A DNA stretch of 64,000 nt from an uncultured Gemmatimonadota bacterium (lineage in GTDB: Bacteria; Gemmatimonadota; Gemmatimonadetes; Gemmatimonadales; Gemmatimonadaceae): NCBI GenBank assembly GCA_902825965.1, contig CADEDA010000001.1, positions 242,428 through 306,427 of the forward strand, given 5' to 3'. The notes below the pieces were generated by a model. It made no database searches. It had not been told where the DNA came from and saw only the letters and a list, made by a program, of their open reading frames with translations. The position numbers and the translations under genes were made by a program. Shown here one piece after another: positions 1 to 64,000 of the stretch; the first letter of the stretch is position 1, and each line of letters opens with the position of its first letter.

Positions 1-82
1 CCGCACCGAGGACGGCGCCCGACGCGGCAGCGAGCGCGGCCCGGCACCGCAGCGCCGCGACGGCCCGGCGCGGGCTGCTCAC
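1..82 (-). CDS. Start of an exported protein, cut by the window edge
   Basis: A GTG codon at 82 overlaps the TGA of the upstream small gene in a GTGA arrangement, as at several other junctions in this window. The 27 visible codons give a basic start (MSSPRRAV) followed by an alanine/leucine-rich stretch, which looks like a signal peptide. Nothing of the mature protein is visible, so no function can be given. The overlap suggests it is co-translated with the small gene. It could be a chance open frame because only 82 bases are seen. Confidence 0.45.
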   Translation of the reverse strand, partial: MSSPRRAVAALRCRAALAAASGAVLGA

Positions 83-306
83 GCGTCGGGGAAGTCGTCC
101 GCCTTGCGGGTCTGCACCAGATCGCGCTCGCGCGCGTCGGGATCGTAGACCGCGAGGATCTTGATGTTCTCCCCGGCGTAGCAGTCGAAGGTCTTGCCGG
201 TCCCCCGCTTGATGACGATCTCGTGGCCGTCCTCGAACTTGAGGACCGCGTTGGGATAGTCGTTGTTGACGTACTGCTTGCGGAGCTTCTTCGGCGGCTG
301 GGGCAT
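79..306 (-). CDS. Small conserved hypothetical protein, 75 aa
   Basis: I do not recognise the family. The 75-residue product begins MPQPPKKLRKQYV and is charged and soluble, with no signal peptide or membrane helix. It contains GTGKTF, but this is too short a context to be called a nucleotide-binding loop. I chose the internal ATG at 306 because AGAGG lies about 5 nt upstream; a longer frame to 342 lacks a ribosome site. A TACTTT -10-like hexamer at 346-341 would give a leader of about 29 nt. It follows the kynureninase-like gene and overlaps the next frame by 4 nt. Confidence 0.6.
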   Translation of the reverse strand: MPQPPKKLRKQYVNNDYPNAVLKFEDGHEIVIKRGTGKTFDCYAGENIKILAVYDPDARERDLVQTRKADDFPDA

Positions 307-390
307 CGGGCCTCTGATCGTGGACGGTGGGGGTGCGGCCAAAGTACGGCGAACCTTCGGCCCCCGTAAGGGACGACGCCTGCCGCGTAC

Positions 391-1581
391 TCAGGTCACA
401 CGCGGCCGGTTTCCTTCGTATCCGCGCCATGCGTCGGTGGCGAGGATCGAGTCGATCTCGCGCACGACGCGCTCGACCTCGTCGTCGGTGGTGTAGAAAT
501 GCGGTGCGACGCGGATGCCGGCGCCCGGCCGGTAGTCGATCACCACGTCGCGGGCGAGCAGGGCCTGCGCCACCTCGGCACCGTGCGGCACATCGAACGC
601 GATGGTGCCGCCGCGCCGCGCCGGGTCGCGCGGCGCGCTGACCTTGTAGCCACGTTCGTCCGCCAGCGTGACCAGTCGCGCCGTCTGGCGGAGGCTCTTG
701 GCGCGGATGGCCTCCATGCCCGCCTGGGCCAGCAGCCGAGGGCCTTCGACGGCGGCGTACAGCGCCGGCACGACCGGTGTGCCGCCGAGCCAGCGCGCGA
801 TGCCGCTCGCGAACGCCATCGGCTCCTCGAAGGCGAACGGTCGCTGGTGGGCCTGCCACCCGGTGAGCGCTGGCGCGAACCGGGCACTCGCCTCGGGCGA
901 GGCGTACACGAAGCAGCCGCCCGGCCCGCCGCAGAGCCACTTGAGCACGCCGCCGGTGAGGAAGTCGACGCCACTGCGCTTCACGTCCACGGGGATCACG
1001 CCCACCGAGTGGTAGGCGTCCAGGGAGACCACGGCGCCCAACCGATGCGCGTGCGCGCAGAGCGCATCGGCGTCGAGGATGTACGCCGAGCGGAAGAGCA
1101 CATGCGAGACGCAGACCAAGGCCGTGCGCTCGTCGATCGCCGCGTGCAGGCGCGCCTGGTCGATGGAGATGCCGTCCTCGCTCGGGACCACGACCACCCG
1201 CGCGCCGAACCGCGCGGCGAGGGCCTCGACGGCGTATCGCACGCTTGGGAAGTCCAGCTGTGTCATCACCACGGTGTCACGCCCGCGGCTGAAGTCGATC
1301 GCCGAGAGGATCGCCGACTGGGCGAGCGTCACCGTCGGCGCCATCGCGACCTCCTGTGCCGCGGCTCCGATGAGCGGCGCCACGGCGTCGCCCACCGTCA
1401 GCGGCATCTCCCACCAGCCGCGTGCCCAGGCGCGCACGCCCCACTGCGCCCAGGCGTCCGTGTACTCGGCGAGGCGCTCCGGCACCGCACGCGGCATGGC
1501 GCCGAGCGAGTTGCTCACCAGGTAGGTGCAGCGCGCGAGGATGGGGAACTCGTCGCGGAAGCGCAGCAGGGGATCGGTCAC
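391..1581 (-). CDS. Kynureninase-like PLP enzyme (aminotransferase class V fold)
   Basis: This 396-residue protein has the fold-type I PLP layout. The Schiff-base lysine is Lys214 in GGVLKWLCGGPGG, which closely resembles the kynureninase active-site loop. The Asp of SLDAYHSVG and the His-rich CVSHVLFRSAY segment upstream also fit kynureninase. Such enzymes hydrolyse L-kynurenine to anthranilate and alanine in the cytosol. No tryptophan dioxygenase or kynurenine monooxygenase gene is nearby, so the true substrate could differ. The start is GTG. TAGCTT at 1632-1627 is a likely -10 with a leader of about 40 nt. It lies 128 bp after the efflux operon and is probably separately transcribed. Confidence 0.8.
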   Translation of the reverse strand: MTDPLLRFRDEFPILARCTYLVSNSLGAMPRAVPERLAEYTDAWAQWGVRAWARGWWEMPLTVGDAVAPLIGAAAQEVAMAPTVTLAQSAILSAIDFSRGRDTVVMTQLDFPSVRYAVEALAARFGARVVVVPSEDGISIDQARLHAAIDERTALVCVSHVLFRSAYILDADALCAHAHRLGAVVSLDAYHSVGVIPVDVKRSGVDFLTGGVLKWLCGGPGGCFVYASPEASARFAPALTGWQAHQRPFAFEEPMAFASGIARWLGGTPVVPALYAAVEGPRLLAQAGMEAIRAKSLRQTARLVTLADERGYKVSAPRDPARRGGTIAFDVPHGAEVAQALLARDVVIDYRPGAGIRVAPHFYTTDDEVERVVREIDSILATDAWRGYEGNRPRVT

Positions 1582-1709
1582 GTCGGGCGCAGCGGATGGA
1601 GGCGGACGGCACGCGGGGTCGCCCGAAAGCTATCGGTCGACCCCGCGTCCTGCAGCGCGGGTGCGTCCGCGCGGGAACCACGATCCAACACGACGCAGCG
1701 CGCCGTGCG

Positions 1710-4819
<3,110 letters not shown>

Positions 4820-4823
<4 letters not shown>

Positions 4824-6016
4824 TGGTCCGCTCCTTCCCCGCCCGAGCGCCGCTTGGCGATCTCCGCCTTGCCGATCGCGGCGCCGCGGTCGAGTACCGA
4901 GTCACCGCGCGCGACGCCGCCCAACACCTCGGCGAGCACGGAGGTGCGCCGTCCGATGCGCACGGGACGCGCCTCGATGAGCAGCCCTTCCCCGACGCGC
5001 GACGCCAGCACCACCACGGTGTCCCCGTCGTTCATCTGCACCGCCGCCGCCGGGACGGTGAGCACCTTCGCACCACGCGCCCCGATCAACTCCGCGTCCG
5101 CCGTCATCTCGGCGCGGAGCACGCGCTGCCCGTCGCCGATCACGCGGGCCCAGACCTCGACCGCGCGGCTGACCGAGTCCACGACCGGCGCGATCCGCGC
5201 GACGCGGGCCTCGAACGTGCGGTCGCGGTACGCCGGCACCCGGAAGCGCACCAGCACGTCGGGTGCGATGCTCGCGATGGCCTCCTCGGGGAGATGCAGT
5301 TGCACGCCGAGGGCGGACTCCCGCGCGACCGTCACCAGCGGCTGCCCGATGAGCACTACCTGCCCCGGCTGCGCATGGCGCCCGGTCACGACGCCGGCGA
5401 AGGGCGCGCGCAGCACCGCCGCGTGCGCATCGATGCCGTCCATGCTCCCGTGCCCGATGAGGTGCTCGAGGAAGCCCTCCGCGCGGAGCGCCTCGGCGTC
5501 GGCGGCCTCGCGCGCGGCGACAGCCGCGACCGCGTTGGCCCGCGCGCGTTCGACCTCGCTGGCCGACATGGCCTTGGCGGCCAGCAGGCGTTCGGCACGG
5601 GCCGCCGCGTTGCCCGCCACCGCAGCGGCGGAGTCCGCAGCCCGTGCGGCGCCACGCGAGGCGATCAGGCGCTGGCGCGCGTCCATGACCTCGTGCGAGT
5701 GGATCAGCGCGAGCGGCTGTCCCTCGCTCACGCGGTCGCCGGGAAAGACCCGCAGTTCGAGCACGCGCCCTTCGACGACGCTCCCCAGCGGCTGCGTCGA
5801 CGCGGGGTCCAGCGTGAGCCGCGCCGGTGCGTGCCAGGCGTCGCGCCACTCGGATTCCGTGACCCCGGCGAGCGTGAACGCGCCGATCTGCACGGCCTGT
5901 GCGCTGAGCAGCGCGGTGTCGGCGACGACGGCGGCCTCCGGTGCCGCCTCCTCGGTGCCTCCGCAGGCGGCGGCGAATGCGACGAGTGCGAACAACGACG
6001 TCGGGCGGGCGATCAC
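4820..6016 (-). CDS. czcB: RND periplasmic adaptor lipoprotein (CzcB-like)
   Basis: This 398-residue membrane-fusion protein links the RND pump to the outer-membrane channel. It opens with a lipoprotein signal (ALVAFAAAC) whose Cys18 would be lipidated. It then has a lipoyl-like half (PLGSVVEGRVLELRVFPGDRV), a long alanine-rich helical hairpin (about 120-200), the second lipoyl half (LRAPFAGVVTGRHAQPGQVV) and beta-barrel regions. I see no histidine-rich metal-binding N-terminus. Start GTG overlaps the TolC stop (GTGA), and its own stop overlaps the pump start, so all three genes are coupled. Confidence 0.9.
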
Positions 6017-7248
6017 TTGGCCTCCAGCGCGCTCGCGCCCATGGCGCGGCGCAGGGTGAGTCGGGCGAGGGCGCGGTCCGTCTGACCGCGCACCCCTGCC
6101 GAGCGCGCCTCGGCGCGGGCGCGGTGGGCTTCGAGTAGTTCGGTGAGCGTGGCGGCGCCTTCGCGGTAGGCGGCATCCGCCGCGGACGCGACGAGGTCCG
6201 CGCGCTCGGCGAATCCCCCGTCGAACCCGGCAGTGCCCTCGTCGAGTGCCCGCGCCGACGCGAGGGCGGCGCGCGCCTCCGCCACGACACGCAGTTCCGC
6301 GGCCTTCAGTTCCGCATCGGCGATGAGCCGCTCGCCGGTGCTGCGCTCGCGGTTGCCACCGTTGAGGTTCAGCAACGGTGGCGTGAGGATCACGCCGAAC
6401 GTCGCCGTCGCATAGCCACCGGTGCCCTTGTAGCCACCGGAGAGTCCGACGTCGGGCAGTGCGCCGCGGGACTCGGCCGCCTGACGGCGTTCGGCCTCGC
6501 GGGCCGCTGCCCGCGCCGCAGCCAGCAGCGGGTGGTCGCGCCGGGCGGCCCCGAGCACCGTCGTCTCGTCGGGCAAGGGTGAGTCACCGCCCTCGGCCTC
6601 TCCGAGGACCAGGGCCGCAGGGTCGTCGCGCCCGACCAGCGCCGCGAGCAGGGCGCGGGCGTGCAGGGCATCGGCCGTGGCCCGCGCGGCGGCGAAGCGC
6701 GCGCGGTCGGCCTCGAGACGCATCCGCACGGCCGTCGCCTCGGCGACCTCGCCCTCGGCGGCGCGCAGCGAGTCGTAGCGCGCGAGCTCGGCGAACCGCT
6801 GCGCCTGCGTCGCCGCGAAGCGTGCGAGCTGGTCCGCCGCCCAGCTCTCCCACCACGCGACGGCGGTGGCGTACTCGGTGCCGAGCGCCGTGGCCACGGA
6901 GTCGGCGACGGCGCGGGTGCGCGCGGCCCCGAGCGCACTGCGCAGGGCGAACCGCCTCCCGGTGAGGTCGAGGGGCAGCGTGAGCGTCGCGAAGTCGTCG
7001 TAGGGGAACGGGGCCCCTTCGTTCTCGCGGCGCAGCTCGAGCGTGGGATTCGCCCACTGCGCATCACTGCGCGCGCGACCGACGATGCTGGCGCGACGAC
7101 CCGCGGCGAGCGCGGCCGCGGGACCGACCGTCGTCGCGCGACGGATGGCCTCGGCGAGGGTGAGTGGCGCATCGGCCCCCTGCGCCGCCGCGAGGAGCGG
7201 GAACAGGAGGCCGAGTGCGGCGGCGGAGAGGGAGATGCGTGGGATCAT
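6013..7248 (-). CDS. czcC: TolC-family outer-membrane efflux protein (CzcC-like)
   Basis: This 411-residue protein is the outer-membrane channel. It has a signal peptide (ISLSAAALGLLFPLLAAAQG) and the two repeated helical OEP halves, rich in alanine, arginine and glutamate, that are typical of TolC/CzcC. I chose the ATG at 7248 because the signal peptide begins there. TAGCTT ends 7 nt upstream and no Shine-Dalgarno is present, so the transcript is probably leaderless or nearly so. Two GATGAAC repeats lie just upstream of this -10 and match those of the neighbouring two-component operon. First gene of czcCBA. Confidence 0.88.
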   Translation of the reverse strand: MIPRISLSAAALGLLFPLLAAAQGADAPLTLAEAIRRATTVGPAAALAAGRRASIVGRARSDAQWANPTLELRRENEGAPFPYDDFATLTLPLDLTGRRFALRSALGAARTRAVADSVATALGTEYATAVAWWESWAADQLARFAATQAQRFAELARYDSLRAAEGEVAEATAVRMRLEADRARFAAARATADALHARALLAALVGRDDPAALVLGEAEGGDSPLPDETTVLGAARRDHPLLAAARAAAREAERRQAAESRGALPDVGLSGGYKGTGGYATATFGVILTPPLLNLNGGNRERSTGERLIADAELKAAELRVVAEARAALASARALDEGTAGFDGGFAERADLVASAADAAYREGAATLTELLEAHRARAEARSAGVRGQTDRALARLTLRRAMGASALEAK

Positions 7249-7255
7249 GGGCCCG

Positions 7256-7290
7256 AAGCTACCGGGCCCGGATGAACGCACGATGAACGC
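7256..7290 (-). promoter_or_regulatory. czcCBA promoter with paired response-regulator box
   Basis: Read on the minus strand: GTTCATC, 4 nt, GTTCATC, 9 nt, TAGCTT, 7 nt, ATG. On the plus strand the two repeats are GATGAAC at 7271-7277 and 7282-7288, an 11-bp period. OmpR/PhoB-family regulators commonly bind direct repeats about one helical turn apart that cover the -35 region. The same arrangement with the same 9-nt gap occurs at the two-component operon promoter at 12448-12480. No separate -35 hexamer is visible, as expected for an activated promoter. Confidence 0.75.
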
Positions 7291-7308
7291 GGCCCGGGCC
7301 GCCGCGCA

Positions 7309-10287
7309 TCAACGCGCGGTGGCCACCTTCCAGCGCGCCAGGAGCGCGCGGTACGCGGCCAGCCGCTCGCCGGCCGTCCGCACCATGACGTCGGTGGCGG
7401 GCGCGTCGCTGCCCTGCAGCGCCGAGATCGCGGCCTGATGGCTGGCCGCAACGCCACCGAATCCTTCGGCGCCAGCGAACTCCGTGAGTCCCTTCGCCCG
7501 TGCCTCGGCCGCCAGCTGCGCGGCCTCGCGCATCGCGTCATAGAGCGCCACCGAGAGATCGTGCTGCTGCGTGAGCGCGGCGGCCGCGGTCTTCACCCGT
7601 GGATCCATCCGCACCACGAAGCGCTGCGTGTGCACGGCACCGTCCACCGTGAGCCGCGCCGTGTAGGTGCCCGGCAGGACCCATGGTCCCTCGGGCTCGC
7701 ACTTGGTGTTGTAGGGGGTGGCCGAGATCGGCAGCGAGCAACCGTCGGTGGGGCGTGCATAGTGCAGGTCCCAGACGAAGCGCTGCAGCCCGGCCTTGGT
7801 GGCTGGCGCGCGCGGCGGGCGGAACCAGTACCGCGGCCAGTTCCCCTGGTCGGTGGGCGCCGGAGTGGGGTCGGCGCTGGAGAAGGACCGCAGCACGCGA
7901 CCGCGGCCATCCAGGATCTCGAGCTGCACCGCGCGTGCATCGCGCGCGAGGTAGTAGTCGATCATCGCGCCGTCGGGCGGATTCTCGGCCCGCGGCTCGT
8001 CGGGCGGCACGGGCGTGTCGGTGTACATCGAGTACCGCACACGCGTGGCCATCGCCGGGGCGAAGAGCGTCACGGGCGCGCTGGCCGCGGCAGCGGACCA
8101 CTGCCGCAGCGGCGTGATGTTGTCGAGGATCCAGAAGCCGCGTCCGTGCGTGCCCACCGCGATGTCGTCGTCCTTCACGACGAGGTCGCGGATGCTGATG
8201 GACGGCATGTTGCGCCGCAGCGGATGCCAGTGGTCGCCGTCGTCGAGCGAGAACCACACCTGGTTCTCGGAGCCGGCGAACAGCAGGCCGCGCCGCTTGG
8301 GATCCTCGCGCACGACGTTGATGGTGGAGCCACTGTCGATGCCGCTCACGATCTCCGTCCAGGTCCTCCCGCCGTCCCGGGTGCGATAGATGTGCGGCCG
8401 CAGGTCGTCGAGCCGGAGCGTGTTCACGGCGGCGTAGGCCGTGCCGGCATCGAAGTGCGACGCATCCATGAGTGACACCTTCCACCACGGCCCGATCTGC
8501 GGCGGGGTGACGTTGCGCCAGGTCTTGCCGTTGTCGCGCGTGACGTGGATGAGCCCGTCATCGGTGCCCGCCCACACGGTGTTCGAGTCCACATAGCTGG
8601 GCGCGATGGTGTAGACCACGCCGCGCCGCGTGGGCGTGGCCGCTGGTGTGCCGATGTACTTGCCCACGCTCGTCGGCACTTCCCAGCTCTCACGCGAGAG
8701 GTCCTCGCTGAGCCGCTTCCATGTCTTGCCGCCGTTCACCGTCTCCCAAACGACGTTGGTGCCGTAGTAGAGCTTACGCTTGTTGATGGGCGAGAAGAGG
8801 ATCGGCATGGTACGGATGCCGCGGAAGTAGTCGGGGCCGCTGCCGGCGGCACCTCGTCCCCGCCCCGCGTTGGGGCTCACGTTCTGCACCTGCCCGGTCC
8901 TGCGATCGAAGCGCGTGACCGTGCCGCCGTACACGATGTCCGGATCGAGCGGATCCGGCGCGACATAGCTGTACTCGCTCGCGCCCACGGGCCGCCAATC
9001 GCGGTACGTGATGCTACCGTCGTTGCCGCGGCTGGCGACGCAGGCCGAGCCCGATTCCTGCTGACCGCCACACACGCGGTAGGGCCACGCGTTGTCGGTC
9101 GTGACGTGGTAGAACTGCGCCGTCGGCTGGTTGTACCAGGAACTCCAGGTCTCGCCGCCGTTCACCGTCACGATCGCGCCTTGGTCGGCGACCATGAGCA
9201 TGAGCGCTGGGTTGAGCGGGTTGATCCACAGGCGCTGGTAGTCATCGCCGCCCGGCGCGCCGCGGAACGCGCTCCAGGTGGTGCCCGCGTCGGTGCTCCT
9301 CCACGCGACGACGTTCATCGAGTACACGATGTTGGGGTCGCGCGGATCGACGGTGACCGCCGCGAAGTCATCACCGCGGCCGTACACGCGGTTGTCGTTG
9401 GTCGTACGGGTCCACGTGGCACCGCCGTCGTTGCTGCGATACAGCCCGCTCTTCTGTCCGGCGGTCACGGTCACGTAGATGCGGTTCGCATCACTCGGTG
9501 CGATGCCGATGCCGAAGCGTCCCACGCCGTCCGCCGCCGTCGGGAGGCCGCCGCCCAGCTGTGTCCAGGAGTTCCCGCCGTCGGTGCTCTTGAACAGTCC
9601 GCTGCCGGGGCCGGAGAACGCCGCGTTCTCCCAGGGCCCCTGCCGCGCCTCCCACAGCACCGCGTACAGCGTGTTGGGGTCGCTCGGCGAGAGCACGACG
9701 TCGGCGCCGCCCGTGTTCTCGTCCTTGTAGAGCACACGTTCGAACGACGCGCCGCCGTTCACCGACCGATAGATGCCGCGCTCGGTGTTGGGGCCGTACG
9801 GATGGCCGAGCACCGCGACGAAGAGCCGATTGGGGTCGCGCGGATCGACCGCGATGCGCGGGATCTGCTGGCCGTCGCGCAGGCCGAGGTGACGCCACGT
9901 CTTCCCGGCGTCGTCGGAGCGGTACATACCGTCGCCCGTGGAGAGATCGGGACGCTGCAGACCTTCGCCCGAGCCCACATAGATGATGTTCGGATCACTC
10001 GGCGCGACTTCGACCGCGCCGATGCTGCCGGTGGGCATCGCGTCGAAGATCGGGTTCCAGGTGCGACCGGCGTCGGTGGTCTTCCAGACACCGCCGTTGG
10101 TGACCGCCATGTAGAACGTGTTCGGCTGCGTGGGCACGCCGACCGCACTCTTGGTGCGGCCAGCGCGGAAGGGACCGATGTGCCGCCACGTGAGGGCGTC
10201 GGTGGCGTTGGCGGGAAGGCTGGCTTGTGCGCCCAGCGGCGCCGTGCCCGCGAGCAGCGCGAGTGCGAGGAGGGACGGACGGAGCAT
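7309..10287 (-). CDS. Secreted VPS10/BNR-repeat beta-propeller protein
   Basis: This 992-residue protein has a signal peptide (MLRPSLLALALLAGTAPLGAQA) and then many BNR/Asp-box repeats of the S-x-D-x-G-x-T-W type, such as STDGGNSW, SNDGGATW and TRDNGKTW. They spread over the first roughly 700 residues, forming sortilin-like propellers. The C-terminal 250 residues look like an immunoglobulin-type and helical tail. Databases often call this group glycosyl hydrolase, but I see no catalytic signature, and a binding or peptide-processing role is as likely. I placed the start at the ATG before the signal peptide; a much longer upstream frame is arginine/serine-rich shadow sequence. It lies between the efflux operon and its presumed regulator. 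Confidence 0.85.
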   Translation of the reverse strand: MLRPSLLALALLAGTAPLGAQASLPANATDALTWRHIGPFRAGRTKSAVGVPTQPNTFYMAVTNGGVWKTTDAGRTWNPIFDAMPTGSIGAVEVAPSDPNIIYVGSGEGLQRPDLSTGDGMYRSDDAGKTWRHLGLRDGQQIPRIAVDPRDPNRLFVAVLGHPYGPNTERGIYRSVNGGASFERVLYKDENTGGADVVLSPSDPNTLYAVLWEARQGPWENAAFSGPGSGLFKSTDGGNSWTQLGGGLPTAADGVGRFGIGIAPSDANRIYVTVTAGQKSGLYRSNDGGATWTRTTNDNRVYGRGDDFAAVTVDPRDPNIVYSMNVVAWRSTDAGTTWSAFRGAPGGDDYQRLWINPLNPALMLMVADQGAIVTVNGGETWSSWYNQPTAQFYHVTTDNAWPYRVCGGQQESGSACVASRGNDGSITYRDWRPVGASEYSYVAPDPLDPDIVYGGTVTRFDRRTGQVQNVSPNAGRGRGAAGSGPDYFRGIRTMPILFSPINKRKLYYGTNVVWETVNGGKTWKRLSEDLSRESWEVPTSVGKYIGTPAATPTRRGVVYTIAPSYVDSNTVWAGTDDGLIHVTRDNGKTWRNVTPPQIGPWWKVSLMDASHFDAGTAYAAVNTLRLDDLRPHIYRTRDGGRTWTEIVSGIDSGSTINVVREDPKRRGLLFAGSENQVWFSLDDGDHWHPLRRNMPSISIRDLVVKDDDIAVGTHGRGFWILDNITPLRQWSAAAASAPVTLFAPAMATRVRYSMYTDTPVPPDEPRAENPPDGAMIDYYLARDARAVQLEILDGRGRVLRSFSSADPTPAPTDQGNWPRYWFRPPRAPATKAGLQRFVWDLHYARPTDGCSLPISATPYNTKCEPEGPWVLPGTYTARLTVDGAVHTQRFVVRMDPRVKTAAAALTQQHDLSVALYDAMREAAQLAAEARAKGLTEFAGAEGFGGVAASHQAAISALQGSDAPATDVMVRTAGERLAAYRALLARWKVATAR

Positions 10288-10316
10288 GGAGGATCCGGGC
10301 TGACGGTGTGGCGCAG

Positions 10317-10344
10317 AATCTCGGGCGACGGCGCGCGTTGTCCA
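10317..10344 (-). promoter_or_regulatory. Candidate promoter of the BNR-repeat protein
   Basis: On the minus strand TGGACA (10344-10339) is followed after 16 nt by GAGATT (10322-10317), giving a leader of about 23 nt before the ATG at 10287. The -10 is weak at its first base. It sits in the 67-bp gap after the histidine kinase gene. Confidence 0.4.
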
Positions 10345-10354
10345 GCGCCGCGGC

Positions 10355-11734
10355 TCAGCCCGTCGGGAAATCCACCACGACGCGGGTGCCGCGGGGCGTG
10401 GACGGCGCCGGCGCGCCGCCGACGCGTGGCGGTTCGTCGAACGCGATCCGCGCCCCGTGCCGCTTGGCGATCGACGCCGCGATCGCCAGGCCGAGTCCGC
10501 TGCCACCAGGCACCAGTCGCCGCGCCTCGGCGCCGCGGAAGAAGCGCTCGAACAGCCGGGCCCGTTCGTCGGGCGGGATGCCGATCCCGTCGTCGATGAC
10601 CTCGAGGCGCGCCGGCGCATTGCCGGCCCGCACCGTCACCGTGCCGCCCGCATGCGAGTAACGGATGGCGTTGTCCACGAGGATGCCGATCAGCCGCGAG
10701 AGCGTGATCGCCTCACCGCGGATCGGGACCTCGTCCGGGACTTCGACCAGCAGCCGGATGCCGCGGGTGCGCGCGAGCGCCTCGAACGCGGAGGTGGCGT
10801 CGGCGACGACGTCGTCGAGGAAGAGCGGCTCCAGACGCGGTGGCGCGGCCGTGGCATCCGCGCGCGCGAGTTCCAGCAACTCATCCGCGAGCCGCGACAT
10901 GGTCTCCAGCTCGGCGCGGGTCTGCTCCAGCGCCGCACGGTCATCGGCCGCGCCGGCGGGGGCCGCGAGGGCGAGCTCGCCGATGCCGCGGGCCCGCGCG
11001 ATCGGCGTGCGCAACTCGTGAGCGGCGTCGGCGAGGAAGCGGCGCTGGTGTCCGAGTGCCGCATCAAGGCGGTCGAGCAGGGCGTTGAAGCGCAGCCCCA
11101 GCCGTCCGAGCTCGTCGTCGGGCACTGCGATGGGGAGACGGCCCTGCGCGTCGGCGGTGATGCGGTCGGCGGCGTCGGCCATCGCGCTCACCGGTTGCAG
11201 CGTGCGGCCCGTGAGCACCCAGCCCGCGAGCAAGGCGAGGCCGAACGCGAGCGGGATGGCGAGCAGCGCCCAGCGGTCGATCTGCCGTTGCTGGCGCACG
11301 AGCGGCTCGGCCGAGGCCGCGAGGCGGATCCGCCAGCCCGGGGCGAGGTCGGGGTTGAGCGGCACCAATCGCTCCCGCAGGGGCGGTGCGAGCGGCTGCT
11401 GCGGCACGAGTCGCGCGAACGCGTTCGGCTTGTGCACGGCGCCGTCGGGCGTGAGGAACTCAATGTGCCGGTCGGGAATGACCAACTCGCCGGCGATGTG
11501 GTCGAGCGTCGGTCCGATCTGCCGGTACTCCGCGATCTCGACGCGGAAGAAGCCCTGCACGATCGCGGTCGACGAGGACATCGACCGCGCGAACTCGCGC
11601 TCGAGCGAGGTGCGCACGAGGGTGCGGGCGACCAGCGTGGCGGCGAGCAGCAGCACGAGGATCGTGCCCGCGTACCAGAGTGTGAGCCGCAGGCGGATGC
11701 TGCGGGCGGGGCGCGCGGGCGCGGCCGTGTTCAT
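10355..11734 (-). CDS. Two-component sensor histidine kinase
   Basis: This 459-residue membrane kinase has one transmembrane segment near residues 15-38, a periplasmic sensor region to about residue 145, a second transmembrane segment, a HAMP linker, and a HisKA domain with phospho-acceptor His239 in AAHELRTPI. An HATPase_c domain follows: N box DNAIRYSH, G1 DDGIGIPPDE and G2 GGSGLGLAIAASI. It should autophosphorylate and pass phosphate to the upstream response regulator. Its start overlaps the regulator's stop (ATGA). The operon shares its promoter box with czcCBA, so metal sensing is a reasonable inference. No metal-binding motif is obvious in the sensor loop. Confidence 0.9.
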   Translation of the reverse strand: MNTAAPARPARSIRLRLTLWYAGTILVLLLAATLVARTLVRTSLEREFARSMSSSTAIVQGFFRVEIAEYRQIGPTLDHIAGELVIPDRHIEFLTPDGAVHKPNAFARLVPQQPLAPPLRERLVPLNPDLAPGWRIRLAASAEPLVRQQRQIDRWALLAIPLAFGLALLAGWVLTGRTLQPVSAMADAADRITADAQGRLPIAVPDDELGRLGLRFNALLDRLDAALGHQRRFLADAAHELRTPIARARGIGELALAAPAGAADDRAALEQTRAELETMSRLADELLELARADATAAPPRLEPLFLDDVVADATSAFEALARTRGIRLLVEVPDEVPIRGEAITLSRLIGILVDNAIRYSHAGGTVTVRAGNAPARLEVIDDGIGIPPDERARLFERFFRGAEARRLVPGGSGLGLAIAASIAKRHGARIAFDEPPRVGGAPAPSTPRGTRVVVDFPTG

Positions 11735-12438
11735 CGCCGCTTGCCCGCGCTCGGGCCCGACGCCGGCTCGGATGCGCCGAGTCGATAGCCGGCGCCGCGC
11801 ACCGTCTCGACGAGTGGCGCCTCACCGGGGAAGTCGATCTTCCGGCGCAGCCGCCCGATGTAGACGTCGATCACGTTGGAGAAGGGATCGTAGTTCTGGT
11901 CCCAGGCGTGTTCGCTGATGCGTTCGCGCGTGACGACCTCACCGGGGTGCCGCATCAGCACCTCGAGCACGGCGAACTCCTTGGTGGTCAGCGTGATCAC
12001 CCGGGTCCCGCGGGTGGCGACGCGGGCGGCGGTGTCGAGGGCGAGGTCGGCGACGCGCAAGACGGCCGGCAGCGACTCCGCCGGTCGTCGGAGGAGGGCG
12101 CGGAGGCGCGCCACGAGTTCTCCCAGCGCGTACGGCTTGACGATATAATCGTCTGCACCGGTGTCGAGCCCGGCGATGCGGTCCTCGACCGCGTCACGGG
12201 CGGTGGCCATGAGGATGCGGAGCGGGGTGCTGCGGGCGCGGAGCCGGCGGCAGACCTCGAGGCCGTCGAGGTCGGGCAGGCCGAGGTCGAGCACGGCGGC
12301 GTCGTAGGGATTGATGGCGGACTCGCGCAGCGCCGTGGCCCCGTCCGGGGCGACGTCGACGGCGAAGCCGGCGTTGCGCAGGAACTGGGCGGCGGTGGCC
12401 GCCATCCGGGGATCGTCCTCCACGAGGAGCACACGCAT
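11731..12438 (-). CDS. OmpR-family response regulator
   Basis: This 235-residue regulator has an N-terminal receiver (acidic pair Asp8/Asp9, phospho-acceptor Asp51 in VLDLGLPDLDG, Lys in KPYALGELVARL) and a C-terminal winged-helix Trans_reg_C domain (TLTTKEFAVLEVLMRHPGEVV). It overlaps the kinase gene by 4 nt. Its own promoter carries two direct repeats identical in sequence and spacing to those before czcC, so it probably activates both operons. TAGATT ends 9 nt before the ATG, implying a very short leader. By context it is a CusR/CzcR-type metal-efflux regulator; this is not provable from the protein alone. Confidence 0.92.
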   Translation of the reverse strand: MRVLLVEDDPRMAATAAQFLRNAGFAVDVAPDGATALRESAINPYDAAVLDLGLPDLDGLEVCRRLRARSTPLRILMATARDAVEDRIAGLDTGADDYIVKPYALGELVARLRALLRRPAESLPAVLRVADLALDTAARVATRGTRVITLTTKEFAVLEVLMRHPGEVVTRERISEHAWDQNYDPFSNVIDVYIGRLRRKIDFPGEAPLVETVRGAGYRLGASEPASGPSAGKRR

Positions 12439-12447
12439 GCGGTGGGG

Positions 12448-12480
12448 AATCTAGTGCGCCACGATGAACCGCCGATGAAC
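12448..12480 (-). promoter_or_regulatory. Two-component operon promoter with paired regulator box
   Basis: Minus strand: GTTCATC, 4 nt, GTTCATC, 9 nt, TAGATT, 9 nt, ATG. Plus-strand repeats are GATGAAC at 12463-12469 and 12474-12480. Repeat sequence, 11-bp period and 9-nt gap to the -10 all match the czcCBA promoter. The distal repeat contains the likely ATG of the divergent patatin gene, so regulator binding could also block or alter that gene's expression. Confidence 0.75.
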
Positions 12481-13578
12481 GGGGACCTCGTCCTTCCGCC
12501 CAAGGTCGCCTTGGTGCTGGGGGGTGGCGGCCTCAAGGGGTTCGCGCACATCGGGGTGCTGCGCGCCTTCGAGGAGCGTGGGATCCGGCCGAGCGTGGTG
12601 GCGGGGACGAGCATCGGCTCGCTGATCGCGGCCGCGTACGTGGGCGGCATGCCGGTGGCGGAGATGGAACGCCGGGCGCTGGCGCTCAACAAGGGCGACC
12701 TCTTCCGCATCGATCACATCTCGATGGTCACCAAGCGGATGTTGTCGCCGTCGCTGTATCTGGCGAAGCCGTTGGAGAAGCTGGTGCGCGAGATTGTGCC
12801 CGCGGGGACGTTCCGCGCCCTGCCGCGCCGGCTGCTGGTGAACACCGTGGACCTCGAGTCCGCCTCGCAGGTGCTCTGGGGCATGCCGGGTCTCCAGGAC
12901 GTCTCCATCGCCGACGCGGTGTACGCCTCCTGTGCGCTGCCGGGCTTCTTCCCGCCGGCGATCGTCGGCGGGCGCACCTGCGCCGACGGCGGCATCTCGG
13001 ACAACGTGCCGGCACTGGCCGCCTCGCACGGCATGGACGCCGTGATCGCGGTGGACGTCGGCAGCACGAACATCGCGCGGGCGCGCCGGATCAAGGAGAA
13101 GGGGTTCGCCACCATTTATATGAGGGCGGCCCAGATCATGATGAAGTCGCTGCAGTCCCTGCAGCTCGAGCGCTGGCAGGGTCCGCCGCTGCTGCTGGTG
13201 CGGCCGGCGGTGTGGAAGTACGGCTGGTTCTCGTTCGCGCACGTGCGCCGCATGATCGACCTGGGATACGAGGCGGCGAACGACGCCCTCGACCGCGCCG
13301 GCGCCTCGCTCATGCTCGGGGGCGTGTGGCCGCGCCGGATGGTGGACGTCCGCGTCGACCACGCCGCCTGCACGGGTTGCGGGCTCTGCGTCTCGCTCGC
13401 GCCGCGGACCATGACGATGAACCAGGACGGCAAGGCCGAGGTGCTGGTGAGCCCCGTGGAGTGGTCGCGGGCCGACGGTGACTTCGTGCACCAGTGCCCG
13501 ACGAACGCGATCCACGTGGACGCGCTTGAGGGACCGCGGCGCTGGCCGACACTGGAAATGCCCATCCTCGAAGAGTGA
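12475..13578 (+). CDS. Patatin-like phospholipase fused to a C-terminal ferredoxin domain
   Basis: The first 280 residues are a patatin-like serine hydrolase: oxyanion loop GGGGLKGFAHIG, nucleophile Ser46 in GTSIGS, and catalytic Asp171 in DGGISDN. The last 75 residues form a ferredoxin-like module with Cys299, Cys302 and Cys305 (CTGCGLC), and Cys341 followed by proline (CPTNAI). This is a classic single [4Fe-4S] (or 3Fe-4S) ligand set. Patatins hydrolyse acyl esters; an attached electron-transfer or redox-sensing domain is unusual. Total 367 residues. An in-frame GTG at 12454 is an alternative start. It is divergent from the two-component operon by 36 bp and ends 15 bp before acnA. Confidence 0.85.
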   Translation: MNGDLVLPPKVALVLGGGGLKGFAHIGVLRAFEERGIRPSVVAGTSIGSLIAAAYVGGMPVAEMERRALALNKGDLFRIDHISMVTKRMLSPSLYLAKPLEKLVREIVPAGTFRALPRRLLVNTVDLESASQVLWGMPGLQDVSIADAVYASCALPGFFPPAIVGGRTCADGGISDNVPALAASHGMDAVIAVDVGSTNIARARRIKEKGFATIYMRAAQIMMKSLQSLQLERWQGPPLLLVRPAVWKYGWFSFAHVRRMIDLGYEAANDALDRAGASLMLGGVWPRRMVDVRVDHAACTGCGLCVSLAPRTMTMNQDGKAEVLVSPVEWSRADGDFVHQCPTNAIHVDALEGPRRWPTLEMPILEE

Positions 13579-13581
13579 GAC

Positions 13582-13587
13582 TAGATT
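13582..13587 (+). promoter_or_regulatory. Leaderless-type -10 of acnA
   Basis: TAGATT ends exactly 6 nt before the acnA ATG, with no ribosome site between. Transcription starting about 7 nt downstream of this hexamer would begin at the A of the start codon. No convincing -35 is seen. Confidence 0.55.
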
Positions 13588-13593
13588 TCGCCC

Positions 13594-16359
<2,766 letters not shown>

Positions 16360-16441
16360 CGGAGTGGGGCGAGCAGGCGGGTGAGGGACGGCAGGCGAGC
16401 CTGCTGACGGTTCCCCTCACCCTCCCCCTCGCTCCTCCGAT

Positions 16442-17320
16442 ATGCCCGTCCGCGTTCTGTACAATCCGGCCTCCGGCCGCGGTCGCGGCGACCGGGCCAT
16501 CGGCGGCATCCGCGAGGCCTTCGCGCGACACGGCGTCCGCGACGTGCGGGCCTCGCGCGCGCCGGGCGACGAAGCACGCCTCGTGCGCGAGGCGCTCGGC
16601 GACGGCATCGACACGATCGTCGTGGCCGGCGGCGACGGCACCTGGTCCAAGTGTGCGGTGGCCCTGGCCCAGGCCGGCTCACCCGCGCGCATGGCCCTGC
16701 TGGCCGCCGGCACAGGGAATGACTTCGCCAAGAACCTCGGCGTGGATGCCCGCGACCCGGTGCGGCTCGCGCTGCGCATCGCCGAGGGGGACGTGCAGGA
16801 ACGTCGCGTCGACATGGGCCGCGTGGACGATCGCTGGTTCCTCAATTGCGCGGGCTTCGGCTTCGACGCGGCCGTGCTGGAACAGACGCAACGCGACTCC
16901 TGGCTCCGCGGACCCGCGCTCTACATGGTCACGGCGCTGCGCGGGATCCTGTCGTATCCCGGGTTCTCCGTGTCGGTCGATGGTGCCGCCGCACGCCACC
17001 ACCTGCTCACGGTCTTCTCCAACGGCGAGTACTTCGGCGGCAGCTTCCGGATCGCACCGGACGCGCGGATCGACGACGGGCAGCTTGACGCGATCCTCGT
17101 GGAGGATGTCGCCCGGCTCGCCCGGCCGCTGCTGCTCGCGCGCGCCGTTCGCGGCACACACGTCAGCAGTCCGCACGCGACGCAGCGGCGCGCCAGCAGC
17201 GTCCGGCTCGAGTTCGCCGCCGCGCCACTATATGAAGTGGACGGGGAACTCTGCCGCGCTGCGGGGTCTTTGGTGGAGGTAGCATCGTTGCCCGGCGCCC
17301 TCCGCGTCCTCGACTACTGA
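16442..17320 (+). CDS. Diacylglycerol/lipid kinase (DagK-cat family)
   Basis: This 292-residue cytosolic, membrane-associated lipid kinase has the nucleotide-binding signature GGDGT at residues 63-67 within VVAGGDGTWSK, the following AAGTGNDFAKNLG loop, and the conserved GFGFDAAV segment of YegS/DgkB-like proteins. It would phosphorylate diacylglycerol or a related lipid alcohol. The 82 bp before it holds a bulged GC-rich hairpin that may end the acnA transcript. Two peroxiredoxin genes follow after 48 bp on the same strand. The exact lipid substrate is not determined by sequence. Confidence 0.88.
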   Translation: MPVRVLYNPASGRGRGDRAIGGIREAFARHGVRDVRASRAPGDEARLVREALGDGIDTIVVAGGDGTWSKCAVALAQAGSPARMALLAAGTGNDFAKNLGVDARDPVRLALRIAEGDVQERRVDMGRVDDRWFLNCAGFGFDAAVLEQTQRDSWLRGPALYMVTALRGILSYPGFSVSVDGAAARHHLLTVFSNGEYFGGSFRIAPDARIDDGQLDAILVEDVARLARPLLLARAVRGTHVSSPHATQRRASSVRLEFAAAPLYEVDGELCRAAGSLVEVASLPGALRVLDY

Positions 17321-17368
17321 ACGGGCCGACTCCGGTCCCGGCCGCGACCGACCCGACTCCCCGCTCCC

Positions 17369-17929
17369 ATGCGCTTCCGACATCTGACTGCCCTGGCGTT
17401 CCTCCTCGCGCCCGCACTCCCCGCCCAGCAGGACAGCGGCAAGGGCGGCGGTCCCGCGGTCGGCGAGCTCGCGCCCGACTTCGTGCTGCCGGCCGCCACT
17501 CAGGCGGGCCTGCTGCCGCAGAACCTCGCGCTGTCCTCGCTGCGGGGGCGGACGGTGGTGCTCGCGTTCTTCCCCAAGGCGCGCACGCCGGGGTGCACGC
17601 ATCAGATGGAAGCCTACCGCGACCAGTTCGCGACGCTGTTCAACGACGGGAAGGACGTGACCGTCCTGGCCATCAGCACCGACAGCCCCGAGACGTTGCA
17701 GGCCTGGGCGGCAGAGCAGAAGTTCCCCGTCACGTTCGTCAGCGATGCGCGCGGGGTGCTCGCGAAGCCGTACGCCGTGAAGTATCCTGCGATCAACCTG
17801 TATCGCCGCGTCCTCTTCGTGGTGGGGCCTGATGGCAAGGTCACCCACGTGATGCGGCCGTTCCGCGAGCTGTCCGCGGACGCCTACACCGAACTCGCCA
17901 CGGCCGTGAAGAAGGCCGCTGCGCGATAG
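17369..17929 (+). CDS. Exported peroxiredoxin (AhpC/TSA, BCP-like), copy 1
   Basis: This 186-residue thioredoxin-fold peroxidase has a signal peptide (MRFRHLTALAFLLAPALPAQ) and so probably acts in the periplasm. The peroxidatic cysteine is Cys76 in KARTPGCTHQM, matching the TxxC motif of BCP/PrxQ enzymes. There is no second cysteine, so it should be a one-Cys type reduced by an external thiol. It shares domain layout with the next gene (FFP-x-x-R-T-x-GCT, LFN-x-GK-x-VTVLAIST, RRVLFVVGPDGKVTHVMRPFREL), indicating tandem duplication. The copies are separated by 25 bp and likely co-transcribed. Confidence 0.87.
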   Translation: MRFRHLTALAFLLAPALPAQQDSGKGGGPAVGELAPDFVLPAATQAGLLPQNLALSSLRGRTVVLAFFPKARTPGCTHQMEAYRDQFATLFNDGKDVTVLAISTDSPETLQAWAAEQKFPVTFVSDARGVLAKPYAVKYPAINLYRRVLFVVGPDGKVTHVMRPFRELSADAYTELATAVKKAAAR

Positions 17930-17954
17930 CCCCCTTCCCGCTCCCGGACCTCCC

Positions 17955-18554
17955 ATGTCGATCGCGCCCCTCCCGCTCCTCCGCCGCGCCCTCGTGAGCG
18001 CCGCCGCCCTCGCGCTCCTCAGCCCCGCCGCCGCAGCCCAGCAGCCCGCGACCCCGGCGCCGGACAACGGCCCCAAGGTCGGTGACATGGCACCCGACTT
18101 CACGCTGCCGGGCGCGACCAAGGACGGCGTGACCGCGCAGCCGATCAAGCTCTCGAGCCTGCGCGGCCAAACGGTCGTCATCGCGTTCTTCCCCCGCGTG
18201 CGCACCAGCGGCTGCACGGCGCAGATGAACTCCTACCGCGACCAGTACGCCACGCTCTTCAACGGCGGCAAGGGCGTGACGGTGCTCGCGATCTCCACCG
18301 ACAGCGCCACGCAGCAGGCGAGCTGGGCCAAGGACAGCGACTTCCCGGTGACCTTCGTCTCCGACCTCGCGGGATCGCTCGGCGCACCGTACGACGTGAT
18401 GGTGGAGCGGAACGGGCAGAAGTTCATGCGCCGCGTGCTCTTCGTCGTCGGACCGGACGGCCGGGTGAAGCACGTCATGCGCCCGTTCCGCGAACTCGCG
18501 GCGGACTCCTACGTCGAACTCAAGGACGCCGTCGCGAAGGCAGGCGCGAAGTAA
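17955..18554 (+). CDS. Exported peroxiredoxin (AhpC/TSA, BCP-like), copy 2
   Basis: This 199-residue paralogue of the preceding gene has an alanine-rich signal peptide ending near AAAAQQ and peroxidatic Cys87 in VRTSGCTAQM. As in copy 1, no resolving cysteine is present. The substitution of Pro by Ser before GC and a longer N-terminus distinguish it. The C-terminal block (RRVLFVVGPDGRVKHVMRPFRELAADSYVEL) is almost the same as in copy 1. It likely removes hydroperoxides in the periplasm. A glycerate kinase gene follows 5 bp after its stop. Confidence 0.87.
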   Translation: MSIAPLPLLRRALVSAAALALLSPAAAAQQPATPAPDNGPKVGDMAPDFTLPGATKDGVTAQPIKLSSLRGQTVVIAFFPRVRTSGCTAQMNSYRDQYATLFNGGKGVTVLAISTDSATQQASWAKDSDFPVTFVSDLAGSLGAPYDVMVERNGQKFMRRVLFVVGPDGRVKHVMRPFRELAADSYVELKDAVAKAGAK

Positions 18555-18559
18555 GCGAC

Positions 18560-19918
18560 GTGCCCGCCGACCGGGCGCCGCGTGACGCGGCGGCGGACCT
18601 GCGCGCGTGTTACGACGCCGCCGTCGCCGCGGCCGATCCGGCGCAGGTCGTGCGGGACGGGCTCCGCGCGCACGCGGACGCACCGGCGAGCGCCCTCGCC
18701 GCACGACGCGGGCGCGAGCACTGGGTGATCGCGCTCGGGAAGGCCGCACCGGCCATGGCCGGTGCGGCCCTCGCGTTCCTGCACGCGGACGGGCGCCGGA
18801 TCGCGGGCGGGCTCGTGGTCGCCGCCCACGACTCGGCGCTGGCCGAGAACCCCGATGTCCCGACCGCGGAGCTCGAGAAGATCGACGCGCTTGTCGGCGA
18901 CCATCCGGTGCCCGGGGCGCGGTCCGCCGACGCCGCGCAGCGGCTCGGCGCGCTGGCTGCGCGGGTGCGGGGAGCGGACGTGGTGCTGCTCCTCCTCTCG
19001 GGCGGGACCTCGAGCCTCGTGGGCGCCCCGGTGCCGGGCGTACGCGCCGAGGACCTCGCGGCCCTCAACGCGCTGCTGCTCGCCGCCGGGCTGCCGATCG
19101 AACGCACCAACGCCGTGCGCAAGCGGTTCGCGCGGTGGGGCGCCGGACGGTTGGCAGCGGCGCTGCAGCCGGCGCTCGTCGTCCCCATCATCCTCGCGGA
19201 CGTGCCGGACGAGGACCCGGCGATGATCGGCTCCGGCCCGGTCGCACCCGATCCGCTCGAGGCGCATGAGGTCGAGTCGATCCTCCGCGACGCGGGTCTG
19301 GCGCGCCGGTTGCCCCTTTCCATAGGGTCGGTCATCGGGACCATGCGCTCGGGCGCATACCCGGAGACGCCCAAACCCGGCGACGGGGTCTTCGACCTCG
19401 TGGCGGCGCCGTACGTCGTGGGCAACACGGCGGCGCTCGAGGCCGCAGCGGCGGAGGCGACGCGCCGCGGTTACGCGCCGGTGCTGCTCTCGCGTTCCGT
19501 GCTCCGGGGTGACGCCACCGCGGCCGGGCGTGTGATCGCCCACCTCGTGGCGCGCGCGATCCCGGGCTGCTGCCTCATCTGGGGCGGCGAGACCACCGTG
19601 CGCCTGCCGGAGGACCACGGACTCGGTGGCCGCTGCCAGCAGCTCTCGCTCGCCGCCGCGCAGGTGCTCGACGACGCCCGCGCCAACGGCAGCTGGCTGC
19701 TCGCGGCCGGCACCGACGGCCAGGACGGGCCCTCACCCGCCGCCGGCGCGATAGTGAACGCGTTCACTTGGCGCCGCAGCGCCGACCGCGGCGGCGCACC
19801 GGACCGCGCACTCGCGCGCTGCGACGCCTACGCGGCGCTCGATGCCGACGACGCGCTGCTGTCGGCGCGGCACACCGGCACCAACGTGATGGATCTCGTG
19901 GTGGCGGTGCGCGTCTAA
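18560..19918 (+). CDS. gckA: Glycerate 2-kinase (GckA/MOFRL family)
   Basis: This 452-residue cytosolic enzyme phosphorylates D-glycerate to 2-phosphoglycerate, feeding serine or glyoxylate-derived carbon into glycolysis. Family features are the N-terminal ALGKAAPAMAGA, the LLLSGGTSSLVGAPVPG loop, IERTNAVRKRFARWGAGRLA, and the C-terminal MOFRL-type region ending LLAAGTDGQDGPSPAAGAIVN and HTGTNVMDLVVAVR. The start is GTG, 5 bp after the peroxiredoxin stop, with no clear ribosome site. aguB follows after 18 bp. Confidence 0.92.
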   Translation: MPADRAPRDAAADLRACYDAAVAAADPAQVVRDGLRAHADAPASALAARRGREHWVIALGKAAPAMAGAALAFLHADGRRIAGGLVVAAHDSALAENPDVPTAELEKIDALVGDHPVPGARSADAAQRLGALAARVRGADVVLLLLSGGTSSLVGAPVPGVRAEDLAALNALLLAAGLPIERTNAVRKRFARWGAGRLAAALQPALVVPIILADVPDEDPAMIGSGPVAPDPLEAHEVESILRDAGLARRLPLSIGSVIGTMRSGAYPETPKPGDGVFDLVAAPYVVGNTAALEAAAAEATRRGYAPVLLSRSVLRGDATAAGRVIAHLVARAIPGCCLIWGGETTVRLPEDHGLGGRCQQLSLAAAQVLDDARANGSWLLAAGTDGQDGPSPAAGAIVNAFTWRRSADRGGAPDRALARCDAYAALDADDALLSARHTGTNVMDLVVAVRV

Positions 19919-19936
19919 GCGCGCGAAATTGCACGC

Positions 19937-20875
19937 ATGACCACGCGTGCCCCGTTCACCGTCGCCATCATCCAGGATGGCGTCGCCTCCACTGCCGCCG
20001 AGACGCTCACGGCCACCGAGACCCGCATCCGCGCGGCCGCGGCGAAGGGCGCGCAGGTGATCTGCCTCAAGGAACTCTTCAACGCGCCGTACTTCTGCAA
20101 GAAGCTCGATGCGTCGCGCTTCGACCTCGCGGAACCGGTCACGGGCCCGACGCTCGCACGGCTGAGCGCGGTGGCGAAGGAGCTCGCCGTGGTGCTGGTG
20201 GTGCCGTTCTACGAGCGGCAGGCGGCGGGGGTGTATCGCAACAGCGCCGCCGTGATCGATGCGGACGGCAGCGTGCTCGGCGTGTATCGCAAGATGCACA
20301 TCCCGCACGACCCCCTGTTCGAGGAGAAGTACTACTTCGCTCCCGGCGAGTCCTCGGCACCGGTGCAGCCCAAGGGCGTGCGCGGTCCGGATGGCGAGGC
20401 CGGCGGCTACATGGTCTGGAAGACACGCTACGCCACCATCGGCGTGCTGATCTGTTGGGACCAGTGGTATCCGGAGGGGGCGCGCATCACGGCGTTGCTC
20501 GGTGCGGACATCCTCTTCTATCCGACGGCGATCGGCTGGCATCCGGCCGAGAAGGCCGAGTGGGGGGCGGCGCAGGTGGACGCCTGGCGCACGGCGCAGC
20601 GCGCGCACGCGATCGCGAACGGCGTGTTCGTCGCGTCGCCCAACCGGGCGGGCTTCGAGCCGGAGGCCGGCACCGACGGCATCGAGTTCTTCGGGCATTC
20701 GATGATCGTCGATCCGTACGGGCGCTACCTGGCGCAGGCGGAGACCGGGGAGGCGACGCTGATCGCCACCTGTGACCCCTCGCTCATCGAGTACACGCGG
20801 CGCAACTGGCCCTTCCTGCGGGACCGCCGAGTGGACTCGTACGCACCGCTCCTCAATCGCTGGATCGGCTCGTGA
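19937..20875 (+). CDS. aguB: N-carbamoylputrescine amidase
   Basis: This 312-residue nitrilase-superfamily enzyme hydrolyses N-carbamoylputrescine to putrescine, CO2 and ammonia. The Glu-Lys-Cys triad is visible as Glu46 (LKELFN), Lys119 (YRKMHIP) and Cys173 (LICWDQWYPEGAR). DPLFEEKYYFAPGE and FYPTAIGWHP are typical of AguB. Its TGA overlaps the GTG start of aguA, so the two steps from agmatine to putrescine are coupled. GAAATT ends 6 nt before the ATG and may be a weak leaderless -10. Confidence 0.94.
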   Translation: MTTRAPFTVAIIQDGVASTAAETLTATETRIRAAAAKGAQVICLKELFNAPYFCKKLDASRFDLAEPVTGPTLARLSAVAKELAVVLVVPFYERQAAGVYRNSAAVIDADGSVLGVYRKMHIPHDPLFEEKYYFAPGESSAPVQPKGVRGPDGEAGGYMVWKTRYATIGVLICWDQWYPEGARITALLGADILFYPTAIGWHPAEKAEWGAAQVDAWRTAQRAHAIANGVFVASPNRAGFEPEAGTDGIEFFGHSMIVDPYGRYLAQAETGEATLIATCDPSLIEYTRRNWPFLRDRRVDSYAPLLNRWIGS

Positions 20876-21942
20876 GCGCTGTGCGCTGGCCCGCGGAATG
20901 GGAGCGGCACGACGCCACGTGGATCAGCTGGCCGCACCACGAGCCGGATTGGCCGGGGAAGTTCGGCCCGATCCCGTGGGTGTACGCCGAGATCGCGCGG
21001 GTGCTCGCCGAGCATGAACGCGTGCACATCCTCGTGCTCGACGAGGCCACGGAGGAACAGGCCTGGCACTGCCTCAAGATGCACGAGGTGCGCGAGAGCC
21101 GCGTGCATCTGCACCTCTGCCCGAGCGACCGCGTCTGGTTGCGGGACTCGGCGCCGACGGGCGTACACCTCGCCGACGGCAGCGTGCGCTGGGTGAACTG
21201 GGGCTTCAACGCCTGGGCCAAGTACGACAACTTCGCGCACGACGCGCGCATCGGTGCGTTCATCGCCGACCACACGGGGCTCGAGCGGCATGAGCCGACG
21301 CGGCCGGACGGGCGTGGGCGCGCGATCCTCGAAGGGGGCGGGATCGAGACCGACGGGCTCGGGACCATGCTCGTCACCGAGGAGTGGTTGCTGAGCGACG
21401 TGCAGGTCCGGAACCCGGGAATGACGCGCGAGGCGTATGAGCGTCTCTTCGCGGAGGAACTCGGGATCGGCAAGACCCTCTGGCTGGGCGAGGGCTGCGT
21501 GGGCGACGACACCCACGGGCACGTGGACGACATCGCCCGCTTCGTCGCGCCCGGGGTCGTGGTGCTCGCGCACGAGGAGGACCCGGACGACGAGAACCAC
21601 GCGCGGTCGCGGGACAACCTGGAGCGACTCCGCGGTGCGACGGACGCCCGCGGCGAACCGATTCGAACCGTGACACTGCCGTATCCTCGTCCAGTGGTCA
21701 TGGACGGGGCCCGGCTGCCCGCGAGCTACGCCAACTTCTACATTGCGAACGGGGTGGTGCTGGTGCCCACCTTCAACGACGCCAACGACCGGATCGCGCT
21801 GAACACGCTCGCCGAGCTCTTCCCCGACCGGGCGGTGGTGGGCATCCACGCCGTCGACCTGGTGTGGGGACTCGGCACGCTCCACTGCCTCACCCAGCAA
21901 CAGCCGGCCGCCCGCGGCCGCCGAGGAAAGCGCACGACATGA
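20872..21942 (+). CDS. aguA: Agmatine deiminase
   Basis: This 356-residue enzyme of the guanidino-group-modifying family converts agmatine to N-carbamoylputrescine plus ammonia, supplying AguB. Family marks include ATWISWPHHEPDWPG near the start, DRVWLRDSAPTGV, LEGGGIETDG, the HGHVDDIARF metal/substrate loop, and the nucleophile Cys339 in LGTLHCLTQQQP near the C-terminus. It begins with GTG overlapping the aguB stop, and its own TGA overlaps the ATG of the protein kinase gene. Together with aguB it gives a route from arginine-derived agmatine to putrescine. Confidence 0.95.
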   Translation: MSAVRWPAEWERHDATWISWPHHEPDWPGKFGPIPWVYAEIARVLAEHERVHILVLDEATEEQAWHCLKMHEVRESRVHLHLCPSDRVWLRDSAPTGVHLADGSVRWVNWGFNAWAKYDNFAHDARIGAFIADHTGLERHEPTRPDGRGRAILEGGGIETDGLGTMLVTEEWLLSDVQVRNPGMTREAYERLFAEELGIGKTLWLGEGCVGDDTHGHVDDIARFVAPGVVVLAHEEDPDDENHARSRDNLERLRGATDARGEPIRTVTLPYPRPVVMDGARLPASYANFYIANGVVLVPTFNDANDRIALNTLAELFPDRAVVGIHAVDLVWGLGTLHCLTQQQPAARGRRGKRTT

Positions 21943-24900
21943 ACGAACCCACCAGGACGGATCCGATCCGCGAGGCGCTCCAGACCCGTCTCGGTGGGCA
22001 GTACGTCGTCGAGGGTCTCCTCGGTCAGGGTGGCATGGGCAGCGTGTACCGCGCCCGGGACATCACGCTCGACCGTGCCGTGGCCATCAAGGTCATCGCC
22101 GGCGACGTGGCGACGAACCCGCAGTTGCGCGACCGGTTCCTCCTCGAGGCCCGCACGGTCGCCAAGCTCCGGCATCCGAACATCGTCGCGGTGTACAGCG
22201 CCGGCGACGCCGGCGGCCTGCTCTACTTCGTGATGGAGCTCGTGCCGGGCGAGTCGCTCCGCGACCTGCTGACGCGCGAGACGAGTGTGGAGCCGGCGCG
22301 CGGCGAGCGGATCCTGCACGAGCTCGCCCTCGCACTCGACTACGCACACGCCAACGGCATCGTGCACCGCGACGTGAAGCCGGAGAACATCCTGCTCGAC
22401 CGGGAGACCGGCCGCGCGATGCTCACGGACTTCGGCGTGGCCCGCGCGCTCGAGGGCGATGGTCGCATGACCGGCACCGGGATGATCCTCGGCAGCCCGC
22501 GCTACATGAGCCCCGAGCAGGCGACCGGCGAGTCGACGATCGACGGGCGCAGCGACCTGTACGCGCTCGCGCTCGTCGGGTACGAGATGTTCACCGGCAA
22601 GCCGGTGGTGGATGCGTCGAACGTCGCGGGGATGCTGGTGAAGCACCTCACCGAGACACCCAAGCCGCTGGCCCAGGCCGCGACGCAGGTGCCGGAGGGT
22701 GTGGCGACGGCGATCGACCGCGCACTCGCGAAGGACAAGGAGCAGCGCTGGGCCTCGGGCCGCGAGATGGCCGAGGTGATCGGCATGGCGTGGACGCCGT
22801 CGGGCATCAGCTCCGGCAGCGGCATCCGCACCGCCACCGGCATGACGGCCACCCGCTTCGGGGCGCGGACCAAGGCGGGACAGCGCCGGGCCCTCGTGGT
22901 GGCGGCGCTCGCGGTCGTCACCTTCGGCATCACGCTCTGGGCGCTGTTCGGCCGCAGCGGCGTACCCTCCGGCGTGGACCCGCGGCGCTCCTACGCGGTG
23001 ATGCCGTTCGAGGTGCAGTCCGGCAACGCCGACATCCGCTGGCTGCGCGACGGCGCGGTCAACATGCTCACGCTCGCGCTCGCCCAGTGGACGGACCTCG
23101 AGGTCGCCGACTACGAACGCACCATGGTGCTGGTGCGCGACGCCGGGCTCGAGGAGAAGCGGGTGGACCTCGACAAGGCGCTGGAGATCGCCCGCCGCGC
23201 GAACGCGTGGACGGTGGTCACGGGCACCATCACCACGACCGCGGATTCGCTGCGCGTGGACGCGCGGCTGTACGACGTGGCCAGCGGACGCTCGCTGCAG
23301 ACCGAGTCGCGGACCGCCGCGCTGTCGGCCGACCCGCGACCGCTCTTCGACGGCCTGGCGCGGTACCTCATCGGCGTGGCGGGCGTGACCGGTACGGAGA
23401 GCGTGGACCTCGCGGCGGCGACGACCAACTCGCTCGTCGCCTACCGCGCCTACCTCGAGGGCGTGCGCGCCCTGTTCTCCTGGCAGGTCATGCGCGCCGA
23501 CTCGCTGTTCCAGGTGGCGATCCGGAGCGACTCCACCTTCGCACTCGCCTGGCACAAGCGCTCGCTGGCGCTGGGTTGGGGCGACGCGGCCGGCTCCGGG
23601 TACCTCGAGAGCGCGGAGCGCGCCCTGCAGCTGGTCGACCGCCTGCCCGCCCGCGAGCAGTCGCTGGTGCGCGGCCACCACGCGCTGTCGCGCGGGCTGC
23701 GCGCGGCCAGCACCGGCGGCGACGGCCTCGCCAAGCTCGCCGAGGCGCAGCAGATCTACCGCGACCTGATCGCCCGAGACTCGGGGGTGGCGGAGGCCTG
23801 GTACGGCTACGGGGACGCCCTGTTCCACGTCCCGTTCGACAACAAGGACTTCAACGCGAGCACCGGCCGGATGACGGCGTCGATGCGTGCGTTCCATCGC
23901 ACGCTCGCGCTCGACTCGACCTTCCATCTCGCGTACTCGCACCTGATCCAGCTCTACCAGACCGTCTCGTCGCCCGGCGGGCTGCTGCTGGTCGACGACT
24001 CCATCCAGGTGGTGGCCGACTCGGCGGCGATGTTGCGGCTCGGCGGGCCCGCCGGCCTGACCCGCCTGCGCGAGGCGGCGCGCGCCCGCGGATTCGAGAT
24101 GACGCGCGGCTGGGTGCGTGCCGATCCCGATGCGGTCCCGGCCGTGACGATGCTGGCCCAGGGCTACGTGCAGGCGGGTCATGCCGACTCGGCGCTGGCC
24201 GTACTCGACACCGCCCTCAAGCGGCCGGCACTGGCCCGGTCGCCGCTCCGGTTCGTCGCCGGCGTCTACCAGATGGTCGCCGACGATCCCCGCGCAGCGA
24301 CCACGCTCTCCGAAGCGTCGCGGACACTCACGCCGGAGCTGATGCGCCGCGAGGTCCCGATCACCGAACGATTCACGGTGCTGGCCTCGGCGGTCACCGC
24401 CGCCGGCCTGACCGGCAGCCAGGCCGAGGTGGACCGTGCGGTGGAGTTCTTCCAGCGCACCGACAGCATCATGCCGTTCGGCGCGGTACCCACGGCGCCC
24501 ATGCTGCGGGGGTACCGCACCGGCGTGGTCGCCGCCATGCGCGGGTCACTCACCGCGACCGAGAAGGCCGAGCTGCTGCGCGGCCTGCAGCGCGCCGAAG
24601 CGACGGCGGCCGACGGCCCGCAGCAGATGCGCCAGGGTATGTTGCCGCTGGCCTACGTCGCGTTCATGCTGAGCGGGGACACCGTGTTCAGCGGCATCGT
24701 CCGCCGCATGTCGTTCGGCACGGCACGTCAGCCCGAGCTCGATGCCCGTGAGGCGCTGCTCCGCGGCGACACGGCGGCGGCCCGCGCCGTGGCCGCGACC
24801 TTCACCTCCGCCGACTCGGTGAAGAAGTCGCCGCTCGGGTTCGCCGGCATGCGCACCGTGGTGCGTGCCGAGGTACTGGAAGTACTCGGTGACAAGCGGG

Positions 24901-25157
24901 GCGCGATCGCACAATATGAGGCGCTCCATCCGAGCCGGTTCGTCAATGCGTTCGTCGATCCCGGGTATGCGGTGTACGTCCGCACCTTCGCGGCGCGTGC
25001 CCGCCTGTACGAGGAAGTCGGCGAACGCGACAAGGCGATCGCGTCCTGGGAGGAGTTCCTCCGTCGCTGGGAGAAGGGCGACGCGATCACCGAACCGATC
25101 CGCCGTGAAGCCCGCACCGCCCTGCAACGCCTCCGCGACTCCGCCCCTCGCCGCTGA
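21939..25157 (+). CDS. Transmembrane Ser/Thr protein kinase with TolB-like and TPR C-terminus
   Basis: This 1072-residue Hanks-type kinase has the glycine loop GQGGMGSVY, Lys51 (VAIKVI), catalytic Asp145 (VHRDVKPENILL), Asp164 (DFG) and GSPRYMSPEQ. A single transmembrane helix lies at about 316-338. The outer part starts with a TolB/FlgO-like domain (SYAVMPFEVQSGNADIRWLRDG) and continues as helical repeats of TPR character to the end. I chose the ATG at 21939: it overlaps the aguA stop (ATGA), sits after GAGGAAAG, and starts the conserved region. The binding-protein gene follows 3 bp after its stop. The substrate is unknown. Confidence 0.93.
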   Translation: MNEPTRTDPIREALQTRLGGQYVVEGLLGQGGMGSVYRARDITLDRAVAIKVIAGDVATNPQLRDRFLLEARTVAKLRHPNIVAVYSAGDAGGLLYFVMELVPGESLRDLLTRETSVEPARGERILHELALALDYAHANGIVHRDVKPENILLDRETGRAMLTDFGVARALEGDGRMTGTGMILGSPRYMSPEQATGESTIDGRSDLYALALVGYEMFTGKPVVDASNVAGMLVKHLTETPKPLAQAATQVPEGVATAIDRALAKDKEQRWASGREMAEVIGMAWTPSGISSGSGIRTATGMTATRFGARTKAGQRRALVVAALAVVTFGITLWALFGRSGVPSGVDPRRSYAVMPFEVQSGNADIRWLRDGAVNMLTLALAQWTDLEVADYERTMVLVRDAGLEEKRVDLDKALEIARRANAWTVVTGTITTTADSLRVDARLYDVASGRSLQTESRTAALSADPRPLFDGLARYLIGVAGVTGTESVDLAAATTNSLVAYRAYLEGVRALFSWQVMRADSLFQVAIRSDSTFALAWHKRSLALGWGDAAGSGYLESAERALQLVDRLPAREQSLVRGHHALSRGLRAASTGGDGLAKLAEAQQIYRDLIARDSGVAEAWYGYGDALFHVPFDNKDFNASTGRMTASMRAFHRTLALDSTFHLAYSHLIQLYQTVSSPGGLLLVDDSIQVVADSAAMLRLGGPAGLTRLREAARARGFEMTRGWVRADPDAVPAVTMLAQGYVQAGHADSALAVLDTALKRPALARSPLRFVAGVYQMVADDPRAATTLSEASRTLTPELMRREVPITERFTVLASAVTAAGLTGSQAEVDRAVEFFQRTDSIMPFGAVPTAPMLRGYRTGVVAAMRGSLTATEKAELLRGLQRAEATAADGPQQMRQGMLPLAYVAFMLSGDTVFSGIVRRMSFGTARQPELDAREALLRGDTAAARAVAATFTSADSVKKSPLGFAGMRTVVRAEVLEVLGDKRGAIAQYEALHPSRFVNAFVDPGYAVYVRTFAARARLYEEVGERDKAIASWEEFLRRWEKGDAITEPIRREARTALQRLRDSAPRR

Positions 25158-25160
25158 CCG

Positions 25161-26258
25161 ATGACGCGTCCCCCCGCGCTCGCCCTGTTCGCCCTGCTCG
25201 TCTCCGTCCTCACGGCCTGCGCCGAACAACGCGGGCCGGTCGTGCTCGGCATGGCCGGCCCGCTGGAGGAATCCCGCGGCGTGGCCAGCCGACGCGGCGC
25301 CGAACTCGCCATGCGCGAGATCAACGCCGCCGGCGGCATCAACGGCGACTCCCTGTTCATCCGCTTCGCCGACGACCGCGCCGAGGGATCGCGGGCGGCG
25401 GCCATCGCGCAGTCGTTCGTGGACAACGACAGCATCCTCGCCGTCGTCGGCCACGTGACCTCGGGCGCCATGTTGGCCGCCGCCGGGGTCTACGACGGCC
25501 GGCTCACGGCGCTGGCCACCGCCGCCTCCTCGGCCGCCCTCACCGGCGTCTCGCCCTGGGTGTTCCGCGTCATCTCCAGCGACGCGAAGAACGGCGAGGA
25601 CCTCGCGCGCTTCGCCTCGCGGCTCGGGAAGAAGCGCGTCGCGATCCTCTACGAGAACGACGCCTACGGCCGCGGGCTCGCGGACAACTTCCGGCGCGCC
25701 TTCCCCGATTCGGTCATCGGGCTGGACCCCATCGCGAGTGACGGCGCGGGCGCCGAGATCTACGTGGATTGGCTGGCCGCCCGCCGGCCGGACCTGGTGT
25801 TCGTCGCCGGCAGCGAGCGGTCGGGCGTGCGCCTGCTGCGCGCTGCGCGGCAGAAGCAGATCGCGGCGGACTTCCTCGGTGGCGACGCCTGGACGGCCGT
25901 CGCCAACGAACCGGCTGCCGAGGGTGCACTCGTCGGTGTGCCGTTCACGTCGCTCGACCCGCGGCCCGAGGTGCAGACGTTCGTGAATGCGTTCCGCACG
26001 GCCTACGGCGTCGAGCCGGAGGCCAAGGCCGCACTCGCGTACGACGCGGTGCGCGTACTCGCCGACGCCGTCCGCGCCGCCGGGCGCGATCGGGCCCGGA
26101 TCCGGGAGTGGCTGGCCTCGCGCACAGGGACCAACACGTTCAGCGGCGTCACGGCCACGTTCGCGTTCGACAGCACCGGCGACCCGGTCGGGCAGGCGGT
26201 GATGATGACGCGTATCTCGCGTGGGCGGCTCACGGTGGCCGAGCGGGGCGCCCGATGA
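25161..26258 (+). CDS. Type I periplasmic binding lipoprotein (Leu/Ile/Val-binding family)
   Basis: This 365-residue protein has a lipoprotein signal ending at Cys20 (SVLTAC) and a Peripla_BP_6 fold: [56 protein letters not shown] and [16 protein letters not shown]. Such proteins bind amino acids, amides or similar small ligands. No ABC permease or ATPase gene is next to it. Instead its stop overlaps the start of a chemoreceptor gene (ATGA), and a receptor kinase gene precedes it. That makes a ligand-sensing role more likely than transport. The ligand is unknown; polyamine-related compounds are one guess from the aguBA neighbours. Confidence 0.88.
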
Positions 26259-27958
26259 ACCTCTTCTCGCTCCAAACCATCCGGTCGTACCTCATCGCCG
26301 GCTTCTCGCTGCTCGTGGGGCTGGTGGTCGCCTCGGGTCTGCTCGGCTACTACTCCATCGGCAGCTTCAGCGGCGAACTCAGTGGGACGCTCGAGACCGT
26401 GCGGCGCGAGGGCGAGCTCACCGCCAAGCTGCGCACCAGCCTCGAGCGCGAGATCGGCAAGGCGGGCGTGTTCCTCGCCCGCGGCGACGCGGAGTCCCGC
26501 GCGGCGTTCCGCGAGGCCTCGTGGACCTCGCACGCCGCGGTCCGTGAGCTCACGTCGAGCCCCGGGTTGACCTCCACCGAGATCGGCCTCATCGCGTCGA
26601 TCGACGAGACCCTCTCGGCCGTCGAGGTGGTGCTCACGCAGGCCCACTGGCTGCGCGACCTGGGTCGCATGGACTCGGCGCTGGCCCGCGCCGAGCTCGC
26701 CCTGCCGCTCGAGGTCGCGCTGGACCGCGACGTGTCGCGCCTGGCGTCCATGCGCGCGACGCAGGTCGCGCGGGCCACGGCCGCCATCGAGGAGGTCGCG
26801 AGCGATCGTCGGCAGGTGCTGCTCGTGGCCGTCGCAGCCGCGTTCGTCGTCGGCGTGGTCACCTTCGTGCTCGCATATCGCAAGATCGACGGCCCGCTGA
26901 GCTCGCTGGTGCGCCACGCGCGCGGCCTCAGCGAGGGACGGCTCGACTTCCGCACCGAGACCGACCTGCCCGGCGAGTTCCAGGAGCTCGCCGAGGCGAT
27001 GAACTCCACCGCGTCCTCGCTCTCGCGCGTGGCCTCGGTGTCGCGCAGCACGGCCGAGGAGGTCGCGACCTCGGCGCACCAGCTCACCTCGGCGGCGGAC
27101 CAGATCTCCATGGCGGCCTCGCAGACCGCGACCGCGATGTCCGAGGTGACCGAAGGCGCGGAGGGGCAGGTCTCGGCGCTCCGCACCGCCGACGTGGCCC
27201 TGCAGGACGTGCGCGAGCGGGCACACACCGTGCACGCAGGTGCCGAGGAGGTCTCGGACCTCGCGGCGGAGATCGAGCGGCAGGCGCGGGAGAAGCGGCT
27301 CGAGATCGCACGCGCGCGCAGCCTGCTGATCGAGATCCGCCAGTCGGTGGACCGCGCGGCCGCCGAGGTGCGCGAGCTGAACAGCACGGCCGAGAGCATC
27401 AACCGCTTCGTCGGCATCGTGAGCCGGATCGCGGAGCAGACCAACCTGCTGTCGTTGAACGCCGCCATCGAGGCCGCACGCGCCGGCGCCGCCGGCCGCG
27501 GCTTCGCGATCGTGGCCGACGAGGTGCGCAAGCTGGCCGACCAGGCGCAGCAGGCGGCGGATGACGTGGTGCAGCTCACCGCCGTCGTCTCGCGCCGGGT
27601 GGCGAGCACGACCTCGGCGATGGAGAGCGGCGCCTTGCGGGTGGCCGACATCGAGAAGGTGTCCAGCGGCATCGACAGCGCACTGGAATCCATCGGCACG
27701 GCGGCCGAGTTCACCAAGGCGGCGGCGGTGGGCCTCGGCGAAGCCGCCGACGCGAACGTCGCGGCGGTGAACAACGCGGTGGCCGGCATCTCGCTCGCGG
27801 CGCGCACCGCCGAAGGGCACGCGGCCGCGGCCGAACAGGTGAGCGCGTCGACGCAGGAGCAGAGTGCGGCCTGCGAGGAGATGTCCGGGGCCGCCACCGC
27901 CTTGTTGCAGGGCTCGATGCGCCTCAAGGACATCGTCGCCGGCCTGCGCACGGAGTGA
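26255..27958 (+). CDS. Methyl-accepting chemotaxis protein
   Basis: This 567-residue receptor has TM1 at about 9-33, a helical periplasmic sensor of about 150 residues (possibly 4HB-like), TM2 at about 188-208, then HAMP and a cytoplasmic coiled-coil domain. The hairpin tip reads [19 protein letters not shown] and [17 protein letters not shown] at about 390-430. There is no C-terminal NWETF-type pentapeptide for CheR docking. No cheA, cheW or flagellar genes are in the window. The overlap with the binding-protein gene suggests the receptor reads that protein's ligand state. Its stop overlaps the GTG of queC. Confidence 0.93.
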
Positions 27959-28713
27959 GCGCGGTGCCGCTCGGGACGCTCGCGCCGGTGGCCGCCGGGA
28001 CCCCGGCGGTGGTGCTGCTCAGCGGCGGACTCGACTCCACCACCGTGCTCGCCCTGGCGACGCGGGCCGGCTACGCCGTGAACGCGCTGACCTTCCGCTA
28101 CGGCCAGCGCCACGGCATCGAGATCGCGCGGGCGCAGCGCATCGCCCGTAGCTGGTCGGTCGCGCGACACGTCGTCTGCGACATCGACCTCCGGCTCTTC
28201 GGCGGGTCGGCGCTGACGGCGGAGATCGACGTCCCCAAGGACCGCGATCCGGCCGCGATGGACGACGGGATCCCCGTCACCTACGTCCCGGCGCGCAACA
28301 CGATCTTCCTGTCGTTCGCGCTGGCCTGGGCCGAGGTGCTCGGCGCCAACGACCTGCTGATCGGCGTGAACGCCTTGGACTACAGCGGCTATCCCGACTG
28401 CCGGCCGGAGTACATCGCCGCGTACGAGCGCATGGCGAACCTCGCGACGCGCGCGGGCGTGGAGGGCCACGCCCGCACGCGCATCCTCACGCCGCTCATC
28501 GACCTCAGCAAGGCCGACATCATCCGGACGGGGCTCGCGCTGGGCGTGGACTACGCGACGACGATCTCGTGTTACGACCCGGCGGAGGACGGACGCCCCT
28601 GCGAGCATTGCGACGCCTGCCTGCTCCGCGCGAAGGGCTTCGCGGAGGTCGCCCGGGACGCCGCCCGCGACGCCGCCCGGGACGCCGCGAGCGACGCCGC
28701 CCGCGGCGCGTGA
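27955..28713 (+). CDS. queC: 7-cyano-7-deazaguanine synthase
   Basis: This 252-residue enzyme converts 7-carboxy-7-deazaguanine to preQ0 using ATP and ammonia in queuosine biosynthesis. It has the PP-loop SGGLDS at 23-28, the [12 protein letters not shown] motif, [17 protein letters not shown], and the zinc site Cys206, Cys216, Cys219, Cys222. The start GTG overlaps the chemoreceptor stop. The last 20 residues are a low-complexity ARDA repeat encoded by five 12-bp units, beyond the usual QueC end. queE follows 71 bp later. Confidence 0.95.
28651..28710 (+). repeat. Five 12-bp tandem repeats in the queC tail
   Basis: The unit gcccgggacgcc repeats five times with small changes, in frame, coding [20 protein letters not shown] at the C-terminus of QueC. 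The 12-bp unit keeps the reading frame if copy number changes. Confidence 0.85.
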
Positions 28714-28736
28714 TGCTGGGCCGGCGGGTCTGCGAC

Positions 28737-28742
28737 TAACTT
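28737..28742 (+). promoter_or_regulatory. Candidate -10 of queE
   Basis: TAACTT in the gap between queC and queE matches the TAnnTT pattern used by other genes here. Transcription would start near 28749, giving a leader of about 36 nt. No good -35 is visible. Confidence 0.4.
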
Positions 28743-28784
28743 CCAGTCGCCGCCGCCGTCCGCCCCCTGCCGTCCGCCGTCCCC

Positions 28785-29414
28785 ATGTACACCGTCAAAG
28801 AGATCTTCTTCACCCTCCAAGGCGAGGGCGCCCAGAGCGGTCGCGCGGCGGTGTTCTGCCGGTTCGCGGGCTGCAATCTCTGGACGGGGCGCGAGGCCGA
28901 CCGTGCGAGTGCCGTCTGCACGTTCTGCGACACGGACTTCGTCGGTGTGGGGCCGGACGGCGGGCGGTTTGCGACGGCGGACGCGCTGGCCGCGGCGGTG
29001 GCCGCGCACTGGCCGCAGGGCGCGGGTGGTGTCCCGTATGTGGTGTGCACGGGCGGGGAGCCGCTGTTGCAGCTCGACGCGGCGGCGATCGCGGCGCTGC
29101 ATGCGCGGGGCTTCGAGGTGGCCGTGGAGACCAACGGCACGCAGCCGCTGCCACCGGGACTGGACTGGGTCTGTGTGAGCCCCAAGGCGCACGCGCCGCT
29201 GGCCGTGCAGGGCGGCGACGAGCTCAAGCTGGTCTATCCGCAGGCCAAGGCGCCGCCCGAGCGCTTCGCCGGACTCGCGTTCCGGCACTGGTACCTGCAA
29301 CCCATGGACGGCCCGGCGCTCGCGGAGCACACGCGTGCCGCGATCGCCTACGTGCTCGCCCACCCGTCGTGGCGGCTCTCTGTGCAGACGCACAAGGTCG
29401 TCGGCGTCCGCTGA
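28785..29414 (+). CDS. queE: 7-carboxy-7-deazaguanine synthase
   Basis: This 209-residue radical-SAM enzyme forms the 7-deazaguanine ring (CDG) from 6-carboxytetrahydropterin. The [4Fe-4S] ligands are Cys30, Cys45 and Cys48, the CX14CX2C spacing of one QueE class rather than the usual CX3CX2C. FFTLQGEGAQSGRAAVF and CDTDFVG are family signatures, with VVCTGGEPLLQLD as the SAM-binding GGEP motif. It acts directly before QueC. queD and the later genes are not in this window. Confidence 0.95.
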   Translation: MYTVKEIFFTLQGEGAQSGRAAVFCRFAGCNLWTGREADRASAVCTFCDTDFVGVGPDGGRFATADALAAAVAAHWPQGAGGVPYVVCTGGEPLLQLDAAAIAALHARGFEVAVETNGTQPLPPGLDWVCVSPKAHAPLAVQGGDELKLVYPQAKAPPERFAGLAFRHWYLQPMDGPALAEHTRAAIAYVLAHPSWRLSVQTHKVVGVR

Positions 29415-29651
29415 CCCGCCCGCGAGGCGCGACGCGGGCGGCCGGCGGCGCCGGCGTATCGGCCCTGCATCCGACCTGCCGAAGGCGCAAGGGCCGAGGC
29501 GCGCCCGCTCTAAGGAAGGAGTATTGACGGATGGCGAGGGGTGGGGGAACTTAGGGGCGGTCCCAAGCACTGTGACCCAGCTCACCCCCAGGACCGCCTG
29601 CCTTCGCGGGCAGCGGCCCTCACACCCCAAGCACTTCGAGGTGCGATTCGT
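29415..29651 (+). other. queE to TonB-receptor intergenic region with structured leader
   Basis: Directly after the queE stop, ccgcccgcg (29416-29424) and cgcgggcgg (29433-29441) form a 9-bp hairpin without a T run, a possible weak terminator. Further on, ggcggtcc (29556-29563) pairs with ggaccgcc (29591-29598), followed by a ctgcc/ggcag hairpin and a small hairpin just before the receptor ATG. The leader therefore looks folded. I could not match it to a known riboswitch. Confidence 0.45.
29524..29552 (+). promoter_or_regulatory. Candidate promoter of the TonB receptor
   Basis: TTGACG is followed after 17 nt by GAACTT, a one-base variant of the TAnnTT -10 seen elsewhere. Transcription would start near 29559, at the base of the first leader hairpin, leaving a 5' leader of about 93 nt. 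Confidence 0.5.
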
Positions 29652-32540
29652 ATGCGAATCCGTTCCGTCAGCAAGGTGCTCGCGATACTCGGCTTCTTTG
29701 CCGTCGCGGGAACCGCCGACGCCCAATCCGGGACCATCACCGGCCGCGTGACGCAGGCTGAAGGCGGCGCCGCCGTCGGCAGCGCGCAGGTCCAGGTCTA
29801 CTCGGGCGGAACCCGGGTCGCCGCGGGCCAGTCCGGCGATGATGGCAACTACCGAGTGGGCAACGTGCCCGCGGGGACCTACAGTGTCCTCGTGACGCGC
29901 ATCGGCTTCACCGCGAAGCGCACCGAGGGTGTCGTCGTCACGGCCGGCGGGACCACCACCGTGAACGTCGCCCTCGCCGAGATCGCGGCGCAACTGAACC
30001 AGGTGGTGACCACCGCGACGCGCGGTGCCGAGCCCGAGAAGATCCTCGACTCGCCCAACTCCATCTCCGTGGTCTCGGCCGACCGCATCGCCGAGCGCCC
30101 CTCCTCCACGGTGACGGACCACCTCAAGTCCACGCCCGGCCTCTCCATCTCGGCCGGTGGCATCGTGCAGGCGAACATCGTCTCGCGCGGCTTCAACAAC
30201 GCCTTCTCGACGTCGATGCTGATGCTGCAGGACTACCGCTTCGCCGGGGTCCCGTCGCTGCGCGTCAACGTGCCGTTCCTCTTCACCGGCACCGGCGAGG
30301 ACATCGACCGCATCGAGGTGCTGCAGGGTCCGGCCTCGGCGCTCTATGGCCCGAACTCCGGCTCCGGCGTGCTCCACGTGATCACCAAGTCGCCGTTCCA
30401 GTCGCAGGGGACGACGCTGTCGCTCGACGGCGGCGAGCGCTCGATGGCCCGCCTCGCGGCGCGGCACGCCGGCACGCTCAACGCGAAGTGGGGCTACAAG
30501 CTCTCCGGCGAGTACTTCACCGCGAAGGACTGGGAATACCAGGATCCCAACGAGACCGAGCTCGGCCCCGGTGCCGACCCGGTCGCGGCGTCGCTCTACC
30601 GGCAGTGGTCGGCCACCGACACCCGCGTGCCGGTCTCGCGGCGTGGCGTGCCGAAGTCGCGCAACTTCGACCTCGAGAAGTACAGCGGTGAGGCGCGCCT
30701 CGACTACCGCCCCAGCGAGGACACGGAGTTCATCACCACCTACGGCTACTCGATGGCCGCCAGCGCGCTCGAGATCACCACGACCTTCGGTGCCGCGCAG
30801 GTGAAGAACTGGAGCTACCAGAACATCCAGCAGCGCTTCCGCCACAAGAAGTTCTTCGCCCAGGTGTTCTACAACGCCTCCAACTCGGGCAACGACTCGC
30901 CGAGCGACGACGCGGGCACGTTCTACCTGCGCTCCGGCATCCCGGTGGTGGACCTCTCCACGGTGCTCGTGGGCCAGGCGCAGCAGGGCTTCAACCTCGG
31001 CGAGACCAAGTTCACCGCCGGGCTCGACTACATCTGGACCGCGCCCAAGACCGCCGGCACCATCATGGGCCGCAACGAGTCCGACGACAACATCACCGAG
31101 ACCGGCGCGTACCTGCAGATGACGAAGCCGCTCAACAGCCGCTTCGACTTCACCGGCGCCGTCCGCGGGGACATGAACACCCGCATCGAGGGTGTGCAGT
31201 TCTCGCCGCGCGCCGCGCTCATCTACAAGGCGACGCCGACGCAGAACTTCCGCCTCACGTACAACCGTGCGTTCAACTCGCCGGCCTCGTTCTCGATGTT
31301 CCTCGACCAGTGGTCGGGCCAGCGCGTGAACCTCGGGCCGGCGCTCGGCAACACCGACGTGCAGATCTTCGGCAACCCGGCGAAGGAAGGCTGGCGCTAT
31401 GACCGCGGGTGCGACGCCACGATCAACAACGGCCTCTGCATGCGCTCGCCGTTCACCGGACCGAACCCGGTCGCGGCGACCGGCGCGGCGATGATCCCCG
31501 GCATCATGGCGGTCAACGGGGCGGCGCTGGCCGGTGCACTCGCCGGTCTCGGCCTCCCGCCGGCGCAGGTCGCCAACGTGCGCGCGGCCCTGCAGGCGCT
31601 CGCGCCGACCAATGCCCAGGTCCGCGGCGTGCTGCGGAACCTCGGCGCGGCCGGCAACCCGATCGTGCCGTGGACCAACCCGCAGGACCTCGCGCCGCTC
31701 GGCGCGAACTTCTCCAACACTTGGGAGCTGGGCTGGAAGGGGGTGTTCAACAACAACCTCCGGGTCTCGGCCGACTTCTGGTATCAGGTCCGCCCGGCCG
31801 ACCCGACCACCCAGGTCGTCAACCTCGACGACGCGGTGTTCCTCGATCCGGTGACGCTGACCGGCTACCTCGGCTCCTGCACCGGCGCGAACGTCACCAC
31901 GGGCTCCATGGCCCCGGTGCTCGTCGCCAACGGTGTGCCCTGCGCCAACGTCGGCGCGGTGATCACCGGCTGGGTCACGCAGCTCGCCCAGCTCCCGGGC
32001 GGCATGCTCAGCTTCGACAACCCGCTCTGGGACAAGAACTACCTGCTCTTCACCTACCAGAACGGCTCGGGTCAGGTCGACGTGCGCGGGCTCGACCTCG
32101 CGGCCGACTACCTGATCGACAACATCTGGAGCCTCGGCTTCACCTACTCGAACCTCAGCCGCAACGTGTTCGAGAAGGCTCCGGGCGCGACGCCGGCCAA
32201 CCCGCTGGCCGCCAACGCCGCGAAGCACCGCGCGTCGGTCACACTCCGCATGGACAACCAGGAGCGCGGCATGACGGCCGAGGTCCGTGGCCGCTACAGC
32301 GACGCGTTCCAGGTCAACTCGGGCGTCTACAACAGCTACGGCGTGGGCACGCCGATCCGGTACCAGCGGGTGCCGGTGAACGCGCTCCTCGACGTGGGCT
32401 TCTCGTACCGCCTGCCGGTGGCGGCGAACGTCCGCTGGTCGCTCAACGCGCAGAACGTCCTCGACAACAAGGTGCCGACCTTCATCGGCGTCCCGAACGT
32501 CGGGCGCTTCGTCACCACGCGCGTGCAGTACAACTTCTGA
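29652..32540 (+). CDS. TonB-dependent receptor with N-terminal regulatory-like domain
   Basis: This 962-residue outer-membrane receptor has a signal peptide (KVLAILGFFAVAGTADAQ), a carboxypeptidase regulatory-like beta-sandwich at about 26-110, a plug domain (PNSISVVSADRIAERP, GPASALYGPNSGSGVLHVITK) and a C-terminal beta barrel ending in aromatic VQYNF. It imports a ligand with TonB energy; the ligand is not clear. A low-complexity alanine/leucine-rich insert near 600-690 lies in an extracellular loop. I placed the start at 29652, where the signal peptide begins. A strong terminator follows. Confidence 0.93.
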   Translation: MRIRSVSKVLAILGFFAVAGTADAQSGTITGRVTQAEGGAAVGSAQVQVYSGGTRVAAGQSGDDGNYRVGNVPAGTYSVLVTRIGFTAKRTEGVVVTAGGTTTVNVALAEIAAQLNQVVTTATRGAEPEKILDSPNSISVVSADRIAERPSSTVTDHLKSTPGLSISAGGIVQANIVSRGFNNAFSTSMLMLQDYRFAGVPSLRVNVPFLFTGTGEDIDRIEVLQGPASALYGPNSGSGVLHVITKSPFQSQGTTLSLDGGERSMARLAARHAGTLNAKWGYKLSGEYFTAKDWEYQDPNETELGPGADPVAASLYRQWSATDTRVPVSRRGVPKSRNFDLEKYSGEARLDYRPSEDTEFITTYGYSMAASALEITTTFGAAQVKNWSYQNIQQRFRHKKFFAQVFYNASNSGNDSPSDDAGTFYLRSGIPVVDLSTVLVGQAQQGFNLGETKFTAGLDYIWTAPKTAGTIMGRNESDDNITETGAYLQMTKPLNSRFDFTGAVRGDMNTRIEGVQFSPRAALIYKATPTQNFRLTYNRAFNSPASFSMFLDQWSGQRVNLGPALGNTDVQIFGNPAKEGWRYDRGCDATINNGLCMRSPFTGPNPVAATGAAMIPGIMAVNGAALAGALAGLGLPPAQVANVRAALQALAPTNAQVRGVLRNLGAAGNPIVPWTNPQDLAPLGANFSNTWELGWKGVFNNNLRVSADFWYQVRPADPTTQVVNLDDAVFLDPVTLTGYLGSCTGANVTTGSMAPVLVANGVPCANVGAVITGWVTQLAQLPGGMLSFDNPLWDKNYLLFTYQNGSGQVDVRGLDLAADYLIDNIWSLGFTYSNLSRNVFEKAPGATPANPLAANAAKHRASVTLRMDNQERGMTAEVRGRYSDAFQVNSGVYNSYGVGTPIRYQRVPVNALLDVGFSYRLPVAANVRWSLNAQNVLDNKVPTFIGVPNVGRFVTTRVQYNF

Positions 32541-32566
32541 GTCGTTCCTCCGGGCAGTCGGCCGGA

Positions 32567-32606
32567 CGACGCGGGGTGGGCCCACAGGGCCCACCCCGCG
32601 TCGCTT
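32567..32606 (+). terminator. Intrinsic terminator after the TonB receptor
   Basis: A perfect 17-bp stem (32567-32583 with 32587-32603) with a 3-nt ACA loop begins 27 bp after the receptor stop. Only a short CTT follows the stem, so the U tract is poor, but the stem is exceptionally stable. The -10 of the next gene begins 3 nt after the stem. Confidence 0.8.
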
Positions 32607-32611
32607 AAGTT
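32606..32611 (+). promoter_or_regulatory. Leaderless-type -10 of the GDPD gene
   Basis: TAAGTT ends exactly 6 nt before the GTG start with no ribosome site. Its -35 position falls inside the right arm of the preceding terminator. Confidence 0.5.
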
Positions 32612-32617
32612 CCACGG

Positions 32618-33397
32618 GTGCTCTCCCTTCTCGACCCGTCCCGCCAGCTCGTCATCGGACACCGTGGCAACCGCGCCCATGCCCCGGAAGACACCCTCGA
32701 GTCCTTCGCGCAGGCCGTCGCGCTCGGCGTCGATGCCCTCGAGTGCGACGTACACCTCTCCCGCGACGGCGTCCCGGTCGTCATCCACGACCCCAGCCTC
32801 GATCGCACCACCGCCGCCAGCGGCGCGGTGCGGCAATGGACCCGTGCCGAGCTCGCCGGCGTGGATGCCGGCGCCCGCTTCAGCCCGGACGGTGGGAAGC
32901 GCTTCCCCTACCGCGGACGCGGCATCGGTGTGCCCGCCCTCGAGGACGTGCTCGACGCGTTCCGCGACCTGCCACTCATCATCGAGATCAAGGTCGCCGA
33001 GGCGTCAGCGCCGGTGCTCGCGCTGCTCGAGCGCCGCGGTGACAGCGGCCGCGTGCTCATCGGCAGCTTCCTGGAATCCGCGCTGCGTCCGTTCCGCGCG
33101 GCAGGACTGGCGGTGGGTTCCTCGGTGGATGCCATGAAGCCGCTCTATCTTCCAGCTCTCCTCGGCGCGCGCCCGGCCGTCCTCCCATTCCAAGCGATGA
33201 TCATCCCCCGACGCCACGGCGTGCTCCCGCTCCCCGTCACCCGCTTCGCCCGCATGATGGCCGCGCGCGGCGGGCCGACCCACGTCTGGACGGTCAACGA
33301 CCCCGCCGAGGCGCAGGCCCTCTGGCGCCGGGGCGTCAACGGCATCCTGTCCGACAACCCCGCGGCGATCCTGGCCGCGCGCCGGAGCCTGCGATGA
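32618..33397 (+). CDS. Glycerophosphodiester phosphodiesterase
   Basis: This 259-residue TIM-barrel enzyme cleaves glycerophosphodiesters to glycerol-3-phosphate and an alcohol. Family motifs are IGHRGNRAHAPEDTLESF, LECDVHLSRDGVPVVIHD (metal-binding acids) and LPLIIEIKV. No signal peptide is visible, so it is likely cytosolic. The start is GTG. Its stop overlaps the start of the ABC exporter (ATGA), so the two are coupled, which suggests a shared lipid-related role. Confidence 0.92.
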   Translation: MLSLLDPSRQLVIGHRGNRAHAPEDTLESFAQAVALGVDALECDVHLSRDGVPVVIHDPSLDRTTAASGAVRQWTRAELAGVDAGARFSPDGGKRFPYRGRGIGVPALEDVLDAFRDLPLIIEIKVAEASAPVLALLERRGDSGRVLIGSFLESALRPFRAAGLAVGSSVDAMKPLYLPALLGARPAVLPFQAMIIPRRHGVLPLPVTRFARMMAARGGPTHVWTVNDPAEAQALWRRGVNGILSDNPAAILAARRSLR

Positions 33398-35238
33398 CCG
33401 CCGCCACTCCCCCCAAGGCCGGCGCCGACGCACCCGCCAAGAAGAAGACCAACTACAAGGCCGCCTGGGCCGAGACGCGGAAGCTGATGTGGCAGCACCG
33501 CGGGTCGCTGGCGATCGGCCTCTCGCTCATGCTCGTGAACCGATTCGCCGGCCTGGTCCTGCCGGGCTCGGTGAAGTGGATCGTGGACGAGGTGCTCACC
33601 AAGGGCCGGCTCGAGCTGCTCATGCCGATCGCGATCGCCGGTGGCGTCGCGACGGTCCTGCAGGCGGGGAGTTCGTTCGCGCTCTCGCAGGTGATCTCGG
33701 TGGCCGCGCAACGCGCCATCACCGAGCTGCGGCGTCGCGTGCAGGCCCGCGTGCTCCGGCTGCCCGTGAGCTTCTTCGACTCCACGCAGAGCGGTGTGCT
33801 CATCAACCGCGTGATGAACGACGCCGAGGGCATCCGCAACCTCATCGGCACGGGCATCATCCAGCTCATCGGCGGCAGCCTCACGGCCACGATCGCCCTC
33901 GGCTACCTGTTCTACCTCAACTGGTTCCTCACGACGCTCACGCTCGCCTTCCTCGCGATCTTCGCGGCGGTGATGGCGATCGCGTTCCAGCGCCTGCGCC
34001 CGATCTTCCGCGAGCGGTCCAAGATCCAGGCCGAGGTGTCGGGCCGGCTGGGGCAGGCGATGGGCGGCGCGCGCGTGGTGAAGGTCTACACGGCCGAGAA
34101 GCGCGAGGAGATCGTGTTTACGCGCGGCGCGCATCGCCTGTTCCGCAACATCGCGAGCACGATCACCGGCACGAGTGCGATCGCGGCCGTGAGCACCGTG
34201 ATCATCGGTGCGGTGGGCGTGCTGATCCTCACCGTCGGTGGCCGCGCGGTCACCGCCGGCACCATGACCCTCGGCGACCTCGTCTCGTACATCTTCTTCG
34301 TCGGGCTGGTGTCGTTCCCCGTCGTGCAGATGGCGAGCATCGGGACGCAGCTCACGGAGGCGTTCGCCGGTCTGGACCGCATCCGCGAGATCTTCGAGAC
34401 CCCCACGGAGGACGAGGACGACGCCTCGCGCCACCTGCTCGCGCGGCCGGACGGTGACGTGGTGTTCGAGCACGTGTGGTTCGAGTACCGCGAAGGGATC
34501 CCGGTGCTGCGCGACGTGTCGTTCACCGCCCGGGCCGGCACCACCACCGCCCTCGTCGGGTCGAGCGGATCGGGCAAGAGCACGCTGATCTCGCTCATCC
34601 TCGCGTTCAACCGTCCGCTCAAGGGCCGGGTCACCATCGCCGGGCAGGACCTCGCCACACTCAAGCTCCGCGACTACCGCGCCACCCTCGGCGTGGTGCT
34701 GCAGGACAACTTCCTGTTCGACGGGACCATCGCCGACAACATCGCGTTCTCCAAGCCGGGCGCGACGGCGGCCGAGGTGCGCGAGGCGGCGCGGATCGCC
34801 AACTGCGACGAGTTCATCGCCGGCTTCCCCGATGGCTACGACACCATCGTCGGCGAGCGCGGCGTGAAGCTCTCGGGCGGCCAGCGGCAGCGCGTGGCGA
34901 TCGCCCGGGCCATCCTCGCCGATCCCCAGGTGCTGATCCTCGACGAGGCGACGTCCAGCCTCGACTCGGAGAGCGAGAAGCAGATCCGCGACGCCCTGCG
35001 CTCGCTGCGCAGCGGGCGCACCACCTTCGTGATCGCGCATCGCCTCTCCACCATCCGCAGCGCCGACCAGATCCTCGTGCTGGAACAGGGCGAGATCATC
35101 GAACGTGGCTCACACCGCGAGTTGATGGCGCTCGGCCGCCGCTACAAGGAGCTGCACGACACGCAGCACGAGATCGAGAAGGACCTCTTCATCAATCCCG
35201 GCGAGGATCCCTCCGAGGTGGCCGAGAAGCCCCTCTGA
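33394..35238 (+). CDS. MsbA-like ABC exporter (fused permease and ATPase)
   Basis: This 614-residue half-transporter has a lysine-rich N-terminus, six transmembrane helices between about 35 and 320, and an ATPase domain: Walker A GSSGSGKST at 389-397, signature LSGGQRQR from 493, and Walker B LILDEATSS with Asp517/Glu518. It should work as a homodimer exporting a lipid or other hydrophobic substrate. Overlap with the phosphodiesterase gene and the MsbA-like layout favour a lipid substrate, but drug export is possible. The transcript ends at a strong hairpin. Confidence 0.93.
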   Translation: MTAATPPKAGADAPAKKKTNYKAAWAETRKLMWQHRGSLAIGLSLMLVNRFAGLVLPGSVKWIVDEVLTKGRLELLMPIAIAGGVATVLQAGSSFALSQVISVAAQRAITELRRRVQARVLRLPVSFFDSTQSGVLINRVMNDAEGIRNLIGTGIIQLIGGSLTATIALGYLFYLNWFLTTLTLAFLAIFAAVMAIAFQRLRPIFRERSKIQAEVSGRLGQAMGGARVVKVYTAEKREEIVFTRGAHRLFRNIASTITGTSAIAAVSTVIIGAVGVLILTVGGRAVTAGTMTLGDLVSYIFFVGLVSFPVVQMASIGTQLTEAFAGLDRIREIFETPTEDEDDASRHLLARPDGDVVFEHVWFEYREGIPVLRDVSFTARAGTTTALVGSSGSGKSTLISLILAFNRPLKGRVTIAGQDLATLKLRDYRATLGVVLQDNFLFDGTIADNIAFSKPGATAAEVREAARIANCDEFIAGFPDGYDTIVGERGVKLSGGQRQRVAIARAILADPQVLILDEATSSLDSESEKQIRDALRSLRSGRTTFVIAHRLSTIRSADQILVLEQGEIIERGSHRELMALGRRYKELHDTQHEIEKDLFINPGEDPSEVAEKPL

Positions 35239-35243
35239 CGACG

Positions 35244-35276
35244 ACGGGGCGGACCGCTGCGCGGTCCGCCCCGTTT
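35244..35276 (+). terminator. Intrinsic terminator after the ABC exporter
   Basis: A perfect 14-bp stem (35244-35257 with 35261-35274) with a TGC loop is followed by TT and then C residues. It lies 5 bp after the exporter stop, between convergent genes. The minus-strand side lacks a T run. Confidence 0.85.
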
Positions 35277-35294
35277 CCCGTCATGGACGGCAGG

Positions 35295-35729
35295 TCAGTT
35301 CTTCTTGCCCGACACCTTGGAGCCGTCACCCGGCATCGACCACTCGCCCTCGGCGAGGTTGCCGTTGATGGTCAGCACCATCGTGCCCATGTCGCCGGTG
35401 GGCACCGGGAAGGTCGCCGTGAGCACCTTGCCCGAGAGCGTGGCCTTGGAGAGTCCGATGGTCCCGAAGGCCGCCGTGCCGATGGAGCCCGACCAGTTGC
35501 CGTCGGGGAGCTTCACGAGTTCGAGCGTGACTTCCATCGACTGGCCCTGTGCGACGAGGCCGAGCGTCCACTTGCCGGCCGGGTTGGTCTCGGCGACAGG
35601 CGCGGGCGCCGGCGTGGGCCGGCTCTCCACGCGCGGCGTGCCGCTCACGACCGTCTCGGTGCTCGTGGTGGACTTGCAGGCCGTCGCGACCAGCGCGAGT
35701 GCGACGAGGGGGAGGAGGGATGCGCGCAT
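35295..35729 (-). CDS. Small putative lipoprotein
   Basis: I do not recognise a named family. The 144-residue product starts MRASLLPLVALALVATAC, a clear lipobox with lipidated Cys18. A short Thr/Pro-rich linker and a beta-rich domain of about 95 residues follow (GKWTLGLVAQGQSMEVTLELV, GDMGTMVLTINGNLAEGEWSM). It would sit in the periplasm attached to a membrane. I chose the inner ATG because it begins the signal peptide and has GGAG about 8 nt upstream. It lies 88 bp downstream of the AAA ATPase gene on the same strand. Confidence 0.7.
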   Translation of the reverse strand: MRASLLPLVALALVATACKSTTSTETVVSGTPRVESRPTPAPAPVAETNPAGKWTLGLVAQGQSMEVTLELVKLPDGNWSGSIGTAAFGTIGLSKATLSGKVLTATFPVPTGDMGTMVLTINGNLAEGEWSMPGDGSKVSGKKN

Positions 35730-35817
35730 ACGGTATGCTCCGAAGGGAAGGGGGTGGATCCGGGCCACCGAGGGGATACGTTAGCGGCGGCCTCCGGGTT
35801 TTGACAGGTCGATGGGG

Positions 35818-37308
35818 CTAATCGGCTGGGACCGTCCGGTCCACGGCCCAGGACCGCAGGGCCGAGATCTGCTCGCGCATGGTGCCGCTCAGGGGTTTGG
35901 TGGCCCCGATCTCCGCTCGCAGCATGGCCGTGTCGAGCGGACGCCCGTCGGCGAACGACGCGTACAGCGCGGCGACCACCACCTGCTCCAGTTCCGCCCC
36001 GCTGAATCCGGCGCTCATCGCCGCCAGCCCCGGCACGTCGATCGCCGCCGGGTCCTGCCGACGCTTGCGGAGGTGGATGCGCAGCACCTCGGCCCGGGCC
36101 GCCTCGCCCGGCAGGTCCACGAAGAACACCTCGTCGAACCGTCCCTTGCGGATGAACTCGGGCGGCAGGCTCGCGATGTCGTTCGACGTGGCGGTGACGA
36201 ACACGTCACCCTTGCGCTCCTGCAGCCACGAGAGGAACGAGCCAAACACGCGGCGCGAGACCCCGCCGTCCTCATCACCACCCGAGCGCGCGAAGGCCTT
36301 CTCGAGCTCGTCGATCCACAGCACGATGGGGGCGAGGCGCTCGGCCGTACGCATGGCGCGCTTGAAGTTCTTCTCCGAGTCGCCGATGTACTTGTCGTAC
36401 AGGTTGGCCGGGTCGAGCTTGAGCAGCGGCAGGCCCCATTCCCGTGCGACCGCCTTGGCGGCCAGCGACTTGCCGCAGCCGGGCACCCCCAGCAGCAGCA
36501 CGCCGCGCGGGAAGCCGAGGCCGAAGGCGTGGGCGCGCTGCGGATCCGTGACCACCGCGCGTCGGCGCGCGAGCCAGGCCTTGAGCCCGTGCAGGCCGGC
36601 CACGTCGCCCAGACCTTCCTCCGCCGCCTGGTACTCGAGCAACCCGCCCTGCTCAACCACCTGGCGCTTGGCCGTCGCCGCCCGGGGGATGTCGTCGGGA
36701 CGCAGGGCGCCGTCCTCGATGATGAGCCGCGTCACCACCCGCTCCGCTTCGTGCAGCGTGAGGCCGACGAGGTTGTTGGCCAGGCGCACCCGGTCCTGCT
36801 GCGTGAGTTCCACCGTGAGCGGGCGCCGCGTGGAATGCTCGCGGATGAGGCGCTCGATCAGCTGCATCTGCTGCGTGAAGCCCGGGACCGGCAGCGTGAG
36901 CGTCACGCCCACGCTGCGCAGGGCGTCGGGGATGTGCGGGTCGGAGCCCGAGATCACGATGGTGCCGCGGCGCGCGCCGACGTGTGCCGCGGCATCGAGC
37001 ACGTGCGCGAGGATCGGGGCCTCCTCGAGCCAGCGGCCGAGGCCGCGGAAGTGGAAGATGCCCGCGCCCTCGTCCCGCACCTGCGCGAGCGCCCGCGCCG
37101 GCTCCTCGGTCTTCTCGATGAACGGGTCGCCGGCGTGGAACCCTCGGCGCAGGCCGCGCGAGCGCGTCCACGAGAAGTGCAGCAGGGAGAGTCGCGCCGC
37201 GATGACCGCCAGCAACTCGTCGGCCCGGTCGGGTTCGACGGTGTCGAGGAAGATGAGCGTGTGCTTGCTGCGGATCAGCAGCTCGAGTTCCGCGTCGGTA
37301 TCTTTCAC
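35818..37308 (-). CDS. Ycf46-like AAA+ ATPase
   Basis: This 496-residue protein has an N-terminal region of about 240 residues that resembles Ycf46 (ELELLIRSKHTLIFLDTVEPDR) and then a classical AAA module: Walker A GVPGCGKS with Lys280, Walker B VLWIDELEKAF with Asp333/Glu334, and arginine-finger segment FIRKGRFDEVFF. Ycf46-type proteins are known from algal plastids and cyanobacteria; their exact job is unsettled. The start is GTG with GGAGGGG about 11 nt upstream, behind a TATCTT -10 at 37345-37340. It is divergent from an MFS gene whose start is only 3 bp away. Confidence 0.85.
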   Translation of the reverse strand: MKDTDAELELLIRSKHTLIFLDTVEPDRADELLAVIAARLSLLHFSWTRSRGLRRGFHAGDPFIEKTEEPARALAQVRDEGAGIFHFRGLGRWLEEAPILAHVLDAAAHVGARRGTIVISGSDPHIPDALRSVGVTLTLPVPGFTQQMQLIERLIREHSTRRPLTVELTQQDRVRLANNLVGLTLHEAERVVTRLIIEDGALRPDDIPRAATAKRQVVEQGGLLEYQAAEEGLGDVAGLHGLKAWLARRRAVVTDPQRAHAFGLGFPRGVLLLGVPGCGKSLAAKAVAREWGLPLLKLDPANLYDKYIGDSEKNFKRAMRTAERLAPIVLWIDELEKAFARSGGDEDGGVSRRVFGSFLSWLQERKGDVFVTATSNDIASLPPEFIRKGRFDEVFFVDLPGEAARAEVLRIHLRKRRQDPAAIDVPGLAAMSAGFSGAELEQVVVAALYASFADGRPLDTAMLRAEIGATKPLSGTMREQISALRSWAVDRTVPAD

Positions 37309-37345
37309 GCGATGGGGTCCCCTCCAAGAGGTGCGAGCGAAGATA
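37299..37345. promoter_or_regulatory. Interleaved divergent promoters of the AAA ATPase and MFS genes
   Basis: On the plus strand TATCTT (37299-37304) ends 7 nt before the MFS ATG at 37312 and lies inside the first codons of the ATPase. On the minus strand TATCTT (37345-37340) precedes the ATPase and lies inside the first codons of the MFS gene. The ATPase Shine-Dalgarno GGAGGGG also lies within the MFS coding sequence. Each gene's expression signal is thus written in the other gene's codons. Confidence 0.5.
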
Positions 37346-38550
37346 CGGTCGCGCATCCCGCCGCGCAGGGGGATGCTGGCCGCGCGTGGAGCTTCCTCCT
37401 GCTGCTCGCGGTCGCCGAGCTGCTCGGGATGTCCACCTGGTTCACCGGCGTGGCCGTCGCGCCGCAGCTGCATGCGCGCTGGGTGTTGAGCGCAGAGCAG
37501 GTGGGGGGACTCTCCACGGCCGTGCAGCTGGGGTTCGTCGCGGGCACGGCGGTGGTGGCGCTGCTGAACATCGCGGACGTCGTGCCGGCGCGACGGCTGT
37601 TCACGGTCGCGGCGCTCGCGGCGGCGGGCGCCAACGCGACGCTGCTGCTCGCCGACCGCTACACGCAGGTGCTCGTGGGCCGTGTGCTCGTGGGCGCCTG
37701 CCTGGCCGGCGTGTACCCGCCGGCGATGAAGATGGCCGCGACCTGGTTCCGGGCCCGCCGCGGCCTGGCGGTCGGGGCCGTGGTCGGCGCGCTCACCATC
37801 GGCAAGGCGACGCCGTACCTGTGGAGACTGCTGCCGGATGCGACGGTGCCCGCGGTGGTGCTGGCCGCGTCGGCGGCCACGGCGCTCGCCGCGCTGCTGA
37901 TCTGGCTGTTGTGGCAGGACGGGCCGTTCGCCTTCCCGGCCCGGCCCTTCGCCTGGTCGCGTGCGGGAGAAGTGCTGCGGTCGCGGCGCTGGCGCCTCGC
38001 CACGGGCGGCTACCTGGGCCACATGGCCGAGCTGTACTCCTACTGGACCTGGATCCCGGCCTTCATCGCGGTGAGCGCCGTGACCCACGGCGGCGACGAA
38101 CGCCTCGCGACCGCCCCCTGGGTCGGTGCGCTCAGCTTCGGCACCATCGCCGTCGGCGGTCTCGGCTGTCTCTGGGGTGGAATCGTGGCGGACCGCATCG
38201 GGCGCGAGCGGCTCGTGATCCTCGCGATGGCGGTGAGCGGCCTCTGCGCACTCGGCATCGGCCTCACGTTCGGGCGCTCCCCGTGGCTACTGGCACCGGT
38301 CGCGCTCCTGTGGGGCTTCTTCGTGATCGCCGACTCGGCACAGTTCTCCGTGCTCGTCACCGAGTCGGTGCCCGCACACGCCGTGGGTACCGCGCTCACG
38401 CTGCAGGTGTGCCTGGGATTCCTGCTCACGACGGTCACCATCCAATTGGTGCCGCCGGTGGTCGCCATCCTCGGATGGCGCGGCGCGTTCTTCCTGCTTG
38501 CGCTCGGCCCGCTGTTCGGCATCGCGTCCATCCTGCGGTTGCGCCGCTAG
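37312..38550 (+). CDS. MFS transporter (first of two)
   Basis: This 412-residue major-facilitator protein has 12 predicted transmembrane helices. Helix 1 starts at AWSFLLLLAVAELLGMSTWF, the loop 2-3 region is degenerate, and GGIVADRIGRERLVILAMAVSG in the second half is the family motif between helices 8 and 9. The first 23 residues are polar. The start is ATG without a ribosome site, behind a leaderless-type -10. The substrate is not evident. A second MFS gene follows 9 bp later. Confidence 0.87.
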   Translation: MGSPPRGASEDTVAHPAAQGDAGRAWSFLLLLAVAELLGMSTWFTGVAVAPQLHARWVLSAEQVGGLSTAVQLGFVAGTAVVALLNIADVVPARRLFTVAALAAAGANATLLLADRYTQVLVGRVLVGACLAGVYPPAMKMAATWFRARRGLAVGAVVGALTIGKATPYLWRLLPDATVPAVVLAASAATALAALLIWLLWQDGPFAFPARPFAWSRAGEVLRSRRWRLATGGYLGHMAELYSYWTWIPAFIAVSAVTHGGDERLATAPWVGALSFGTIAVGGLGCLWGGIVADRIGRERLVILAMAVSGLCALGIGLTFGRSPWLLAPVALLWGFFVIADSAQFSVLVTESVPAHAVGTALTLQVCLGFLLTTVTIQLVPPVVAILGWRGAFFLLALGPLFGIASILRLRR

Positions 38551-38553
38551 ATT
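38548..38553 (+). promoter_or_regulatory. Leaderless-type -10 of the second MFS gene
   Basis: TAGATT begins with the TAG stop codon of the preceding MFS gene and ends exactly 6 nt before the GTG start of the next. It is identical in hexamer and spacing to the acnA element. Confidence 0.5.
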
Positions 38554-38559
38554 GCGCTC

Positions 38560-39747
38560 GTGACCGATCTGCACCGACCGGCCCTGCGCGCCATCGCGCT
38601 CGCGACCTTCCTCACGCTGGTCCCGATCACCCTGCTCGTGCCGGGACTGAGCGAGCTCGTGATGGACACGCACGGGGGGACACGCTTCCAGTCACACCTG
38701 TTCGTCTCGCTGAACCAGCTCGCCGGCATCGTCGCGGTGCCCTTCGCCGTGCGCTGGCACCGGCGGTATCCGGACACGCGGCGCTGGATCGTGATCCTGC
38801 TCGCGGTCGATGCCCTCGCATTCCTGGGCATGGGTGCCGCGGAGTCGCTGCCGGCGCTGTTCGCCTGGCGCGCGGTCGATGGCATCGCCCACCTCCCGGC
38901 CGTCACGTTCCTCATGATCGCGGCCAACCGTGCCGGCGGCCAGCGCCGCGGCGCGTCGATGGGTGTCGTCGCCGCGGCCCTCATGATCGGGGTCGGCGTC
39001 GGTGCACCGGTGGGCGGCGTGCTCATCGACCGGGATCCCTTGCTCGTCTATTCCGTCGGGGCTGCGCTCCTCGGGATCGCGGCACTCTCGGCCGTCGCGA
39101 TCGCACCGAGCGCGACGCCGGCGCCGCCCGTCGGCCATCGCTACCGCTGGGACCGCACCCGCGTCGCAGGCTACATGCCGCTCGCGTACGGCTTCGCCGA
39201 CCGCTTCCTCATCGGCGTGTTCGTCTCGACGTTCACGCTCTTCCTCACCGAGGTGCACGGCGTGAACGCCGCCACGCGCGGCATGCTGATGTCGCTGTTC
39301 CTGCTGCCCTTCGCGCTCTTGAGCTGGCCCGCCGGGCGGCTCACCGATCGCGTGGGCTGGTTCGGACCGATCGTCGCGGCGAACATCCTGTTCGGGCTGG
39401 TCTACGCGACCTACGGCGTACTGCCCTTCCGCGCGCTGCCGGCCGCGATGCTCGTCTCGGGTGCCCTCAGCGCGCTGATGTTCGCGCCGAGCCTGGTGCT
39501 GGTGAGCGAGTTCGCTCGGCGCGGCGTGGGGGAGGGACTGTTCGGGTCGTTCCAGATCGCGGGCTCGTTCGGCTTCCTCACCGGTCCGCTGGTGGGCGGC
39601 GCGCTCGTGGAGGTCCTGCGTGGACGCGACGGCGCCCCCGCGTGGGCCGCGATCTTCGTCGCCGTCGGGGCGCTGCTCATCGCCCTCGGGTTGTTCAGCT
39701 GGCGCGTGCTTGGCGGCTTGGCCCGGGAGTGGCGCCGCGAAGCCTGA
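38560..39747 (+). CDS. MFS transporter (second of two)
   Basis: This 395-residue major-facilitator protein has 12 hydrophobic segments. AVDGIAHLPAVTFLMIAANRAGGQRRGASMG matches the helix 4/5 region, and GRLTDRVGWFGPIVAANILFG is the second-half motif. It is not a close copy of its upstream neighbour. The start is GTG without a ribosome site. The exported or imported compound is unknown; the divergent AAA ATPase gives no clear hint. The gene ends 42 bp before the convergent M28 peptidase. Confidence 0.87.
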   Translation: MTDLHRPALRAIALATFLTLVPITLLVPGLSELVMDTHGGTRFQSHLFVSLNQLAGIVAVPFAVRWHRRYPDTRRWIVILLAVDALAFLGMGAAESLPALFAWRAVDGIAHLPAVTFLMIAANRAGGQRRGASMGVVAAALMIGVGVGAPVGGVLIDRDPLLVYSVGAALLGIAALSAVAIAPSATPAPPVGHRYRWDRTRVAGYMPLAYGFADRFLIGVFVSTFTLFLTEVHGVNAATRGMLMSLFLLPFALLSWPAGRLTDRVGWFGPIVAANILFGLVYATYGVLPFRALPAAMLVSGALSALMFAPSLVLVSEFARRGVGEGLFGSFQIAGSFGFLTGPLVGGALVEVLRGRDGAPAWAAIFVAVGALLIALGLFSWRVLGGLAREWRREA

Positions 39748-39789
39748 GGCGGACGGACGCCCCGACGGCCGTCCGTCCGCTCGTCCCCA

Positions 39790-40893
39790 TCAACGCCGCT
39801 CGGGCTTGCCGCCGGGCTTCCACTCCGGCTTCGGGCCGTCGGCCAGGACGCGCACCGCACGCGCCGTCGCGTTGATCACCGTCGAGAAGTGTGCGAAATC
39901 CACCGCGTCCACCTCGTCGTTGACGCCGTGATAGTCACCGTGCCCGCCGAAGCTCGAGATGGTGTGCGCCGGGATCCCGAGCAGGGCGAACGGATAGTTG
40001 TCCGAGCGCGCGAAGAAGTTCTGCGCGGGCCGCGGATCCGGGATCACCGCCACGCCGGCCGCGGTGAGCAGTTCACCCATCGTCGAGCGCTCGAAACCGG
40101 TGAGCCAGCCCTTCCCCGGGCCACCAGCCAGCGAGTCGGGACGAGCGATCATCTCGATCTGCACGTCAGCGACAACCTGTTCCAACGGGCGCACCGGGTT
40201 GCGGATGAACCAGGTGGTGCCCGTCATGCCGTTCTCCTCACCGGTGAACGCCACGAACAGGATCGAGCGCTTGGTCCCACCGCCCTCGCGCAGCTGGCGC
40301 GCCGTCTCGAGCATCGCCACCACACCGGACGCGTCGTCATCGGCGCCGTTGAAGATGCTGTCGCCGTCCACCGCCCGCGCCGCGTTCATGCCGATGTGGT
40401 CGTAGTGCGCCCCCACGATCAGGTACTCATCCCGCAGCTGCGGGTCCGTGCCGCGCAGCAGACCGACGACGTTCACGGCGTCGCGACGCTGCGCCGCGGG
40501 GATCGTGTCGTACGCGGCCATGGACGCCGCGAGCAAGGGACGCGGCGGCAGGCCCGGCGTCCGCGGCGGGCCGGCATGGATCGGCACCGTCTGGAAGAAC
40601 CCGCGATCACCCAGCGGTTCGAGGCCGTGGCGCTCCATCTCGGCGGCGATGATCCGCGCGGCCCGCATCGCGCCCGGCGAACCCGTGAGGCGGCCTTCGA
40701 GCGAGTCATGCGCGATGCGGCCGAGCAACTGACGCGCACGGTCTGGCGTGGTGGCGGTCTGGGCGTCGACGAGGCCCGGCGCAGCCAGCAGGACCAGCGA
40801 CGTGGCCAGTACGAGGCTGTCACGCAGGGACGGGCGCGGCAGCGCGCGCGGCAGGGCGCGCGGCAGGGCGCGGAGGAAGGTCAGGCGGTCGGT
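39790..40893 (-). CDS. Exported M28-family metallopeptidase
   Basis: This 367-residue zinc aminopeptidase-like enzyme has an arginine-rich n-region and a hydrophobic signal segment (LVLATSLVLLAAPGLVDAQ), so it is exported. Zinc ligands fit M28: His and Asp in GAHYDHIG, bridging Asp in NGADDDASG, Glu pair in FTGEENG, Asp after EMIARP, and His in GGHGDYHG. It likely trims peptides or amino-acid conjugates in the periplasm. The start is uncertain: GTG at 40893 gives a more reasonable signal peptide than GTG at 40953. TAGACT at 40974-40969 is a candidate -10. Confidence 0.88.
   Translation of the reverse strand, partial: TDRLTFLRALPRALPRALPRPSLRDSLVLATSLVLLAAPGLVDAQTATTPDRARQLLGRIAHDSLEGRLTGSPGAMRAARIIAAEMERHGLEPLGDRGFFQTVPIHAGPPRTPGLPPRPLLAASMAAYDTIPAAQRRDAVNVVGLLRGTDPQLRDEYLIVGAHYDHIGMNAARAVDGDSIFNGADDDASGVVAMLETARQLREGGGTKRSILFVAFTGEENGMTGTTWFIRNPVRPLEQVVADVQIEMIARPDSLAGGPGKGWLTGFERSTMGELLTAAGVAVIPDPRPAQNFFARSDNYPFALLGIPAHTISSFGGHGDYHGVNDEVDAVDFAHFSTVINATARAVRVLADGPKPEWKPGGKPERR
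40831..40866 (-). repeat. Three 12-bp repeats in the M28 peptidase leader
   Basis: A 12-bp unit ending ggcag on the plus strand occurs three times (40831, 40843, 40855) plus a partial copy. On the minus strand it codes RALP-RALP-RALP in the n-region of the signal peptide, making that region unusually long and basic. Confidence 0.75.
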
Positions 40894-40984
40894 CACGGGA
40901 GGTGGTACTCGCAGGATGGTCAGGGGGACGACGGCAGGTGCGGCGGGCCGCACGACACGCGCCGTAGCAGTCTACCCCACACTC

Positions 40985-41012
40985 TTGACCGCTGCCATCG
41001 CACGCCTACGAT
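40985..41012 (+). promoter_or_regulatory. Promoter of the acyltransferase gene
   Basis: TTGACC (40985-40990), a 16-nt spacer and TACGAT (41007-41012), which ends 7 nt before the ATG. This is one of the few sites here with both a good -35 and a -10 at leaderless distance. Confidence 0.6.
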
Positions 41013-41019
41013 TCCCCGG

Positions 41020-41664
41020 ATGCCCCACACCCCACAGACACGTCGCGGCGGCGTCGTGCAGGTCCCGATCATCAGTCCCAACGTCGCCACGCGTGGCAAC
41101 CGACTCACCCGGTGGTTCCACACGGGGCTCATGCGGGTCACGGGCTGGAAGTTCGCGGGTGAGCCGTTCCCCGATTGCCGGAAGTTCGTGCTGATCGTGG
41201 CACCGCACACCTCCAACTGGGACTTCATCGTCGGCATCATGGCGATGTACGCCCTCGGGATCCGCGGCACCTACCTGGGCAAGGACGCACTCTTCCGCTT
41301 CCCGCTCGGCCCGCTCATGCGCTGGCTCGGGGGCATCCCGGTGGACCGCAGCGGACGCAGCGATGTGGTGACGCAGACCGTCGAGGTGGTGCAGCGCAGC
41401 GAGAAGGTCATCCTGGTGATCGCGCCGGAGGGCACCCGCAAGCACACCGTGCGCTGGCGCTCCGGGTTCTACTGGATCGCGCAGAAGGCCGGGGTGCCCA
41501 TCCTGCCGGTGGCGTTCGATTTCTCGCGCAAGGAAGTCCGGCTCTTCCCGCTGTTCCATCCCACCGGCGACCAGGACCGGGACATCGCCGCGATCCGCGC
41601 GCACTACACGCCCGAGATGGGCCGTTTCCCCGAGCAGTTCGCCGCGACGTCCCCGGCGAAGTAG
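41020..41664 (+). CDS. 1-acylglycerol-3-phosphate acyltransferase-like protein
   Basis: This 214-residue PlsC-family protein transfers an acyl chain to a lysophospholipid at the inner membrane. The catalytic HX4D motif is His63-Asp68 in APHTSNWDF, and PEGTRKHTVRWRSGFYWIA holds the second conserved block. It lacks a long N-terminal membrane helix and is short for PlsC, so it may act on a non-standard acceptor. The gene has its own promoter. A sugar isomerase gene starts 10 bp after its stop. Confidence 0.88.
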   Translation: MPHTPQTRRGGVVQVPIISPNVATRGNRLTRWFHTGLMRVTGWKFAGEPFPDCRKFVLIVAPHTSNWDFIVGIMAMYALGIRGTYLGKDALFRFPLGPLMRWLGGIPVDRSGRSDVVTQTVEVVQRSEKVILVIAPEGTRKHTVRWRSGFYWIAQKAGVPILPVAFDFSRKEVRLFPLFHPTGDQDRDIAAIRAHYTPEMGRFPEQFAATSPAK

Positions 41665-41667
41665 CTT
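41662..41667 (+). promoter_or_regulatory. Leaderless-type -10 of the sugar isomerase gene
   Basis: TAGCTT overlaps the TAG stop of the acyltransferase and ends 7 nt before the ATG. Same hexamer and distance as at czcC. Confidence 0.45.
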
Positions 41668-41674
41668 CTCCGGC

Positions 41675-42529
41675 ATGACGACCCGCCGCGACTTCCTGCT
41701 CGCGCTCGGCGCGAGCGCGACCCTGCCCCTGGTCGATGGGCTGCGTCCCGCCCGTCCCGCCGCGCCGCGCCGCAATCCGCTGGCGGGAGTGGGGGTGCAG
41801 CTCTACATGATGCGCAGCGTGATGCGCGCCGATCCCGATGGCACGGTCGCCCGCCTCGCGGCGCTGGGATACCGCGAGATCGAGTGGTGGGGCAACTGGC
41901 AGCGCACCCCGGCGCAGGTGCGCGCCATGCTCGACGCCAACCGGCTCCGTGCCCCGGCGGCGCACGTGGACCTCAAGGACCTGGCGCCGGAGCGCATCGG
42001 TGCGCTGCTCGACGCCGCCGCGACCATCGGCCACGAGACACTGATCGTCGCGTGGAGCGCCCCCGACGTCCGCCGCACGGCGGACGAGTGGAAGCGCTTC
42101 GCGGCCGGCTTCAGCGTCGCGGGTGAGGCGGCCGCGCGGTACGGCATCCGCGTCGGCTACCACAACCATGACTTCGAGTTCCAGCGCTTCGGGGACCGCA
42201 CGCTGTTCGACCACTTCATCGACGCGACCGATCCGCGGTACGTCGACATCGAACTCGATTGCTACTGGGCGTTCAAGGCCGGGCACGACCCGCGGGCCCT
42301 GCTCGCGCAGCACGCGCGGCGCATCACCATGCTGCACCTCAAGGATTCCTCGGGCGCCCCGACGCACGCGCAACGCGACATCGGCAGCGGCGTCATCGAC
42401 TGGAAGGCGGTGCTCGACGTGGCGCTGGCCAACCGCGTGACGAACGTGTTCATCGAACGCGACGACCCCGCCGACGCCTGGGCATCGGCGGAGTCGGGGC
42501 GCGCGCACCTCCGCACCCTCGGCTACTGA
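41675..42529 (+). CDS. Tat-exported sugar phosphate isomerase/epimerase-like TIM barrel
   Basis: This 284-residue AP-endonuclease-2-fold protein starts with a twin-arginine signal (TTRRDFLLALGASATLPLV). It carries the fold's metal ligands in GYHNHDFEF, VDIELDCYW and LHLKDSSG, and near the end IERDDP. Related exported barrels work on oxidised sugars in 3-keto-glycoside pathways; here that is supported by Gfo/Idh and DUF1080 genes within 7 kb. The exact reaction is not known. TAGCTT ends 7 nt before the ATG. Confidence 0.87.
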   Translation: MTTRRDFLLALGASATLPLVDGLRPARPAAPRRNPLAGVGVQLYMMRSVMRADPDGTVARLAALGYREIEWWGNWQRTPAQVRAMLDANRLRAPAAHVDLKDLAPERIGALLDAAATIGHETLIVAWSAPDVRRTADEWKRFAAGFSVAGEAAARYGIRVGYHNHDFEFQRFGDRTLFDHFIDATDPRYVDIELDCYWAFKAGHDPRALLAQHARRITMLHLKDSSGAPTHAQRDIGSGVIDWKAVLDVALANRVTNVFIERDDPADAWASAESGRAHLRTLGY

Positions 42530-42544
42530 GCGCGCGACCGCGCG

Positions 42545-43030
42545 CTACTTCTTCGCGATCGGGACCGTCCGCACGGCGGGTGGCGTCACCTCGACCTTCG
42601 GGACGCGGATCGTGAGGAGCCCGTTGGCGAACTCCGCGACGACCTTGTCATCCGCCACCGCCCGCGGGAACCGGAAGCTGCGCTCGAACGAGCCGAAGCT
42701 CCGCTCCCACAGGTGCCAGGTGCGGTCCTTCACGACGTCCTGGCGCTCCTCAGTCTTGCTGCCCTTCAACGTGAGCAGCCCGTCGGCCATCGCGACCTCG
42801 ACGTTCTCGGGCGAGATGCCCGGCAGCTCCGCGGTCAGCACGTACTCCGCGGGGGTCTCGCTCGCCTCGATCGCCGGCGACCAGGTCTCGCGGTTCAGGA
42901 AGCGGGTCTCGTCGAGCGACGGCAGGTGCAGGTCGATGCCGAACGGCTCCTCGAAGAAGCGTTGGAGCCGGTTGCGCAGCCGGTTGGCCTCACGGGTGAG
43001 CGGCGCGGCGGGGAGCTTGGTGGTGGACAT
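42545..43030 (-). CDS. Small heat-shock protein, Hsp20 family
   Basis: This 161-residue ATP-independent holdase has an alpha-crystallin domain from about 50 to 145: YVLTAELPGISPENVEVAMADGLLTLKG, and near the end VVAEFANGLLTIRVPK with the conserved GLL. A short C-terminal tail contains VPIAKK in place of the usual IXI motif. Ribosome site AGGAGAGG lies about 6 nt before the ATG, so this gene has a normal leader. I saw no CIRCE element upstream. Confidence 0.94.
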   Translation of the reverse strand: MSTTKLPAAPLTREANRLRNRLQRFFEEPFGIDLHLPSLDETRFLNRETWSPAIEASETPAEYVLTAELPGISPENVEVAMADGLLTLKGSKTEERQDVVKDRTWHLWERSFGSFERSFRFPRAVADDKVVAEFANGLLTIRVPKVEVTPPAVRTVPIAKK

Positions 43031-43243
43031 ATGCCTCTCCTGTTGGTGGCAGCCCCACAGTGCGAGATCCGCGGCCCGCGCGCAGTAGGGAGAGGGAGGA
43101 TTCGGCGTGCTGGGAGCGCCTCAGGCATCACCGTAGGGCGAGCGCGTAGGGCGACGGTGTAAGGGGTCGACGTAGGGGAGCGGTCGATGCATTCTTGTCG
43201 CACGCGAACCGTCGGTCCCGGCATCACACCTACCTGCCCCCCC

Positions 43244-44485
43244 ATGTCCTCCTCCCGTCTCGGCGTCGGCTTCATCGGATCCGGCTTCAACACCCGCTTC
43301 CACATCCAGGCGTGGCAGGGCGTCCGCGACGCCGACGTGCTCGGCGTCTGGAGCCCGAACGCCAAGAACGCCGCCAGCGCCGCGGGCCTCGCCCGCAGCC
43401 TCGATGTCGGCGCCGCCAAGGCCTACAAGTCCATCACGGAGATGGTCGCCGACCCGGCGATCGACGCCCTCTGGCTCTGCGGGCCCAACCAGGCCCGCAT
43501 CGAGAATGTCGAGGAGATCGTGGACGCCATCAAGCGCGGCAAGGGTACACTCAAGGGCATCGCCTGCGAGAAGCCGTTGGCCCGCAACGTGGCCGAGGCG
43601 AAGGAGGTCGCCAAGCTCGTGCGCAGCGTCGGGCTCAAGACCGGCTACCTCGAGAACCAGCTCTTCGCACCACACGTCGAAGCGGGCAAGAAGCTCATCT
43701 GGGCCCGCGGCGCCGCCACCACCGGCCGGCCGTACCTCGCCCGCGCCGCCGAGGAGCACTCGGGCCCGCACATGCCCTGGTTCTGGAACGGGGCACTCCA
43801 GGGCGGCGGCGTGCTCAACGACATGATGTGCCACTCCGCCCTCGTGGTGCGCCACCTGCTCACCGAGCCCGGGCAACCGCTCAGCTCGGTGAAGCCGGTG
43901 CGCATCACCGGACACATCGCCTCGCTCAAGTGGTCGCGGCCCGCCTACGCCAGGAAGCTGACCAAGATGATGGGCCCGTCGATCGACTACACCAAGAAGC
44001 CCAGCGAGGACTTCGCGAGCGTCATGATCGAGTTCGAGACCGCCGACGGGCACAAGGTGATCGGCGAGGCGACCACGAGCTGGAGTTTCGTCGGCGCCGG
44101 ACTCCGCCTCTCGGCCGAGTTGCTGGGCCCGGAGTACTCGATGAAGTGGAACTCGCTGGACTCGGGCCTCCAGCTGTTCTTCTCGCGCGAGGTGACCGGA
44201 CGGGCCGGCGAGGACCTGGTCGAGAAGCAGAACGCCGAGCAGGGCGTGATGCCGGTGGTGCCCGAGGAGTACCTCGCGTACGGCTACACGGGCGAGGATC
44301 GGCACTTCGTGCGCGTCTTCCTCGGCAAGGAGCAGCCCCTGCTGACCTTCGACGACGGCGTCGAGGTGGTGAAGATGCTCATGACCGCGTACCAGAGCGC
44401 GGAGAGCGGCCGCAGCGTGGCCTTCCCCGGCAAGGGACTCGACCGCTTCGTGCCGGCCGTCGCTAAGGGGTCGTGGACGCCCTGA
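43244..44485 (+). CDS. Gfo/Idh/MocA-family oxidoreductase
   Basis: This 413-residue NAD(P)-dependent dehydrogenase has a Rossmann domain with GVGFIGSGFNTRFH near the start, the conserved CEKPLARN motif (catalytic-site Lys) at about 109, and a C-terminal alpha/beta substrate domain. No signal peptide, so it is cytosolic. It would oxidise or reduce a sugar or cyclitol hydroxyl. It is convergent with the CutC gene, and their coding ends overlap by 23 bp. The neighbours support a role in keto-sugar metabolism. Confidence 0.9.
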   Translation: MSSSRLGVGFIGSGFNTRFHIQAWQGVRDADVLGVWSPNAKNAASAAGLARSLDVGAAKAYKSITEMVADPAIDALWLCGPNQARIENVEEIVDAIKRGKGTLKGIACEKPLARNVAEAKEVAKLVRSVGLKTGYLENQLFAPHVEAGKKLIWARGAATTGRPYLARAAEEHSGPHMPWFWNGALQGGGVLNDMMCHSALVVRHLLTEPGQPLSSVKPVRITGHIASLKWSRPAYARKLTKMMGPSIDYTKKPSEDFASVMIEFETADGHKVIGEATTSWSFVGAGLRLSAELLGPEYSMKWNSLDSGLQLFFSREVTGRAGEDLVEKQNAEQGVMPVVPEEYLAYGYTGEDRHFVRVFLGKEQPLLTFDDGVEVVKMLMTAYQSAESGRSVAFPGKGLDRFVPAVAKGSWTP

Positions 44486-45206
44486 CCAGCGCCGCGAACA
44501 CCTGAGGGTCCGACGCACGGGCGTGCACCTCCTGCACGCCCGTTTCGTCGAGGATGCGCCGCACGTTCCCGGCGCGCACACCCCCGCCCGCGAGGATCAC
44601 GATCCGCCCCGCGGCGCGCCGCACGTGGCGCGCGAGTGTGCCGGTGCCCTCGAGCGCCGTCGCGGCATGGCCCGACGTGAGCACCAGGTCGACCCCCAGC
44701 GCGATGAGCTGGTCGAGTGCGGCGTCCGCGTCGGGGGTGCGGTCGAACGCGCGGTGGCAGGCCACCCGCATCGGCCGCGCGAGGTCGACGAGCGTGCGCA
44801 TCCGTTCCACGTCGAGGGACCCGTCCGCGCGCAGGATGCCGCACACCACGCCCTCGGCGCCCGCCTCCCGCGCCATCAGCACGCCGTCGCGCATCTCCGC
44901 GAACTCGGCGTCGCTGTACCGGAAGTCGCCCTCGCGCGGACGGATCATCACGTGGATCGGCACCGCGATCGCGCGCGTGCCCTCGGCCGTCAACGCGGCA
45001 CGCACCGCGCCGATCAGCGCCCGCGAGGGCGTGAGCCCGCCCTCCCCCGGCCCGCAAAGTTCGAGACGACCGGCACCGCAATCCACTGCGGCACAGGCCG
45101 TCTCGAGTGTATCCACGTAGGCCTCGAGCAGCAGGGACGGCGGGTGGCGGGGGGACGGCGGCGGCGCGCCGTCGTCCGAGCGCCGCCCGCCGCCCGCACC
45201 ACTCAC
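44463..45206 (-). CDS. cutC: CutC-family protein
   Basis: This 247-residue TIM-barrel protein has LLEAYVDTLETACAAVDCGAGRLELCG, the PIHVMIRPREGDFRYSD motif, GVVCGILRADGSLD, RVACHRAFDRTPD and VLTSGHAATALEG of the CutC family. CutC was named for copper homeostasis, but a direct copper role is doubtful. Here it is the last gene of a sugar-type operon and may be an enzyme. The start GTG overlaps the Gfo/Idh stop (GTGA). A Pro/Asp-rich N-terminal extension of about 25 residues precedes the fold. Confidence 0.88.
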   Translation of the reverse strand: MSGAGGGRRSDDGAPPPSPRHPPSLLLEAYVDTLETACAAVDCGAGRLELCGPGEGGLTPSRALIGAVRAALTAEGTRAIAVPIHVMIRPREGDFRYSDAEFAEMRDGVLMAREAGAEGVVCGILRADGSLDVERMRTLVDLARPMRVACHRAFDRTPDADAALDQLIALGVDLVLTSGHAATALEGTGTLARHVRRAAGRIVILAGGGVRAGNVRRILDETGVQEVHARASDPQVFAALVRASTTP

Positions 45207-46546
45207 AGACTCCACCCCGCACGGTAGGTCGGCGTCACCCACTCCGCCGGTGGCGTGACGTTCTTGATCATGCCGGTGTTGGGATCCATCTCCAGCGTCT
45301 TGCCCATGCGCACCGCGAGGCAGCCGATGAGGATCATCTCCGTCATCGGGCCGGCGTAGCCCGCGAAGTCGCTGCCGGGCTGCGTGCCGTTCTTGCACGC
45401 GGCGATCCACTCCTTGTAGACGCCCTCCGTCCGTGGGTACTTCACGGGGAGCGGCGAGGCCTTCACCTGCTCCGCGAGCGTGTTGTCGAGCAGCCGCGGA
45501 TTCTCGGCGTACGTGCCGGCGAGGATCATGCCCTTGTCACCCACCCAGAGCTGTCCGCCCGTGGGGTCGTGCGGCCAGTTCTGCTCGTCCCCGAACTCCG
45601 CCGGGCGCGGCGGGAAGAGCGAGCCGTCGCGCCAGGTGAGGGTCACCGCCGGACGATTGCCGATCGCCGGGAACTCGTAGGTGATCCGTTCGGACGCCGG
45701 TGCCGTCTCGGTGAACAGCGCCGTGCTCTCGGGGATGATGCGCGCCGGGTACTTGAGCCCGAGCGTCCAGTACGCCGCGTCCATGATGTGACAGGCCATG
45801 TCGCCCATGGCGCCGGTGCCGAAGTCCCACCAGCCGCGCCAGTTGAACGGCGCATAGCGCGGGTGGTAGGGACGGTCCTCGGCGGGGCCGAGCCAGAGGT
45901 TCCAGTCGAGCGTCGGCGGGACGTTATGCGCGTCCGTGGGACGGTTGAGCGCCTGCGGCCAGATCGGTCGGTTGGTCCAGTAGTCGACCCGGCTCACCGT
46001 GCCGATGAGCCCCGCCTCCACCCACTCGCGGATGAGGCGGATGCCCTCGAGCGCGTGGCCCTGGTTGCCCATCTGCGTGGCCTGCCGGGGCCGCTTCGCC
46101 GCCTCGGCCTTGAGCGCCCGCACCTCGCCGATCGTGCGGGCGAGCGGCTTCTGGCAGTACACGTGTTTGCCCATCTTGAGTGCGAGCATCGCCGCCGCCG
46201 CATGCGAGTGGTCCGGCGTGGAGACCGTCACCGCGTCGATGTTGTTGCGCTCCTTCTCGAGCATCTCGCGGTAGTCCTTGTAGCGCCGCGCCTTGGGATT
46301 CGCACGGAAGGAGCCCTCCGCCGCCTTCCAGTCCACGTCGGCCATCGCGACGATCTCCTCGTGCGCGACGCCGCGGACGTCGGTCGCGCCCATGCCGCCG
46401 ACGCCGATGCAGGCGATGCGGAGCTTCTGCGACGGCTGCGCGGCCCCTCCGTCGAAGGCCTGCAACGGACGCGGCATCGCCGCGAGCGCACCGGCCGCCG
46501 CGAGCCCGCCGACGAAGGTGCGACGATCGAATTCCTTGCGGGACAT
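45203..46546 (-). CDS. Tat-exported Gfo/Idh/MocA-family oxidoreductase
   Basis: This 447-residue protein starts with a twin-arginine signal (EFDRRTFVGGLAAAGALAAM), then a Rossmann domain (LRIACIGVGGMGATDVRG) and the catalytic-region motif YCQKPLARTIGEVRALK. The C-terminal half has NWRGWWDFGTGAMGDMACH, characteristic of exported dehydrogenases such as those making 3-keto-glycosides. Tat export fits a folded, cofactor-bearing enzyme. Ribosome site GAGGAG is present. It follows the permease by 9 bp and overlaps cutC. Confidence 0.92.
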   Translation of the reverse strand: MSRKEFDRRTFVGGLAAAGALAAMPRPLQAFDGGAAQPSQKLRIACIGVGGMGATDVRGVAHEEIVAMADVDWKAAEGSFRANPKARRYKDYREMLEKERNNIDAVTVSTPDHSHAAAAMLALKMGKHVYCQKPLARTIGEVRALKAEAAKRPRQATQMGNQGHALEGIRLIREWVEAGLIGTVSRVDYWTNRPIWPQALNRPTDAHNVPPTLDWNLWLGPAEDRPYHPRYAPFNWRGWWDFGTGAMGDMACHIMDAAYWTLGLKYPARIIPESTALFTETAPASERITYEFPAIGNRPAVTLTWRDGSLFPPRPAEFGDEQNWPHDPTGGQLWVGDKGMILAGTYAENPRLLDNTLAEQVKASPLPVKYPRTEGVYKEWIAACKNGTQPGSDFAGYAGPMTEMILIGCLAVRMGKTLEMDPNTGMIKNVTPPAEWVTPTYRAGWSL

Positions 46547-46555
46547 GCGGTCTCC

Positions 46556-47764
46556 TCAGCGAGCGGGGGTGGGGGCCTTCGGGTCGGTCTTGAACGTGAG
46601 CAGGAACAGGAACAGCACCGCGAGCGCGCCATAGGCCGGGATCGGCCAGATCGCGGCCCAGTCATGCGTGACGGCGCCTTGCGCGCCGCTCGTCGCATAG
46701 CGGTCCACCACCCAGCCCGACGCGAAGGCGCCGATGAAGTAGCCGAGCCCGTTGGTGACGAGATTGACGAACCCCTGGGCGGCGGCGCGCACCTTCTCGC
46801 CGGCCACCTGGTCGGTGTAGATCTGGCCGCTGACGAAGAAGAAGTCGTAGCACACCCCGTGCAGCAGGATGCCGGCCCAGATCAGCGCCATGCCCGCACC
46901 CGCGTCGCCGTTGGCGAACGCGAGGTAGCGCAGTGCCCAGGCGAGCATGCCGCCCAGCATGATCCACTTGATGCCGAAGCGCGCGAGCAGCACCGGCAGC
47001 GCGAGCATGAACAACACCTCACTCACCTGCCCGAACGTCTGGATGAACGCCGGCTCCGCGACGCCGATCTCGTTGAGGTAGAGGTTGGTGAACGAGTAGT
47101 AGAACTGCAGCGGGATGCAGAGCAGGAACGAGCCGAGCACGAAGACGGCGAACCCCGGCTTGCCGAGCAGCGAGAGCGCATCGAGTCCGAGCACGTCGCG
47201 CAGCGAGACCGGCTTGCCCGCCGCCTTGGGCGGGGTCGGCGGCAGCATGAAGCAGAAGAGCCCGAGCACCAGGGACGCGCCGGCCGCCAGCTGCATCGGC
47301 AGGGCCAGCGCCTCCGCCTTCAGCACCTTGCCCACGATCACGCCGGCCACGATCCAGCCGATGGTGCCGAGCACCCGGATGAGCGGGAACTCCTTCGCCG
47401 GGTCCTGGATGTGGTGGAACGAGATGGATGTCGTGAGCGACAGCGTCGGCATGTAGCAGAGCGCGTAGCCGATCAGCATCGGATAGAAGCGGCTGAAATC
47501 GGTCTGCAGCGAGACGAGGTACAACAGCGCCCCGCCCACCAGGTGGAGCAGGGCCAGCAGCTTCTCGGTGTTGAAGAACCGGTCCGCGACCATCCCGATG
47601 AAGAACGGCGACACGATCGCCGCGATCGCGGTCGCGCCGTACGCCGCACCGATCTGCGCACCCGTGAACTGCAGCGTCTGCCCGAGGTAGGTGCCCATGG
47701 TGACGAACCAGGCACCCCAGACGAAGAACTGCAGGAACATCATCACCGCGAGGCGTGCCTTCAT
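46556..47764 (-). CDS. MFS permease, nucleoside:H+ symporter (NupG)-like
   Basis: This 402-residue permease has 12 transmembrane segments. The N-terminus ([28 protein letters not shown]), [22 protein letters not shown] and the helix 10-11 block [33 protein letters not shown] match NupG-type permeases. Many such genes in sugar clusters probably carry keto-sugars rather than nucleosides. The ATG overlaps the DUF1080 stop (ATGA). Third-party substrate evidence is absent; the operon suggests uptake of the product made by the two exported enzymes. Confidence 0.88.
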
Positions 47765-48480
47765 TTGGTCAGCTCGCGGATGCGGATGTTGCGGAACGCG
47801 ATCACGTCGCCGTGCTCCTGCAGCCCGATGTGCCCGCGCTTGGCCAGGCCGTAGCTCGGCCACTGGTTGAACTTCGTCTTGGCGACCTTGGCGGTCCATT
47901 CAGGCGTCCAGAGCCGGTACTCGAGCAGCTTCACGTCGTTGAGCCAGTGCTCCACATGCGGGCCCACCGCGACGATGCGCGCCTTGTTCCACTCCCCCAC
48001 GGGCCGGGTGACGTCGCGGACCGGTGCATCGAGCGCGTAGTTGGCGCCGGCGGACGTGAGGGTGTTCTTGCCGTCGTTGTGCACCGCGTTGTCGAGGATC
48101 TGCATCTCGGGTGCGTTCTCGTAGATCACCTTCGTCCCTTCGGTGGCGCGGTAGAAGATCCCGCTGTTGCCGCCGCGGCGGATCTGCCACTCCAGCTCGA
48201 GCTCGAAGTCCGCGTACTGCGCCCGCGTGATGATGTCGCCGCCGAACCGGGTGCGCGTCAGCACCCCCGTGGTCGGATCGAACTGCCACGCCGAGGGCAT
48301 CGAGTCGACCCCGTAGCCGCGCCACGCCTTGGTGGATCCGTCGAGCAGGTTCACCCAAGGCCCGGCCTTGGCCCCGGCGACGGTCTCGGGCTTCGACACT
48401 TGCGCCGTGGCGCAGGCGGAGACGGCGGTGATCAACAGGGCGGCGGCCGTCAGCCGCGCGCCGATTCTCAGCGGGTCCAT
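47761..48480 (-). CDS. DUF1080 (3-keto-disaccharide hydrolase-like) lipoprotein
   Basis: This 239-residue protein has a lipoprotein signal (LLITAVSAC, Cys23) and a concanavalin-like DUF1080 domain: [46 protein letters not shown], and [24 protein letters not shown]1080 proteins have been linked to cleavage of 3-keto-glycosides or hydration of derived glycals. It is the first gene of a four-gene operon with a permease, a Tat-exported dehydrogenase and CutC. Ribosome site GAGGA is visible. Confidence 0.9.
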
Positions 48481-48523
48481 CGCGTCCTCGGAACGTCAGG
48501 GGGAGGTGGGTCGGAGCGGCGGG

Positions 48524-48540
48524 AACGTACCGTTTTCGGT
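48524..48540 (-). promoter_or_regulatory. DUF1080 operon promoter with palindrome
   Basis: On the minus strand TACGTT (48529-48524) is a -10 candidate giving a leader of about 35 nt. Directly upstream and touching it is the palindrome accgttttcggt (48529-48540), a possible operator for a sugar-responsive repressor. Another 8-bp inverted repeat, gcagcgcg/cgcgctgc, lies at 48541-48568. The region is shared with the divergent DUF4136 gene. Confidence 0.35.
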
Positions 48541-48681
48541 GCAGCGCGGGAAGTCGCGCACGCGCTGCGGATTACCCCCGGCGCAGGTGCGGAGTCTCCT
48601 CACCGCGCGTGCAGCTCTCGCCGACTGCGCAGGCGCCGCCGGCACCCTAGGGTTCAAGCAGTTCCCTCCCGAGAGGACCCC

Positions 48682-49236
48682 ATGACCCGCCCGCGCGTCG
48701 CCCTCGCCGCCCTCGCCCTCCTGGCCGCGGCCTGCGGTCCCAGCATCCAGTACCACCGCGCGCCCGATGTGCGGCTGCCCGTCGGAGCGACCTGGGCGTG
48801 GGGCGCACCCGACCACGACGGCCTCTCGCTCCGCGACGGGGCCCTGGTCCCTGCCGACAGCGTCAGCCGCATGATCTCGGACGCCATCGCGCGCGAGCTC
48901 ACGGCCAAGGGGTTCCGCCGCGTCGACGCCGCCCCGCAGTTCGTCGTGCACTTCCACGTGGGGCAGCGTCAGGTCGCCGACACGGTGCCGCCGCGCAACG
49001 CGCCCGACGGCGTGCGCATGCCCGGACGCTGGGGCGGCTATGGTGATCCCGAGGACATCGCCACACGCACCTTCACGTGGGAGGAGGGCATGCTGATCAT
49101 CGATGCCCTCACACCGGACGGGCGCATCGTGGCCTGGCGTGGCGTGATCGCCGGCGAGGTGCCGCCCGAGGCCGCACGGGCGCCCGACAAGGCGATCGGC
49201 GAGGCCGTACGATTGCTGCTGCGCGGCTTCCCCTGA
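48682..49236 (+). CDS. DUF4136-type lipoprotein
   Basis: This 184-residue protein has a lipobox (LALLAAACG, Cys18) and a single compact domain resembling DUF4136: GATWAWGAPDHDG, ISDAIARELTAKGFRRVDAAPQFVVHFHVG and EEGMLIIDALTPDGRIVAWRGVIAGEV. Members are predicted periplasmic lipoproteins of unknown function. Ribosome site GAGAGGA is 5 nt before the ATG, and TAGGGT at 48648-48653 is a candidate -10. Confidence 0.82.
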   Translation: MTRPRVALAALALLAAACGPSIQYHRAPDVRLPVGATWAWGAPDHDGLSLRDGALVPADSVSRMISDAIARELTAKGFRRVDAAPQFVVHFHVGQRQVADTVPPRNAPDGVRMPGRWGGYGDPEDIATRTFTWEEGMLIIDALTPDGRIVAWRGVIAGEVPPEAARAPDKAIGEAVRLLLRGFP

Positions 49237-49321
49237 GGCACCGGACTGGGCATCTTCACCGCGCCCGACGCCTGTTGCGTCCGGCGCGGCGCCGTCGTGG
49301 CACCGCGCGCGCCCCCCATCC

Positions 49322-51622
49322 GTGCACCACGTGTCGCGTCCATCGCCCGCCTTCCCCCTCGCCGCGGCCTTCGCCGCTTCCCTCTCGGCGGCCAGCGTCG
49401 CGGCCAGCCTCGTAGCCAGCCTCGTAGCCAGCCTCGTCCTCGTCCCCGCGGTCGAGGCACAGATGGCCCCGCTCGCCGGCGCCGCCCGCCGCGGCACCGC
49501 GACGGTCGTGTCCACGCCGCCGCGCATCGACGGCCGGCTCGACGACGCCGCCTGGCGCGACGCGGCGCGCTACGCCGACTTCGTGCAGCGCGAACCGGTG
49601 GAGGGCACGCCCGTCTCCGAGCGCACCGAGGTCCGCATCGTCACCGACGGCGAGGCGCTCTACGTGGCGGCCTGGCTGCTCGACCGCGAGCCGCAGCTCA
49701 TCGTGCCGAGCGAGAAGATCCGCGACGTCACGCTGACCAACAGCGACTACTTCGCCTTCATCCTCGATACCTACCATGACCGGCAGAACGGCTTCCTGTT
49801 CGCCACCACGCCGTCGGGCATCGAGCATGACGCGCAGATCATCCGCGAGGGCGAAGGCGGCGGCGTGTTCGCCGGCGGCCAGAACCGCGCGCAGGCCGGG
49901 GCCCTCGGCGGCGTGAACGTGAACTGGGATGCGAGCTGGACCGTCGCGACGACACAGGACTCGCTCGGCTGGTACGCGGAGTTCCGCATCCCCTTCTCGA
50001 CCATCCGCTACGGCGCCGGGGCGGTCCAGACCTGGGGCCTCAACATCATGCGCGGCATCCGGCGCCGGAACGAGGAAGCGCTCTGGTCGCGCGTCTCGCG
50101 GCAGTTCAGCATCAACCGCCTCTCGCAGGCCGGCACGCTCGAGGACCTCCGCGTCCCGTCGCAACGCATCGCGACGATCACGCCGTATGCCCTCGGCAAC
50201 ACCTCGCGCACCTTCGCCACGCAGACCGCGTTCCGCGGCATCGGCGAGGCCGGTGCCGACGCCAAGCTCGGCATCACGCCCAGCCTCACCCTCGACCTCA
50301 CGTACAACACCGACTTCGCGCAGGTCGAGGTCGATGAGCAGCGCACCAACCTCACGCGCTTCCCCATCTTCTTCCCCGAGAAGCGGCCTTTCTTCCTCGA
50401 GAACGCCGGCGTCTTCTCGGCCGGCACGCCGCAGGCCGTCGACCTGTTCTTCACGCGACGCATCGGCATCGACTCCGTCGGGCAACCCGTCCCCATCCTG
50501 GGCGGCGGCCGCCTCACCGGCCGCATCGGTGGCCTGACCGTCGGCGCGCTGCAGATGGTCACCGACGACGTCAACGGCGTGCGTGGCAACTCGTACACCG
50601 TCGCGCGCGCCCTGCGCGAGGTCTCCGCACGCTCGCGCGTGGGCCTCATCGCAGCCCAGCGCCAGCGCCTCGGCGACGCTGACGACCGCAACCGCGTGTT
50701 CGGCGCCGATGCGCGCGTGGGCATCGGCCAGGCCTGGACCGCGGACGCCTGGGCCGCCACGACCGAGACACCGGGTCGGAGCGACGACGAGACCGCGTTC
50801 AGCGGGCGCCTCGCCTACGTCACCCGCGACTGGAGCCACTCGGCGCGCGTGCTCAAGGTGGGCGACGGTTTCAACCCGGAGCTCGGCTTCATGAGCCGAC
50901 CCGCCGGGTATCGCTTCGACGAACTCATGCTCATGCGCCTGGTGCGCAGCAGCCGCTGGTCCAAGGTGCGGCAGTGGAATCCACATCTCTCGCTCCGCCG
51001 CTACGTCGGCACCGACGGGTTCCTCCAGTCCTCGCACATCCACGTGGACCTGACGGAGGTCGAGTTCAACGACGCCGGACGGTTCGGGCCGGAGCTGAAC
51101 CTGTACTCCGAGGGCCTGCAGGCGCCGTTCACCATCGCACCCGGCGTGGTCCTCCAGCCGGGCCAATACGAATGGGCGCAGTACGGCCTCGACTGGTCCT
51201 CCAATCCGAGTGCGCCGCTCTCGTTCCTGAGCCGCGTGGACGTCGGCCCCTTCTACTCCGGCTCACGCGCGGGCGGCAACGTCACCGTCACCGCGCGGCG
51301 CGGCAGCTCGGCCTCGGGGTCCCTGCTCTTCGATTACCAGGACGTGGACCTGCCCGAGGGCGACTTCGTGCGGAAGCTGATCGGCGTGAAGTTGGCGTAC
51401 TTCTTCACGCCGCGCGTGTTCATCCAGTCGCTGACGCAGTACAACAACCAGGGTGAGGTCTTCACGGCCAACGTGCGTTTCGCCTGGCTGAACACCGCCG
51501 GCACCGGGCTCTTCGTGGTGTTCAACGACGGGGAGCAGGCCGACAGCTTCACTCGCTGGCGGCTGCCGATCGCGCGGTCACTGACGGTGAAGTACTCGTA
51601 CCAGCTGGGGCGCGCGGGCTGA
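49322..51622 (+). CDS. DUF5916-family outer-membrane protein with CBM9-like N-terminus
   Basis: This 766-residue exported protein has a signal peptide containing a repeated ASLV segment. A carbohydrate-binding-9-like domain follows (PRIDGRLDDAAWRDAARYADFVQ, TEVRIVTDGEALYVAAWLLD) at about 55-220. The C-terminal 520 residues look like an outer-membrane beta barrel with FFPEKRPFFLENAGVF, a strong DUF5916 marker. The function of DUF5916 is not established; glycan binding or uptake is plausible. The start is GTG (49322 or 49331). Confidence 0.88.
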   Translation: MHHVSRPSPAFPLAAAFAASLSAASVAASLVASLVASLVLVPAVEAQMAPLAGAARRGTATVVSTPPRIDGRLDDAAWRDAARYADFVQREPVEGTPVSERTEVRIVTDGEALYVAAWLLDREPQLIVPSEKIRDVTLTNSDYFAFILDTYHDRQNGFLFATTPSGIEHDAQIIREGEGGGVFAGGQNRAQAGALGGVNVNWDASWTVATTQDSLGWYAEFRIPFSTIRYGAGAVQTWGLNIMRGIRRRNEEALWSRVSRQFSINRLSQAGTLEDLRVPSQRIATITPYALGNTSRTFATQTAFRGIGEAGADAKLGITPSLTLDLTYNTDFAQVEVDEQRTNLTRFPIFFPEKRPFFLENAGVFSAGTPQAVDLFFTRRIGIDSVGQPVPILGGGRLTGRIGGLTVGALQMVTDDVNGVRGNSYTVARALREVSARSRVGLIAAQRQRLGDADDRNRVFGADARVGIGQAWTADAWAATTETPGRSDDETAFSGRLAYVTRDWSHSARVLKVGDGFNPELGFMSRPAGYRFDELMLMRLVRSSRWSKVRQWNPHLSLRRYVGTDGFLQSSHIHVDLTEVEFNDAGRFGPELNLYSEGLQAPFTIAPGVVLQPGQYEWAQYGLDWSSNPSAPLSFLSRVDVGPFYSGSRAGGNVTVTARRGSSASGSLLFDYQDVDLPEGDFVRKLIGVKLAYFFTPRVFIQSLTQYNNQGEVFTANVRFAWLNTAGTGLFVVFNDGEQADSFTRWRLPIARSLTVKYSYQLGRAG
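49403..49438 (+). repeat. Three 12-bp repeats in the DUF5916 signal peptide
   Basis: The unit gccagcctcgta occurs three times (last copy ends gtc), coding ASLV-ASLV-ASLV. Copy-number change would lengthen or shorten the hydrophobic core of the signal peptide in frame. Confidence 0.8.
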
Positions 51623-51656
51623 CGCACCGGCCCACGCACGGGCTCACGCCCGCGCG

Positions 51657-53387
51657 TCAGGGCCGGGCGTCCGGGTAGATGAGGTCGTAGAACGCGACCG
51701 TCTCGCCGGGTTCGATGAACGTCGACACCGAGACCCGCGCCCCGTCGGGCGCCGCGACCGTAAGGAAGACCTCCACGCCCGTCGGGATGTCGCAGATCGC
51801 GTAACGCCCCTCGATGGTCGTCCGCGCGCGCGATGTGCGCGCGTCGTCGAGGTTGGAGACCGCACCCCGACGGATGCGCGCCACCACCGAGCCGCCCACC
51901 ACCACGCCGGCCCCGCGTGCCACCGAACCCACCAGCACCGCGTGCCCCGGCTTCTCGCCGCAGGCCTCGCGCGCCAGCTCCTGCAGCGTCTTCACGCGCA
52001 CGAGTTCCTTCGCCGTGCGCGGCGTCTGGGTGAACTGCACGCGCAGGCGCTCCGGCTCCACGTCGAAGACCGCGTAGTACGGTGTGGTCACCTCGACCGC
52101 GTACTCGCCGCCCACCAGGCCGGCGAAGTGCACGCGGCCCCGCTCGTCGGAGACCACCTGTTCGTCCGAACCCGCGAACGTCGCGGCCACGCCCGGCGCC
52201 GGCACGAGCTTCCCGTCCTCGAGCGTGACGACGTCGATGTCGAGCGCCGAGGTCGGCCGCGACCAGAGCACGTCGCTGCTCGAGGCGGAGCGCACCGCGA
52301 GCAGGTCGCCACCGGTCACGCGCATGCGGGAGGTCTGCGGCACCTCGAAGTAGTCCGAGCGCCAGGTGTTCACCGCCGTGCCGGCACGCAGCACCGTGTC
52401 CGCGAGTGCCGAGCGCACGGGGATCGGCGCACGGATCAACCAGCGCGGCAGGATCCACGCCCCGTTGCTGAGCTGCGCGAACTCGATGTCCCCGCCCGCC
52501 ATCATGTCCTTCACCGTCTGCGGCACGTTCACGTACGTGAACTCCACCTTGGCGAGCCGACGCGACTCGGCCTCGAACCACAGCGTGCCCTTGATCTCCG
52601 AGCGGCGCACCGTGGTGAGCGGCGCGAAGTCGAGGGCGATGCGGCTGGGCTGGGCCGCCGTGGGCGCGCGCATGGTGAAGCAGTGCGTGCGGGTGAAGTA
52701 GGGCGAGAGCAGCACCGTGAGGTCGGGCGCCACGTACCGGAGCCCGGAGTCGGTCGGTGTCACGTAGCCGCGCGCCTCAAGTGTCTCCGGGGCGAAGCTC
52801 GTCCAGGGCTGCTCCCCCTCGCTGCGCACACGGCCGAACACCGACTCCAGCAGCAGCGGCGGCGGTCGCGTGTCGATCTTGCGGCTGTGCAGCATCATCT
52901 CGAAGCGATAGCTCAACTCGCGGATCGTGATGTCCGCCGCCAGGATCGCCGTGCGCGCCTCCTCCCAGAGGATCGCCGAGGCAAGGCCCTCCTCGGGATT
53001 GGACTGACAGTCCGCCTGCTCCGACGCCGTGACCGTCGGCAGGCGCACCGGGACCTGGTCCAGGGCCAGCCGCACCGTGGTGTCCCCGCGGATGCTGAGC
53101 AGGCCACTGGTCCAGGGCGTGAAGCCGATGCGTAGCGTCCGCAGGCGGTACCGACCGGCCGCGGGTGCGCGCAGCGTGAAGCGCCCCTGTACGTCCGAGA
53201 GCCCGCGCGCGCGGACCGCTTCCGATTCGTCGAGAAGCAGCACCACGGCACCGAGGATCGGCGCCTGATCGACAGCGCGCAGCACGGTGCCGCGCACCGC
53301 CTGCGCCGCAAGGCCGCTCAACGGGAGCATCACCAGCCAGAGCGCGCCCAACGCGAACAGGAGGCGGCGGACCGAGAGGCGCGGCAC
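51657..53387 (-). CDS. Exported protein with carboxypeptidase regulatory-like domains
   Basis: This 576-residue protein has a signal peptide (LLFALGALWLVMLPLSGLAAQ) and an N-terminal regulatory-like beta-sandwich (VRGTVLRAVDQAPILGAVVLLLD, GRFTLRAPAAGRYRLRTLRIGF). A central region of unknown fold has REL, EIKGTLWFEAESRRLAKVEF and WILPRWLIRAP segments. Two further sandwich-like parts lie near the C-terminus. No barrel is present, so it is probably periplasmic or surface-attached. I chose GTG at 53387 because AGGGGAG lies 8 nt upstream; GTG at 53441 is the alternative. Confidence 0.78.
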   Translation of the reverse strand: MPRLSVRRLLFALGALWLVMLPLSGLAAQAVRGTVLRAVDQAPILGAVVLLLDESEAVRARGLSDVQGRFTLRAPAAGRYRLRTLRIGFTPWTSGLLSIRGDTTVRLALDQVPVRLPTVTASEQADCQSNPEEGLASAILWEEARTAILAADITIRELSYRFEMMLHSRKIDTRPPPLLLESVFGRVRSEGEQPWTSFAPETLEARGYVTPTDSGLRYVAPDLTVLLSPYFTRTHCFTMRAPTAAQPSRIALDFAPLTTVRRSEIKGTLWFEAESRRLAKVEFTYVNVPQTVKDMMAGGDIEFAQLSNGAWILPRWLIRAPIPVRSALADTVLRAGTAVNTWRSDYFEVPQTSRMRVTGGDLLAVRSASSSDVLWSRPTSALDIDVVTLEDGKLVPAPGVAATFAGSDEQVVSDERGRVHFAGLVGGEYAVEVTTPYYAVFDVEPERLRVQFTQTPRTAKELVRVKTLQELAREACGEKPGHAVLVGSVARGAGVVVGGSVVARIRRGAVSNLDDARTSRARTTIEGRYAICDIPTGVEVFLTVAAPDGARVSVSTFIEPGETVAFYDLIYPDARP

Positions 53388-53475
53388 GCCGTGGCTCCCC
53401 TGTGTACGGGAACGGACGGCGAGGGAGTTCACTGGGTGCACGAGTCAGCCGGCAGAGGGGGGGCGGCGCATCCAC

Positions 53476-53506
53476 ATAGTACCCGTCTTTCCTCAGAGTG
53501 CGTCAA
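53476..53506 (-). promoter_or_regulatory. Candidate promoter of the regulatory-like-domain gene
   Basis: Minus strand TTGACG (53506-53501), a 19-nt spacer and TACTAT (53481-53476). The spacer is longer than ideal. The leader to the chosen start would be about 80 nt, or about 28 nt to the earlier GTG. Confidence 0.4.
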
Positions 53507-53710
53507 ACCCCACCGCTTCCTGACGCAGCGCAGCGGGCCGAGCCGTGCGGGCGTGGGGACGGTGTCGCGCGAGCCAGGGCCGGCGGCCGCCCGCCTGACC
53601 AACGCGAGGGGGTCAAATACCCTAGCAATTCATTCCGGATTTATCTATTCTCCTTCACTTCTATATGAGATTTATTCTCAACAACCTGTAAACCGTTCCA
53701 CGGCATACTG
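53507..53710. other. Intergenic region with an AT-rich island before the PepSY gene
   Basis: The left part is GC-rich with no gene that I can support. From about 53610 the base composition turns sharply AT-rich, unlike the rest of the window, and holds the Fur-box-like palindrome. A weak TTTATC/TATATG pair (53640-53667) is a possible promoter. Confidence 0.55.
53666..53680 (+). promoter_or_regulatory. Fur-box-like palindrome
   Basis: TGAGATTTATTCTCA matches the 7-1-7 Fur consensus TGATAATnATTATCA at 12 of 14 fixed positions and is itself nearly palindromic. It lies 30 bp before the PepSY gene in an AT-rich stretch. Iron-loaded Fur would repress from here, in line with the usual iron regulation of PepSY-TM genes. 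Confidence 0.6.
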
Positions 53711-54970
53711 ATGAGACTCATGATTGCGCGCCTCCGCAGCCTCTTCTTCTGGGTTCACCTCGCCATCGGCGTCAGCGCCAGCGCACTCATTCTCCTCATG
53801 TGCGTCACCGGTGTTCTCCTGGGCTTCGAGCGCCAGTCCATCGCCGCGATCGACGGCACGGTCACCGTCTCACGCATCTCGGGAGCGACGCGCCTCCCGC
53901 TGGATTCACTCCTCGCGCGGCACGCGCTCGCACGCGACGAGGTCGCGACCGTGGTCCTGCGACGTGAACCGGAGCGACCGGTCACCATCCGATTCCGCGA
54001 CCGCGACCGCGCTGCGATGCAGTTCGATCCGTGGAGCGGTGCCAGCCTCCCGTCGCCGCCCGCCGGCAAGGGGCAAGCGTTCTTCTCGGCCCTGCGACGC
54101 TGGCACCGCTGGGTCGGCGCCACCGGCGAGCGTTGGCGCGCACGGTTCCGCGCCGCGACGGGCGCCGCCAACCTCGCGTTCCTCTTCCTCATCGTCTCGG
54201 GACTCTTCCTCTGGTGGCCACGGCGCTGGACGCGCGCCCGACTCGCCGCCACCGCGCTTCCGCAGCTCTCGGCCAAGGGCAAGGCGCGCGACTTCAACTG
54301 GCACCACAGCTTCGGCCTGCTCGCCGCCCTGCCGCTCGCCCTCGTGGTGGGCTCGGGCGTCTTCATCTCGTACCAATGGCCGGGGCGCCTGCTCGACCGC
54401 TGGCTCGGCTCCGCAGCCGAGCAGGTCGCGGCGCGGCAGCCTGTGGCGGCGCCACGCGGCCGCGTTGCCGCCCCTGCGGCGAACGCATCGTCGCCGGAGG
54501 CCCGCGTGCGTGCCGACGCTGGACGTGCCGACGCGGGACGTGCCGACGCTGGACGCACCGACGCCGGACGCGCCGACGCCGGGATCGCCGCCGCCATCGC
54601 CGACGCCCAACGCCGACACCCCGACTGGACGCAACTCACCGTGACGCTTCCGGCGCCCCGCGACTCCGTGCTGCGCATCGCGGTCGCCGCGGGCAACACG
54701 TACCGCCCGGACCTGCGGCACACGCTGACGTTCGACCGCGGCAGTGCTGCGTTCCTCGGCAGCGCCGGATACGCGGAGCTCTCGGTGAGTCGCCGCATCC
54801 GGGCCTGGGTGCGCTTCGGGCACACCGGCGAGGTGTTCGGCATCGGCGGCCAGCTCATCGCCACGCTGGTGACGGCGATCGGTGCCGTGCTGGTCTGGAC
54901 CGGTCTCGCACTCACGTGGCGACGCTTCCGTCAGTGGCGCTCCCGTACGACCGCCCTATCTTCTCCCTGA
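53711..54970 (+). CDS. PepSY-associated transmembrane protein
   Basis: This 419-residue inner-membrane protein has four or so transmembrane helices: FFWVHLAIGVSASALILLMCVTGVLLGF near the start, FLFLIVSGLFLWWPRRW, SFGLLAALPLALVVGSGVFI, and a C-terminal helix after GHTGEVFGIGGQLIAT. The conserved WVHLAIG, WHHSFG and RFGHTGE histidines and the PepSY regions fit the family, which is often tied to iron-siderophore reduction. A 15-bp repeat codes a RADAG spacer in the periplasmic loop. A Fur-box-like site is upstream. No siderophore receptor is adjacent. Confidence 0.88.
   Translation: MRLMIARLRSLFFWVHLAIGVSASALILLMCVTGVLLGFERQSIAAIDGTVTVSRISGATRLPLDSLLARHALARDEVATVVLRREPERPVTIRFRDRDRAAMQFDPWSGASLPSPPAGKGQAFFSALRRWHRWVGATGERWRARFRAATGAANLAFLFLIVSGLFLWWPRRWTRARLAATALPQLSAKGKARDFNWHHSFGLLAALPLALVVGSGVFISYQWPGRLLDRWLGSAAEQVAARQPVAAPRGRVAAPAANASSPEARVRADAGRADAGRADAGRTDAGRADAGIAAAIADAQRRHPDWTQLTVTLPAPRDSVLRIAVAAGNTYRPDLRHTLTFDRGSAAFLGSAGYAELSVSRRIRAWVRFGHTGEVFGIGGQLIATLVTAIGAVLVWTGLALTWRRFRQWRSRTTALSSP
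54509..54583 (+). repeat. Five 15-bp tandem repeats in the PepSY gene
   Basis: The unit cgtgccgacgctgga repeats five times with third-position changes, coding RADAG-RADAG-RADAG-RTDAG-RADAG in a loop between membrane segments. It is in frame, so copy number can vary without frameshift. Confidence 0.85.
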
Positions 54971-55009
54971 GCCACGACGTGCGGTCGTGGCCACACGTCT
55001 GGAGGACCC

Positions 55010-55447
55010 ATGCGTCGTTGGTTCATCCGCCCCGTCATGTCCGTCGTCGCCCTCGCGGCCCTGCTCGTCGGGTTCGCCGGCGACGCCGAGGCGCAGGACG
55101 CGAAGAAGAAGCGCGGCGACCGCAATCGACTGCTGCAGGAGGAGATCGTCGAGGCGGGCGCGACCATCGTCACGGCGCGCGACGCGGTACGCCTGCTGCG
55201 CCCGCAGTGGCTCAACCCGCCGATGGGGCGCATGGCGTCCTCGGATCTCGTCGCGCCGGGCGGCGGGGCCCGCAGCATCATCCTCTACGTGGACGATGTA
55301 CGCCAACCCGACCTCGAGGTGCTCACGCAGGTGAAGGCCGCGGACATCATCGAGATGCGCTACCTCGACCAGAATCGTGCGGTGCAGTACCGCGGGCCCG
55401 GCCACGAGGCCGGGGTGATCGAGATCAAGACCAAGCGCGAGCCCTAG
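55010..55447 (+). CDS. Small exported plug-like protein
   Basis: This 145-residue protein has a signal peptide (MSVVALAALLVGFAGDAEAQ) and a domain that resembles part of a TonB-receptor plug: IVTARDAVRLLRPQWL, IILYVDDVRQPDLEVL, IIEMRYLDQNRAVQYRGPGHEAGVIEIKT. No barrel follows, so it is a free-standing periplasmic plug-like module. The function is unknown. It follows the PepSY gene by 39 bp and may be co-transcribed. Its TAG overlaps the next gene's GTG by one base. Confidence 0.72.
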   Translation: MRRWFIRPVMSVVALAALLVGFAGDAEAQDAKKKRGDRNRLLQEEIVEAGATIVTARDAVRLLRPQWLNPPMGRMASSDLVAPGGGARSIILYVDDVRQPDLEVLTQVKAADIIEMRYLDQNRAVQYRGPGHEAGVIEIKTKREP

Positions 55448-56247
55448 TGCCGGACGCCCCGCAGCACGGGATCCGCAACGCGTTGCGCCCGGTGTACCGG
55501 GCGCTCGTCAGCGAATCGCTGCGCGCCCGTCTCCGTCCACTCGCGTATCCGGCCGATACCGCGTTCCGCACCGTGCTGTGGCGCGCGGCACACGGCGCCG
55601 TGGCGGCCGGACCGTTCACCGGACTCAAGCTCGCACCGCGCCCGTTCCTGCCGCACCTGCTCGGCACCTACGAACGTGAGCTCCACGCGACCATCGACGC
55701 GCTGTGCACGCGGCACTGGAAGCGCGTCATCAACGTCGGTGGCGGGAACGGGTACTACATCGCCGGCCTCGGCCGCCGCATCCCGCGCGCCGAGCTCCTC
55801 GTGTTCGAGCTCACGGCGGAGGCCCGCGAGGTGATCGCCGCGACGATGCACCGCAACGGGCTCGCCGATCGCATGACGATCCTCGGTGCCGCGGACGCCA
55901 CCAACTTCGCCGCCGCGCTCGGGGACGGCAGCGACACGTTGGTGGTGATCGACGTGGAGGGCGTGGAGATCGAACTCACGGATCCCGCGCGGGTGCCCGG
56001 CCTGCGCCGCGCGACGCTGCTCGTGGAGACGCACGACGTGCTCCGGCCCGGCTGCAAGGACGCGGTCGTTGCGCACCTCTCGGCCACGCACGTGGTCCAC
56101 GCGATCCCCACGCAGGCGCGCACGCTCGAGGACTTCCCGCGCGCCCTCGCACCCTGGCTCATGCGACTCGCGCCGACTCGCTGCGTGGAGGCGGTACAGG
56201 AGTGGCGCGGGGGACCGCAGGAGTGGTTGCTGCTCGAACCGCGATGA
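55447..56247 (+). CDS. FkbM-like SAM-dependent methyltransferase
   Basis: This 266-residue protein has a nucleotide-fold motif VINVGGGNGYYIAGLGRR near residue 97 that fits class I methyltransferase motif I. LLVFELTAEAREVIAATMHRNG is the acidic motif II, and VVIDVEGVEIELTDP matches the FkbM-type IDVEG signature. The start is GTG, directly touching the stop of the plug-like gene. The substrate is unknown. The 86 bp to the convergent glnS gene holds no clear terminator. Confidence 0.65.
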   Translation: MPDAPQHGIRNALRPVYRALVSESLRARLRPLAYPADTAFRTVLWRAAHGAVAAGPFTGLKLAPRPFLPHLLGTYERELHATIDALCTRHWKRVINVGGGNGYYIAGLGRRIPRAELLVFELTAEAREVIAATMHRNGLADRMTILGAADATNFAAALGDGSDTLVVIDVEGVEIELTDPARVPGLRRATLLVETHDVLRPGCKDAVVAHLSATHVVHAIPTQARTLEDFPRALAPWLMRLAPTRCVEAVQEWRGGPQEWLLLEPR

Positions 56248-56333
56248 GATCCGCGCCGTGATGCGCTGCCACACCGCGCATCGGACGCATGGACGGGATC
56301 CCCGCGGGTGGGAGGGCAGCGCACCCGGGAGGG

Positions 56334-58040
56334 TCAGCCCTTCTTGAGCTCCTTCGCCCAGCTGTCGCGCAGCCCCACGATGCGGTTGAACACGAGGTGG
56401 CCCGGCCGGCTGTCTTCGACATCGCTCATGAAGTACCCGGTGCGTTCGAACTGGTACCGGCTGCCCACCGGATCGTTCCCCACCGTCGGTTCCACCTTGG
56501 CGTCGGCGATCACCACGAGCGACTGCGGATTGAGCGCCGCGAGGAAGTCCTGTCCCTCGGGCACGTCGTCCGGATCGGGCTGCGAGAAGAGTCGGTCGTA
56601 CAGGCGGATCTCGCAGGACAGCGCGTGCGCGGCCGAGACCCAGTGGATGGTGCCCTTCACCTTGCGGTCGCTGTTGGCCCCGCCGCTGCGGGTCTCGGGA
56701 TCGTAGCTGCAGTGCAGCTCCACGATCGCGCCCGTGGCGTCCTTCACCACCGAGTCGCACTTGATGATGTAGCCGAAGCGCAGCCGCACCTCGTTCCCCG
56801 GCGAGAGCCGGAAGAACTTCTTGGGCGGATCCTCCATGAAGTCGTCGCGGTCGATGTAGAGCTCGCGGCCGAACGGCAGGGTCCGCGTGCCGGTCTTGGG
56901 CACGTCGTGCGGATAGTCCTGCGCCTCCAGCTGCTCGACGCGGCCTTCGGGGAAGTTGGTGAGGATGACCTTGAGCGGGTTCAGCACCGCGAGCCGCCGC
57001 GGCACCTCCATGTTGAGGTCGTCGCGCACCGCATGCTCGAACGTCGCGATCTCCACGCGTGCGTCCTTGCGCGCCACGCCGATCACCTCCGCGAACGCCC
57101 GGATGGCCTCGGGGCGGACCCCGCGGCGCCGGAGCCCCGCGATGGTCGGCATGCGCGGATCGTCCCAGCCGCTCACGTGCCCCTCGTTCACCAGTCGCAG
57201 CAGCTTGCGCTTGCTGAGCACGGTGTAGTCGAGCTCCAGACGCGCGAACTCGATCTGCGTGGGCGGGTTCGTGAAGCCGGCCTCGGCGACCAGCCAGTCG
57301 TAGATGTCGCGGTTGTCCTTGAACTCGAGCGTGCACAGCGAGCGCGTGATGCCCTCGATCGCGTCCGAGAGTCCGTGCGCGAAGTCGTACAGCGGGTAGA
57401 TCTTCCAGGTGCTCCCGCGCCGGTAGTGGTGCGCCTCGCGGCGGATGCGCAGCAACAGCGGATCGCGCATGATCATGTTCGGGTGCGCGAGGTCGATCTT
57501 GGCGCGCAGCACGTGCGCGCCGTCCGGGAACTCGCCGGCGCGCATGCGGCGCAGCAGGTCGAGGTTCTCCTCCACCGACCGCGTGCGGTACGGGCTCGGC
57601 GTCCCGGGCGACGTGACCGTGCCGCGATTCACTCGGATCTCCTCCTCCGTCTGCGAATCGACGTAGGCCTTCCCCTTCTGGACCAACGCTTCGGCGATCG
57701 CGTAGAGCTGCTCGAAGTAGTCGGAGGCGTAGTACTCGTGGTCCCACCGGAAGCCGAGCCACTGCACGTCGCGCTTGATCGACTCGACGTACTTCATGTC
57801 CTCGGTGAACGGATTCGTGTCGTCGAAGCGCAGGTTGCAGCTGCCGCCGAACTCCTTCGCGATGCCGAAGTTGAGGCAGATCGACTTCGCGTGGCCCATG
57901 TGCAGGAAGCCGTTGGGCTCGGGCGGGAAGCGGGTCGCGGGCGCGCGGCCGAATCGGCCGGTCGCGACATCGTCCGCGACCATCTCGCGGATGAAGTCGC
58001 GGCGCGGCGCGGACGCGTCGAGGGGAGTGGCGTCGGTCAC
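56334..58040 (-). CDS. glnS: Glutaminyl-tRNA synthetase
   Basis: This 568-residue class I synthetase charges tRNA-Gln. It has the HIGH-type motif FPPEPNGFLHMGHAKS at about 38, the ERFDDTNP-like LRFDDTNPFTED, the KMSKS-type VLSKRKL, and the two C-terminal anticodon-binding barrels. GTG at 58040 matches the family N-terminus (DFIREMVADDVATGR shortly after). The longer frame to 58118 is less likely. TAACTT at 58078-58073 is a candidate -10 with a leader of about 27 nt and no ribosome site. The tRNA-Gln gene lies 159 bp upstream on the same strand. Confidence 0.96.
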   Translation of the reverse strand: MTDATPLDASAPRRDFIREMVADDVATGRFGRAPATRFPPEPNGFLHMGHAKSICLNFGIAKEFGGSCNLRFDDTNPFTEDMKYVESIKRDVQWLGFRWDHEYYASDYFEQLYAIAEALVQKGKAYVDSQTEEEIRVNRGTVTSPGTPSPYRTRSVEENLDLLRRMRAGEFPDGAHVLRAKIDLAHPNMIMRDPLLLRIRREAHHYRRGSTWKIYPLYDFAHGLSDAIEGITRSLCTLEFKDNRDIYDWLVAEAGFTNPPTQIEFARLELDYTVLSKRKLLRLVNEGHVSGWDDPRMPTIAGLRRRGVRPEAIRAFAEVIGVARKDARVEIATFEHAVRDDLNMEVPRRLAVLNPLKVILTNFPEGRVEQLEAQDYPHDVPKTGTRTLPFGRELYIDRDDFMEDPPKKFFRLSPGNEVRLRFGYIIKCDSVVKDATGAIVELHCSYDPETRSGGANSDRKVKGTIHWVSAAHALSCEIRLYDRLFSQPDPDDVPEGQDFLAALNPQSLVVIADAKVEPTVGNDPVGSRYQFERTGYFMSDVEDSRPGHLVFNRIVGLRDSWAKELKKG

Positions 58041-58130
58041 AGGGGGTCGGACGAGAGGTGAAGGACGGCTGCAAGTTAACATCGGGCCTTGAGCCCCGGC
58101 CTCGAGCACCGCGGCCATCCCACAAACGCC

Positions 58131-58161
58131 GAGCAGGCGAGTCGCGGGGACTCGCCTGCTC
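58131..58161 (-). terminator. Hairpin between tRNA-Gln and glnS
   Basis: Perfect 12-bp stem (58131-58142 with 58150-58161) around a 7-nt loop. On the minus strand GGCGTTTGTGG follows, a short T tract only. It probably ends the tRNA-Gln transcript before the glnS promoter. Attenuation of read-through into glnS is an alternative. Confidence 0.6.
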
Positions 58162-58198
58162 AGGGTAAGCTGTTTGGTTCCATGCTGTTACGGACCGA

Positions 58199-58271
58199 TT
58201 GCCCCTCCTGGGATCGAACCAGGAACCTTCTGATCCAGAGTCAGACGCTCTGCCAGTTGAGCTAAGGGGCA
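58199..58271 (-). tRNA. tRNA-Gln (anticodon CUG)
   Basis: The 73-nt minus-strand sequence folds as a cloverleaf: acceptor TGCCCCT/AGGGGCA with discriminator A, D arm GCTC/GAGC, anticodon arm TCTGA/TCAGA with loop CTCTGGA (anticodon CUG, codon CAG), and T arm CCTGG-TTCGATC-CCAGG. The 3' CCA is not encoded. It is just upstream of glnS on the same strand. Confidence 0.95.
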
Positions 58272-58301
58272 TCACTCGACGGTCTTGGCCGCGAGTCCGT
58301 G

Positions 58302-58330
58302 AAATTAGGCGGCCCTCAGGCTCGGGGCAA
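58302..58330 (-). promoter_or_regulatory. tRNA-Gln promoter
   Basis: Minus strand TTGCCC (58330-58325), 17-nt spacer, TAATTT (58307-58302), with predicted start about 24 nt before the mature tRNA. A good sigma-70-type match. Confidence 0.7.
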
Positions 58331-58343
58331 CCCTGAGAGGCGT

Positions 58344-58349
58344 TAGCTT
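58344..58349 (+). promoter_or_regulatory. Leaderless-type -10 of the YfiT gene
   Basis: TAGCTT ends exactly 6 nt before the ATG and no ribosome site is present. The region is shared with the divergent tRNA-Gln promoter. Confidence 0.55.
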
Positions 58350-58355
58350 CCTCGC

Positions 58356-58880
58356 ATGACCTCCGACCTCTCCTACCCCATCGGACGGTTCGAGCGCCCC
58401 ACGGCGTTCTCCCCGGCCGACCGCGAGGCCCGCCTCGCCACCCTCGCCGCGTTGCCCCGCGCCATGCGGGATGCCGTCCGCGGCCTGAGCGACACTCAGC
58501 TCGACACGCCTTACCGGCCGGGCGGCTGGACCGTGCGGCAGCTCGTCCACCACGTGGCCGACTCGCACATGAACGGCTACTGCCGCGTGAAGCTCGCACT
58601 CACCGAGGACAACCCGGTCATCAAGCCGTACGCCGAGGAGAAATGGGCCGAGCTCGCCGACTCGAAGCTGCCGATCGAGCCTTCCCTGGCCATCCTTGAC
58701 CACGTGCACGCGCGGCTCGACGTGATCCTGCGCTCGCTCACGGCGGAGCAGTTCGCGCGGCCGTTCCTGCATCCGGCCAGCGGTCCGCAGACCATCGACG
58801 TGTGGGCCGCACTCTACGCGTGGCACTCGCGGCATCACACCGCGCACATCACGTCGCTGCGCAGCCGCTCAGGGTGGTAG
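58356..58880 (+). CDS. YfiT/DinB-family putative metal-dependent protein
   Basis: This 174-residue four-helix-bundle protein matches YfiT: IGRFERP near the start, GGWTVRQLVHHVADSHMNGY with His66, KLALTEDNPVIKPY, and the C-terminal AWHSRHHTAHI, whose histidines complete a three-His metal site (about His160 and His164). In Firmicutes relatives act as bacillithiol S-transferases; in this organism the thiol and substrate are unknown. Its last 12 bases overlap the convergent M16 gene. Confidence 0.9.
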   Translation: MTSDLSYPIGRFERPTAFSPADREARLATLAALPRAMRDAVRGLSDTQLDTPYRPGGWTVRQLVHHVADSHMNGYCRVKLALTEDNPVIKPYAEEKWAELADSKLPIEPSLAILDHVHARLDVILRSLTAEQFARPFLHPASGPQTIDVWAALYAWHSRHHTAHITSLRSRSGW

Positions 58881-61196
58881 CGGCTCGCTGAGCGTCACCG
58901 CGGCACGCGACCAGTCGGCCAGGGCGCGTGCCGCGGCGAAGTCCGCGGGGCTCAGGGACTCCACGGCCGCGAGCAGGCCGGCGCGCCAGCTGACGGGACG
59001 CCCCGCGGTGAGATCGGCACGCCGTGCCGCCTCCGCGCCGCTCAACGTCGCGGACTCGTACAACAACTCCTGGCGCATCGATTCCCGCAGCGTCTCGCGC
59101 GCGGGCGCCGATGTCGTCCCGGCGGCGTAGTCCCGGACGGCGCGCTCCACCTCGGCCACCGCCTCGCGCGCCTTGTCCGGCTGGATCTCGGCCGTGAGCA
59201 CGAGGCGAGTCGCGTCGGCATCGACGACGGCGCTCGCGTTCACGCCATAGCTCCAGCGCAGTTCGGTGCGGAGCCGCGTGTTGAGCGCTGCAGCCAGTTG
59301 CCGGCGCGCGAGCCGCGCGCGGATCTCCTCGGCGGCGCTGCGGGTCGGCACGCGCCATTCGATGCGCAGTCGCGCCTGCGCGCGCGCAGCGGCGCTGGTC
59401 GAGTCGCGTGTGATCCGCACGCCCGGCACGATGGGCGGCGCGGAGCCGGCCGTGGCGGTGGCTGCGCGGCCCTCGGGCCAGCGCGCGATGGCGGCGCGGA
59501 GTGCCCCGAGCATCGACACGGGATCCACGGCGCCGGTGAGGAACACCGTGGTCCGCACTCGCGGTCGCTGGCGGCTGCCGAGCCAGCTCCAGAGCGACGC
59601 GAGGTCCCGCGTGCCCCGCGAGAGCGTCTCGTCGCTCACGCGCAGACTGTCGTCGGGCGCCGTCACCACGGTCGCGCGCACGAGCGGCAGCGCGGACATG
59701 GGCGTCCACACCACGCGCACACCGGCGACGACGGTGTCGAGCGCGGTCGCGAGCCGCCGCGGGCGCAGGGTGTCGAGCACGATCGGCGCGTCCATGCGCG
59801 CGACCTGCCGCGGCTCCGCGACGGAGTCCGCGCTGAGGGCGAGTTCGTAGCCACGACCGCGCAGCCACTCCTGCGCGGCCGCTGCGACGGCCCGCGGGCG
59901 CGCCTCGGCGAATCGCGCGAGTCGCCGGCCGATCAGGGTGTGGTCGTCCGCGAAGAACACGGCCTCGCCGAGCTGCTCGCTGCGCGAGCGCTGGAACCCC
60001 AAGGCATCGAGAAGGCCGAGCAGTGCGGCGGTGGCATCGGCGCGTGCCTCGGGCAGCCAGTCCGCGAGCGCCGTCCCCGGTGGCTCCAGACCCGCGCCGG
60101 CCGCGACGTTGACGATGGCCTGGTCCAGCGCCGCGCTCGCCCGTGTGAGCTGCGACGCCTCGCGGACCTCCGCATCGATCGTGAGGTCGCTCGCGAGCAT
60201 CCCGGGCTCCAGCGCGACGCGCGGGGGCGTCCGCAACGCGTCGCCGGCGATCCGCTGCCACTCGCGCAGCACCGTGCGCAGTGCGAGCTCGGTGGACTCG
60301 AGTGCGGGGTCCCCCAGCGGCGGTCCGACGAATCGCCGCGTGATCCGCGACGGACCGCTGAGCGCCACCAGGCGGTCGCGTCGCCAGGCGCGCGCCGTCG
60401 GCAACTGCCGTGTGGCGGTGACGGCCTGTCCGTCCCCGGGCTGCAGGCCACCGAACCGCGCCGCGACGCGCGAACGCAGCGTCGTCGGGTCGAACTGCCC
60501 GACCACGAGCAGCACCGCGTCGCGGACACTCGCGTGTGCCCGCACGAAGCGCTGGAGGTCCGCCGCCGTGATGCTGCGGACCGAGCCTTCGGTCTCGCCG
60601 AGCAGGCCGTAGGGATGATCGGCGCCATAGGCTCCCTGCTGCAGGCGCCAGTAGGGTTGCGCGCCGCGCGTGACCGGCGCCGCCGCACCGGTGCGCCCTT
60701 CGTTCACGACGATGTCGGCGTGGATCCGGACGAGGGAATCGGTGATGGCCGCCGGGTCGACGGCGAGCCGCGCCGCATGCGTGGCGAGGGCCGCGTCGAC
60801 CGCGGAGGGGTCCACGAGGAGGAAGTACCGCGCATGGTCGCGCCGGACCTGCGCGTTGGAGTCCGGCATGCGCGCAGCCGCGCGCCGCCGTCCGGCGGTA
60901 TCGATGCCGGGCGCGAGCGCCGCGGAGATGTGCTCGAGGAGATGCGCCGTCCCGCGCTGTCCCGGTGGGTCGTGACGGGTGCCGGACGGCAGCCAGAGTT
61001 CGACGCTCGTGTGCGCTGCGGTCGAATCCGGTGCCAGGACGACCGTGAGGCCGTTCGGCAGCCGATAACGCACGACGTCGCCGAGGAAGGCAGGCTGCTG
61101 CGCCGCGCCGGCGGCCGGCGCCGCCACGAGCACCGCAACCATCACCGCAACCAGCACGGCGCGCAGCATGAGGCAGGGCACGCTGACGGATCGCAT
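58869..61196 (-). CDS. Exported M16-family zinc protease
   Basis: This 775-residue protein has a signal peptide (VLVAVMVAVLVAAPAAGAAQ) and two M16 units. The first keeps the inverted zinc motif HLLEH (His85, Glu88, His89) and Glu166 in VVNEGRT, spaced as in active insulinase-type proteases. The second half (about 480-775) lacks the motif and would be the partner domain. It probably degrades peptides in the periplasm. It lies 39 bp downstream of the propeller gene, possibly in one operon, and overlaps the end of the YfiT gene by 12 bp. Confidence 0.9.
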   Translation of the reverse strand: MRSVSVPCLMLRAVLVAVMVAVLVAAPAAGAAQQPAFLGDVVRYRLPNGLTVVLAPDSTAAHTSVELWLPSGTRHDPPGQRGTAHLLEHISAALAPGIDTAGRRRAAARMPDSNAQVRRDHARYFLLVDPSAVDAALATHAARLAVDPAAITDSLVRIHADIVVNEGRTGAAAPVTRGAQPYWRLQQGAYGADHPYGLLGETEGSVRSITAADLQRFVRAHASVRDAVLLVVGQFDPTTLRSRVAARFGGLQPGDGQAVTATRQLPTARAWRRDRLVALSGPSRITRRFVGPPLGDPALESTELALRTVLREWQRIAGDALRTPPRVALEPGMLASDLTIDAEVREASQLTRASAALDQAIVNVAAGAGLEPPGTALADWLPEARADATAALLGLLDALGFQRSRSEQLGEAVFFADDHTLIGRRLARFAEARPRAVAAAAQEWLRGRGYELALSADSVAEPRQVARMDAPIVLDTLRPRRLATALDTVVAGVRVVWTPMSALPLVRATVVTAPDDSLRVSDETLSRGTRDLASLWSWLGSRQRPRVRTTVFLTGAVDPVSMLGALRAAIARWPEGRAATATAGSAPPIVPGVRITRDSTSAAARAQARLRIEWRVPTRSAAEEIRARLARRQLAAALNTRLRTELRWSYGVNASAVVDADATRLVLTAEIQPDKAREAVAEVERAVRDYAAGTTSAPARETLRESMRQELLYESATLSGAEAARRADLTAGRPVSWRAGLLAAVESLSPADFAAARALADWSRAAVTLSEPLPP

Positions 61197-61235
61197 CGGT
61201 CTACCGGAATGGGGGTCGCCGATACGACAGGCGGA

Positions 61236-62387
61236 TCAGTACGTGAGTTTGCCCAGGTACAGCAGGTCATCCTCGTCCGCACGCGCCACGTACACCGCGC
61301 CACGACCGAACCCGACGAGCCGGCTGGCGCGCGGCAGCAGCACCCGATCGATCCGCCGGCCCTCGGCGTCGAACACATCATAGACGTGCTCTTCGCTCTG
61401 CGGCGTGTGGCGACGCACCCAGAGGCGCCCCTGCGTGTCGACCCGTAGCTGGCTGGGGTCGAACGCCGGCTTCACGTCCGCGATCGCGACCGGCGGGATC
61501 AGTCCGCGCGGGTCGACCGTGCGCGTGTTCCCCTGCGCGTCGTTCTGCGTGATCCGCAGGTTCCCCGGCATGCTGATCTGCGCGCGCGCCTTCTCGGCCT
61601 CGGCGCGATCGGCCTCGGTGGTCCGCACGGGTGTGTACGCGACCTCCGGACCCTGCGCGAGGCGCTTGCCGTCCTTCCACCACTCGACCCGGTACGGTGC
61701 GGCGCGCACCACGGCGTACCGGCCGTCGAGCGCCGCCACGAAGCCATCCGTCGGTGCGAATCGCTTGACGGCGGTGATGCTGGCGCCCTGGGTCGTGTTC
61801 ACGCTGGTCTCCGGCAGGCGCAGCCGCACCAACGAATCGGTGCGTTCCCCCACGCGCCGGATCGCCCAGCCCGAATCGCTCGCCTCGCTCGGCCGACGTG
61901 CCGGCATCGGCCGGACGTATTCCGCGCCGCGCTCGTCCAAGGCGTGCGGATCGTCGTTGGAGCCACTCATCACCAACGCACCGCTGTTCTGCGCGTAGGG
62001 GGCGGTCTTGGTCGGCCGTCCGGACGACGTGAACACGAGATAGCGCCGCTGGGTCTGGTCGATCATCCAGATGTCGCCGTTGCGCTGTCGATAGAAACCG
62101 CCGGGCGAGAGGAACTCCGTCGGTCCGCGCCCCTGTCGCGAGACGGTACTCACGCGCCCGTTGGCGAGATCGACGAGGCGGATGAGGCCTTCCTTGCGGT
62201 CGGACACCAGCAGACGACCGTCCGCGAGTTCGATGAGCCCGACGATGGAACTCATCGACTCCTCGAGCTCCACGGTAGGCGCCGGCAATGCGCGCGGCGG
62301 AGCGTCCTGCGCGAGCGAGTCCGAGGCGAGGAGCGGGAGCGCGACCAGGGCCGCGCCGAGGTGTGTCCTGCGAAGATGGCGGATCAT
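61236..62387 (-). CDS. Exported six-bladed beta-propeller-like protein
   Basis: This 383-residue protein has a signal peptide (LGAALVALPLLASDSLAQ) and repeated propeller-like strands: GLIELADGRLLVSDRKEGLIRLVD, GDIWMIDQTQRRYLVF, GRLWVRRHTP and GFGRGAVYVARADEDDLLYLGKL. No catalytic motif is visible. Similar proteins are common, unnamed, in this type of genome. The role is unknown; ligand or peptide binding next to the M16 protease is a guess. Confidence 0.75.
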   Translation of the reverse strand: MIRHLRRTHLGAALVALPLLASDSLAQDAPPRALPAPTVELEESMSSIVGLIELADGRLLVSDRKEGLIRLVDLANGRVSTVSRQGRGPTEFLSPGGFYRQRNGDIWMIDQTQRRYLVFTSSGRPTKTAPYAQNSGALVMSGSNDDPHALDERGAEYVRPMPARRPSEASDSGWAIRRVGERTDSLVRLRLPETSVNTTQGASITAVKRFAPTDGFVAALDGRYAVVRAAPYRVEWWKDGKRLAQGPEVAYTPVRTTEADRAEAEKARAQISMPGNLRITQNDAQGNTRTVDPRGLIPPVAIADVKPAFDPSQLRVDTQGRLWVRRHTPQSEEHVYDVFDAEGRRIDRVLLPRASRLVGFGRGAVYVARADEDDLLYLGKLTY

Positions 62388-62557
62388 GGGGGTCTCGGGC
62401 CGAGGGGTCCCGACGCCATCGACCGCCGACGCGTCGCAGCCCCGTGCGGAGATTCAGTCCCCGCGATCCACCGGCATCGTTTTCAGCGAGGGCCTGAGCG
62501 CGATTCCGGAGTGCCGGACCGCTTCGGTCAGCCGTCCAGCCGCCACCCAGAAACGAA
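62388..62557. other. Gene-free stretch upstream of the propeller gene
   Basis: I see no supported gene, promoter or repeat between the propeller start and the tRNA-Ala terminator. Open frames here are short and arginine-rich, typical of GC-rich shadow frames. Confidence 0.6.
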
Positions 62558-62585
62558 ATCGCCCCGGACCAAGGCCCGGGGCGAT
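62549..62585 (-). terminator. Intrinsic terminator of tRNA-Ala
   Basis: On the minus strand ATCGCCCCGG (62585-62576) pairs with CCGGGGCGAT (62567-62558) around an 8-nt loop, followed by TTCGTTTC. It lies 117 nt downstream of the tRNA-Ala 3' end on the same strand. Confidence 0.75.
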
Positions 62586-62701
62586 GCAGTTGCTGGTGTC
62601 GCGCTCAAAGGGGTCGCCTCGCGCGCCGTCATTGGAACTCTACGTCCTACCGAACGGCGGCGGGCTGATCTCCCGGTCGCGAACCAGCGAAACACGTGCT
62701 A

Positions 62702-62774
62702 TGGAGCTGAGGGGGATCGAACCCCTGACCTCTGCAGTGCGATTGCAGCGCTCTCCCAGCTGAGCTACAGCCCC
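62702..62774 (-). tRNA. tRNA-Ala (anticodon CGC)
   Basis: The 73-nt minus-strand sequence begins GGGGCTGTAGCTCAGCTGGG and folds as a cloverleaf: acceptor GGGGCTG/CAGCTCC (one G-U pair) with discriminator A, anticodon stem CTGCA/TGCAG with loop ATCGCAC (anticodon CGC, codon GCG), and T arm AGGGG-TTCGATC-CCCCT. The G-U pair at 3:70 is the classic alanine identity element. CCA is not encoded. Confidence 0.96.
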
Positions 62775-62858
62775 GCATCGCGTCCCGGTCAGTCCCCGCA
62801 TCTCCCGCTACTGCCTACACATACACGGGACGATCGAAAAAAGTTCCGGTCACGCATA

Positions 62859-62889
62859 CGGCCCCGCCTAGTGGGTCTTGGCGGGGCCG
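62859..62889. other. GC-rich hairpin between tRNA-Ala and the photolyase gene
   Basis: A 10-bp perfect inverted repeat (62859-62868 with 62880-62889). On the minus strand a run of six T lies about 17 nt after the stem, too far for a standard terminator. Its role is unclear. Confidence 0.4.
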
Positions 62890-62955
62890 CCGATGGCTGA
62901 ACAATAGTGGGGCCGGGAACCGGGCGCCACCCCCTGACCTTAGCATTATCGGCAC

Positions 62956-64000
62956 ATGCGCCCCAAAGTCCACCGCCTTGAGTCCGACCACGTTCGGGAC
63001 CAGCTCGCCCTCCGGACCGTCCTCGCCAACGAGGTGCGTACGCAGCCTGAGGGTGACTACATCCTCTATTGGATGCAGTCCACGCACCGGTTCGAGGACA
63101 ACTGGGCGCTGCGCCAGGCGGTGCTCGCCGCCGACCGGCTCGGCAAGCCCCTGCTGGTCCACCAGGGGCTCGACCCCACCTACGAACATGCCAACGACCG
63201 GATCCACACGGTCATCCTCGAGAACGCGCGCGCGCTCGCCGCGCGCGCCGAACGGCTGGGCTTCCGGTACCAGTTCGTGCTGCGCCGTCGCCGCGATGAC
63301 GACCGGCGCGTGGTCGACCGCCTCGCGGCGCGGGCGGCCCAGGTCATCACCGATCTCTTTCCCACCGCCGGCATCGCGGAGCGGACCCGGCGGTTCGCGG
63401 AGCGCGCACCCTGCCGCGTGATCCAGGTGGACTCGCACGGGATCATCCCGTCGGGCCATTTCGTGAAGGAGGAGTACGCCGCGCGCACCATCCGACCCAA
63501 GATCGCCAAGGTGCTCGACCTGGCATTGGAGCCCTGTGAGGACCGCGCACCTGCCCGCGGCTTCCCCGACACGCTGTGGCGCTCACTGGAGGTGGACCGC
63601 CTCGCGCTCGACCGCATGGATGTCGCGGCCGAGGTGGCGCGCTGCGAGATCGACCATGCCGTTGCGCCGGTGCCGTTCGCGAGCGGCCTCGAGGGCGCGC
63701 GCGCGCGGCTCGGGGCCTTCTGTGCGGGTGCGCTCGCCGATTACGCCGAGCGGCGCAACGAACCGAGCGACACCGACGGATCCTCGCGGCTCTCGCCGTA
63801 CCTGCATTTCGGGCAGATCTCCGCCGCCGAGGTACTGCGCACGGTGCGCGCCGCGGGACATGCGGAGTCGGCGCGGAAGTTCGAGGACGAGCTCGTCACC
63901 TGGCGCGAGCTCGCCTTCAACTTCTGCCTGCGGAACCCGCACTACGGCAAGCTGCGCGGCCTGCCGGACTGGGTGCACCGCACCATGGACGCCCACAAGG
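62956..64000 (+). CDS. Class II deoxyribodipyrimidine photolyase, 3' truncated by the window
   Basis: 348 codons are visible. The protein begins MRPKVHRLESDHVR and has the class II markers YILYWMQSTHRFEDNWALRQAV in the N-terminal alpha/beta domain, and SPYLHFGQISAAEVLRTV and FEDELVTWRELAFNFC in the FAD-binding helical domain. It repairs cyclobutane pyrimidine dimers in blue light. The C-terminal tail of perhaps 100 residues is outside the window. CATTAT ends 6 nt before the ATG, and TAGCAT lies just upstream, so it may also be leaderless. Confidence 0.93.
   Translation, partial: MRPKVHRLESDHVRDQLALRTVLANEVRTQPEGDYILYWMQSTHRFEDNWALRQAVLAADRLGKPLLVHQGLDPTYEHANDRIHTVILENARALAARAERLGFRYQFVLRRRRDDDRRVVDRLAARAAQVITDLFPTAGIAERTRRFAERAPCRVIQVDSHGIIPSGHFVKEEYAARTIRPKIAKVLDLALEPCEDRAPARGFPDTLWRSLEVDRLALDRMDVAAEVARCEIDHAVAPVPFASGLEGARARLGAFCAGALADYAERRNEPSDTDGSSRLSPYLHFGQISAAEVLRTVRAAGHAESARKFEDELVTWRELAFNFCLRNPHYGKLRGLPDWVHRTMDAHK

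Follow-up and report, generated by a model that had tools for sequence, protein, structure and literature searches.

The PepSY_TM gene, its promoter and its neighbors

The stretch of DNA analyzed here (64 kb in total, hereafter the window) contains a gene for a PepSY_TM inner-membrane protein, preceded by a divergent gene and followed by a gene for a small protein (Table 1). Its promoter region harbors the near-palindrome TGAGATTTATTCTCA, in which six of the seven arm pairs are complementary, and the ATG at position 53711 starts 30 bp past the end of this 15-mer. Compared to the strict sequence TGATAATNATTATCA, which we take to be the Fur 7-1-7 consensus, the box exhibits three mismatches and hence 11 of 14 matching positions, and a relaxed consensus drawn up for the present analysis (TGA[TG]AATNATT[AC]TCA) is matched at 13/14. 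A sequence-only reading of the locus had described the same palindrome as a 12/14 match; the box is present, with one matching position fewer than claimed. The reading had also placed it in a sharply AT-rich patch 30 bp ahead of the gene, in agreement with a GC content of 0.39 at positions 53610–53709 as opposed to a window mean of 0.71. In fact, GC contents that low occur in two of 6391 sliding windows of 100 bp, both inside this patch, which is the lowest-GC stretch of the window. Alignment of orthologous promoters points, by eye, to a −35 and a −10 element separated by a 17-bp spacer, the latter reading TAnnCT across the alignment and the former lying within a second conserved element. TGAGATTTATTCTCA is a 7-1-7 near-palindrome that lies both near the consensus and near a promoter.

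Table 1. Features of the PepSY_TM locus (positions refer to the window).
Feature	Position	Strand	Basis
Divergent neighbor with carboxypeptidase-regulatory-like domain	51657..53441	−	Pfam
Second conserved element ATACCCTAGCAATTCATTCCGGATT (consensus of 11 promoters AanCCCTAGCGAatnnaTCGGgAtT)	53617..53641	+	Orthologue promoter alignment
Inferred −35, TAGCAA	53623..53628	+	By eye, orthologue alignment
Inferred −10, TATTCT	53646..53651	+	By eye, orthologue alignment
Fur-type box TGAGATTTATTCTCA, near-palindrome	53666..53680	.	Motif searches and orthologue alignment
PepSY_TM inner-membrane protein, FoxB/FsrB/HiuB-like, probable ferri-siderophore reductase	53711..54970	+	Pfam, profile, predicted structure
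Small “plug-like” protein	55010..55447	+	Reading frame (145 aa)

The box is conserved among close relatives of the gene. Near orthologues, defined by about 48% identity or more, comprise 12 distinct loci including the window, where L048 is the same contig as L011 and L050 the same as L007, each pair being counted once, and the family-level loci L012–L014 are left out of the count. Eleven of the 12 keep the box 10–30 bp upstream of the start point used, and the remaining one (L049) reaches 8/14. Inspection of the family-level loci by eye revealed TGATAGCCGTTATCA further upstream of the PepSY gene in L012 and no box upstream of the PepSY genes in L013 and L014. A PepSY match was obtained in only 12 of the 61 relatives searched, and since most of the genus genomes searched are without a match, the gene does not belong to the core of the regulon. 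In L007–L010, a divergent gene which by eye resembles class I (iron-sulfur) fumarase shares the PepSY promoter region.

Wider homologues (Acidobacteria, Gammaproteobacteria, Verrucomicrobia and others) were represented by 80 loci, the upper limit taken, out of 381 relatives found, and 78 of the 80 were used after two with short flanks had been dropped. In 29 of the 78 loci, the 300 bp upstream contain a site matching at least 12/14, as opposed to 8 of 1819 control stretches drawn from these loci, an enrichment to be read from the counts since the relatedness of the loci inflates the Fisher value. The eight nearest loci removed, such sites are found in 22 of 70; 49 of the 78 loci score below 12/14. 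The gammaproteobacterial locus L111 carries the classical box TGATAATGATTATCA upstream. In eight acidobacterial loci (L057, L058, L074, L091, L094, L105, L123 and L124), the center of the PepSY box differs, showing TGAGACTCAGTCTCA and close forms, perhaps a group-specific Fur operator. A search of open-licence papers on acidobacterial Fur motifs returned nothing.

The neighboring genes do not share this conservation. The plug-like protein was so labeled by eye, and no Pfam family matches it at E values up to 1, the TonB plug domain PF07715 included. Iron control had been suggested perhaps to reach this protein as well; here, the sequence-only reading is not supported, given that the gene adjoins the PepSY gene in two of the 12 near-orthologue loci, namely the window and its nearest relative (L011/L048), and was not found at the ten others. 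Furthermore, in a genome without a PepSY match (G005, L243 on contig C38), the divergent neighbor directly adjoins the plug-like gene and the PepSY gene in between is absent, which suggests that the gene was lost there. AATCCCTAGCGGCGTTATCGGCATT, located between these two flanking genes, looks like a remnant of the PepSY promoter. In the window, the plug-like gene may be co-transcribed with the PepSY gene, yet their association is not conserved. The divergent neighbor shows no sign of membership in an iron unit.

Iron genes sharing the box and the candidate regulator

The genome from which the window derives is represented by an assembly of 4.07 Mb in 73 contigs, about 95% complete. The perfect palindrome TGAGAANNNTTCTCA occurs in it once, upstream of feoA, which is followed by feoB (FeoA, 89 aa, PF04023; FeoB likewise identified by Pfam), and the only site with a single mismatch is the PepSY box. 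Nine further sites have two mismatches, and the control gave five sites when up to two were allowed. Eight of the nine were set aside as they lie under a reading frame of at least 100 aa, which is weak ground in GC-rich DNA; among them, L022 and L027 may lie between genes. The remaining site, TGATATTCGTTCTCA at L004:1501-1515 (G000:C15:20876-20890), is located in an AT-rich stretch 22 bp upstream of a gene for a fatty-acid desaturase (PF00487) and partly beneath a 110-aa frame on the opposite strand; the desaturase may represent a third member of the iron regulon. With the strict sequence TGATAATNATTATCA and up to three mismatches, 14 sites were obtained as opposed to one in the control; three of them are those of feoA, PepSY and the desaturase, and the other 11 mostly consist of runs like TGATCATNATGATCA.

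Across the genus, 17 genomes including the present one were scanned, with the pattern read backwards serving as control. The perfect palindrome TGAGAANNNTTCTCA is present at 24 sites in 16 of the 17 genomes and the reversed pattern at none. All 24 sites lie beside an iron gene: feoA (13 sites), genes for HmuY-type lipoproteins (four), TonB receptors (three), PepSY_TM proteins (three) and an FTR1-type permease that carries a cytochrome c domain (one). At sites flanked by divergent genes, the iron gene was the one counted; the opposite frame in L169 does not resemble an iron gene. Pfam confirmed FeoA in all six cases tested, the remaining seven of the 13 being assigned by similarity. At 12 of the 13 sites, feoA is followed by a FeoB-type GTP-binding motif. 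HmuY (in all four genomes), the three TonB receptors and FTR1 were also confirmed by Pfam.

The same site thus precedes further iron genes both in the genome and in the genus, and the lack of similar boxes that could have spoken against iron control was not encountered. The box is a predicted Fur-type iron operator of the PepSY gene, a proposal strongly supported at the sequence level by the feoA box, the 24/24 genus sites and the boxes of the PepSY orthologues. In the genus, three TonB receptor genes carry the perfect motif. In the genome itself, a search with PF00593 gave 19 matches, two of which belong to a single gene judging from position and frame, and none of the resulting 18 TonB receptor genes has a Fur box in the upstream stretch examined (best match 10/14). 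Since no TonB receptor gene adjoins the PepSY gene either, as one would in a hiuABC-type operon (see below), the lack of an own receptor put forward in the earlier reading fits the data.

A palindrome arising by chance in an AT-rich promoter is conceivable insofar as the patch is AT-rich and a match of 11/14 alone is not a high one. However, no other position of the 64 kb window comes within three mismatches of TGAGATTTATTCTCA, which was found once per strand with 0.08 matches expected, and no other site reaches 11/14 or more against the relaxed consensus. Together with the fixed spacing of the box in the 11 near orthologues and the empty reversed control in 17 genomes, this renders a chance origin vanishingly unlikely.

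A single Fur-family gene was found in the genome (C3:44075-44428; PF01475, E 3.5e-30). In the PDB, the encoded protein is closest to Fur proteins (6d57, 4ets), not to PerR or Zur, and among the NCBIfam models Fur ranks first and PerR second, all below cut-off. The genome accordingly encodes a Fur repressor, albeit one that does not reach the NCBIfam subtype cut-offs. This shortfall, which applies to every listed subtype, leaves room for the palindrome being read by another metal regulator, either of the DtxR/MntR type or the lone Fur-family protein acting as PerR or Zur. Such a reading is unlikely in view of the Fur proteins among the best structural relatives, the classical box at the gammaproteobacterial homologue L111 and a half-site of the TGAGAAT type, as used by Fur.

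The sites visible with the TGAGAANNNTTCTCA pattern in this genome thus comprise those of feoAB, the PepSY reductase and perhaps the fatty-acid desaturase. For a poorly studied group, they define an operator and predict a small iron regulon, and a search of open-licence papers found none on Fur boxes of the Gemmatimonas-type group.

The PepSY_TM protein and a predicted route for iron

The PepSY protein consists of 419 amino acids and matches PF03929 nearly over its full length (residues 13–405, E 4.5e-36). Searching solved structures by phmmer with the single protein gave no match at E values up to 1; at the same limit, a profile of nine orthologues retrieved FoxB of Pseudomonas aeruginosa (7abw_A, E 3e-4) as the sole solved structure. 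An AlphaFold2 model built from 79 sequences (78 of the 80 homologue loci and the window) reached a pLDDT of 90.6, replacing a poor single-sequence prediction (pLDDT 51.6). This model resembles FoxB according to Foldseek (E 1.6e-12, moderate TM-score of 0.57) and VIA-align (Z 24.2 across 341 aligned residues, with 7.4 for the next row). Both tools listed no further convincing family, a result that excludes none. FoxB, a periplasmic ferri-siderophore reductase, is hence the only clear solved structural relative found, and the near-full-length PepSY_TM domain is combined with a FoxB fold.

Four histidines (H16, H132, H198 and H371) are invariant in 79/79 sequences. In the profile alignment, the first three are paired with histidines of FoxB, and H371 falls into a weak second stretch, making its alignment to FoxB weak. 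In FoxB, conserved histidines on either side of the membrane hold two hemes, as stated in the part of the source available (PMC13038864). The protein thus shares the four predicted heme-ligand positions and the PepSY_TM architecture with FoxB, and differs from it by an identity of 17%, the missing adjacent receptor gene and a DAG-rich loop insert. This insert, a run of DAGRADAGR-type repeats at about 54505–54590 of the window, lies in a low-confidence loop (residues about 251–290), and by eye such repeats were not seen in the other eight aligned orthologue sequences.

Several known systems are closely related. In Caulobacter crescentus, the Fur-regulated hiuABC genes include a FoxB-like HiuB, which is described as necessary for the use of ferrioxamine and ferrichrome, with FeoAB being proposed as the importer of Fe(II) (excerpt of PMC13001220). 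The present case resembles HiuB in the PepSY protein, the FoxB-like heme sites (predicted here), the Fur box and the proposed uptake via FeoAB; in contrast, hiuB forms an operon with the TonB receptor gene hiuA and the gene for the small membrane protein HiuC according to the same excerpt (PMC13001220), and no receptor gene is adjacent here. The FsrB-FeoAB route of Bradyrhizobium japonicum is reported to use a reductase that frees Fe(II) in the periplasm and FeoAB for its import (PMC10760861, in the portion available). Compared to that route, the reductase gene and feoA have a common operator here. In Bradyrhizobium, the regulators are different. Burkholderia cenocepacia FhuB (BCAL0117) is a PepSY_TM protein required for the use of hydroxamate siderophores, and unlike the window gene, its gene adjoins that of its TonB receptor, fhuA (both according to a section of PMC10866019).

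Since the reductase gene and feoAB represent the two best box sites of the genome and match the parts of FsrB-FeoAB and hiuABC, the PepSY protein is most likely a Fur-repressed ferri-siderophore reductase feeding FeoAB. The palindrome would serve as the operator of the cell's Fur-family repressor, such that in the presence of iron, Fur-Fe(II) would block transcription by occupying the box, which closely follows the inferred −10. Upon iron shortage, Fur would leave and the PepSY_TM protein would be made along with FeoAB, whose promoter carries the same box. As a putative di-heme inner-membrane reductase of the FoxB/FsrB/HiuB kind, it could hold two hemes by the four invariant histidines and pass electrons across the membrane to a ferric siderophore, or another ferric chelate, presumably held by the periplasmic PepSY domains. 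The freed Fe(II) would then enter through FeoAB. Systems of this kind are already known, and the present one is well supported in a poorly studied group. The feoAB and reductase sites suggest a reduce-and-import life on the iron chelates of others.

The fold alone cannot separate iron from copper. A PepSY_TM protein of Bordetella, CrpH, has been tied to heme-copper oxidases, and its model shows similarly placed heme-type histidines (PMC13038864, in the part available), so that the box could be an iron switch for a protein that handles copper. The operator is, however, common to feoA, HmuY, FTR1 and TonB receptor genes. Homologues of the protein also adjoin FeoB, PKHD hydroxylase and TonB receptor genes. 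For this comparison, one long frame per side was taken within 700 bp, on either strand upstream, some of which may be spurious, and the Pfam scan covered all 71 upstream frames and 44 of the 75 downstream frames, the latter hand-picked and mostly on the same strand. TonB receptor families matched 13/71 upstream and 7/44 downstream frames, PKHD hydroxylase 9/71 upstream and FeoB_N 3/44 downstream frames (all family counts). A role in copper handling is therefore very unlikely, and an iron reductase is the preferred reading.

A second conserved element in the promoters

The orthologous promoters share an additional element upstream of the Fur-type box. In 11/11 aligned promoters, the block CCCTAGCGAatnnaTCGGgAtT begins 45–47 bp upstream of the box and is followed by TAnnCT. 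The element has the form CCCTAGCGA-N5-TCGGgATT, from which the window copy departs somewhat, and it occupies the place expected for −35, spacer and −10. It may represent the promoter core or a second operator.

The ungapped form CCCTA-N9-TCGGAATT is also found upstream of HmuY genes. A tighter pattern with at most one mismatch gave 11 matches in the 17 genomes and none in the control, located at PepSY promoters (four), HmuY promoters (three), the PepSY-free locus L243 (one) and in L248, L249 and L250, which were taken as chance. In a looser search with up to three mismatches (13 matches, 8 in the control), only the five matches with zero or one mismatch are informative, all of them at PepSY or HmuY genes. 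The gapped pattern TTGACN{2,8}TCGGRATTG matched nine times as opposed to zero in the control: at four HmuY genes, one TonB receptor gene, one contig end and three GC-rich, probably coding places. By eye, the right half TCGGGATTG was also seen before a TonB receptor gene (L171) and the FTR1 gene (L133), and it was not seen at feoA promoters.

A tentative and rather doubtful extension is that, in some iron-starvation promoters of the genus, the Fur box is accompanied by a second operator, namely the 25-bp CCCTA-N9-TCGGgATT element over the inferred −35 and spacer, which is seen at PepSY and HmuY promoters and not at feoA and would be bound by an unrecognized second regulator. If true, this regulator would reserve genes for chelate and heme acquisition for conditions beyond simple iron lack, and L243, where PepSY is missing, likely keeps a relic of the second element. 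Autoregulation of an Rrf2 gene via the element found no support, with a best match of 12/17 upstream of 28 genus Rrf2 loci (out of 36 matches), scored with no background control and with the stretches of L213 and L233 not lying before the gene start.

Other repeats were observed at these loci. Inverted repeats of the AAGGTGCATnTTACTTGCACCTT type, which we take to resemble the NsrR operator, lie upstream of the Rrf2 gene in L210, L211, L212, L214, L215 and L217, which suggests that this gene encodes an autoregulated nitric-oxide sensor. About 80–140 bp past position 1500, L249 and L248 contain the inverted repeats GTGAAATAATTCAC and GTGAATTTTTTCAC, presumably akin to the Rex operator, and those of L249 precede an apparent nuoA.
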